The notes below the pieces were generated by a model. That model searched no databases. It had not been told where the DNA came from and saw only the letters and a list, made by a program, of their open reading frames with translations. From positions 1 through 32,875 of the IMG/VR virus record IMGVR_UViG_3300000230_000018: a stretch of 32,875 nt of DNA. One strand, written 5' to 3'. This document shows positions 1 to 32,875 of the stretch, piece after piece. Numbering within the stretch: the first letter of the stretch is position 1; each line of letters opens with the position of its first letter. Origin of the DNA: a virus. The position numbers and the translations under genes were made by a program.

Positions 1-2217
1 TTTAGGATATGCAGCTTGCATTGCAGCTAACACTTGATTATCGTAATTTTCTTTTCTATTTTGTGTAATTTCATCTTGTAAATTAGCTTCAAGTTTAGCA
101 AGATTTTTAGAAGGATTAACATAATCAGTTTGTACTTCTTTTTCAAATACTTTTTGTTTTCTAACATTGCCAGCTTGAATATTGGCATTCGCAATTTGAT
201 TAGTTTCACGTGATTTTTGTGCATTTGCAGCAAGTTCATATTGTTGCTCTTTATCTAAAATATTTGATGTTCCAGATATTTTATTTTTAAGTGCTGCTAA
301 TTGATATGCTCCAGCTAAAGGACTACTAAGATTTTTACCTACATTATAATTAAAATCATTTGTTGCTCTTGAAAGTTCTGCAAGTTGAGGATTTATATTA
401 TAATCAGTATTATAATTTGGTGCTAGTAACGCATCAGGTCTTGGTATTTCTTTATCTCGCAATCTATCATTTAATATTTTATTACCAACAATATCAATAT
501 ATGGTACAACTCTATTTGCTAATTTACCAATAGCACGAATATCAATTGGATTACCATTAATATCTAAAGTTTGAGTTGTATCATCTGTTTTAACATCAGT
601 TGCACTATTTCCGGTATTATTTCCAAATATATTAGCTAATTCACTATCCGTTAAACTATTATCAACATCAGGATCAATTGAATCGTTTAATATATTACTA
701 TTATTTCCACTAGTTCCACTATTTAATAGTTCTTCCTTACTTTTATAAGTTCCATCAGGATTTAACACAAACTGTTTTACCCTATATAATTCATTTGGTG
801 TTTTATCAGGATTAGCCCATTTACCACCTATTATTTGTTGAAGTTCTTCATCTGTAAAACCCGCTTGCAACATATCTACATAAAAATCACTATAACTCAT
901 ATTATGTGGATTTGTATTTGCTCCAGTCTTAGTATAACTTTTATAATCTTTAGGATCTTTCGCGGGACTATAAGCACTAGTATATTTACCATTGGAGTGC
1001 ATATCATCTACCATTTGTAATGCTGCATTGGAAGATCCTGCCATACGACCAACATTATATCGTGTAGCTTTATCATTAGGTTTACCTCCAGTTTTTTTAT
1101 ATACATCACCTATATCATATTGATATGGCAGTTTATCAGTAGGCATTGTATTTGAGGCTAATGCAAATAATGCAGATAATGGATCGTTTGGATCTATTGT
1201 CCCTCCTCCATCATACTTTTTAACTTTACCACCACAACCCATTTCAACATCTGATGGATAACCATAGTTACCATTTTGTTGTTGTTGATCTTGAAAATTA
1301 CTTTCAACTTCTGCATCAATAGCTTGTATTTGAGTTGCAACTTCTTTTGCTTGAATACCAAGTTTTTCTAAATTACGATTAACTGTGTTCTTACTATATT
1401 CATTTTTAGCTAAATCATTTAACTTTTGTTCTTTTTCCATTAATCCTTTAATAGATTCAAGTTGTGCAGTTAATTGATTCTTTTGTTCTAATAAGTCTTT
1501 GTTCTTTTTGGCTGTACCTAATCTTGCAGAATCAATTTCCATTGTACCATTAGGTTGAGGTCTAACTAATTCTTTATTTTCTATTTCAACATTTCCCATA
1601 TCAATTCCACCTTGTTGATGTGTAGCACCTCTTGCTTCAAAAGCACCTGGCGCAATTGGAACTAATGCTCCGTCTTTAGCATAATAAGATGTATTATAAT
1701 CTCCATTAATATTATATCCAGATAAATCAGCTAGATCTTGTTTAGTTTTTTCACTTTCATATCTACCAACTGCAGCACGTTGATCTCTTTTTCTATTTTC
1801 AGCTAATTCTTTTGCAGCTAAATCTTCAGCAATACTAGGTAATACAAATGAAGCAGCAGATTGAAATATATTACCACCACTTTCAGATGCTTTTTGTACA
1901 GCACCAAATCGTTCTAATGGATTAAGAACTGCACTTGTCTGTAAAGCTAATGCATCTAGTCCTCTATCAGCTAAATTACCACTATAATTTCCATCTTTAT
2001 CATATTGTCCAACTAGGTTATCTTCATTTGTACGAAGTGATTTACCTATACCTGCAACTGCATTCATACCGGAGTATAATAGTCCTGCACCAGGAAGAGC
2101 TAAATCTAAACCTTTAGCAAGTACAGGTGCAACCCCTGTACTAAGATCACCAATATTAAAACCTAAACTTCCACCAGTATTAAATTTAGGTCTATATATT
2201 CTTTTATTTCTTTTCAT
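1..2217 (-). CDS. crAss-like giant cargo-type virion protein, N-terminal 739 residues (runs off the window)
   Basis: The minus-strand frame beginning with ATG at 2217 is open to position 1: I read all 739 codons and found no stop. It is therefore the N-terminal part of a larger protein. It starts by overlapping the stop of the muzzle-type gene (ATGA). The N-terminus is basic (MKRNKRIYRPKF) and followed by a Gly-rich stretch. Around residues 198-210 is a HQQGGIDMGNVEIENKE segment, a pattern (GG-I/V followed by an acidic E-x-E stretch) that I associate with large Bacteroidota phage proteins. Near residue 326 lies MGCGGKVKKYDGGG. The rest is rich in Asn, Gln, Lys and Asp with Ala-rich helical stretches. 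In crAss-like phages the gene after the muzzle gene encodes a large protein stored in the tail and ejected with DNA. That assignment rests on gene order and is an inference. Confidence 0.75.
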   Translation of the reverse strand, partial: MKRNKRIYRPKFNTGGSLGFNIGDLSTGVAPVLAKGLDLALPGAGLLYSGMNAVAGIGKSLRTNEDNLVGQYDKDGNYSGNLADRGLDALALQTSAVLNPLERFGAVQKASESGGNIFQSAASFVLPSIAEDLAAKELAENRKRDQRAAVGRYESEKTKQDLADLSGYNINGDYNTSYYAKDGALVPIAPGAFEARGATHQQGGIDMGNVEIENKELVRPQPNGTMEIDSARLGTAKKNKDLLEQKNQLTAQLESIKGLMEKEQKLNDLAKNEYSKNTVNRNLEKLGIQAKEVATQIQAIDAEVESNFQDQQQQNGNYGYPSDVEMGCGGKVKKYDGGGTIDPNDPLSALFALASNTMPTDKLPYQYDIGDVYKKTGGKPNDKATRYNVGRMAGSSNAALQMVDDMHSNGKYTSAYSPAKDPKDYKSYTKTGANTNPHNMSYSDFYVDMLQAGFTDEELQQIIGGKWANPDKTPNELYRVKQFVLNPDGTYKSKEELLNSGTSGNNSNILNDSIDPDVDNSLTDSELANIFGNNTGNSATDVKTDDTTQTLDINGNPIDIRAIGKLANRVVPYIDIVGNKILNDRLRDKEIPRPDALLAPNYNTDYNINPQLAELSRATNDFNYNVGKNLSSPLAGAYQLAALKNKISGTSNILDKEQQYELAANAQKSRETNQIANANIQAGNVRKQKVFEKEVQTDYVNPSKNLAKLEANLQDEITQNRKENYDNQVLAAMQAAYPK

Positions 2218-5200
2218 CGTATATGTTTTTGTAAAGTTATATCTATATCAATTAATTTAATATTCTTTATACTCAATGCTTGCATTTGAGCATTCTGTAC
2301 AATTCCTAAACGTACAACAAATACTTTATTATGAAAAGCACTTTGTTTAAAGAATGGCATTGTATAATCTATATTACTCAAAGCTCCATATTCATCAATG
2401 AATGGAAGTCTATAATCTGTTACTTTATCTTTAAATTTATTTAAATGAAAAACATTATGTACTCTATTTAATGTTTTATTAAATATAGAATTTATAAAAT
2501 TAGTAATTAATATTTCACCTGAACATTGACCATCTGTATATACAACATATTTATTAATAGTTGCATCAAAAACAGTATCATCATTTTCATCAATAACATC
2601 AGTTCTAATTTGTATTGCATCAATTATTGAATTCAATTGTTCTTTAGTAATATTAAATACTATATCTACAAATGATTCTTGTGGTAAATTACCATCGAAG
2701 AAACTATTAGTTTTAGTATAATAATTAAAACTATATAATTTATATCCTTTAATTCCAAATAATTTATTAGATGTATGAAATATTCTTTCACTAACATGAG
2801 AAGAATAACTAACCCAACCAATACCAGGTGTATAGTTAAATGATATTTGTTTAGGATTACCTAATAATTCAGGGATAGCATGTTGATGATAATTTATTAA
2901 AATAGCACAATTAACTTTATATTCACCATATTCTAGTATAAAAGGTGCAAGATATATTTCACCATCTTGAATAATTGGTACTAATTGCCTTGTATTTATT
3001 GTTTGACCCCCTATCGGGAAAGTTGATTGAAACCCTACTGGAGTTTCGATAGGAGCATCAGTAAAACCAACAAAAGCAGTATCTTGATAACGATTATTAA
3101 AATGTATAACAATTCTATTGTATTCATTATCATAACCAATTGATATATTATCATCAGTTGTCGATCTATATCCACTTCGTTTTAAATGTTTAGATATAAG
3201 ATTATCAAACCCTTTACTTTTAATATCATCAATTGACGATTGAATCATTAGAATTTTATTATTCTTTCTATCTACTACAATATACCCTTCTGGGATTAAT
3301 ATACAAGCTGTTTTATGAAAACAACTAATTCTAGATTTATCACTAAGTACTATTTCATTAGGAGTTAATTGAAATACATCAGTTTCTTCTAATGTAACTT
3401 GTGAAGTTAATTTATCTTGTACACCTGCCATATATAAAGTTTCAGTAGTTTGAATATACATTGCTTTATTATTAATATTTAATTGTAGAATAGAACCTTT
3501 GTCTAAGTCTGTAACTAAAAAGTTAGGTAAATTATTATCAGTTAATGGTAGAAATGTACGCCATCCATTCTTATTAGAAACAACATCCAACACATTACTA
3601 CGAACTAGATACTTATCAAATTGAGGATTATCACTCCTAGTTAAATTAGAAACTAGTGGTATCTTATTTGTATCTAGTACTCTACCTTCATAATACATAT
3701 TATATTGATTAAAATAAAATATTCTAGTTACTTCTGACATATATTGAGATAACCAAATATAAGGTAGATTTACAAAAGTTCTAAGTTCAACTGGAAGTCT
3801 TGAATATACAGGATATAAAATATTAGCATACCGTAAATCATATGTAATTCCATCAAATCCTAACTGTTTAGATACACAACGAACTAAATCTAAATCCATA
3901 TAGCTATCACCTTTTGGTATTAAACCATCTGTTGTATATTCAGTATCTTCAGTGAAAGATATAGAAATTCCACAATTAACTAATTCCTCATTTAAGATAT
4001 TACCATGTAGATCTAATTGTGAAGAAATTAAACACCCATAAGAATGAGTTGTATATGTATTACCTATTTGTAAAACTCCTTGTTCATTATCTGGATAAAC
4101 ATCTGTACTAGTTCCACCCCAAATATGTTTATATTCCCAAGCTGGAATATTAATACAACCAAATGTTGTAGTTAATCCCATCTTCATTTCTAAATGTAGA
4201 TTTTCATCTTGTCCATTATTTGTTGGTAAAACTGCACTATTATTTGCAGGTCTGTATAATGAATTATTTATTGGATAAATACTATCATCGACATTAACGT
4301 CTTTGATATTATAATAGTCATGGTATTCAGCAATATAACTTGATCCAGCATCAATATAACTTAGTCCAACAGGAATATAACTTGGTCCAACAGCAATACG
4401 TTTACCATTTCCAATAATTGCAAGATCTTTTACACATAGTACATCTAGTTTAGGTTTAATTGTAAGTAGATCGAAACTTCTAACATCTAAGCCATTATAA
4501 CTTGCAGTCGGATAAGTTGTAGCCCAACCTCCAAGTGAAATATCACCATAACCTAATATGTGAAAATCACTTGAATTCTTTTTAGCATAACTAAATATTA
4601 AACCTTGTGCTACTTCTTTTAAATCATTAGGTATTTTAATATTATCAAAGATTGGATAGATTTGATACTGTTTAGCTATGTCAGGATATACTCCATAATC
4701 ACCTGTAATCGCCCCTATATCATAAACACTTGGAAATTTAACTAATCTTATATAATTTCTACTATCATTAATTCTATCACCTGAATCTTCAGCATTACCA
4801 TTACTATCAACTCCAAATATCTTTTTATTTTCATCTAACCAACTATCATAAGTATAAGTTTTGTTTTCCCAATATCCAAGTTGATTACTTCCGACTGGAT
4901 TATTAATATGAAATCTTTTATAATTACTTGAATTATTTAATGTAACTCCATTAAATGTAACTGCACTTAGATCATCAAGTTCATTACCTTCAGGTAATCT
5001 ACCCGAAATAAAACATCCTTTTCCAATATTACCATTTTTATATACAATATGTGCATAAAAAGCGTATGCTTCATCTGGTAAAAATGTTTCAATTCCATTA
5101 TATAATTTTTCTCGTATTCCCAATCTAGTAGTAATACCATTTGCAAAAGGTTGATAATTATATTCAGTATTTTTAAATCCACCAATATATAGTTTATTTT

Positions 5201-6203
5201 TAAAAACCTTACCTGACTGAACTGTATCTAATTTAAACGTAGTTTCTAATATTGAATTTAAACTAATTTCATCTAAATCTTTTAATTTATAAATTGTATA
5301 ATTCAAAGTATTAGTTGCAAATTGTATATCTTTGATTTGATAAACTCTAATATTACCACTATTATAATGTATAACATTTAAGTTAAAACTTTTATATCTA
5401 GTATCTAAATTTGCAAATGATAAAACTAGTGCTGCATTTATTATACTTTCAGGTGTACTAGTTCTGTATCTAAGACGATATCTAGATATTACTTGGTCTC
5501 CCCAATCAACACCTCTAAAATGTGAACGACGTTCTTCAACTACTTCATCTCTAACATCTTCTGCAAATACAGAAGGTGACGGGATTGTAGTTGTTGTTTC
5601 ATCATCCTCTAAAATGTAATTAATACAAAAACTATATTTACCACTAAATATAGAACCTTCATCTTTTGCCACATATGTTGATATAATAGGTTCAGTTCTA
5701 TTTAATTGTAATAATGTTAATTCTGCCAACAGTTCAGGATTAGTTCCAGTTATTTCAAAATTACCATCTACATCAAACGGTAAACTATCAATATTAATTA
5801 ATCTCGGATAACTACTAGTTTTTTGAGTACCATTCCAAAAAGCAATTATTGTTTCACCTTTACTATTAACTTGAAAAACGCCTTCTACTATTTCTAATGG
5901 ATTCATTGTAATATACTGCGTTATAAGAATTGGCATTAATCCAATTTCACCATGTTTAAATATACATAGTTTATTTGTATCATGAACTCCAATTACAACG
6001 TCAAATAAATTACAATCAATTATTCCTAAGATTTTAGTATTAGTTAATCCAGCGTAATCTAATGTTATTTCTAATTTCTCACCTCCTTCAATTTGACGAC
6101 AAGTTTTATCTTTAGAAATTACCATATTTTTAGCTAATCTTGCTGCACCTGTTTGAACGTTAATTAAAGGTGCATCATTATTTATACCGTCAATTGTTTT
6201 CAT
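2214..6203 (-). CDS. Tail muzzle / tail-stabilisation-like protein, 1329 aa
   Basis: This is the longest complete gene in the window and it has no membrane segment or signal peptide. The sequence is rich in beta-strand-like stretches and aromatic residues, with repeated nozzle-like segments such as KVFKNKLYIGGF, DKGSILQLN and IVLSDKSRISCFHK, as expected of a beta-propeller or nozzle protein at the end of a short tail. It follows the tail-tubular-like gene with a 4-base overlap and precedes the cargo-type gene with another. That triplet (adaptor ring, muzzle, cargo) is the usual order in crAss-like phages, where the corresponding protein forms the muzzle and resembles the P22 gp10/T7 gp12 tail nozzle group. 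Likely role: closing the tail tube and contributing to host-surface attachment. The stop codon is TGA, which argues against TGA recoding. The function is inferred from size, position and composition. Confidence 0.7.
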   Translation of the reverse strand: MKTIDGINNDAPLINVQTGAARLAKNMVISKDKTCRQIEGGEKLEITLDYAGLTNTKILGIIDCNLFDVVIGVHDTNKLCIFKHGEIGLMPILITQYITMNPLEIVEGVFQVNSKGETIIAFWNGTQKTSSYPRLINIDSLPFDVDGNFEITGTNPELLAELTLLQLNRTEPIISTYVAKDEGSIFSGKYSFCINYILEDDETTTTIPSPSVFAEDVRDEVVEERRSHFRGVDWGDQVISRYRLRYRTSTPESIINAALVLSFANLDTRYKSFNLNVIHYNSGNIRVYQIKDIQFATNTLNYTIYKLKDLDEISLNSILETTFKLDTVQSGKVFKNKLYIGGFKNTEYNYQPFANGITTRLGIREKLYNGIETFLPDEAYAFYAHIVYKNGNIGKGCFISGRLPEGNELDDLSAVTFNGVTLNNSSNYKRFHINNPVGSNQLGYWENKTYTYDSWLDENKKIFGVDSNGNAEDSGDRINDSRNYIRLVKFPSVYDIGAITGDYGVYPDIAKQYQIYPIFDNIKIPNDLKEVAQGLIFSYAKKNSSDFHILGYGDISLGGWATTYPTASYNGLDVRSFDLLTIKPKLDVLCVKDLAIIGNGKRIAVGPSYIPVGLSYIDAGSSYIAEYHDYYNIKDVNVDDSIYPINNSLYRPANNSAVLPTNNGQDENLHLEMKMGLTTTFGCINIPAWEYKHIWGGTSTDVYPDNEQGVLQIGNTYTTHSYGCLISSQLDLHGNILNEELVNCGISISFTEDTEYTTDGLIPKGDSYMDLDLVRCVSKQLGFDGITYDLRYANILYPVYSRLPVELRTFVNLPYIWLSQYMSEVTRIFYFNQYNMYYEGRVLDTNKIPLVSNLTRSDNPQFDKYLVRSNVLDVVSNKNGWRTFLPLTDNNLPNFLVTDLDKGSILQLNINNKAMYIQTTETLYMAGVQDKLTSQVTLEETDVFQLTPNEIVLSDKSRISCFHKTACILIPEGYIVVDRKNNKILMIQSSIDDIKSKGFDNLISKHLKRSGYRSTTDDNISIGYDNEYNRIVIHFNNRYQDTAFVGFTDAPIETPVGFQSTFPIGGQTINTRQLVPIIQDGEIYLAPFILEYGEYKVNCAILINYHQHAIPELLGNPKQISFNYTPGIGWVSYSSHVSERIFHTSNKLFGIKGYKLYSFNYYTKTNSFFDGNLPQESFVDIVFNITKEQLNSIIDAIQIRTDVIDENDDTVFDATINKYVVYTDGQCSGEILITNFINSIFNKTLNRVHNVFHLNKFKDKVTDYRLPFIDEYGALSNIDYTMPFFKQSAFHNKVFVVRLGIVQNAQMQALSIKNIKLIDIDITLQKHIR

Positions 6204-6877
6204 CGTACTTTATTTTTATGATCTAATTTCATAAAAGTTAAAATAGAATTGTGTGATAATGATAAACGATACATCGTATCAGCATCTAAACTACTAATAG
6301 CACGAACTGCAATTCTTTTCCAATGTTCCCAAGCAAGACTAGGATTTAAGTCAGGTCTATTACTTTGAAAGTTAATAACTGGATGTTTATAACCTCTATA
6401 TAATAGTTGTCTCATACAATACCAAACTAATGCTTGTTCAACTTCTTCATTATCTGGAATTAATGGTAACATTCTATTTATTTCACTATCCCATACCATT
6501 GGTAGATATTTATAAGTTATCTCAATATCATCATTTTCAATACCATCAAAATATATCCAACCGTTATCTGTAACTGTATATTCATCGATAATCTTTTTAT
6601 CTTCCCTTCTAATACTTGTATGTTTAGTACTTCTATTTAATCTAATACCCTTGTATGTAATTCCTTGTAGTAATTTTAAATTACATGGAATTTGTATTCT
6701 ATAATCTTCAGTTGTATATGTTTCTGTTACTTCTTTTAATTTTTTAGGAGTAGTTAACTCCAGTAGTCCATTTGCTATCCATTCGGGGGCACGAGACTCC
6801 CATTCAGAACCTTCAATATTAAACATATCAAAGCCTCGATAAATAACACTACGACAAGATTTAAAATTATATGTCAT
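6200..6877 (-). CDS. Tail tubular / adaptor ring-like protein, 225 aa
   Basis: A 225-residue soluble protein directly upstream of the muzzle-type gene (ATGA overlap) and overlapping the preceding gene by 4 bases. It has a mixed alpha/beta pattern. A helical segment near the N-terminus (WESRAPEWIANGLLEL) is followed by a central beta-rich part (IPCNLKLLQGITYKGIRLNR, then VTDNGWIYFDG) and a helical C-terminus (EVEQALVWYCMRQLLYRGY). Many short-tailed phage adaptor or tubular proteins (P22 gp4 and T7 gp11 groups) have helices packed around a beta insertion and sit next to the nozzle gene. I infer a ring component joining portal and tail. An alternative is another unclassified tail ring protein; the structural role is more secure than the exact homology. 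Confidence 0.6.
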   Translation of the reverse strand: MTYNFKSCRSVIYRGFDMFNIEGSEWESRAPEWIANGLLELTTPKKLKEVTETYTTEDYRIQIPCNLKLLQGITYKGIRLNRSTKHTSIRREDKKIIDEYTVTDNGWIYFDGIENDDIEITYKYLPMVWDSEINRMLPLIPDNEEVEQALVWYCMRQLLYRGYKHPVINFQSNRPDLNPSLAWEHWKRIAVRAISSLDADTMYRLSLSHNSILTFMKLDHKNKVR

Positions 6878-7773
6878 TCTACTTTATTTTGTTTTGTTAG
6901 AAACAACTCTCGTTCTTCCATAACGTTTCTAAATTTTAAATAATAAGTTTTATCTAGTTCCATTAGAACATATGCTTTACGCAATATATCTAATTTAGTT
7001 GTATTCATAATATATGTACTACTTTTATGAAAAAAGTCACTAACTCTTCGATTCTCAGAAGTAATAGTTGTAATTACTCTAGCTCTAAAAGTTCTATAAT
7101 CAACTTTTTCATAAAATATTCTTTTGTGTCGTGACCATTTTAGATATAGTTTCAATTCACAATCTTTTCTAATAATCCATTGTTCACCTCTATATTCCAT
7201 ACCTTCACTAATTGAAACTTCTTCGTCATATTTATAATAAGGTATTCCTCCACGTTCAATAATCTCTTGTTTCTTTTCCATAGATTTAAACCAATCTACA
7301 ACTTTACCATCTTTAGGTCTTGCCCAAATTAACGAAATTGTGCCTAAACCGAAACCGAGATTTAAGCTAAAACCGTTTAGAATGATTTTAGCGAGGTTGA
7401 CCCATATGACCTGCATTATAGCAAAGTAGGTTGATTTGCTAAAGCTTAAATAGAAACTTAAAGATTTAACTTGATGTTTTAGAGCTATATTATGTAGTTG
7501 ATACGTAATAATAGTTTTCATATAACCTTTTAAATTATCTGAAATTGGTAAATCATCAATCTCTTCTTTTGTATATAATTTAGGATAAGCCTTAACATCT
7601 CTCATGTGTTTCGGAATAATTCTATTTACATTGAAATCTTCTGTGTATCTCATATCATAAACCATTGAGAATAGATTCGCCATAACTAATTCATTATCCA
7701 ATATCTTAGTTTCATGCTTATCTATCTCATGGTTTATATATCTATGAAAAACACTACTTAAGTTATTTTTCAT
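6874..7773 (-). CDS. Tail ring protein candidate with an HU/IHF-like segment, 299 aa
   Basis: A 299-residue basic protein in the tail block, overlapping its upstream neighbour by 11 bases and its downstream neighbour by 4. Residues about 113-155 contain a helix followed by ILNGFSLNLGFGLGTISLIWAR. This resembles the HU/IHF pattern in which a helix leads into G-x-x-V-x-L-x-G-F-G-T-F and a basic arm. The following part (RGEQWIIRKDCELKLYLKW) is beta-rich. CrAss-like phages carry IHF-like genes within their structural block, and I believe some of these serve as tail ring components and not as DNA benders; that point is recalled and was not checked. I infer a virion role from position. No long DNA-binding arm is apparent, so DNA binding is open. 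Confidence 0.5.
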   Translation of the reverse strand: MKNNLSSVFHRYINHEIDKHETKILDNELVMANLFSMVYDMRYTEDFNVNRIIPKHMRDVKAYPKLYTKEEIDDLPISDNLKGYMKTIITYQLHNIALKHQVKSLSFYLSFSKSTYFAIMQVIWVNLAKIILNGFSLNLGFGLGTISLIWARPKDGKVVDWFKSMEKKQEIIERGGIPYYKYDEEVSISEGMEYRGEQWIIRKDCELKLYLKWSRHKRIFYEKVDYRTFRARVITTITSENRRVSDFFHKSSTYIMNTTKLDILRKAYVLMELDKTYYLKFRNVMEERELFLTKQNKVE

Positions 7774-8395
7774 TTATTTCTACTTCTTTATCTGGTATAA
7801 TGCCTTTACTGTAATTTAATTGTTCTGCAATTACTTGATTTAATATATAATCTAATATATCTTTTGGTAATGGCAAAACCATATCATCTGTATAGCAACT
7901 TTCATCACAAGTAGATCTAATTGCACTAGGATCTAATAATATAGTTTGAATACCAATTCTTTCTAATTTTTTATTATTAGGAATAACTATATGATTATTC
8001 TCCCACATATAGAATAATTGACCTTTAGAAGTTCTAAGAAATCTAACGTGTAAATACTGACTCCTAGTTATAAAAGTATAAGGCATACCATTTCCTCCAA
8101 ACACATTGTGAAAAGGTGCACCTATTCTAAGTGGTATTAAATCTTGAATAATTCCATCTGTTCTTAACCAAGAACAATCATCCGCAGGTAAACAAGGATC
8201 TACTTCATTATATGGCACTAAACCCATTTGAAAATTTAATGTTAATCCGTCAGTAGATTCACCTTGTTTACTACGTTGATATAAATACATTGCGCCTTTA
8301 TTTCTAATACTATCCTTTACCCGTTCTTTCAATTCATGATTTGCAGGTTGTCTTAAAGTATTAATAACATAATCGGCAGATTGATTTATAGTCAT
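7763..8395 (-). CDS. Structural tail/ring protein of crAss-like phages, 210 aa
   Basis: A 210-residue soluble protein with no clear catalytic motif. Notable parts are a helical basic N-terminus (LKERVKDSIRNKGAMYLYQ), a Cys-containing stretch (NEVDPCLPADDCSWLR), a beta-rich middle with GGNGMPYTFITRSQYLHVRF, and a second Cys pair in RSTCDESCYTDDM before a C-terminal helix. It starts 3 bases after the stop of the holin-like gene and overlaps the ring-protein gene that follows, so it is translated with the tail block. The fold is not recognisable by eye. Its position between lysis genes and the ring, tubular and muzzle genes suggests a tail ring or adaptor protein. The four Cys residues could bind metal or form disulphides in the virion; this is inference. 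Confidence 0.5.
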   Translation of the reverse strand: MTINQSADYVINTLRQPANHELKERVKDSIRNKGAMYLYQRSKQGESTDGLTLNFQMGLVPYNEVDPCLPADDCSWLRTDGIIQDLIPLRIGAPFHNVFGGNGMPYTFITRSQYLHVRFLRTSKGQLFYMWENNHIVIPNNKKLERIGIQTILLDPSAIRSTCDESCYTDDMVLPLPKDILDYILNQVIAEQLNYSKGIIPDKEVEINEK

Positions 8396-8398
8396 AAA

Positions 8399-8692
8399 TT
8401 ATAATTTAATACCAGTATCATTATTAGTATTAATGTTAAAAACATCTAATATCTTTTTTATCAACCATTCGTATAATACAATTGATGCAAAGAATGAAGT
8501 AATTAATACATTCACTGTTGTAAGTTTAACATAATAAAAAATTAATCCAATTAAAATACCTGAAAACAAAGAAACTGCTATTTTAACTCCTCGTTTACTT
8601 GTATTAATTATAACTAATAATATTAAATATGTTAGCATTGTAGTAGTAAGTATATAATACAAATCTACATAATCTTTAATTGCAAATTCCAT
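8399..8692 (-). CDS. Holin-like membrane protein with three transmembrane segments, 97 aa
   Basis: A 97-residue protein dominated by three hydrophobic stretches: YYILTTTMLTYLILLVII (about residues 12-29), a segment around IAVSLFSGILIGLIFYYV (38-55), and a third around TVNVLITSFFASIVLYEWL (59-77). They are separated by short basic loops (NTSKRGVK), and the tail is polar. Size, three membrane spans and a place two genes after the amidase fit a class I holin, which permeabilises the inner membrane at lysis. It begins one base after the stop of the other small membrane protein, so the two are co-translated and could act as holin and antiholin. Which of the two is the holin cannot be decided from sequence. 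Confidence 0.55.
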   Translation of the reverse strand: MEFAIKDYVDLYYILTTTMLTYLILLVIINTSKRGVKIAVSLFSGILIGLIFYYVKLTTVNVLITSFFASIVLYEWLIKKILDVFNINTNNDTGIKL

Positions 8693-8693
8693 T

Positions 8694-8972
8694 TTATTTA
8701 GATTTTAGTTTACAGTCTCGTTGTTTTTTTAATTTACGTTTATTTAATCGTTTTGTTATATTATCGCATAGTGTAAATACACCATTAATGATTGCAAATA
8801 ACGCAACGATACTACCTAGAGTTAATGATATATTTTGTAGCATTTTAGTTGTAAAATCTACTATAACATTATTTGAAGAAGTACTATCTAGTAAAAGTCC
8901 AAAAGAAATACTACTTATTGAAGTAATACTTGTTTTAATACCATCTGTAATAAAATTAAAAAACTGTTCCAT
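8694..8972 (-). CDS. Small membrane protein, second holin/antiholin candidate, 92 aa
   Basis: The frame could start at 8990, which would overlap the amidase. The ATG at 8972 is preferred because it gives the junction TAATATG with the amidase stop, the same arrangement seen at 15047, and it removes six residues. The protein has a weakly hydrophobic N-terminal half (ITDGIKTSITSISSISFGLL), one clear transmembrane segment (LTLGSIVALFAIINGVFTL, about residues 50-68), and a very basic cytoplasmic tail (KRLNKRKLKKQRDCKLKSK). A single span with a charged C-terminus, next to the amidase, fits a holin, an antiholin or a phage superinfection/lysis regulator. The specific role is inferred. Confidence 0.5.
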   Translation of the reverse strand: MEQFFNFITDGIKTSITSISSISFGLLLDSTSSNNVIVDFTTKMLQNISLTLGSIVALFAIINGVFTLCDNITKRLNKRKLKKQRDCKLKSK

Positions 8973-8973
8973 A

Positions 8974-9564
8974 TTAATTATATGTTTCATTGAACTTATT
9001 TATTGCTTTTATTACACATTCACAAAATGCAAGATTGACTTCATCATCTTGTAGTAATTTAACATCTAAACGATTATCCTGAAATAACCATTCAATTAAT
9101 ACAGCCATAGGTTTTTGTACTAATACATTAAAACCTGCTTCTTTATCTTTATCCCCATCTGTAGTATCATATCTAGCAGTAATACCAGGAAATTCTAATT
9201 TCAATTCACCAAATAATATTTCAGCAAATTTATCACTATTTGTTTGTCCTTTAGAAGTCCATACTTCATACCCCCTAGCATTTAACCAACTTGTACCTAA
9301 ACCTGCAGCATTATTATGAAAACTAATAAGTAAAGTTCTAGGTTGAGTTGTATTCTTATTTATTCGTTTAATATGATCAGCTGGATCTATATCTTCTGGT
9401 ATAAGTTTAATAGCTTCATATCCTTCTTTTTCCAATAAAGGTTTAATTAAATCTATTATTTTTCTTGACCATACATATTCAATATGCTGATTATCAGGAC
9501 TACGTTTTCCTGCAATATTTGCACCATGTGCAGCATCTAATAAAATCTTTAAGTTCTTTGCCAT
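8974..9564 (-). CDS. N-acetylmuramoyl-L-alanine amidase (Amidase_3 family) endolysin, 196 aa
   Basis: The protein is essentially one Amidase_3 catalytic domain. It has the N-terminal strand and zinc ligand motif ILLDAAHGAN (His13), a second ligand in HIEYVWS (Glu29), the third in SFHNNAAG (His83), and the catalytic glutamate in PMAVLIEWLFQDN (Glu158). These match the family, which cuts the amide bond between N-acetylmuramic acid and the stem peptide. There is no signal peptide and no separate cell-wall-binding domain, so it should need a holin to reach the wall; two small membrane proteins follow immediately. The start lies 3 bases after the stop of a 53-aa gene. About 196 residues is normal for a single-domain phage lysin of this type. 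Confidence 0.9.
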   Translation of the reverse strand: MAKNLKILLDAAHGANIAGKRSPDNQHIEYVWSRKIIDLIKPLLEKEGYEAIKLIPEDIDPADHIKRINKNTTQPRTLLISFHNNAAGLGTSWLNARGYEVWTSKGQTNSDKFAEILFGELKLEFPGITARYDTTDGDKDKEAGFNVLVQKPMAVLIEWLFQDNRLDVKLLQDDEVNLAFCECVIKAINKFNETYN

Positions 9565-9567
9565 ATT

Positions 9568-9729
9568 TTATATTATTTCAATTATTGTTTCATTATTAAT
9601 TATAACTTCTTCTATTAATTCCCAATTATCTGTATTATCATTAATTCCTAATGCAATTATCTTTCCTTGTATTGTATTATCACTTTTTAGTGCATATACA
9701 AATCCTTCTTGTGCTATTAATTCTTTCAT
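9568..9729 (-). CDS. Small protein of 53 aa between fibre and lysin genes
   Basis: An ATG at 9729 opens a 53-codon frame that begins MKELIAQEGFVYALKSDN and ends NNETIIEII before TAA. It exactly fills the gap between the leucine-rich-repeat fibre gene (11 bases upstream) and the amidase (ATG 3 bases after this stop), leaving almost no untranslated sequence, which is how real genes in this block are arranged. The composition is acidic with alternating hydrophobic residues and no membrane segment. Very short genes next to tail-fibre genes are common in phages of Bacteroidota and Firmicutes, often of unknown or chaperone-like role. No function is assigned. Confidence 0.7.
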   Translation of the reverse strand: MKELIAQEGFVYALKSDNTIQGKIIALGINDNTDNWELIEEVIINNETIIEII

Positions 9730-9740
9730 ATCTTTATCTT

Positions 9741-11444
9741 TTATATTATTACTACTGTCCAGTTTTTTGCTGTTGCAATTGATGTATCACAAGTTGATGC
9801 ACCTGGATTACCTTTAACTGTAACTATTTGAGTGGTCGCTGGCGTTCCTAAGCTTGTGAATAATTCATTTAATGCAGTTGCATCTAGTGAACAGTTAGCA
9901 ACTGAAAATGTCACTTTTAATCCTTGTGCTGTTAATTTTCGTAACAAAAGACATTGATTAAAAGTATAATAAGTACAATTAGTGCCTGCTATTGAATCAC
10001 AATTTGTTAATTCAATTTCTTCTAAAAGATTGCAATTATTAAATGTTTGTTGCAGAGATGTTACCCCTGTACAATCAATTGGAGCTATCTTTTGTAAAGT
10101 GTAACAACCTTCAAATGCACTAACCAATGTTCCTTTTACTAAAATATTACTAGCGTCTGTAAGAGAATAACAAGTTGTTAACATAGAACTACTATTCGTT
10201 ATAGTAGTTGAATTAATGTCAGGAAGTTTTTTAACATTATAACAATTTGCAAACATATAATAAGTTGATGCTAAATCTCTAAAATTATATTGAGAAAAAT
10301 CAGTAAATTGCTCACAATATCTAAACATACAATTTGCTTGTTGAACTTTACGTACGTCCATTTCAGGAAGTTTTTGTAAATTGACGCAATTACTAAATAA
10401 ATCCCCTGCATTCGTTACATTAGATGTATTACTAATTGTTACTTTTTCTAATTTATAACAATTAATAAAAGTTCCTTGTAACGATGTTAAACTTAGAGAA
10501 GTTATTAAATTTACATTTTTAATTTTAGTACAATTACTAAATGTTTGAGTTAAATTACCAGCTAACGGTAAATTAAGATTTATAGTACCTCTTAATTTAT
10601 AACACTGTAAGAAAGCTATTGTTAAATTAGTAACTTTTTCTAAATTAAAATTGGGTATTCTTTCTAAACTGAAACATTGATAAAATGATTGAGCAATAGT
10701 AGTTACATTAGAGGTATCATATAGAGGTACTTCAATTAAAGAATAGCAAGAGAAAGCAAATGCAGATATTGAGGTAGCAGTGCTCAAATTCAACATAGGA
10801 AGTTTTTGGATTTTATAACAACCGCCAAACATTGTTCCAAAATTAGTACCACCTACAGAAAAGGAATCTACTTGTAATAAATTAATACAATAATAAAACA
10901 TTTCTGCACAACTAGTAATTACACCTGTTTCTCTAATTGATACTCTTTCAACCATTCTCAAATAAGAAGGAGATGTCGAACTATTGATATAAAGATTACT
11001 ACCTACAACATTTGGCGTATTTATAACAATATCTAAAAATTTAGTATTAAATACAACTGCTGGAAGTGCTGTATGACGTTTTCTAAAATCAATATATGTT
11101 ATATTTTGTCCTGCTTGTGGAGTAATTTTTATAAGTGCTTGTCTATATCCTCTACTGCAATCATTACCAACTGTTGTGTAATCGTAAATATGTTGCGCTT
11201 GTGTGTTGCTTGTAACATTTTCTACTGCACCGTCACCCCAATCTACTGTGTAATTTCCCGATATTGTAAATGCACAATAGTTTAATTCTTCTTCAACCAC
11301 CGCCATAAGACAATATATTACTTGTTCACCGGTTGATATTTCAGGTATAGGAATCCAATCAACTGGGCGAACCCATTCTTCTGCTACTGCATATGGTTCG
11401 TTATCACTATCATTATTATTATAAATTTTTGGATTGTGTATCAT
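9741..11444 (-). CDS. BspA-type leucine-rich-repeat tail fibre/adhesin, 567 aa
   Basis: The N-terminal 40 residues look like a linker (WVRPVDWIPIPE). Residues about 55-90 resemble a PKD-like beta domain (TVDWGDGAVENVT ... HIYDY). From about residue 186 to the C-terminal part there are some 13 repeats, mostly of exactly 24 residues. Each begins with Cys and follows the pattern C-x-x-L-x-x-h-P-x-h-(N/D)-x-S-x-V-T-x-x-x-x-x-F, for example CYSLIEVPLYDTSNVTTIAQ. This matches BspA-type (DUF285) leucine-rich repeats found in surface proteins of gut bacteria. Its place at the end of the fibre cluster and before the lysin suggests a receptor-binding or carbohydrate/protein-binding fibre. It overlaps the upstream gene by 4 bases (ATGA). 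Function as an adhesin is inferred from the repeat family and location. Confidence 0.8.
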   Translation of the reverse strand: MIHNPKIYNNNDSDNEPYAVAEEWVRPVDWIPIPEISTGEQVIYCLMAVVEEELNYCAFTISGNYTVDWGDGAVENVTSNTQAQHIYDYTTVGNDCSRGYRQALIKITPQAGQNITYIDFRKRHTALPAVVFNTKFLDIVINTPNVVGSNLYINSSTSPSYLRMVERVSIRETGVITSCAEMFYYCINLLQVDSFSVGGTNFGTMFGGCYKIQKLPMLNLSTATSISAFAFSCYSLIEVPLYDTSNVTTIAQSFYQCFSLERIPNFNLEKVTNLTIAFLQCYKLRGTINLNLPLAGNLTQTFSNCTKIKNVNLITSLSLTSLQGTFINCYKLEKVTISNTSNVTNAGDLFSNCVNLQKLPEMDVRKVQQANCMFRYCEQFTDFSQYNFRDLASTYYMFANCYNVKKLPDINSTTITNSSSMLTTCYSLTDASNILVKGTLVSAFEGCYTLQKIAPIDCTGVTSLQQTFNNCNLLEEIELTNCDSIAGTNCTYYTFNQCLLLRKLTAQGLKVTFSVANCSLDATALNELFTSLGTPATTQIVTVKGNPGASTCDTSIATAKNWTVVII

Positions 11445-11941
11445 CGTATTGTAACTTTAATATTTATATCACTAGTTGGTACTGTTATACATTGAAAAGT
11501 TAAACTATCTATTCCTTGAGCCGAACAAAATAAATTAGCTTTACCTGCAAGTATATTATCGGCTAAAGTTGAAGCATCCCACCAAACTTCATTTGTTACA
11601 GTTACGCCAGTTGCAGTAATACTTTGAGTAGTTCCACTCCAACTACTACTAGATATAATACAATCAATAACAGTACTACTGCCAGTAGGTGCATCTACAA
11701 ATTCATACGCTGTACCACTACTATTAACTTTTAAATATTTGTCTGCAACTAATGGTAATGGGAATAATCCACCACTAGCTAAAGGTTTATTAACTTTATT
11801 TTCAAACCAACCAACACTACTTGAATAACTCCAATCAGTGCCAGCTGGTCTAAAAAAATCATCTTTCAATAAATGATAAACCCCGTCTAAATCAATTTCT
11901 GCTTGTGGTAAACTATCTACTGAATAATAAGTACTATACAT
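11441..11941 (-). CDS. Small tail-fibre protein, 166 aa
   Basis: A 166-residue protein with low-complexity Ser/Thr-rich linkers. The middle part (ADKYLKVNSSGTAYEFVDAP) is the type of short beta unit seen in trimeric phage fibres. The C-terminal part (ITATGVTVTNEVWWDAS, then AQGIDSLTFQCITVPTSDIN) resembles a frequent phage fibre-tip domain in which T-A-x-G-V-T and L-T-F-x-C-x-x-x-P motifs recur. It lies between two other fibre-like genes and overlaps the LRR gene start by 4 bases. Likely a fibre subunit or tip. No enzymatic motif is visible. Confidence 0.6.
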   Translation of the reverse strand: MYSTYYSVDSLPQAEIDLDGVYHLLKDDFFRPAGTDWSYSSSVGWFENKVNKPLASGGLFPLPLVADKYLKVNSSGTAYEFVDAPTGSSTVIDCIISSSSWSGTTQSITATGVTVTNEVWWDASTLADNILAGKANLFCSAQGIDSLTFQCITVPTSDINIKVTIR

Positions 11942-11965
11942 CAGTTAATATAATAAAAATTAAAT

Positions 11966-12805
11966 TTAATATTTATCATACTTTGTTCTTGACCCTTTAG
12001 TATCAATAGGGGCGTGCAAAGCGCATTGATCAAATAACCAATCATTAGGGTATGTATCTTCTGGATCAGTTGGTGTTCTTCTTACTCGTACACCTATTAA
12101 ATCTCCAATATTATAAGTTGAAGGTGGTATAGTTAATGATACACCTTGAATTTTATGCATATATTGTTGATTTACTGCAATTGGAATAATTACTGAAACC
12201 GTAGTCCAAACTTCAGGTGTTCTATTTACAGGAGAATATATTAAATCAAAAAAGATTTTAACTTCACCCGAATTATTACTAGAAGGTCTACCATGAATAT
12301 GAATCTCTAAAGCTACAACTCCATCATTTAAACTTGCAATATCAGTATTATGTAATATTTCAAAATTACTACTTAATCTTTCTTCTGTACTATTTCCATC
12401 AAAACCATAATAAGTTAATTGTTGACCTGCAATTGTAGGAGTAACTATATCTGGAGCTGCACTCCCTAAAGCTACACCCCAATTAGTGGAAGGTAGTATA
12501 TCATCCCATTCAATTCTCGTATCTAATTCACGTTTCCAAACTCCATCTAATATATGATTATATAAATAACCATTAGTTGTATTTTGCCAAAATATACCTA
12601 AAGGATAACCAGCTGCAATATTATCAAGTACACTTGGAGCTACTACGCCATATACAGGAAGTCTATTATCATTTACAATAGTAACAAGACCTGTATCATC
12701 CATTTGATATAATATACCATTTAATCCAACCCATTGAAATACTTCACCTTCTAAAGGTAAAGTTAAAGGTTGTATTTGTTTTATATGTTTTATTAGTGTT
12801 TTCAT
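11966..12805 (-). CDS. Tail-fibre protein, 279 aa
   Basis: A 279-residue beta-rich protein. The N-terminal 30 residues include a hydrophobic strand pattern (LPLEGEVFQWVGLNGILYQM) typical of attachment-type fibre starts. The C-terminal half holds VALEIHIHGRPSSNNSG followed by EVKIFFDLIYSP, then ISVRxRR-like strands (LIGVRVRRTPTDPEDTYPN), and ends SRTKYDKY. This arrangement (E-I-H-x-H followed by a beta sandwich) is common at the ends of phage fibres in Bacteroidota phages. It starts one base after the stop of the 610-aa fibre gene, and a 24-base gap separates it from the next. Receptor binding or fibre building is inferred. Confidence 0.55.
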   Translation of the reverse strand: MKTLIKHIKQIQPLTLPLEGEVFQWVGLNGILYQMDDTGLVTIVNDNRLPVYGVVAPSVLDNIAAGYPLGIFWQNTTNGYLYNHILDGVWKRELDTRIEWDDILPSTNWGVALGSAAPDIVTPTIAGQQLTYYGFDGNSTEERLSSNFEILHNTDIASLNDGVVALEIHIHGRPSSNNSGEVKIFFDLIYSPVNRTPEVWTTVSVIIPIAVNQQYMHKIQGVSLTIPPSTYNIGDLIGVRVRRTPTDPEDTYPNDWLFDQCALHAPIDTKGSRTKYDKY

Positions 12806-12806
12806 A

Positions 12807-14639
12807 TTAATTTCCTTGTTGAATTTCTACTAAAATCGGCAAACTACTATCTGCATCATAATAATATAACATTGGTTTTACATCTTCTGTAGGATGATAC
12901 ATGTTCTCTATTGTTTTACGAAAACCTAAAGGTAACAATGTTAAAACTTCAGTTGTAAGATTAGATAAATTTATATTAGTTTTAACATGTAATTCGTCAA
13001 CCCTAACAGTATTAATAAAATAAACAATATTTGATTCAAATATGGTATTAATTATAGTATTACTTGAAATTAATTCATCAATGCTATTATCAATATTTAC
13101 ATCGTGTGTACCTACAGGTAAAGCTATAACTGTATTATCGTTACCAATATTAATATTTTCAATAGTATCAAAATAGAAATTAAAATTCAAATTACCTATT
13201 TTAACATTATCTAAATTATTAATCCACCAATAAGAATTATAATCACCAACTATAACATTTGCACATTCACCGCTTGTAATATAACTATTATTTTCTCCAA
13301 ATTTACACATTTCAATATCACCTTGAAATACATTATTGAGGAAATCAGAGCCTGTAGTAACATCTTCTACACTACCAAGAAAAGTTAATACATCTACATA
13401 ATCATTTACATCTGAAGATATAACATAAGGTATACCATATATAACAATTGTATCTGTTTCACCACTACTAGAATATGTATTATTTTTAAATGGAAGTTTA
13501 TACCAATTGCCGTCGGTTAGTGTTGTAGATAAATTATCTTTTAGTGCAATATAAATATCATCTGTTATATTACTTACCACATCACCTATCGAATAAGGAT
13601 TACTATTTAATAAATAATTTATAGTATCTTGTGCAGCTCCTGTAGTAAACCCAACTTGATTCATAATAACTAATGTATTATCTAACGATGATTCAATACT
13701 ACTAAGGGTTGTACCAATTGCAATAGCGACTAAGCTATAATGATTTGATGTTAAACTAACATTAGATACTTCATAATATGTAAAACTACCATTTAGGTTA
13801 TCTATTATTGCAAATATATAACCACCAGCTGGACCCAAATCACCAACTGAATAATAAGGTACAGCTTCGATATATGTGAATGATCTAATAGGTCTAAGCA
13901 AAGATGTATTATCCGTTTTAAGTACATCAGATGTAACACCTGTACTCATTGTTAATACTTTACATTGAGTAGCATCAGTTTCAGTAGAACTCAGATACGT
14001 ACCGTCTATTAAATTACCCAATGTTTCATCATATAAATGAGTTTTTATAGCCATTAAAGCATTAATACTTGGTAAACACCAATCATCAAAAGCAACATTG
14101 GGTACAAATAAAGTTCTAATATTAAACGTATAACGTCTATTTAATTTATTACGATAGTCATAACCAATATGATTATTTAATAATAAATCATGTCTAAATG
14201 TAATAGCTGGTATAGACCAATCAACTTCAACATATTCATTAGGGTGTTGTGGTGAATATGCAATAGGTAACAATGTATCAGTTGTTAATGCAGTTACTAG
14301 TAAAGATTCTGTATATGTATCAGCTATACTAGTTCCACCTATATTATATGTAAATGTCATATCACTGATGATATACTGTTGACCAGGCACCAATAAATTA
14401 TTTATAACTAAAAGATCATAATCATTTTGTGTAATTATAATAGCAGTATCAAACATACTGTTTAAAGGATGCCAACTATTATCATAAGTCCACATCGAAT
14501 ATAATGTTTGACGTATATCTATATCTGTATGAGCTTCAAGTAATATATAAATCACTTGTGTCTCAATAACAACATCTGGAAGATTACGTACCCATAACAA
14601 TTCTTTTGTTACAGGAGGTTTATTATTATTATTATCCAT
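12807..14639 (-). CDS. Large tail-fibre/receptor-binding protein with DUF1566-like module, 610 aa
   Basis: Residues about 75-145 have a phage fibre unit (LVPGQQYIISDMTFTYN ... EYVEVDW). Residues about 187-258 resemble the DUF1566/Lcl C-type module: WCLPSINALMAIKTHLYD, then GTYLSSTETDATQ, and LLRPIRSF at the end. It is followed by YSVGDLGPAGGYIFAIID and GSFTYYE (about 263-290), a pairing often seen in phage fibre tips. The last 300 residues are beta-rich and Asn-rich with repeated V-x-I-G-(D/N) strands (NVIVGDYN, NVKIGNLN, NINIGNDN), which suggests a beta-helix. The same DUF1566-like plus G-x-I-F module occurs in the 379-aa gene upstream. I infer a receptor-binding fibre; the exact target is unknown. 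Confidence 0.65.
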   Translation of the reverse strand: MDNNNNKPPVTKELLWVRNLPDVVIETQVIYILLEAHTDIDIRQTLYSMWTYDNSWHPLNSMFDTAIIITQNDYDLLVINNLLVPGQQYIISDMTFTYNIGGTSIADTYTESLLVTALTTDTLLPIAYSPQHPNEYVEVDWSIPAITFRHDLLLNNHIGYDYRNKLNRRYTFNIRTLFVPNVAFDDWCLPSINALMAIKTHLYDETLGNLIDGTYLSSTETDATQCKVLTMSTGVTSDVLKTDNTSLLRPIRSFTYIEAVPYYSVGDLGPAGGYIFAIIDNLNGSFTYYEVSNVSLTSNHYSLVAIAIGTTLSSIESSLDNTLVIMNQVGFTTGAAQDTINYLLNSNPYSIGDVVSNITDDIYIALKDNLSTTLTDGNWYKLPFKNNTYSSSGETDTIVIYGIPYVISSDVNDYVDVLTFLGSVEDVTTGSDFLNNVFQGDIEMCKFGENNSYITSGECANVIVGDYNSYWWINNLDNVKIGNLNFNFYFDTIENINIGNDNTVIALPVGTHDVNIDNSIDELISSNTIINTIFESNIVYFINTVRVDELHVKTNINLSNLTTEVLTLLPLGFRKTIENMYHPTEDVKPMLYYYDADSSLPILVEIQQGN

Positions 14640-14642
14640 TTA

Positions 14643-15047
14643 TTAAGTTATTAATGTATAATTAACTGTTTTATTTAAAATATCAAATCCATATAACTTC
14701 AATAACGCAACAATATCTACATAACTATCAATATATTTATTAAATAATAAATCTACATCAAATGTATTATAAATAGGATACGTTGTTAATTCTCTATCAA
14801 CATCTAATTGAAAATATTGATAATCAAACATACATTCAGCATAAGCAATAGCAACTTGTAAATCAATTATAGTTCTCCATCTAGTACTAAAGCCTTTATA
14901 TTTTTCATCTTTTGCGATAGCTAAATATTGAGATTCAAGTTGAGTTCTATATTGATTAGTTAATTGAATCTTTAAGTCAATTAAATGTTGTATTTTTGCT
15001 GTAGTTGTAAATGTAGGATTACTTGTAGAAACTATATCTAAAAACAT
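14643..15047 (-). CDS. Small helical protein between fibre genes, 134 aa (start corrected)
   Basis: The frame could begin at 15116, but that would overlap the preceding gene by 68 bases. ATG at 15047 gives the compact TAATATG junction used elsewhere in this operon, so the protein is taken as 134 residues starting MFLDIVSTS. It is mostly helical: TTTAKIQHLIDLKIQLTNQ is followed by a Tyr-rich helix, and IIDLQVAIAYAECMFDYQY is another. There is no signal peptide or catalytic motif. It sits between two fibre-type genes, whose products may need assembly partners, so a fibre chaperone or connector is one possibility. I do not recognise a family. Confidence 0.6.
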   Translation of the reverse strand: MFLDIVSTSNPTFTTTAKIQHLIDLKIQLTNQYRTQLESQYLAIAKDEKYKGFSTRWRTIIDLQVAIAYAECMFDYQYFQLDVDRELTTYPIYNTFDVDLLFNKYIDSYVDIVALLKLYGFDILNKTVNYTLIT

Positions 15048-15048
15048 A

Positions 15049-16188
15049 TTAACAATTTTTACAAGGTGTTTTACATTCAATACAATACTTTTTATATTGC
15101 TGTAATAAAATATCAAGTGTTGTAAGTTTATCTAACTCACTTGCAGATATTATACTATTTGTTACATTAATATTTAAAATACTAAATAAATCTTCATATA
15201 GATTTAGTATTGATTCATATATTGCATTAAACGCATTAAAATCATAAACATTAATACAATCACATTCTTCTTTACAATTATCCAATTCACCTAATACCCG
15301 TTTAATAATATTCAATCTACATTGAATTAAATCACAAAATATAGTGTACAATGAATATTCTGTAATTGTAAACTCTGTACCATTTACATTCAAGGTAGAA
15401 ATTAAATCAATCAAAGAAGTAGTATCATTCGCAATACAATAATTATGTATTAATTCTTGATTATTTTTACCTTCCCCAAATTCAGTACTTGTGCCAACAT
15501 TTAGATTTAACGGTATAGTTCCATTATGTTCCCACCATCTACTATTTGGCAATCCATCAGTTAACCTACACTCATAATAAGTAAAACTGCCGTTATTATT
15601 ATTAATTACTTGAAATATATATCCAGTAGAAGTAATATCACCAACTTCATATAATGGTGTATCTCCAATACTAATAAAATCACGAATACCTCTTATATAA
15701 TGCATATATATATAGGGGTCAGTTTCTCCTAAATATCTAGTTTTATATTCTTCTGTCCAAACACCACTACTTAAATTTAAAACATAACATTTTAAATTAT
15801 TACCATCTAAAACTTCACTTGAACTAAAATAATCAAAATGATTACTAAAATTACCTAAACCTTCTAAATAAAGATTAGTTCTTATTAATTCAAGTTCATC
15901 TCTAGTTGGTACATTCCATATAATGCTAGGTGTAATTCCACTCTTAGTATATTTAAACACATATATCTTATCACTCGGTAAACTTAAACTTGTTACAATT
16001 GGTACAACACTCGGCAATTCAATATGAGGTATTATAAAAGTTGTGTATAATGGTAATCCTATAAAATTACCATTCCAATTGTCAACTAGTGATATTTCAT
16101 ATATATCTACTAGTAAATCAGTATAGCTATCAGAATATGTAAAAATAAAACTATTACAATTTGTTCTAGTTACTAATAAATTTTCCAT
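15049..16188 (-). CDS. Tail-fibre protein with DUF1566-like module, 379 aa
   Basis: Residues about 90-171 resemble a degenerate DUF1566-like module: WNVPTRDELELIRTNLYLEG, then DYFSSSEVLDGNNLKCYVLN, and YIRGIRDF. It is followed at about 180-206 by YEVGDITSTGYIFQVI and GSFTYYE, which parallels the YSVGDLGPAGGYIFAII and GSFTYYE in the 610-aa protein. The C-terminal third is helical and carries several Cys residues (CKEECDCINVYDF, and the end CIECKTPCKNC). Its ATG lies only a few bases downstream of the T-tract of the terminator at 16197-16230, so it is the first gene after that hairpin. Likely a fibre or fibre-base protein. The Cys-rich end could be metal-bound or disulphide-linked (inference). 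Confidence 0.6.
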   Translation of the reverse strand: MENLLVTRTNCNSFIFTYSDSYTDLLVDIYEISLVDNWNGNFIGLPLYTTFIIPHIELPSVVPIVTSLSLPSDKIYVFKYTKSGITPSIIWNVPTRDELELIRTNLYLEGLGNFSNHFDYFSSSEVLDGNNLKCYVLNLSSGVWTEEYKTRYLGETDPYIYMHYIRGIRDFISIGDTPLYEVGDITSTGYIFQVINNNNGSFTYYECRLTDGLPNSRWWEHNGTIPLNLNVGTSTEFGEGKNNQELIHNYCIANDTTSLIDLISTLNVNGTEFTITEYSLYTIFCDLIQCRLNIIKRVLGELDNCKEECDCINVYDFNAFNAIYESILNLYEDLFSILNINVTNSIISASELDKLTTLDILLQQYKKYCIECKTPCKNC

Positions 16189-16196
16189 AAAATAAA

Positions 16197-16230
16197 AAAG
16201 CTCGTGAGCTATTTCTAGGTCACGAGCTTT
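16197..16230 (-). terminator. Strong intrinsic terminator between head and fibre genes
   Basis: On the minus strand an 11-bp perfect stem (AAAGCTCGTGA pairing with TCACGAGCTTT) encloses a 12-nt loop and is followed by TTTTTTATT. The stem begins 7 bases past the stop of the 303-aa gene. The 5-G/C core is unusually strong for this AT-rich DNA. The next gene starts at 16188, right after the T-tract, leaving no room for a promoter between them. This suggests partial termination that lowers fibre expression relative to head genes, unless a promoter lies inside the 303-aa gene. Confidence 0.85.
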
Positions 16231-16236
16231 ATTTAA

Positions 16237-17148
16237 TTATTTTAAACAAATTAAATCAAGTACTGTTTTCATAGCTGCTGCATTACTAGCATTAGAAACA
16301 ATACAAATATGAATTGTTCTTGTAACTGGAGAAGTTTTACTTCCAAGCGGATGAGTATTAGTCATCTTATCAAAAGTTAAAACATATTCAGTATAAGATT
16401 TTGTGGTATTAATAGGATTATTTTGAGTAAACATTGTAGTGTTTTGTCTAGTATGTCCATTATAATCACCACGAACGGAATTATACTCTTTGTATAATTT
16501 TTGCATTAATTCAGCACTACCTTGAGAAAATACAACTTGTGTAGTAATAGATTCAGTACAAGTTGGAAATACACCTCCAGATGAAAATCTGAAATCAATA
16601 CCAGCTACAGTTGCAGTTGCAGTAAATACATAAGCACTTGTATATGCCAATGTAGCAATTGCAGAATGTTTAGCATTCCAAGCAGCTATTAATCTTTTTA
16701 ACCAATAAGTAGCATTAGCTGCAGTAGTTAAATCATCTAAAGTAGTTAAAGTATAAGGAAACAAAATAGTTCTATCTGTATCATAAGGATCTAATGAAAG
16801 ATCATGATATTGTAAAAAGATTTGATCTCCATAAGCAAGTGCTTTATTTAATCCACCTAATGTGAAAGCTGCAACTTTAGCAACAGCTGCAACAACTGGT
16901 TTAGTTTCAAGATGTACATTTCTAATATCCGGGATACATTCGATTGCACCATCATTAACATACATAATACCAAAACCTCCAGCTTCAGTATAAGGATCAC
17001 CGTCAATTACAACATTACAATCCCTATCTGTAAATACTAAGTTTTTATCGGCAAGTGCATTTGCAGCTAATGTTAAATCATTATTTTGTAAAAGATTTCC
17101 AGTAGCGGCTTTAACACCATAATTATCTAAAATAAATACTCTATTCAT
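16237..17148 (-). CDS. Alanine-rich structural protein, capsid-associated candidate, 303 aa
   Basis: A 303-residue protein that is noticeably richer in Ala and Thr than its neighbours. Segments include NNDLTLAANALADKNLVF, VVAAVAKVAAFTLGG, LIAAWNAKHSAIATLAYTS and NASNAAAMKTVLDLICLK at the C-terminus. There is no signal peptide or transmembrane span. It is the last gene before the strong terminator at 16197-16230. It is preceded by the neck-like gene and follows major capsid protein by two genes. High Ala content, a clean gene end and terminator are typical of abundant virion proteins such as auxiliary capsid, tail-tube or head-fibre proteins. I do not recognise a specific family, so the head/neck role is inferred from context. 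Confidence 0.5.
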   Translation of the reverse strand: MNRVFILDNYGVKAATGNLLQNNDLTLAANALADKNLVFTDRDCNVVIDGDPYTEAGGFGIMYVNDGAIECIPDIRNVHLETKPVVAAVAKVAAFTLGGLNKALAYGDQIFLQYHDLSLDPYDTDRTILFPYTLTTLDDLTTAANATYWLKRLIAAWNAKHSAIATLAYTSAYVFTATATVAGIDFRFSSGGVFPTCTESITTQVVFSQGSAELMQKLYKEYNSVRGDYNGHTRQNTTMFTQNNPINTTKSYTEYVLTFDKMTNTHPLGSKTSPVTRTIHICIVSNASNAAAMKTVLDLICLK

Positions 17149-17151
17149 TTT

Positions 17152-18330
17152 TTAAGTTTTTAATTGTTCTACATTTGAAATTTGATATGATGCCGAATTG
17201 CTAGTATAAGCCGTCATAAGCCTAGCCGCAATGGCAACAATTGAATCTACATCTTCTTCTAGTTCTAAACCTTGATCTAAATAAGAATCTATTAAAATAG
17301 GTTTTCTTATATAAGTAACAATAAGACTAGATGGTAGATATTGTGGTGTAATATTGCTTATTAAATATAAATTATTTCTTAATGCAATAGGCACCTCTTC
17401 TATTTTATTTTTATTATAATAATAATTCTTAGATATATCTATAATAGTTTTATTACTAAATAGTCCACCTTTAGTTATAAATGTATTACCAGTTGTTACA
17501 GGTTTGGTAAATACTAATAGTTGTTTTAAATAGGTACTAATTACTGTATCATCTGATAATTTCCTTAATTCAATACTTCCAACTTCACTACCACTTAGAT
17601 ATTTAGTTGTATTTTCTTTAATTATAAAACTATCTTTTGCATAAACACCATCTAAACGTTCATAACCTATTTCTAATCTAAAAGGACTACCTAATATATA
17701 AGGTGAACGATAAAATCCTAATACATGTTTAATATATATGAATTTATAATCATCACTATAACTAGATATATAACTTAAATTCTTTGGAACCATTGGTATA
17801 ATAGTACCTTGTGCAGTTGTATAACTTAAATAATTTGTACTTGTTATATCAGATAACGGTACAACTGAATACCCTTCTGTAACAGTACTAGTTGAATCAA
17901 CAACTTGATTACAAGAACTACCTTTATATCGTAACATTAATTTAATTACATCTAATTGATTAGATGGCACAAAAGTATATCCAAAAAAAGGTTCATCTAA
18001 ATAATCAGCAACTATCTTACTTTGTTTAATTTCATTATCAAACATATAACCTATTTTATTACCTATAATTCCTTTTTTTGGATGTCCTATAAAAACAGTT
18101 TGTTCTTTATCTGATATTAAACGTTGGAGTTTAGAATATATAACTTCTGTACTTTCAAAGCCCAATCTCTCAGGGTTCTTGACAGGCGTAAGTATAGTAT
18201 TTATAAATTCATTAACCGCACTATTTAATATCATATCTTTTACTTCAGGGAGTACATCTAATTTTTTATTACTATTCAAATTAGAGTAGCTAATATCTAA
18301 TCGTAAATGAAGATCCACTACTGGTATCAT
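17152..18330 (-). CDS. Head-to-tail connector/neck protein candidate, 392 aa
   Basis: The first 70 residues (VVDLHLRLDISYSNLNSNKKLDVLPEVKDMI, with NSAVNEFINTIL after it) resemble a start common in Bacteroidota phage structural proteins. There a short strand precedes N-K or N-x-x-D-x-x-L-P-E and a helix that carries N-x-A-x-x-E-F. The middle is beta-rich with many Tyr and Ser, and the C-terminal part has LELEEDVDSIVAIAARLMTAY, a helix like those of connector proteins. It lies between the 338-aa protein and the 303-aa Ala-rich protein with 3-base gaps. I infer a portal-proximal adaptor or neck ring. Direct proof would need a structure-based search. Confidence 0.45.
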   Translation of the reverse strand: MIPVVDLHLRLDISYSNLNSNKKLDVLPEVKDMILNSAVNEFINTILTPVKNPERLGFESTEVIYSKLQRLISDKEQTVFIGHPKKGIIGNKIGYMFDNEIKQSKIVADYLDEPFFGYTFVPSNQLDVIKLMLRYKGSSCNQVVDSTSTVTEGYSVVPLSDITSTNYLSYTTAQGTIIPMVPKNLSYISSYSDDYKFIYIKHVLGFYRSPYILGSPFRLEIGYERLDGVYAKDSFIIKENTTKYLSGSEVGSIELRKLSDDTVISTYLKQLLVFTKPVTTGNTFITKGGLFSNKTIIDISKNYYYNKNKIEEVPIALRNNLYLISNITPQYLPSSLIVTYIRKPILIDSYLDQGLELEEDVDSIVAIAARLMTAYTSNSASYQISNVEQLKT

Positions 18331-18333
18331 TTA

Positions 18334-19350
18334 TTATTCAGGATTAGTTACTACTTTAATTGAACTTGCTTTAATTGCATTTAATTGTTTAGTAATACTA
18401 CTCTTCATTTCAGAGTTTTTAGGGTCAATAAAATAATTAATTACATCGTCAACACTACTACCTAAAATGATATTAATATCTGTTCCTAAAACAATTGTAT
18501 CACTACCCATCAATCTAGTTACAATATTATTATTTAATAATTCACCAATAAATGCTTTTTCTGCAAGTTTAGAATCTTTCAATAACAATTTAAATAACTT
18601 AGGTTGATTCATAGCTAGTGTAGTAAGTGCAATAATATTACTATTCTTATCAGGTAATATAGTGATAGTTTTAACGCCATCCAATAAGTTATGCGCAATT
18701 AACGCTTGCCTTACTTTATTTGGGTCTTTACTAATTTCTGTAATTAATGCAGAAACTTCAAGATGTAAAGATGCAATCTCAGCTTCATTACGTTTAGCTG
18801 ATTCATCAGTATGAATATACATTTTAATATTTGTAGATTTATCTATATCTTTAATATCATTTGCTACTTCTCTATGTATTAATAAATAAAGATATTGCAA
18901 ATATTGTAAAGTCTCAATAGGTGTACCATATTTAAAACGTTCTTCAATTGGTATATGTTTTTCAACATAAGCAATTAACTTCTCATCAGTATCACAATTA
19001 GGTAATTTACTGATATATTGTTTACGTTGAGGGTCATTAATATCGTAAGTTAAACCTACTTCCATATTATAACCAATTTCTGAAATATTAATTGATATAT
19101 TACTCCACCACATTCGTACTAGTTCATCCCAATTAATATTATGTGAATCAGGATTAACTCCTAATATTTGACGAAGTAACATAGTATTTAATGTATGTCT
19201 AGCTGTCATATTATTAATAGCTGATAAATACTTACTTACTCTAATGTTTATTCCGCCAAATATACTATTAAGTGTTTTCTTATTTACATTCTGAAAATAT
19301 GTAAGACCTGGTTTAGGAAATACAGTAATTTTTTCATTTTTAACTAACAT
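18334..19350 (-). CDS. Conserved head-region protein of unknown function, 338 aa
   Basis: The gene follows major capsid protein after a 37-base gap. The protein has an N-terminal segment with strands and basic residues (KITVFPKPGLTYFQNVNKKT), then long helical regions: KYLSAINNMTARHTLNTMLL, then ETLQYLQYLYLLIHREVAND, with AKRNEAEIASLHLEVSALIT further on. The C-terminal half again looks helical (LMGSDTIVLGTDINIILGSS). No catalytic motif, signal peptide or transmembrane span is visible. Position suggests a head protein, for example an auxiliary capsid or internal protein, or an assembly factor. I do not recognise the family. Confidence 0.45.
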   Translation of the reverse strand: MLVKNEKITVFPKPGLTYFQNVNKKTLNSIFGGINIRVSKYLSAINNMTARHTLNTMLLRQILGVNPDSHNINWDELVRMWWSNISINISEIGYNMEVGLTYDINDPQRKQYISKLPNCDTDEKLIAYVEKHIPIEERFKYGTPIETLQYLQYLYLLIHREVANDIKDIDKSTNIKMYIHTDESAKRNEAEIASLHLEVSALITEISKDPNKVRQALIAHNLLDGVKTITILPDKNSNIIALTTLAMNQPKLFKLLLKDSKLAEKAFIGELLNNNIVTRLMGSDTIVLGTDINIILGSSVDDVINYFIDPKNSEMKSSITKQLNAIKASSIKVVTNPE

Positions 19351-19387
19351 ATATTATATTATTTATTTGTTATTTTAAATTTAAAGA

Positions 19388-20851
19388 TTAGATAGCTCTT
19401 TCTAAGTAGAAGCAAGTAGAAGCATCAAGGATATTGATACCTTTAGATTCCATAATTTCGTATGATGCAATATCACGAACATCTGAAATAATATTACCTT
19501 CACCAACTGCACCCCATTCTTTTGGAAGTGGAGACATACCTTTGTAGATATTACGAATTACTTCACGACCTTCTTCTGCAACTAATGTAATATTATCTTC
19601 ACCATCAGTATTAGAACCCAAGTTCAAGAAAGCCATAGTATAAGAAACTAATGGTAAACCGTCAATAACATCACCGTTTTGTTTTTGTTGTTCAGCAAGT
19701 GAACCTTTATTAAACAAATCAGTTTCAACAAATGATATAATTCTACCATTAATATCACGATATTGAACAAAGTATTTACCATAAGTTAAACCTGTACCAG
19801 TAGATTCAATCATTACATCTGATAATTTATATGTAAGATTACCGTTAACAGATTCACGATACATCATTTGATGAAACTCACGTTTTGCGCCAGCACCACC
19901 ATAAACAACAATATTACCAGTTTTTAACTTATTATCATTGTCAGAAATCATATTTAAGATTTCATCAAAGTAACGAGTAGAAAGATAAGCATATTGATCA
20001 TAGTATCCCATATCACGTAAAGTTTGTCTGATACCAGCACCTTTTGGAATAGGTTCACCTGTTTCTTCATCAATCAATGTAATAACTCCGTTCTCATCTC
20101 TATTATATTCAGATAACCAAAGATCTTGTTCTGACATAATATTCTTTTGTAGTTCAAATTGATACATCTCCAATGGCATCCAGTGATTAGACTTACCACC
20201 ACCTTCAACATCAAATTCAAATTCAACAACCTTGTTAGCAACATTACCAGCAATATTTTGCGAAAAACGCATAAATCCAAATTGGTTAGTAAGTTCACCA
20301 GGAGTGATACGATTACTTCTATTTCCAATAGATTTACTTGCAGCAACAGATGGTGCATTTAAACCCCAAGCTTTACCTATAACTAAATCAGCTGCTTCAA
20401 GATAAGCACCAGGTGTAGCCATAGTTGCAACATATTCAAATCCTCCACTTACTCTTTTTCCTTCACTCTCAAGTCTTAATTGTTTATTACCACTTGGTGT
20501 AAGAATATGGTATTGATGAATAAAAGTAGCATCATCAAATACTAATCTTACTTTACCACTTAAACCAATACGACTACCAGAAGTTTCAACTCTAACTAAA
20601 CGTGAAGTAAGTTTAATACGACCCATGATCGGCCATGTATACTCTGTATCATTTAATTTCTTAGGTTTCTTTGAAACAATTTTACCTAATCCTTGAGTTG
20701 CAGAAAGAATAGGAAATAAGTTTTTATCTTTACCACCTAAATAAGTTAAAGATTGTGTAAGTTGAACTGGTGATAACAAATCACTACGATACAGTGTATT
20801 TTCATCTGTATAAAGGTTATTATCATAACCTGTTTGTTTAATTATTCTCAT
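19388..20851 (-). CDS. Major capsid protein (HK97-type fold, crAss-like), 487 aa
   Basis: The protein fits the crAss-like major capsid pattern in length (about 490 residues) and place, directly after a scaffold-like gene and two genes after the portal. Early motifs are SPVQLTQSLTYLGGKDKN followed by YTWPIMGRIKL, which match the N-terminal part of this family as I know it. The middle contains IVYGGAGAKREFHQMMYRES, likely part of the P-domain, and the C-terminus is MESKGINILDASTCFYLERA. The region uses codons of slightly higher G/C content than neighbouring fibre genes, as expected for a highly expressed gene. It assembles the icosahedral head. The gene begins 2 bases after the stop of the scaffold-like gene. 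Confidence 0.8.
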   Translation of the reverse strand: MRIIKQTGYDNNLYTDENTLYRSDLLSPVQLTQSLTYLGGKDKNLFPILSATQGLGKIVSKKPKKLNDTEYTWPIMGRIKLTSRLVRVETSGSRIGLSGKVRLVFDDATFIHQYHILTPSGNKQLRLESEGKRVSGGFEYVATMATPGAYLEAADLVIGKAWGLNAPSVAASKSIGNRSNRITPGELTNQFGFMRFSQNIAGNVANKVVEFEFDVEGGGKSNHWMPLEMYQFELQKNIMSEQDLWLSEYNRDENGVITLIDEETGEPIPKGAGIRQTLRDMGYYDQYAYLSTRYFDEILNMISDNDNKLKTGNIVVYGGAGAKREFHQMMYRESVNGNLTYKLSDVMIESTGTGLTYGKYFVQYRDINGRIISFVETDLFNKGSLAEQQKQNGDVIDGLPLVSYTMAFLNLGSNTDGEDNITLVAEEGREVIRNIYKGMSPLPKEWGAVGEGNIISDVRDIASYEIMESKGINILDASTCFYLERAI

Positions 20852-20853
20852 AT

Positions 20854-22110
20854 CTATTGTACGTTATAATTTAATTTTAATCTTTTTGTTCCCGTAGCTT
20901 TACCACTATAACTGGTAGAACTAGTTGCTTTTACCTTTTTAATAATTTTATTTGAAGTAATATTACTTCTTAATATATTAGAAAGATACCTCATGAGACG
21001 ATTTTCAACATTTTCATTATATTTCATATCATCTATTTGAGCTTGACTCAAACCATTCTCTTTTGCAAGTGCTACATAATTAAAAAGGTCTAAACGAGTT
21101 AGTACTTTTTGCACTCCACCTTGTGTAACAGTAACACCAGTTTCAGGTATTACATATTCTCCAATCTTTCCTTTAGATACAATTAAATCATAAATAGAAC
21201 CACTTATATTAAGAGGTATAACTTCTTTATTTGCATTAATTGTAACTCCATATTCTTTTTCAATTGTTTGTCTTTGAAGTTCTTGACGACGTTGTAATTC
21301 TTTTTTAACTTCTTCTCGTTCTTGACCTTCAATAGTTTTAAGAAATGATTCACTATTCTTAGCACGATCGCCTAGTTTATTACTAGCAATTAATGCGTTA
21401 ATAGTCATATCAATATCTTCATCTGTTAATCCTTTATAACGTAACTCTTCAGTAACTAACTGTTTATGATTATCAACGTTACCATCAATAAATTTAACAG
21501 CTGAATAATTAGTTTTAAAGTTGTAATCTTTAATAGAACCATTTAATTTCTTATAATTCAAAATGCTTTCAATTTCAGGATTAGCATTATAGAAATTCTC
21601 AAGTACTTGTTTTTCTGTCTGACGTTTAACAGTATTAATAACTGCTTTTTCACGAGCTATTAAACCTTCTGCATCATCAGTAAATGTTAAAGGTTGACCA
21701 TCGTCACCTGTAATGATAAGTCCTGTATTCTCTTGAATAATAGAAATTACTGATTCCTCATCATCTTCTAATTGATCTTTAGTATAAATAATTTTGCCAT
21801 CTTTAGTAGCATTACCATCTTTATCTAAGTTGTATTCTACCCCTTCGATTTCAACAATAGTTTCAACATTTGAACTATCAGGATTAGCTGGAAGTTTAAT
21901 GTCATCTACAGGAGGAACAACTGGTGGAACAACTGGCGGAACAACTGGCTCCTTTGGTGGATCTTTCGATGGTTCATTATTAATCGGTGGATTATTAATA
22001 GGTTGTTTTGATTTATCATCAGCATTTGCTGGTGGAATAACTATTCCATTATTATCATCCCCACTTATACCCTCTTGTGCAGGGTCAGGGGTCTTAATGA
22101 TTAGTCCCAT
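20854..22110 (-). CDS. Proline-rich, charged protein between portal and capsid: scaffold candidate, 418 aa
   Basis: The N-terminal 85 residues are disordered and rich in Pro, Asn and Asp, with three near-identical steps of EPVVPPVVPPVVPPVDD. After this comes an acidic segment (EDDEESVISIIQENTGLII) and a long charged helical stretch (GQEREEVKKELQRRQELQRQ, about residues 270-290). The C-terminus is basic and Ser/Thr-rich (ATSSTSYSGKATGTKRLKL). A helical, highly charged protein encoded just before major capsid protein is the normal profile of a scaffolding protein that is removed during head maturation. There is no visible protease motif. The 153-base gap upstream carries a repeated hairpin element (22198-22213). 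The scaffold role is an inference. Confidence 0.55.
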   Translation of the reverse strand: MGLIIKTPDPAQEGISGDDNNGIVIPPANADDKSKQPINNPPINNEPSKDPPKEPVVPPVVPPVVPPVDDIKLPANPDSSNVETIVEIEGVEYNLDKDGNATKDGKIIYTKDQLEDDEESVISIIQENTGLIITGDDGQPLTFTDDAEGLIAREKAVINTVKRQTEKQVLENFYNANPEIESILNYKKLNGSIKDYNFKTNYSAVKFIDGNVDNHKQLVTEELRYKGLTDEDIDMTINALIASNKLGDRAKNSESFLKTIEGQEREEVKKELQRRQELQRQTIEKEYGVTINANKEVIPLNISGSIYDLIVSKGKIGEYVIPETGVTVTQGGVQKVLTRLDLFNYVALAKENGLSQAQIDDMKYNENVENRLMRYLSNILRSNITSNKIIKKVKATSSTSYSGKATGTKRLKLNYNVQ

Positions 22111-22197
22111 AAAAGTAATATTAATTGGTTTATTGTCTTATAATTTATCACTACCTTATTTAGTTTTGTATGTTACTTAACGTATTTCGTTCATGAT

Positions 22198-22213
22198 CCC
22201 CTATCGGGAGAAT
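22198..22213. repeat. Hairpin element CCCCTATCGGGAGAAT, copy 1
   Basis: This 16-mer lies in the 153-base gap between portal and scaffold-like genes, the largest gap in the leftward block apart from the block ends. It is identical to 30841-30856 in the divergence zone. It contains a small inverted repeat (CCC-TATC-GGG). In such AT-rich DNA a G/C-rich 16-mer repeated exactly is unlikely to be chance. On the minus strand it lies about 88 nt upstream of the scaffold-like ATG. A degenerate tandem pair (TACTTCATA repeated) lies just beside it at about 22240-22262. Role unknown. Confidence 0.7.
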
Positions 22214-22263
22214 ATAGAAGAATATCATTTAACAATAGTATATGAAGTAGTATGAAGTAATAT

Positions 22264-24594
22264 CTAATTCTTATTTGCATTTGCAATTCTTTCATTAGTT
22301 CTAAGTGTTTCTTCTTTTAACCTCATATTATCATTATGTTGTCGTTTCTTAAAATCTAAATCATTCTGTTGTTGTTCACTTCCATCATTTGAGTTATTTA
22401 ACATAGTACTTACACCATTTATAATTAAATCAACTTGATTTCTACTATCCTGACGTTTTGTTTCAGCATCTTCTTTAATTAATAGATTTTCACGTTCAGC
22501 TTTATATTTTTCAGCTTGTGCCGTTCTTTTAATTTCTTCTGCTTCTTTTTTAATTCCCTCTAATTGTAATTGAAATTCACGATTCTTTTGTGTAAATTCT
22601 TTTACCTTTTCTTTAATAGATAATAAATCATCATTAACTATTAATTCTGTCATTGATTCAATATCTCCATTTTGTGATGCAGATAAAGCCATCTGTTTTA
22701 CTTGTTGTAGTTTTTGTGTTTCACCGGCAACATCTTTAATAAAAATACCAACATTGTCATTAAAGTTTTCAATACCATCAACTACAACTTCTACCAATTT
22801 ACCATCAGGAGTTTGAATAACTCCACGTCTACCATCAATCCATGCAATTTTGGTATAATCAATCATAGCTTCAAGTATATTAACTATTACTTGAGAATAT
22901 GTATTAATTGCTAACACATTACCGATTGTTGCATAGTTCTCTTGTTTATTGGCTAATTCACTAGACATATAAGGACTAGCATTACCATAACGAACAGGAT
23001 TCATTTCAGCTTCATCTAAAGCTTCCATTTCAATACTTTTCATTATATTAGTTAATGAATCAAGATACTTTTCAACTGTGCTTCTAAAACTCATTTGAAG
23101 TGCAGTAACTGCTTGTTGACTTAAATCCGTATCATTTAATATTAACATATCATCGGATACCATTTTGCTAAATCTTTCTTCTAATGTAAATTCAGCTGAA
23201 TCGCTAAGTATAGATTCGGGTAGATATTGAAGATAAGGTTTAAATTTAGCAATGATTTGCTTTCTTTTAAGTCTTATAATTTCATACTCTATTTGATAAT
23301 TAACTATACGACCCGGTAAAGGTTTTAAAGGTAATACAGGTAGAATATTAGTCGTTCCATAATATGAATTTTTTAAGAAACTCTTAATACTTAAATGTTC
23401 ACGTTGAACATCTAATTCTTTAACTTTAGTATATACGGCTAAATTAGTGTCATTTCCAAATCTCCAACCTTCATAGAAACAATCAATAAACGACCATTTA
23501 ATTTCTATATCTCCAAAAGCTGAATCAAAAATATAATCTTCAGATACTTCTTTTTCTTCAACTTTATTTATTTCTAAATTAAGATAAGTTAGTTTTCCTA
23601 TTTTCTTTTTTGATACTGCTTGTAAATGATAAACATCTGTTTCTAAATGATTGTCTGTAAATTCAAAATGTGTTTGACGTAACGATTCTAATCTATTACT
23701 TATAATACCCGGATGTTGACTAATATCAATTGTACCATTAAATTCACCACTTGTAGTTTCATATAAATATACTAATTCTTTAAGTTGTTTTTTTGTATTA
23801 AGTGTCATTAAATTACCATGTTGTTCAAGTATATCATGTAATCTCATTCTATATTTACGAACTACAACAGGACTATCTTCAATAAACCCAGTAGTACTTG
23901 TAAGACAATATAATTCATGAGGTGGTACAATATCAAAAAATGTATCATTCTCTAAATTATATAGATAAGTACAAATATTATCTGTAACAACATAGAAATA
24001 AGCTAACTGTGATAACTTATAAGTAAAATCACATAATTTTTTAAGTAGTTCAATTCGATGTTTGGCTTTAATAGCTTTCTCATCTATAAACTTTTGAGTT
24101 TCTTCTTTAATTATTTCATTAATATCCGGTAACTCTTCAGATGGCATTCCAGTAGGAACACCTTGTTCATTTAAACCATTAACAAATTTTTGAAATGCAA
24201 CGTCCATAACCTTTGCTGCAATTAAACCATTTCTAGTTCCAACTGCATCACCATCTTCTGTATATACTTGAAAATTAGAATAACGTGTAATATATTCACC
24301 TACATACTTTTTAACTATTCGTAATACCAAATTAAATTCTTGTTTTACAACTTTAAATTCTTTTAGTTTTTCAGGAGTTAAATCTGCTTGTAAACTATTT
24401 ATTACTTCTTTATATTTACTATCACTAATATCATGTGATACATAACTATACTGTTCTTCTATAATAGCTTTACGTTGACCGTCTGCATTCAAAGCTCTAT
24501 CAATATAATAATCAATAAAGTTTTCATACCAATCAGGAGTACTTTTAGTATTAAAAGATACTTCATCTTTTGGTGAATGTACTTCTTTTTTCAT
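22264..24594 (-). CDS. Portal protein (crAss-like), 776 aa
   Basis: The gene follows TerL with a 4-base ATGA overlap and precedes the scaffold and major capsid genes, the canonical portal position. The length (776 residues) fits the large portals of crAss-like and P22-like phages. It has an N-terminal alpha-helical region, a beta-rich middle (YEGWRFGNDTNLAVYTKVKE), and a helical stretch (SMVSDDMLILNDTDLSQQAV, then MSFRSTVEKYLDSLTNIMKS) that fits the stem/crown. The C-terminal 140 residues form a strongly charged coiled coil (REFQLQLEGIKKEAEEIKRT, then AEKYKAERENLLIKEDAETK), as in barrel-bearing portals. The dodecamer would form the DNA channel. Assignment rests on position, length and architecture. 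Confidence 0.8.
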   Translation of the reverse strand: MKKEVHSPKDEVSFNTKSTPDWYENFIDYYIDRALNADGQRKAIIEEQYSYVSHDISDSKYKEVINSLQADLTPEKLKEFKVVKQEFNLVLRIVKKYVGEYITRYSNFQVYTEDGDAVGTRNGLIAAKVMDVAFQKFVNGLNEQGVPTGMPSEELPDINEIIKEETQKFIDEKAIKAKHRIELLKKLCDFTYKLSQLAYFYVVTDNICTYLYNLENDTFFDIVPPHELYCLTSTTGFIEDSPVVVRKYRMRLHDILEQHGNLMTLNTKKQLKELVYLYETTSGEFNGTIDISQHPGIISNRLESLRQTHFEFTDNHLETDVYHLQAVSKKKIGKLTYLNLEINKVEEKEVSEDYIFDSAFGDIEIKWSFIDCFYEGWRFGNDTNLAVYTKVKELDVQREHLSIKSFLKNSYYGTTNILPVLPLKPLPGRIVNYQIEYEIIRLKRKQIIAKFKPYLQYLPESILSDSAEFTLEERFSKMVSDDMLILNDTDLSQQAVTALQMSFRSTVEKYLDSLTNIMKSIEMEALDEAEMNPVRYGNASPYMSSELANKQENYATIGNVLAINTYSQVIVNILEAMIDYTKIAWIDGRRGVIQTPDGKLVEVVVDGIENFNDNVGIFIKDVAGETQKLQQVKQMALSASQNGDIESMTELIVNDDLLSIKEKVKEFTQKNREFQLQLEGIKKEAEEIKRTAQAEKYKAERENLLIKEDAETKRQDSRNQVDLIINGVSTMLNNSNDGSEQQQNDLDFKKRQHNDNMRLKEETLRTNERIANANKN

Positions 24595-26876
24595 CTACAT
24601 TTTTTTAATCGTTCATTCATTCGTTCTTTAACTACTTTGTTATTTGTTTCTTTTAGACCGATTGATTTAAAATATACTCCTGCTAAACGTGCAGAAGCTA
24701 AACTATCTAAGTTTATATCTAAAGAAAATATTTGTGCACTTTTCAATAATGGTAAACTATATATATTTTGAAATCTATATCTAAGATTACCATCTTCATC
24801 TCTATTGACACGTTCATATAAAAACTGTTGCAAGTATTCATAATATTTAAAACCTGCTACACCATTTGGTATAACTACACCATAACCAGCGTTAGGGTCT
24901 CGTTTACCTTTACTTATAATACTCGATGGATCTTTTTCAATTAAACCTAACTTATTCCAAGTTTTAAAATTCTTAATTGTTTCTCCAACATTAACCTCAG
25001 GTAGTCCAGTTGCACCCCAATAAAGTAGAAATTTTAAAAATAAAAAATCATTATCTTCATTAAGTGCAAAACGTCCAATCCATTCAGCAACTAAATAACC
25101 AGTAACCTTATCCCAAATTTGAATAGAAGCAAGTGAATGAGTCTTTTTTAAAGTAGATAAATCTTTATCTATTTTAACAGGGTCATATACTGCTAGATAT
25201 CTATTCTTTAAAGGTTCACCTTTATTATCTAATATTCTAGGAAAGTACTCACGTACTAAACCATGAACATCTTTTTTAATATTAAATGGTACATCTTCTA
25301 TAAATTCCCAACGTTTATTTGAAAGTTTACTTTTATCTACAAACTTAACATTAATATCTTTATTAGTTCTATCATCATTTGTAATATACCAACCATCTCT
25401 CCAAAATCTATAATCTGGATTAGTTTCTACTTGTTTGATATGTTCATTTAATTCAGGTGAACTAAATATATTTTCAATATTACTAATAAAAGCTTCACTT
25501 GGTGTGTTAGCTCTTTGACCAAGATATATTATATATTCACTATAAGTTTTATGTCCTTTTGCAACAGCCTTATCTTCTCTATCATAATAGAATGCGTCAA
25601 TAAGTTGGCTATTACCATCTTTAACATAAGGTAATAAACCTAATACTTGAGGGTAAAAGAAACCACAAGTACGAAACTCACTATCAATATCATATATATT
25701 ACAAAGTGGAATACAACTATTAGCTTCAGGATTATTAAAGATATAAGCAAATTGAATATAGTCAGCTTCATTAGTACCACCTGTACCAAAATATACAGAC
25801 ATCCCAACTTTAATAGCTCCTACTTCATTAACTGATTTAGTAACTCCAATAACATCTAATATATTTTTAAATGCTCCAGCTTCTTCATATACAATACGAA
25901 CTGCCTGTTTACCTACTGCTTGTTTAATATTCTTTTGACAACCAGCACTCCATATAACAGAACCCCAACCTTTATTAATTTTACCAGTAGAATCTTTATA
26001 ACCAAGTATTAGTTCTTCTAAATCTTTCGATATATAATTCCTAATCCAATGTGTATGTTCTTCATACCAATCTAAGTCAGTTTTAAGCATTGAAGTAATT
26101 GCTCCTTCATCTGTAAGAAAACCTACGTCATAAGCTAAATATAATAATTTAGTTTGTTCATATAGATTTGCACGATTAGCACCTTTACTTCCCTCTTTAA
26201 ATGAATAACCTTTACGACGTGCTTTAGCTTTTGCAATATCAAAGTTATTATATATACAAAACTCATCTACTTTAAAATCCCAGTAATCACCATCAATAAA
26301 GAATGGAAAACCTTCTTTTAATTTCACATAAGCATTTGATATATTATGTTCTATTTCAAACTTAAATTCTTCAGGGGTTTTAATACGTTGTATTCTACTA
26401 AAGTTTAAATAGTTATAATGATCACCAGTAATATGAATAGGTTTAAGTAATTCTCGTTTACGCCATGGAGGTGTAATAGGATTAATATATTCTTCAATAT
26501 CACTAAATAATAATTTACAATTTCTAGTTAAACCTTTCTTACGTCTTGCAGTTTCACGTCCCCAAAACTTCTTATATTCAATAGAATTAAAATCATAATT
26601 TGTATATCTTTTATGTATTTCATAAAACATAGCAACTTCACAAAATTCATGTACATTAACAAATACAAAATCAATATTCATTAATAGTGCTTCTTTATCA
26701 TTTAATAAAAAATCCCCATCTGCATCTAAATACTTAGTAGCAGCTGGGGTATATTCTGATTTGTCCATTAAACAATAATGAATGTAAGGAACATCAATAT
26801 CATCAAGTTCTTTTGGAAATCCATAAAAGTGATAGGCAGGATGATATGCAGGTAATAGTTTAGTCGACATTTTCAA
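24591..26876 (-). CDS. terL: Terminase large subunit (packaging ATPase/nuclease), 761 aa
   Basis: The ATPase half carries a deviant Walker A-like motif RRKGYSFKEGSKGANR (about residues 220-235), a Walker B-like strand VRIVYEEAG (326-334) with paired acidic residues, and a coupling-type motif VYFGTGGTNE (361-370). The C-terminal half contains RYLAVYDPVKID (559-570), whose aspartate starts the RNase H-like nuclease domain. The protein would pump DNA into the head and cut the concatemer. It overlaps the preceding gene by 17 bases and the portal gene by 4, so all three are translated together. An internal ATG at 26870 (residue 3) is also possible. About 760 residues is in the range of crAss-like TerL. 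Confidence 0.85.
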   Translation of the reverse strand: MKMSTKLLPAYHPAYHFYGFPKELDDIDVPYIHYCLMDKSEYTPAATKYLDADGDFLLNDKEALLMNIDFVFVNVHEFCEVAMFYEIHKRYTNYDFNSIEYKKFWGRETARRKKGLTRNCKLLFSDIEEYINPITPPWRKRELLKPIHITGDHYNYLNFSRIQRIKTPEEFKFEIEHNISNAYVKLKEGFPFFIDGDYWDFKVDEFCIYNNFDIAKAKARRKGYSFKEGSKGANRANLYEQTKLLYLAYDVGFLTDEGAITSMLKTDLDWYEEHTHWIRNYISKDLEELILGYKDSTGKINKGWGSVIWSAGCQKNIKQAVGKQAVRIVYEEAGAFKNILDVIGVTKSVNEVGAIKVGMSVYFGTGGTNEADYIQFAYIFNNPEANSCIPLCNIYDIDSEFRTCGFFYPQVLGLLPYVKDGNSQLIDAFYYDREDKAVAKGHKTYSEYIIYLGQRANTPSEAFISNIENIFSSPELNEHIKQVETNPDYRFWRDGWYITNDDRTNKDINVKFVDKSKLSNKRWEFIEDVPFNIKKDVHGLVREYFPRILDNKGEPLKNRYLAVYDPVKIDKDLSTLKKTHSLASIQIWDKVTGYLVAEWIGRFALNEDNDFLFLKFLLYWGATGLPEVNVGETIKNFKTWNKLGLIEKDPSSIISKGKRDPNAGYGVVIPNGVAGFKYYEYLQQFLYERVNRDEDGNLRYRFQNIYSLPLLKSAQIFSLDINLDSLASARLAGVYFKSIGLKETNNKVVKERMNERLKKCR

Positions 26877-27474
26877 ATTCTTTTAAGTCATCATCACTTT
26901 CAAGAGAATCTTTAAATTCTTTTTTACCATAAATCATTGCAATTTTATTTTCTTCTCGTTTTAACTTTTCTTGTAGCTTTTGAATAATATCAAAATCTTT
27001 TTCTATCTTACTAGTAAAAGTTGATACTTTATCTGATAAATTAAAAAATGATTCAAACTCTTTTTCATCAGTAGCTAAAGACTTAGATTTAACTTTTAAA
27101 GTTTCAGCTAATATATTTAATGCTGAATTACGAGTTACAACTATCTTATTTAATATTAATAGTTCTTCATCAATTGGTGTATATTGGTGTGTCTTATAAC
27201 ATTCCTGTGCAGCTTTAATAAGATTGTCAACTTTAAATTCACTAGTGACACCAGAATTACTTACTGCATAGTTATGTAAAGTACTACCCTCATATCCTTT
27301 TTTAACACCCGCCGATTTATATGAAGTTGTATGGAATACATAAAGTAGTTCTGCAATTGCATTTCTTTTTGCAAGATCACCATCTCTTTCATATAAATCT
27401 CTAAATGGTTGAAGTGTTAATATTTCAGGAGTTATCTGTAACTTATTACTTCGTACTTGAAATATATCAAACAT
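26860..27474 (-). CDS. Protein in small-terminase position, 204 aa
   Basis: This gene sits directly before terL and overlaps it by 17 bases. The protein is largely helical and charged, with a central part LAKRNAIAELLYVFHTTSYK and a long C-terminal coiled coil (STFTSKIEKDFDIIQKLQEK, then LKREENKIAMIYGKK), ending in an acidic tail (DSLESDDDLKEFENVD). Small terminases are short helical proteins with a coiled-coil oligomerisation part, encoded immediately upstream of terL. No HTH motif can be identified with confidence. It may therefore be the small subunit or a conserved crAss-like protein of unknown role; the first is preferred on position alone. Confidence 0.45.
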   Translation of the reverse strand: MFDIFQVRSNKLQITPEILTLQPFRDLYERDGDLAKRNAIAELLYVFHTTSYKSAGVKKGYEGSTLHNYAVSNSGVTSEFKVDNLIKAAQECYKTHQYTPIDEELLILNKIVVTRNSALNILAETLKVKSKSLATDEKEFESFFNLSDKVSTFTSKIEKDFDIIQKLQEKLKREENKIAMIYGKKEFKDSLESDDDLKEFENVD

Positions 27475-27849
27475 TTATAATGCGAGTATTAAAACTACTA
27501 TTCCAATTAAACCAAAAGTGCTATACTTATAATACTTCATTTTCTGAAAAGTATTTTCTTGTTTTTTAATTATAGTATTTTGTTTTAATATAACAGTATC
27601 TTGAATATTAATATTTCTTTTCTGTAGTATATTAATACTATCCAATGTTTCTATTTTAGATTTATATAATACAATAATTGTATCTTGTTGTAGTTTTTCT
27701 AAAATAGTTAAACCTATTATTCTATTTTCAATTGGTGTGTAACAAGAATAACTCAGATTGTCTTTTCTTAATGTAACTTGAGATAAACTTGTCAATGGAA
27801 TCATTAGTAATAATAAGTGTATCCATAAATACTTTCTGTTCATATACAT
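27475..27849 (-). CDS. Exported membrane protein, outer-spanin-like partner, 124 aa
   Basis: The N-terminus is a good signal peptide (MNRKYLWIHLLLLMIPLTSLSQ, using the ATG at residue 3, position 27843). It is followed by a helical, Ile/Gln/Lys-rich segment with repeated Asp-Thr-Ile (QQDTIIVLYKSK, NIQDTVILKQNTIIKKQ) and a C-terminal transmembrane segment (STFGLIGIVVLILAL, the last 15 residues). There is no lipobox cysteine. The first 122 bases overlap, in another frame, the end of the 117-aa gene. Two overlapping genes, one with an N-terminal anchor and a coiled coil and one exported, is the arrangement of phage spanins (Rz/Rz1). I infer a spanin-type role in disrupting the outer membrane; a C-terminal anchor in place of a lipoprotein would be unusual. 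Confidence 0.5.
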   Translation of the reverse strand: MYMNRKYLWIHLLLLMIPLTSLSQVTLRKDNLSYSCYTPIENRIIGLTILEKLQQDTIIVLYKSKIETLDSINILQKRNINIQDTVILKQNTIIKKQENTFQKMKYYKYSTFGLIGIVVLILAL

Positions 27850-28081
27850 TATGTATTTCTTTATGATAAATAATTGTATCTAATTGCTTTTTATTTAATT
27901 CTAGTTTTTCAAGTTTAATAGTTAAACTATCCAATCTTTTCATGTGATTATTTAATTCTGTATTAGAATCAAATACTGGTTGTTGTTTAAAATACAATAA
28001 GTACATACATAAACTAAATAATGTTATATATATAATAAGGTATATTAAATCTTTTGTTTTGAAGTTAAAATTTTGTTCCAT
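27728..28081 (-). CDS. Inner-membrane-anchored coiled-coil protein, inner-spanin-like, 117 aa
   Basis: One N-terminal transmembrane span (DLIYLIIYITLFSLCMYLLYF, about residues 11-31) preceded by a short basic end, then a helical, strongly charged stretch (HMKRLDSLTIKLEKLELNKK, about residues 46-65) and a Tyr/Ile-rich periplasmic part. This is the profile of an inner-membrane spanin (Rz type). Its start shares one base with the stop of the nuclease gene (TAATG), and its last 122 bases overlap the next gene in a different frame. Its position far from the amidase/holin genes is unusual for a spanin. The call is by architecture only, so an unrelated small membrane protein is possible. Confidence 0.5.
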   Translation of the reverse strand: MEQNFNFKTKDLIYLIIYITLFSLCMYLLYFKQQPVFDSNTELNNHMKRLDSLTIKLEKLELNKKQLDTIIYHKEIHNVYEQKVFMDTLIITNDSIDKFISSYIKKRQSELFLLHTN

Positions 28082-29064
28082 TAGTATATGCTATTAAATA
28101 AATCGGGCGTAGTATTTAGTAACTTAGTTTTATTATTATGTTCAAACATATAATTTACCTCTCTTTGCATATTCTCTATTTTAACAAAGTTAATTACGTG
28201 TTTATCTACCAAATTCATATTATTACGTGCAATAGCATCTTCTAAACTATATCGTTCATGTCGTATATGAATAATCATTCTTCCACAACATTTAAACTTA
28301 CGAAGTTCAATCATTCTTTGATAAGTATTTAATTGTAATCCGTATGTATAATAATTTGCATTTGGTAAGTGAGCCAGAGGTGCTAATAATTTTTCATCAC
28401 TAGCAATAAATTTATCTAATAATACGTTACGTTGATTATCTTTATCAAAGTAACCAGCACGTTTAATAATAGGAACTTTATTAGTTTTCCAATCTAAAAC
28501 ATAAAATTCTCTAGTTTCTAAATTAATAGGAATAATATCTCCTAGACCTGATACTTTAAACTCAAAATCAAATAATCCAATTTCAACATATATTGAAAAT
28601 CCTTTACCTATTAATAATACTAGTAATTCATGTACTTCTGGATATTCAGTATATATTTCAGACTCTCTTAATTTTTCAATAGAAACTCTACCATAATTTG
28701 GATTATCTAAAATATCATCTATTGTAAATAAACTTGTACCTTTACTTGTTTTAATTTGTGGTGGCTTTTCAACAAACATAGAAAGATTAATATTATCTTC
28801 TAATTTATCATGATGAAAATTACCAGTACGACAGCCATCTTCTGCATCTGTTTTCCACATCTTTTTAATTTGCCAATCTTGCATACCTTTATATTTTTCA
28901 TATTTAGGATGATTTGGATTAGCACCTATACGAGCGCAAGCTCTTGCTAAATCGTCAGTTTTAAATTCAGGAACATATTTATGAATCAGTGTAGTAGTTG
29001 ATATATAATCAAATCCTAAATCATCAACATATTTATGTGGAATTGGGTCAAAATATAATTTCAT
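28081..29064 (-). CDS. PD-(D/E)XK superfamily nuclease (RecB/Cas4-like), 327 aa (start corrected)
   Basis: ATG at 29064 overlaps the upstream stop as ATGA and is preferred over the ATG at 29076. With that start, the RecB/Cas4-type motif G-x-x-x-H-x-x-x-E is seen in GNFHHDKLE (residues 81-89). The catalytic core follows: FKVSGLGDII (Asp176) and FYVLDWKTN (Asp191, Lys193), and then GLQLNTYQRMIE, the Q-x-x-x-Y helix of the family. The domain order H-E, D, D-x-K, Q-x-x-x-Y is complete, so the enzyme looks active. CrAss-like phages carry a PD-(D/E)XK nuclease in their structural block. The role here (genome processing, recombination or host DNA breakdown) cannot be decided. Confidence 0.8.
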   Translation of the reverse strand: MKLYFDPIPHKYVDDLGFDYISTTTLIHKYVPEFKTDDLARACARIGANPNHPKYEKYKGMQDWQIKKMWKTDAEDGCRTGNFHHDKLEDNINLSMFVEKPPQIKTSKGTSLFTIDDILDNPNYGRVSIEKLRESEIYTEYPEVHELLVLLIGKGFSIYVEIGLFDFEFKVSGLGDIIPINLETREFYVLDWKTNKVPIIKRAGYFDKDNQRNVLLDKFIASDEKLLAPLAHLPNANYYTYGLQLNTYQRMIELRKFKCCGRMIIHIRHERYSLEDAIARNNMNLVDKHVINFVKIENMQREVNYMFEHNNKTKLLNTTPDLFNSIY

Positions 29065-29306
29065 AATGCTATACAATTACTAAGTACTTCTTTTATTTGA
29101 ATATTAGCTTTATCACAATTATAAACAACTTTATCATTTATAGTTGCAATATATCTAGCGAAATTACATTTAGTACAAAACCCTTCAATATGTTCTTTCT
29201 GTTTTCCTATTACATTCATTGTAGTATTACAAGTAGGACAATATTTAGTTCCGCAAGTATTACATTCAACAACTTTACTACATTTAGGACATTTAAACTT
29301 ACTCAT
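29061..29306 (-). CDS. Zinc-ribbon protein, 81 aa
   Basis: Three Cys pairs near the N-terminus (CPKC, then CNTC and CPTC in VVECNTCGTKYCPTC) and a fourth pair (FCTKCNF, about residue 45) make two likely zinc-ribbon modules in a row. The C-terminal part has one further Cys in YNCDKAN and a Cys at the end. There is no membrane segment. It overlaps the IHF-like gene by 8 bases and the nuclease gene by 4. Small zinc ribbons of this type often bind nucleic acid or act as transcription regulators. With a nuclease and an HU-like protein as neighbours, a DNA- or RNA-binding role is plausible but inferred. Confidence 0.6.
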   Translation of the reverse strand: MSKFKCPKCSKVVECNTCGTKYCPTCNTTMNVIGKQKEHIEGFCTKCNFARYIATINDKVVYNCDKANIQIKEVLSNCIAL

Positions 29307-29664
29307 TTGGAATATATCTTTTACGTAAAATAGTTACTTTTTTAAGACGTTCTGAAATCATTTGTTTTATTGTAGCATTATCAAGAAATTTCATTTTACG
29401 TCTAATTTCACGAATATAGTTAGAAGTCTTTTCTACTTTAAAACAAACAATTCCAGGTATCGTCATACTATATCCACTTCGCATACCAAATATAATAGCT
29501 TTAATTGTTAGCTGTGTCATATTCCATAATATCTTTAGTTTCTCATCATCTGTATAATGTTGCATAAATCTTCTAAATGCTTTATCATTCTCTTCTATTG
29601 GAATACGACTTAATTGTTGAACAGCTAATTTCATTGCATTGTTGGTGTGGTAATTACGTTCCAT
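29299..29664 (-). CDS. HU/IHF-like DNA-binding protein (divergent), 121 aa
   Basis: Residues about 50-78 read as a helix, TQLTIKAIIFGMRSGYS, followed by MTIPGIVCFKVEK. This resembles the HU/IHF signature in which a helix and a G-x-x-V-x-L/I-P-G-F/I-G-T-F-x-V strand lead to the DNA-binding arm. The C-terminal part is strongly basic (REIRRKMKF, RLKKVTILRKRY), so nucleic-acid binding is likely. CrAss-like phages have conserved IHF-subunit-like genes of this kind. It starts directly after the stop of the 156-aa gene, second in the leftward block. Proposed role: architecture at DNA packaging or replication, or, as may be the case for similar proteins in this block, a structural component. Confidence 0.6.
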   Translation of the reverse strand: MERNYHTNNAMKLAVQQLSRIPIEENDKAFRRFMQHYTDDEKLKILWNMTQLTIKAIIFGMRSGYSMTIPGIVCFKVEKTSNYIREIRRKMKFLDNATIKQMISERLKKVTILRKRYIPNE

Positions 29665-30135
29665 TTAATTAATATCAAGATTAGTAACTTTATGTAGATC
29701 ATAAACTGTAACTCCTTCTAACTTAACTTTACCATCTTTAATTATTCCCATATAATTATAATAAGGTATTAAAAATGTCTCTTCTATTAAAATAGGACTT
29801 GTTATAGTAGATTGTTTATTATAGCTCATTCCTTTTAGTTTAGCAAATTTACTTTGAGCGCTATAACTTTTAGTTGAATTAGTTGCTACATGTTTAAAGA
29901 TATTACCATTTTCTAAAACTACAATACCTTTTAATAGATTCCCATCAGTATCAAATAAGGCTCTACATTCTTTACCTGCATCTACAACTTCAAGTATCCA
30001 TTCTACTTTAGGAATATCACCTTTATTAAATATTTCAAATTGTGATATTAGACCTCTTCCTTTTGCTACAATTATAGCTTCACTTGGAACTATAATAGTT
30101 TCTTCCTCGTTTGATGTGTTTAAATTAATTTCCAT
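29665..30135 (-). CDS. First gene of the leftward block, unknown protein, 156 aa
   Basis: A soluble 156-residue protein. It is acidic at the N-terminus (MEINLNTSNEEETIIVPSEA) and beta-rich afterwards (AIIVAKGRGLISQFEIFNKG; ILEVVDAGKECRALFDTDG). It has no recognised motif, signal peptide or membrane span. It lies about 45-50 bases downstream of the Bacteroidota-type promoter at 30184-30214, so it is the first gene of the leftward transcript. The next gene begins with its ATG immediately after this stop. Position suggests a gene whose product is needed together with the HU-like, zinc-ribbon and nuclease proteins. Function unknown. Confidence 0.6.
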   Translation of the reverse strand: MEINLNTSNEEETIIVPSEAIIVAKGRGLISQFEIFNKGDIPKVEWILEVVDAGKECRALFDTDGNLLKGIVVLENGNIFKHVATNSTKSYSAQSKFAKLKGMSYNKQSTITSPILIEETFLIPYYNYMGIIKDGKVKLEGVTVYDLHKVTNLDIN

Positions 30136-30183
30136 AACTTTAATTTTTTGGTTATAACTATGTTTGTTTGATTATCATCTTTA

Positions 30184-30214
30184 CAAAGATACATATATAT
30201 AATGTATAAATCAA
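30184..30214 (-). promoter_or_regulatory. Bacteroidota-type promoter of the leftward block
   Basis: Reading the minus strand, TTG at 30214-30212 is followed by exactly 20 nt and then TATCTTTG at 30191-30184. This matches the Bacteroidota primary-sigma consensus (-33 TTTG, about 19-21 nt, -7 TAnnTTTG). The expected start is near 30178, giving a leader of about 45 nt before the 156-aa gene. This would place late genes under host RNA polymerase, unless a phage polymerase also recognises a site here. Confidence 0.65.
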
Positions 30215-30412
30215 TACAAACTAGTAATATATTTACTTCTTAACATTTTTTAACAAGCGTCTATGTTAAGTAGAGCCGATTATTTAATTTCTGAAATATC
30301 ATTAACAATTTTTTAAGATTCTCAAAATTGTAAAACTAGTTAAATTCTTGTTACAAATATAGCAACATTGTTATCTTCTGTTAAAAAATTAGGTTTTTCC
30401 TCTTGACAAGAT

Positions 30413-30420
30413 TATCTTTG
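30413..30420 (+). promoter_or_regulatory. Isolated TATCTTTG box, rightward orientation
   Basis: TATCTTTG matches the -7 element of the Bacteroidota consensus on the plus strand. The region 19-21 nt upstream lacks a clear TTG, so the -33 element is poor. It would drive transcription rightward into the AT-rich repeat zone. Low confidence; it is listed because it is the same -7 sequence as the leftward promoter. Confidence 0.25.
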
Positions 30421-30476
30421 TATCAGCATCATATAAATACAATAAATACAATTTATAATATAAAGGTCATAACTAT

Positions 30477-30492
30477 ATACTTTCAAAAGTAT
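30477..30492. repeat. Perfect inverted repeat, 7-bp arms
   Basis: ATACTTT and AAAGTAT are separated by two bases (ATACTTTCAAAAGTAT). This is a possible operator. It is near the two later copies of CTATTGAAAGTATTATATAT, which share the AAAGTAT half. Confidence 0.4.
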
Positions 30493-30501
30493 GCAAAGAC
30501 T

Positions 30502-30522
30502 AATACTTGCTTCGCAAGTATT
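30502..30522. repeat. Perfect hairpin AATACTTGC/GCAAGTATT
   Basis: Nine perfect base pairs around a 3-nt loop (TTC). It is not followed by a T-tract on the plus strand (TAAAAAATC follows) and is preceded by T's on the minus strand's far side, so it is not a normal terminator. It may be a cruciform or operator site. Confidence 0.45.
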
Positions 30523-30544
30523 TAAAAAATCTTAACAAAATTTC

Positions 30545-30587
30545 AAAAAATCTTAACAGATTTTACAAAATTTTGTTAAGATTTTTT
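30545..30587. terminator. Long A/T stem-loop, possible bidirectional terminator
   Basis: AAAAAATCTTAACA pairs with TGTTAAGATTTTTT over 14 perfect pairs around a 15-nt loop, with a run of T's completing the plus-strand side and a run of T's on the minus-strand side. It contains two of the TTAACA motifs, so it may be an origin element and not a terminator. The G/C-poor stem makes termination uncertain. Confidence 0.4.
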
Positions 30588-30681
30588 TTATTTTAATTAA
30601 CTTTGTTAAAATTTTGATAAAATCTTACAGATTTCACAAAATTTTAACAAAAATATTTTTAAAATTTTAACAATTTTTTAA

Positions 30682-30750
30682 ACTATTGAAAGTATTATAT
30701 ATTTTATTATATATTTTATTATAGGTTTTACTATTGAAAGTATTATATAT
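30682..30750. repeat. Two exact 21-nt direct repeats (30682-30702 and 30730-30750)
   Basis: Both copies read ACTATTGAAAG followed by TATTATATAT and are spaced 48 bases start to start. A shorter, degenerate third copy with ATTGAAACTATATG begins near 30767. Exact repetition over 21 bases in one direction indicates a protein-binding or promoter element, not chance AT-richness. Confidence 0.6.
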
Positions 30751-30840
30751 AATTCTATTGATATTACTATTATTGAAACTATATGTTTTAGTTGAGGTTC
30801 TACTGATATTAATTATAACTTTGCTATTAATTGTAGATGC

Positions 30841-30856
30841 CCCCTATCGGGAGAAT
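30841..30856. repeat. Hairpin element CCCCTATCGGGAGAAT, copy 2
   Basis: Exactly the same 16 bases as 22198-22213. The inner inverted repeat is CCC-TATC-GGG. It lies in otherwise extremely AT-rich DNA and begins no gene. The related sequences at 31517-31533 and 31827-31843 have the same design (a small G/C stem followed by A/GGAAT or AAAAT). Confidence 0.7.
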
Positions 30857-31184
30857 GATATAAAATGTATTCTATAGTTTAAATAGATGGTATAATTGAA
30901 ATAAAATATATTAAATATATTAAAGTTTGAGATATTAATTTTAATTGATCTTTTATTGATGATTGTTTTATTATCTTTGTGTTTAGAATTACTACTTCTA
31001 ATTATATAAATATATTGTTTATTAATCTACTTATATTAATGTTATTATCTTTATATTAGAATAGTATTTCAGTGTTAGTTTATTTGTGGTTTAAATATTA
31101 GAATTTATATTGTAGTTTATATTAATTGTTAGGTATTATTTTCTATTAACTGTTTAAGTGTAATTACTTGCGATATGGGAGTGA

Positions 31185-31216
31185 TATGTTAGTATTAATT
31201 AATGTGTGGTTATATA
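31185..31216 (+). promoter_or_regulatory. Promoter-like 32-nt repeat, copy A
   Basis: TATGTTAGTATTAATT followed by AATGTGTGGTTATATA. It matches copy B (31372-31403) at 28 of 32 bases, and a shortened copy with GTTAGT followed by TTATTTGTGGT is seen at 31074-31097. Each copy points in the same direction. Conserved blocks are GTTAGTAT and GTGGT.ATATA. It does not match the host TAnnTTTG consensus, so a phage RNA polymerase promoter or activator site is possible. Confidence 0.5.
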
Positions 31217-31371
31217 ATTTTTATAAGATAATAGAATTAATTATAATGATTGTGTAATAGTATAGTGGTAATTTATTAATAGTATAACTAGTATAATATC
31301 TGGTGTTTAATGGTTTCTTAATATTAAATATAATTAAAGGGTTAAATGTAATTGTTTGGCATCTTGTATAG

Positions 31372-31403
31372 TATGTTAGTATCAATTTATTTGTGGTCAT
31401 ATA
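31372..31403 (+). promoter_or_regulatory. Promoter-like 32-nt repeat, copy B, directly before the candidate RNA
   Basis: TATGTTAGTATCAATT followed by TATTTGTGGTCATATA. It ends 8 bases before the G/C-rich block at 31412 that opens the candidate RNA, so the RNA could start at about 31404-31412. Copies in front of non-coding stretches, in the same orientation, fit a promoter more than a protein-coding remnant. Confidence 0.5.
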
Positions 31404-31514
31404 GCATTCAAGGCGGGGGCACTTCATCATTTTTCCTACCCCGTCACTTCTCTATTAGAGCTATCTGAATAAACATCATCTACGAAATTACAGATATTTA
31501 TATTTTTCAACACT

Positions 31515-31550
31515 AATCCTCTTCGAGGAAAATTCAATATTCTATTAGTA
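31515..31550 (+). repeat. 36-nt hairpin repeat, copy 1 (inside the candidate RNA)
   Basis: It matches 31825-31860 at 32 of 36 bases. It starts AATCCTC and includes a TCCTC/GAGGA stem with a 3-nt loop, then AATATTCTATTA. The loop changes (TTC versus TAC) while the stem is kept. Here it also sits between the ACTAAT and ATTAGT arms. Confidence 0.6.
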
Positions 31551-31663
31551 TTTGGTAGGAATGCAAATGATGAAAAGCTAATAGAAGCAAGTTTTAATGT
31601 CGAAACTCGTTATTGAAAGGTTTAATATATTCTGCCTACCATATCCCCTATACTGGGTCTTCT

Positions 31664-31693
31664 AACCAATGGCAATAATGTCATTGGTTTTTT
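31664..31693 (+). terminator. Intrinsic terminator ending the candidate RNA
   Basis: AACCAATG pairs with CATTGGTT (31664-31671 and 31682-31689) around a 10-nt loop, followed by TTTTTTATT. No gene lies upstream on the plus strand, so the transcript it ends is non-coding. Its T-tract and following bases (31688-31703, TTTTTTATTAGCTTCA) are identical to those after the 164-aa gene terminator. Confidence 0.75.
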
Positions 31694-31761
31694 ATTAGCT
31701 TCACCATAGTTTTATTAATACTATTAATACACAATATTTAGTTACAATACTCGCAGTTATA

Positions 31762-31815
31762 CAATCTTAAAAGATAGTATGATTAGGCTTCAATCTTAAA
31801 AGATAGTATGATTAG
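31762..31815 (+). repeat. Tandem 25-nt repeat upstream of the rightward genes, operator candidate
   Basis: Two exact copies (31762-31786 and 31791-31815) spaced by GCTT. Each contains the palindrome ATCTTAAAAGAT followed by AGTATGATTAG. The tandem symmetric sites 84-137 bases before the 79-aa start suggest a repressor or activator binding array. The 4-base spacer rules out a CRISPR. Confidence 0.65.
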
Positions 31816-31824
31816 AATTATATA

Positions 31825-31860
31825 AATCCTCTACGAGGAGAATCCAATATTCTATTACTA
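31825..31860 (+). repeat. 36-nt hairpin repeat, copy 2 (leader of the 79-aa gene)
   Basis: It has the hairpin TCCTC-TAC-GAGGA followed by GAATCCAATATTCTATTA. The copy ends 38 bases before the ATG of the 79-aa gene. Its TCCTCTACGAGGAGAAT core matches TCCCCTATCGGGAGAAT at 22197-22213 in 13 of 17 positions, so the two element families are probably related. Confidence 0.6.
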
Positions 31861-31898
31861 AATGAATTAGCAATTATTAACTTTAAAATTATATTATT

Positions 31899-32138
31899 AT
31901 GAATCAAGACACCTTCAAATTAGTTATCCTACTAATAACAACACTGATTGTTATTTCAGTTGTGTTATTTTTTATGTTTACTTCTATTTTAGAAGCATTT
32001 ACTAATTATCGCAATCGTTGTACACATTCTAATCGTTACTTTGATGGTGATACTATGACAATACGTTGTAGTGAATGTAATGAAGTAATTGTATCAATTG
32101 TAGATACAATGTCACTTGAAGAATTTATTAATCAATAA
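31899..32138 (+). CDS. Small membrane-anchored zinc-binding protein, 79 aa
   Basis: One N-terminal transmembrane span (LVILLITTLIVISVVLFFMF, about residues 8-27) is followed by a soluble part with CTH (about residue 42) and CSEC (about residues 57-60), in RCTHSNRYFDGDT and IRCSECNEVI. This is a C-x-H ... C-x-x-C pattern as in small zinc fingers. A C-terminal acidic end follows (TMSLEEFINQ). It is the first rightward gene after the divergence zone and ends 5 bases before a terminator hairpin. There is no Shine-Dalgarno sequence in front of the ATG, as usual in Bacteroidota. A membrane-tethered zinc module could be a host-interacting or early regulatory protein; the function is unknown. Confidence 0.65.
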   Translation: MNQDTFKLVILLITTLIVISVVLFFMFTSILEAFTNYRNRCTHSNRYFDGDTMTIRCSECNEVIVSIVDTMSLEEFINQ

Positions 32139-32142
32139 CATT

Positions 32143-32178
32143 AACAGTAGTATCAATTGGTACTACTGTTTCTTTATC
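32143..32178 (+). terminator. Terminator after the 79-aa gene
   Basis: AACAGTAGTA and TACTACTGTT form 10 perfect pairs around an 8-nt loop, followed by TCTTTATC. The stem starts 5 bases after the stop codon at 32138. The interrupted T-tract makes it weaker than the other terminators. Confidence 0.65.
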
Positions 32179-32189
32179 AATCATTGCCC

Positions 32190-32222
32190 TTTGGGCATAA
32201 CTCACTAATCTATTAATCTTTG
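32190..32222 (+). promoter_or_regulatory. Candidate Bacteroidota-type promoter of the 164-aa gene
   Basis: TTTG at 32190-32193 is followed by 21 nt and AATCTTTG at 32215-32222. It deviates from TAnnTTTG only at the first base; TAATCTTTG is an off-by-one version. The predicted start near 32229 leaves a leader of about 80 nt containing the structure at 32239-32300. Confidence 0.4.
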
Positions 32223-32238
32223 GCACGTGTTGTGTCAC

Positions 32239-32300
32239 TCTAGTTATTGCAGAACTAGATATAACTGTTCGATTTGGAGAGACTGCAACTCTTCGTGGAG
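32239..32300 (+). promoter_or_regulatory. Leader with possible pseudoknot and a GGAGG ribosome-binding site
   Basis: A hairpin TCTAGTT/AACTAGA (32239-32245 and 32253-32259) has the loop ATTGCAG. Its TTGCAG (32247-32252) is fully complementary to CTGCAA at 32283-32288, which would form a pseudoknot about 10 bases before GGAGG (32297-32301). That ribosome-binding site is 7-8 bases before the ATG at 32309. A strong Shine-Dalgarno sequence is rare in this window. The layout suggests translational control of the 164-aa gene, as known for the T4 gene 32 leader; this comparison is an inference. Confidence 0.5.
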
Positions 32301-32308
32301 GATTCATT

Positions 32309-32803
32309 ATGAGTTTCAAGAATTTTAAAAAAGTAGAAGCTACTAACTTTCAAAGTGGCAGAGTATTAGTTACTGGTATGTATGATAGTAACTTTCCTGT
32401 TAATTATGCAGTTAAAGCCGATGGTTCAAAAAGACGTATGTATGAAGGTGATGCTTTAGAGGCTGACGAACGTTTAGAATCTGTACCTGCAAAGGTTGTA
32501 AGTTTTAAACCAATCGTTGTAGTTGATGGTATTGAAACATTTGAAGAAACTGTTCAAGCAACTATCGAAGTTTCACCTCGTACTTTTGTTAATATGGTTG
32601 AAACACCTGAAGCTGAAGAGTACAAAGGTCAAATGGGTGCAGTTGCAGCAGCTACTTATGTTGACTGTGTTGCTGAACATGCATCAGGTAATTTACAAGT
32701 AGGTGATACTTACAGTAAACTTACTAAACTTGCATTTACTCTTGACAACAAATCAGTACGTTTGGCATTAGGTGCTAAAGCTGGTATGGTTATGCAATTC
32801 TAA
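32309..32803 (+). CDS. Probable highly expressed early protein of unknown function, 164 aa
   Basis: A soluble protein with alternating strands (GRVLVTGMYDSNFPVNYAV, VSFKPIVVVDGIETFEETVQ) and a helical, Ala-rich C-terminal half (QMGAVAAATYVDCVAEHAS, AFTLDNKSVRLALGAKAG). It has slightly higher G/C codon choices than neighbouring genes, a GGAGG ribosome-binding site and a clean terminator at 32811-32840, all fitting strong expression. A beta-rich fold with a structured leader would suit a single-strand-binding or regulatory protein, but there is no acidic C-terminal tail and I do not recognise a family. An in-frame extension upstream to 32201 lacks an ATG and is rejected as the start. Confidence 0.65.
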   Translation: MSFKNFKKVEATNFQSGRVLVTGMYDSNFPVNYAVKADGSKRRMYEGDALEADERLESVPAKVVSFKPIVVVDGIETFEETVQATIEVSPRTFVNMVETPEAEEYKGQMGAVAAATYVDCVAEHASGNLQVGDTYSKLTKLAFTLDNKSVRLALGAKAGMVMQF

Positions 32804-32810
32804 AGTAATT

Positions 32811-32840
32811 AAGCTACATCTTCGGGTGTGGCTTTTTTAT
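32811..32840 (+). terminator. UUCG-type intrinsic terminator after the 164-aa gene
   Basis: AAGCTACATC pairs with GGTGTGGCTT (10 pairs including two G-U) around the stable TTCG tetraloop, followed by TTTTTTATT. It begins 8 bases after the stop codon. The T-tract and following ATTAGCTTCA (32833-32848) are identical to 31688-31703. Confidence 0.85.
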
Positions 32841-32875
32841 TAGCTTCAACCTTAAATACTACTACTAGATATATT

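Follow-up and report, generated by a model that had tools for sequence, protein, structure and literature searches.

The window analysed here covers the whole of an IMG/VR virus record, 32,875 bases long. Because MCP, portal and TerL (24591-26876) are recognised by PHROG matches (PHROG 11589, PHROG 6547), it is assigned to a crAss-like phage. Phages of this kind are abundant in the human gut, and little is known about how their early transcription and replication start. Among named relatives, cr127_1 (Crevaviridae) is the nearest, with a TerL identity of 39%. TerL relatives are encoded on 202 IMG/VR contigs, and the closest TerL among the best 80 of these 202, a set that may omit very near records, are 42-43% identical. 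Left of 30135, the structural block with TerL, portal and MCP has leftward ORFs, and the ORFs at 31899-32138 and 32309-32803 run rightward. The stretch 31404-31693, which a first-pass annotation had proposed to be transcribed and to act as a structured RNA, sits in the non-coding divergence zone between the two blocks. No sequence homolog of this stretch was found by nhmmer --max, sensitive blastn, exact degenerate patterns or protein anchors in searches that covered viral contigs, GTDB genomes, phages and plasmids. The features of the zone are collected in Table 1.

Table 1. Features of the divergence zone (window coordinates) and loci of relatives that carry the C-tract element
Feature	Position	Strand	Basis and remarks
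C-tract half-copy, usual orientation, GATGCCCCCTATCGGGAG	30836-30853	+	second-best half-B score in the window (14.4)
Promoter-like direct repeat, copy 1, TATGTTAGTATTAATTAATGTGTGGTTATATA	31185-31216	+	88% to copy 2; putative function
Promoter-like direct repeat, copy 2	31372-31403	+	repeat search
Inverted C-tract element copy, CGGGGTAGGAAAAATGATGAAGTGCCCCCGCCTTGA	31408-31443	-	best half-B score in the window, both strands (18.7)
Predicted closing helix, 5' arm, AGGCGGG	31411-31417	+	fold model; pairs with UCUGCCU at 31631-31637
18-pair helix, 5' arm	31423-31440	+	predicted fold, shuffle test
18-pair helix, 3' arm	31554-31574	+	predicted fold, shuffle test; bulge 31562-31564
Hairpin element, copy 1, AATCCTC-TTC-GAGGAAAATTCAATATTCTATTAGTA	31515-31550	+	repeat search; TCTATTA at fixed offset
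22-codon ORF, MSKLVIERFNIFCLPYPLYWVF	31597-31665	+	ATG 31597, TAA 31665; candidate coding
Intrinsic terminator, unit 1	31664-31693	+	11 pairs at 31664-31689, then TTTTTT
Two identical 25-nt direct repeats, CAATCTTAAAAGATAGTATGATTAG	31762-31815	+	repeat search; 29 nt apart
Hairpin element, copy 2	31825-31860	+	89% identical to copy 1; before ORF 31899-32138
Unit 2 ORF, 79 aa	31899-32138	+	hydrophobic N-terminal stretch, C-terminal CxxC
Terminator, unit 2	32143-32170	+	terminator scan
Hairpin element, copy 3	32183-32218	+	weaker repeat match; before ORF 32309-32803
Unit 3 ORF, 164 aa	32309-32803	+	no detectable homolog
Terminator, unit 3	32811-32834	+	terminator scan
C-tract loci of relatives	L003:706, L004:266, L016, L025-L028, L035, L038, L041, L043, L046, L048, L054, L058, L059		
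C-tract loci of relatives, continued	L063, L065, L068-L070, L072, L075-L078, L081, L082, L086-L088, L092, L094, L135:40, L136:2111		

Terminators, hairpin elements and proposed units

The right part of the zone would be divided into three short transcription units, all rightward and one after the other (31404-31693, 31760-32170 and 32175-32834), each with one hairpin element and with its own intrinsic terminator at the end. The hairpin element is a 36-nt repeat, and all three copies have a perfect 5-bp stem, a 3-nt loop and 11 nt before TCTATTA. Compared with copies 1 and 2, copy 3 has two stem pairs changed on both sides, with pairing kept. Three sites combining the hairpin with TCTATTA are found in the zone, whereas only 2 of 200 whole-window shuffles hold even one; a fourth match, at 29759, has an A-T stem and lies inside a gene. 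The non-coding DNA of the window holds four 5-bp stems with 3-nt loops (0.1 expected, with a maximum of one in 200 shuffles) and none with loops of 4-8 nt. Copies 2 and 3 each follow a terminator and precede the next ORF. In unit 3 only 15 nt separate the end of the preceding terminator from the hairpin, and a promoter farther upstream would not fit into the intergenic gap. Judging from position alone, the element most likely marks the start of a unit, as a promoter or a promoter-proximal leader.

The region contains six terminator-like sites, compared with 0.5 expected, and the three strong ones are on the same strand. The one that the first-pass annotation had placed at the 3' end of the stretch is real, and those of units 2 and 3 begin 5-8 nt past the stop codons. 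The unit 2 ORF, for which PHROG and Pfam searches gave no match, probably encodes a small membrane protein. PHROG, Pfam and further homology searches with the unit 3 ORF found no match, and phmmer detected no homology between it and the first early ORFs of relatives. A comparable opening of the early block, with short ORFs and terminators at once after them, is seen in the relatives L021, L028, L035, L038, L043, L045, L046 and L063, and terminators precede any long ORF in the zones of L021, L023, L059 and L070. The sequence TTTTTTATTAGCTTCA follows two of the three terminators of the window (31687-31702, 32832-32847), and L028 and L021 too repeat sequences straight after terminators; such repeats are perhaps start signals of the next unit. 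The direct repeats between units 1 and 2 have an operator- or iteron-like appearance.

By the layout of units 2 and 3, unit 1 would have the hairpin element at 31515, followed by the ORF at 31597-31665 and closed by the terminator at 31664. Its product would be a short RNA, terminated after about 150-280 nt and either non-coding or with a 22-codon micro-ORF. The stretch had been described as having no usable reading frame, which overlooks this ORF, whose stop is at the unit 1 terminator; yet such an ORF is not statistically remarkable, and by our estimate it could well have arisen by chance. The start of unit 1 may lie upstream, near 31411, or at the hairpin element, at about 31534-31550. The upstream start would follow from the promoter-like repeat reported just before the 5' end of the stretch, which is indeed present, if TATAGC (31399-31404) serves as a -10 box; its second copy matches only 7 of 12 sigma-70 consensus positions and is absent from the promoter-scan list. 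Hairpin copy 1 sits 110 nt inside the RNA so proposed. A start at the hairpin element would place the 5' arm of the long helix outside the transcript, and short versions of unit 1 without the terminator have no stability beyond shuffles (z of -0.6 to -0.8). The terminator and the unit layout make it likely that a rightward transcript ends at 31689; action of an RNA of about 290 nt through its fold, the other half of the original proposal, is unsupported.

Folding of the stretch

The 18-pair long-range helix with its 3-nt bulge withstands examination. It is formed by 31423-31432 with 31565-31574 (10 pairs) and 31433-31440 with 31554-31561 (8 pairs), its pair probability in the ensemble is 0.98-0.99, and with bulges allowed it scores 16, while even a score of 14 is reached in none of 1000 dinucleotide-preserving shuffles of a 257-nt stretch. 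This helix and the 11-pair terminator are the only pairings above chance. At full length the stretch folds with a z of -3.3 to -3.5 against shuffles; without the terminator z is -2.1 and 20 of 500 shuffles are equally good, the stability being carried by one helix. The nested hairpins described earlier exist as pairings, but the inner domain (31441-31553, z = -0.6) and the 3' half (31580-31645, z = -0.2) fold at chance level. The long helix consists of Watson-Crick pairs only and is strand-symmetric, and it therefore fits DNA equally well as RNA. The opposite strand of the core folds alike (z of -2.3 versus -2.1). Strand-specific evidence for RNA is essentially the terminator plus the two G-U pairs of the short closing helix, AGGCGGG/UCUGCCU, which has seven pairs, a pair probability of 0.91 and ACCA after it (31638-31641).

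The Rfam 15 covariance models gave no match at the gathering threshold, the best sub-threshold matches being far below it and at chance level. RNase P and the other Rfam families are rejected on this result, and the first-pass view that the RNA would be of an unrecognised type holds to this extent. A working unit 1 RNA, if there is one, would be new among phage RNAs. It resembles the phage small RNAs with intrinsic terminators in being a short intergenic stretch with a terminator and a promoter-like repeat in front, and differs from them in lacking an Rfam 15 family and in its possible 22-codon ORF.

A C-tract element shared by crAss-like phages

K-mer counts revealed a G+C-rich string, CCCCCGTCA, shared by seven divergence zones of relatives. 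It forms part of a bipartite element composed of a C-tract (often a CCCC-GGGG palindrome), 26-31 nt and then TTGAA-NN-CCCCCGTCA. A position-weight scan finds the element in 35 of 98 loci, which include overlapping or near-identical contigs and so represent somewhat fewer independent phages, and in all 35 it is on the strand opposite TerL. The matches cover loci outside those used to build the matrix, among them cr3_1, cr127_1, ctbg_1, cr271_1 and several GTDB contigs. Among six whole relative genomes, five have one clear bipartite site and the sixth (G004) has the second half only. In the scanned genomes the element is essentially single-copy, with an extra half-copy in L021, and because none of the six has more than one clear bipartite site, a role as a repeated promoter is rejected. 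In L035, L038 and L063 it lies 64 nt ahead of the first early ORF. RNAalifold on the aligned element gave no consensus structure on either strand. We found no published description of it in the open-licence literature, which is not proof of novelty.

The window has the second half of the element twice, once inverted, and lacks the full bipartite form. Its best half-match, on the minus strand at 31419, reads TGAAGTGCCCCCGCC, the same site as GGCGGGGGC of the first-pass annotation, with the CCCCGTC tract opposite; the counterpart in L028 is TTGAAGTACCCCCGCCATG. The orientation of this copy is opposite to that in the 35 relatives. In the half-copy of usual orientation (match at 30840) the 13-mer ATGCCCCCTATCG is identical to L046, and the first half is not recognisable. 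L031 aligns over 31389-31480 at 39.4, compared with a maximum of 32.0 in 120 shuffles, and this alignment rests mostly on the C-tract element. Competing helices had been proposed from the strings GGCGGGG/CCCCGTC and CCTACC (31635)/GGTAGG. Both pairs of strings exist, but the former are the two tracts of the C-tract element, so that part of the supposed competition is a conserved cis-element, here inverted. The 5' end of unit 1 would overlap this element, which is common to crAss-like phages. Foremost the C-tract element, and with it the hairpin element, could be an early promoter, an operator or an origin; both are concrete candidates.

The zone as a whole resembles the divergence region of the Crassvirales, as in Carjivirus communis between gp87 and gp88 (RepL) and in the uncultured phage cr127_1 (Crevaviridae). 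The likeness lies in a long AT-rich non-coding zone, a TerL-side operon facing early genes on the opposite strand, the C-tract element on the early strand (35 loci) and short terminated units opening the early block. The window differs in its rearranged C-tract copies, one inverted and one a half, and in a hairpin element of its own, which was not found in the zones of relatives.

Long inverted repeats are also present in some of these zones. L048 has one with 25 perfect pairs and a spacer of 121, L058 one with 18 pairs and a spacer of 201, and prototype crAssphage (BK010471.1) a perfect 17-bp one before RepL (L133:9743-9759/9863-9879, spacer 103). Across six aligned crAssphage strains the arms are almost invariant and the spacer keeps the same orientation throughout; an adjacent hairpin (9890-9910) reads GGAC-GAAA-GTCC in LMMB and C0526BW15 in place of GAGC-GAA-GCTC, so that the stem changes are compensated. 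These three repeats have no sequence in common with the window, and most zones of relatives are without such a repeat; the cases show only that long-range repeats recur in the zone. A 31-nt piece of the crAssphage repeat arm also occurs in the phage contig MT835852 (L143).

Readings of the probable control region

We favour the explanation that the stretch is part of a divergent early control region between the leftward and rightward blocks of a crAss-like phage, with a short terminated unit 1, and give it roughly an even chance of being correct. It is preferred over a DNA-level inverted repeat and over a folded regulatory RNA, the former being mutually compatible with it. As a DNA element, the 18-pair repeat would represent inverted binding sites, part of an origin, or recombination sites around an invertible segment of about 113 bp that would carry the hairpin element; this reading, taken as a whole, is possible and we hold it to be doubtful. 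The strand symmetry of the helix, the comparable G+C-containing inverted repeats in L048, L058 and crAssphage, and the overlap of the left arm with the family-wide C-tract element argue for it. An inverted repeat flanking 100-400 bp is the arrangement of the invertible promoters (invertons) of Bacteroidota, and the window has two arms of about 18 bp, 113 bp apart, with a promoter-like element between them. However, its arms differ by a 3-nt insertion, a bulge that is unusual in recombination sites, the spacer orientation is constant in the crAssphage strains, and such repeats are missing from most relatives. A structured regulatory RNA of about 280 nt, running from about 31411, closed by AGGCGGG/UCUGCCU, built on the 18-pair backbone and switching between mutually exclusive pairings, is unlikely, although a riboswitch-like or multidomain RNA is possible. 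The helix is beyond chance, and the predicted start point, the closing helix and the terminator coincide; but the inner domain and the 3' half are at chance level, both strands fold alike, nhmmer, BLAST and pattern searches found no homolog for covariation, and the cis-elements (the triplicated hairpin and the inverted C-tract copy) explain part of the pairings at the DNA level. Structured early-strand stretches with terminators also exist in the zones of L021 (5245-5560, minus strand, z = -5.1) and L046 (z = -5.4), yet they are not clean analogues: on inspection by eye, the former stays open with TGA decoded as Trp, so it may be a gene that uses another code and not an RNA, and the latter holds a 55-aa ORF.

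That several crAss-like phages, including prototype crAssphage, share an early ncRNA of different sequence and the same layout, which would control the block switch or an adjacent replication start, is quite improbable; this layout would be a long-range helix around about 100-200 nt, next to C/G-tract elements and sometimes with a terminator. We attach a similarly low probability to the hairpin elements being DNA-hairpin promoters for a virion RNA polymerase in the manner of phage N4. The polymerase carried by crAss-like phages belongs to another class than the N4 vRNAP. The elements do have the 5-bp stem and 3-nt loop seen in N4, within the 5-7 bp range, they precede short rightward units straight after terminators, and two of the three template-strand loops are of the C-GNA-G type (GAA, GTA). 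In N4 this loop type is needed for hairpin extrusion, and the template strand of the promoter has a purine at -11, G at -10, G at -8 and C at +1 (PMC4496689). Against this pattern, the -8 bases of the three copies are T, T and C, copy 3 has the loop AAA and A at -10, and copy 2 has T rather than a purine at -11. Hairpins with 3-nt loops are not in excess among relatives (9 seen against 5.0 expected), and N4-like promoters are thus unsupported as a family-wide feature. A tmRNA- or tRNA-like RNA is hardly credible. The 7-bp acceptor-like helix followed by ACCA, together with the long second helix, recalls tmRNA topology and is not sufficient; ARAGORN and Rfam were negative, permissive thresholds included, no T-arm is recognisable and no tag-like frame was seen, and tmRNA is rejected.

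To the left of the stretch, a cluster of AT-rich palindromes at 30486-30690 has 27 and 21 pairs with spacers of 3-4 and a fold z of about -10 on both strands. The segments with z < -9 at 30490-30690 were rejected as an RNA signal, these palindromes being strand-symmetric. Similar clusters occur in L048 (2340-2500) and L068 (4431-4550), and the cluster is possibly an origin or a bidirectional terminator. Ahead of the structural block, the minus strand at 30184-30220 reads TTTG-N25-TATCTTTG, which is like the Bacteroidota promoter consensus except that its spacer is too long. A 9-bp stem with a C-GAA-G triloop is present at 30502-30522 (minus strand AATACTTGC-GAA-GCAAGTATT), and on the same (TerL) strand the zone of L063 has CTTGC-GGA-GCAAG at 2149.
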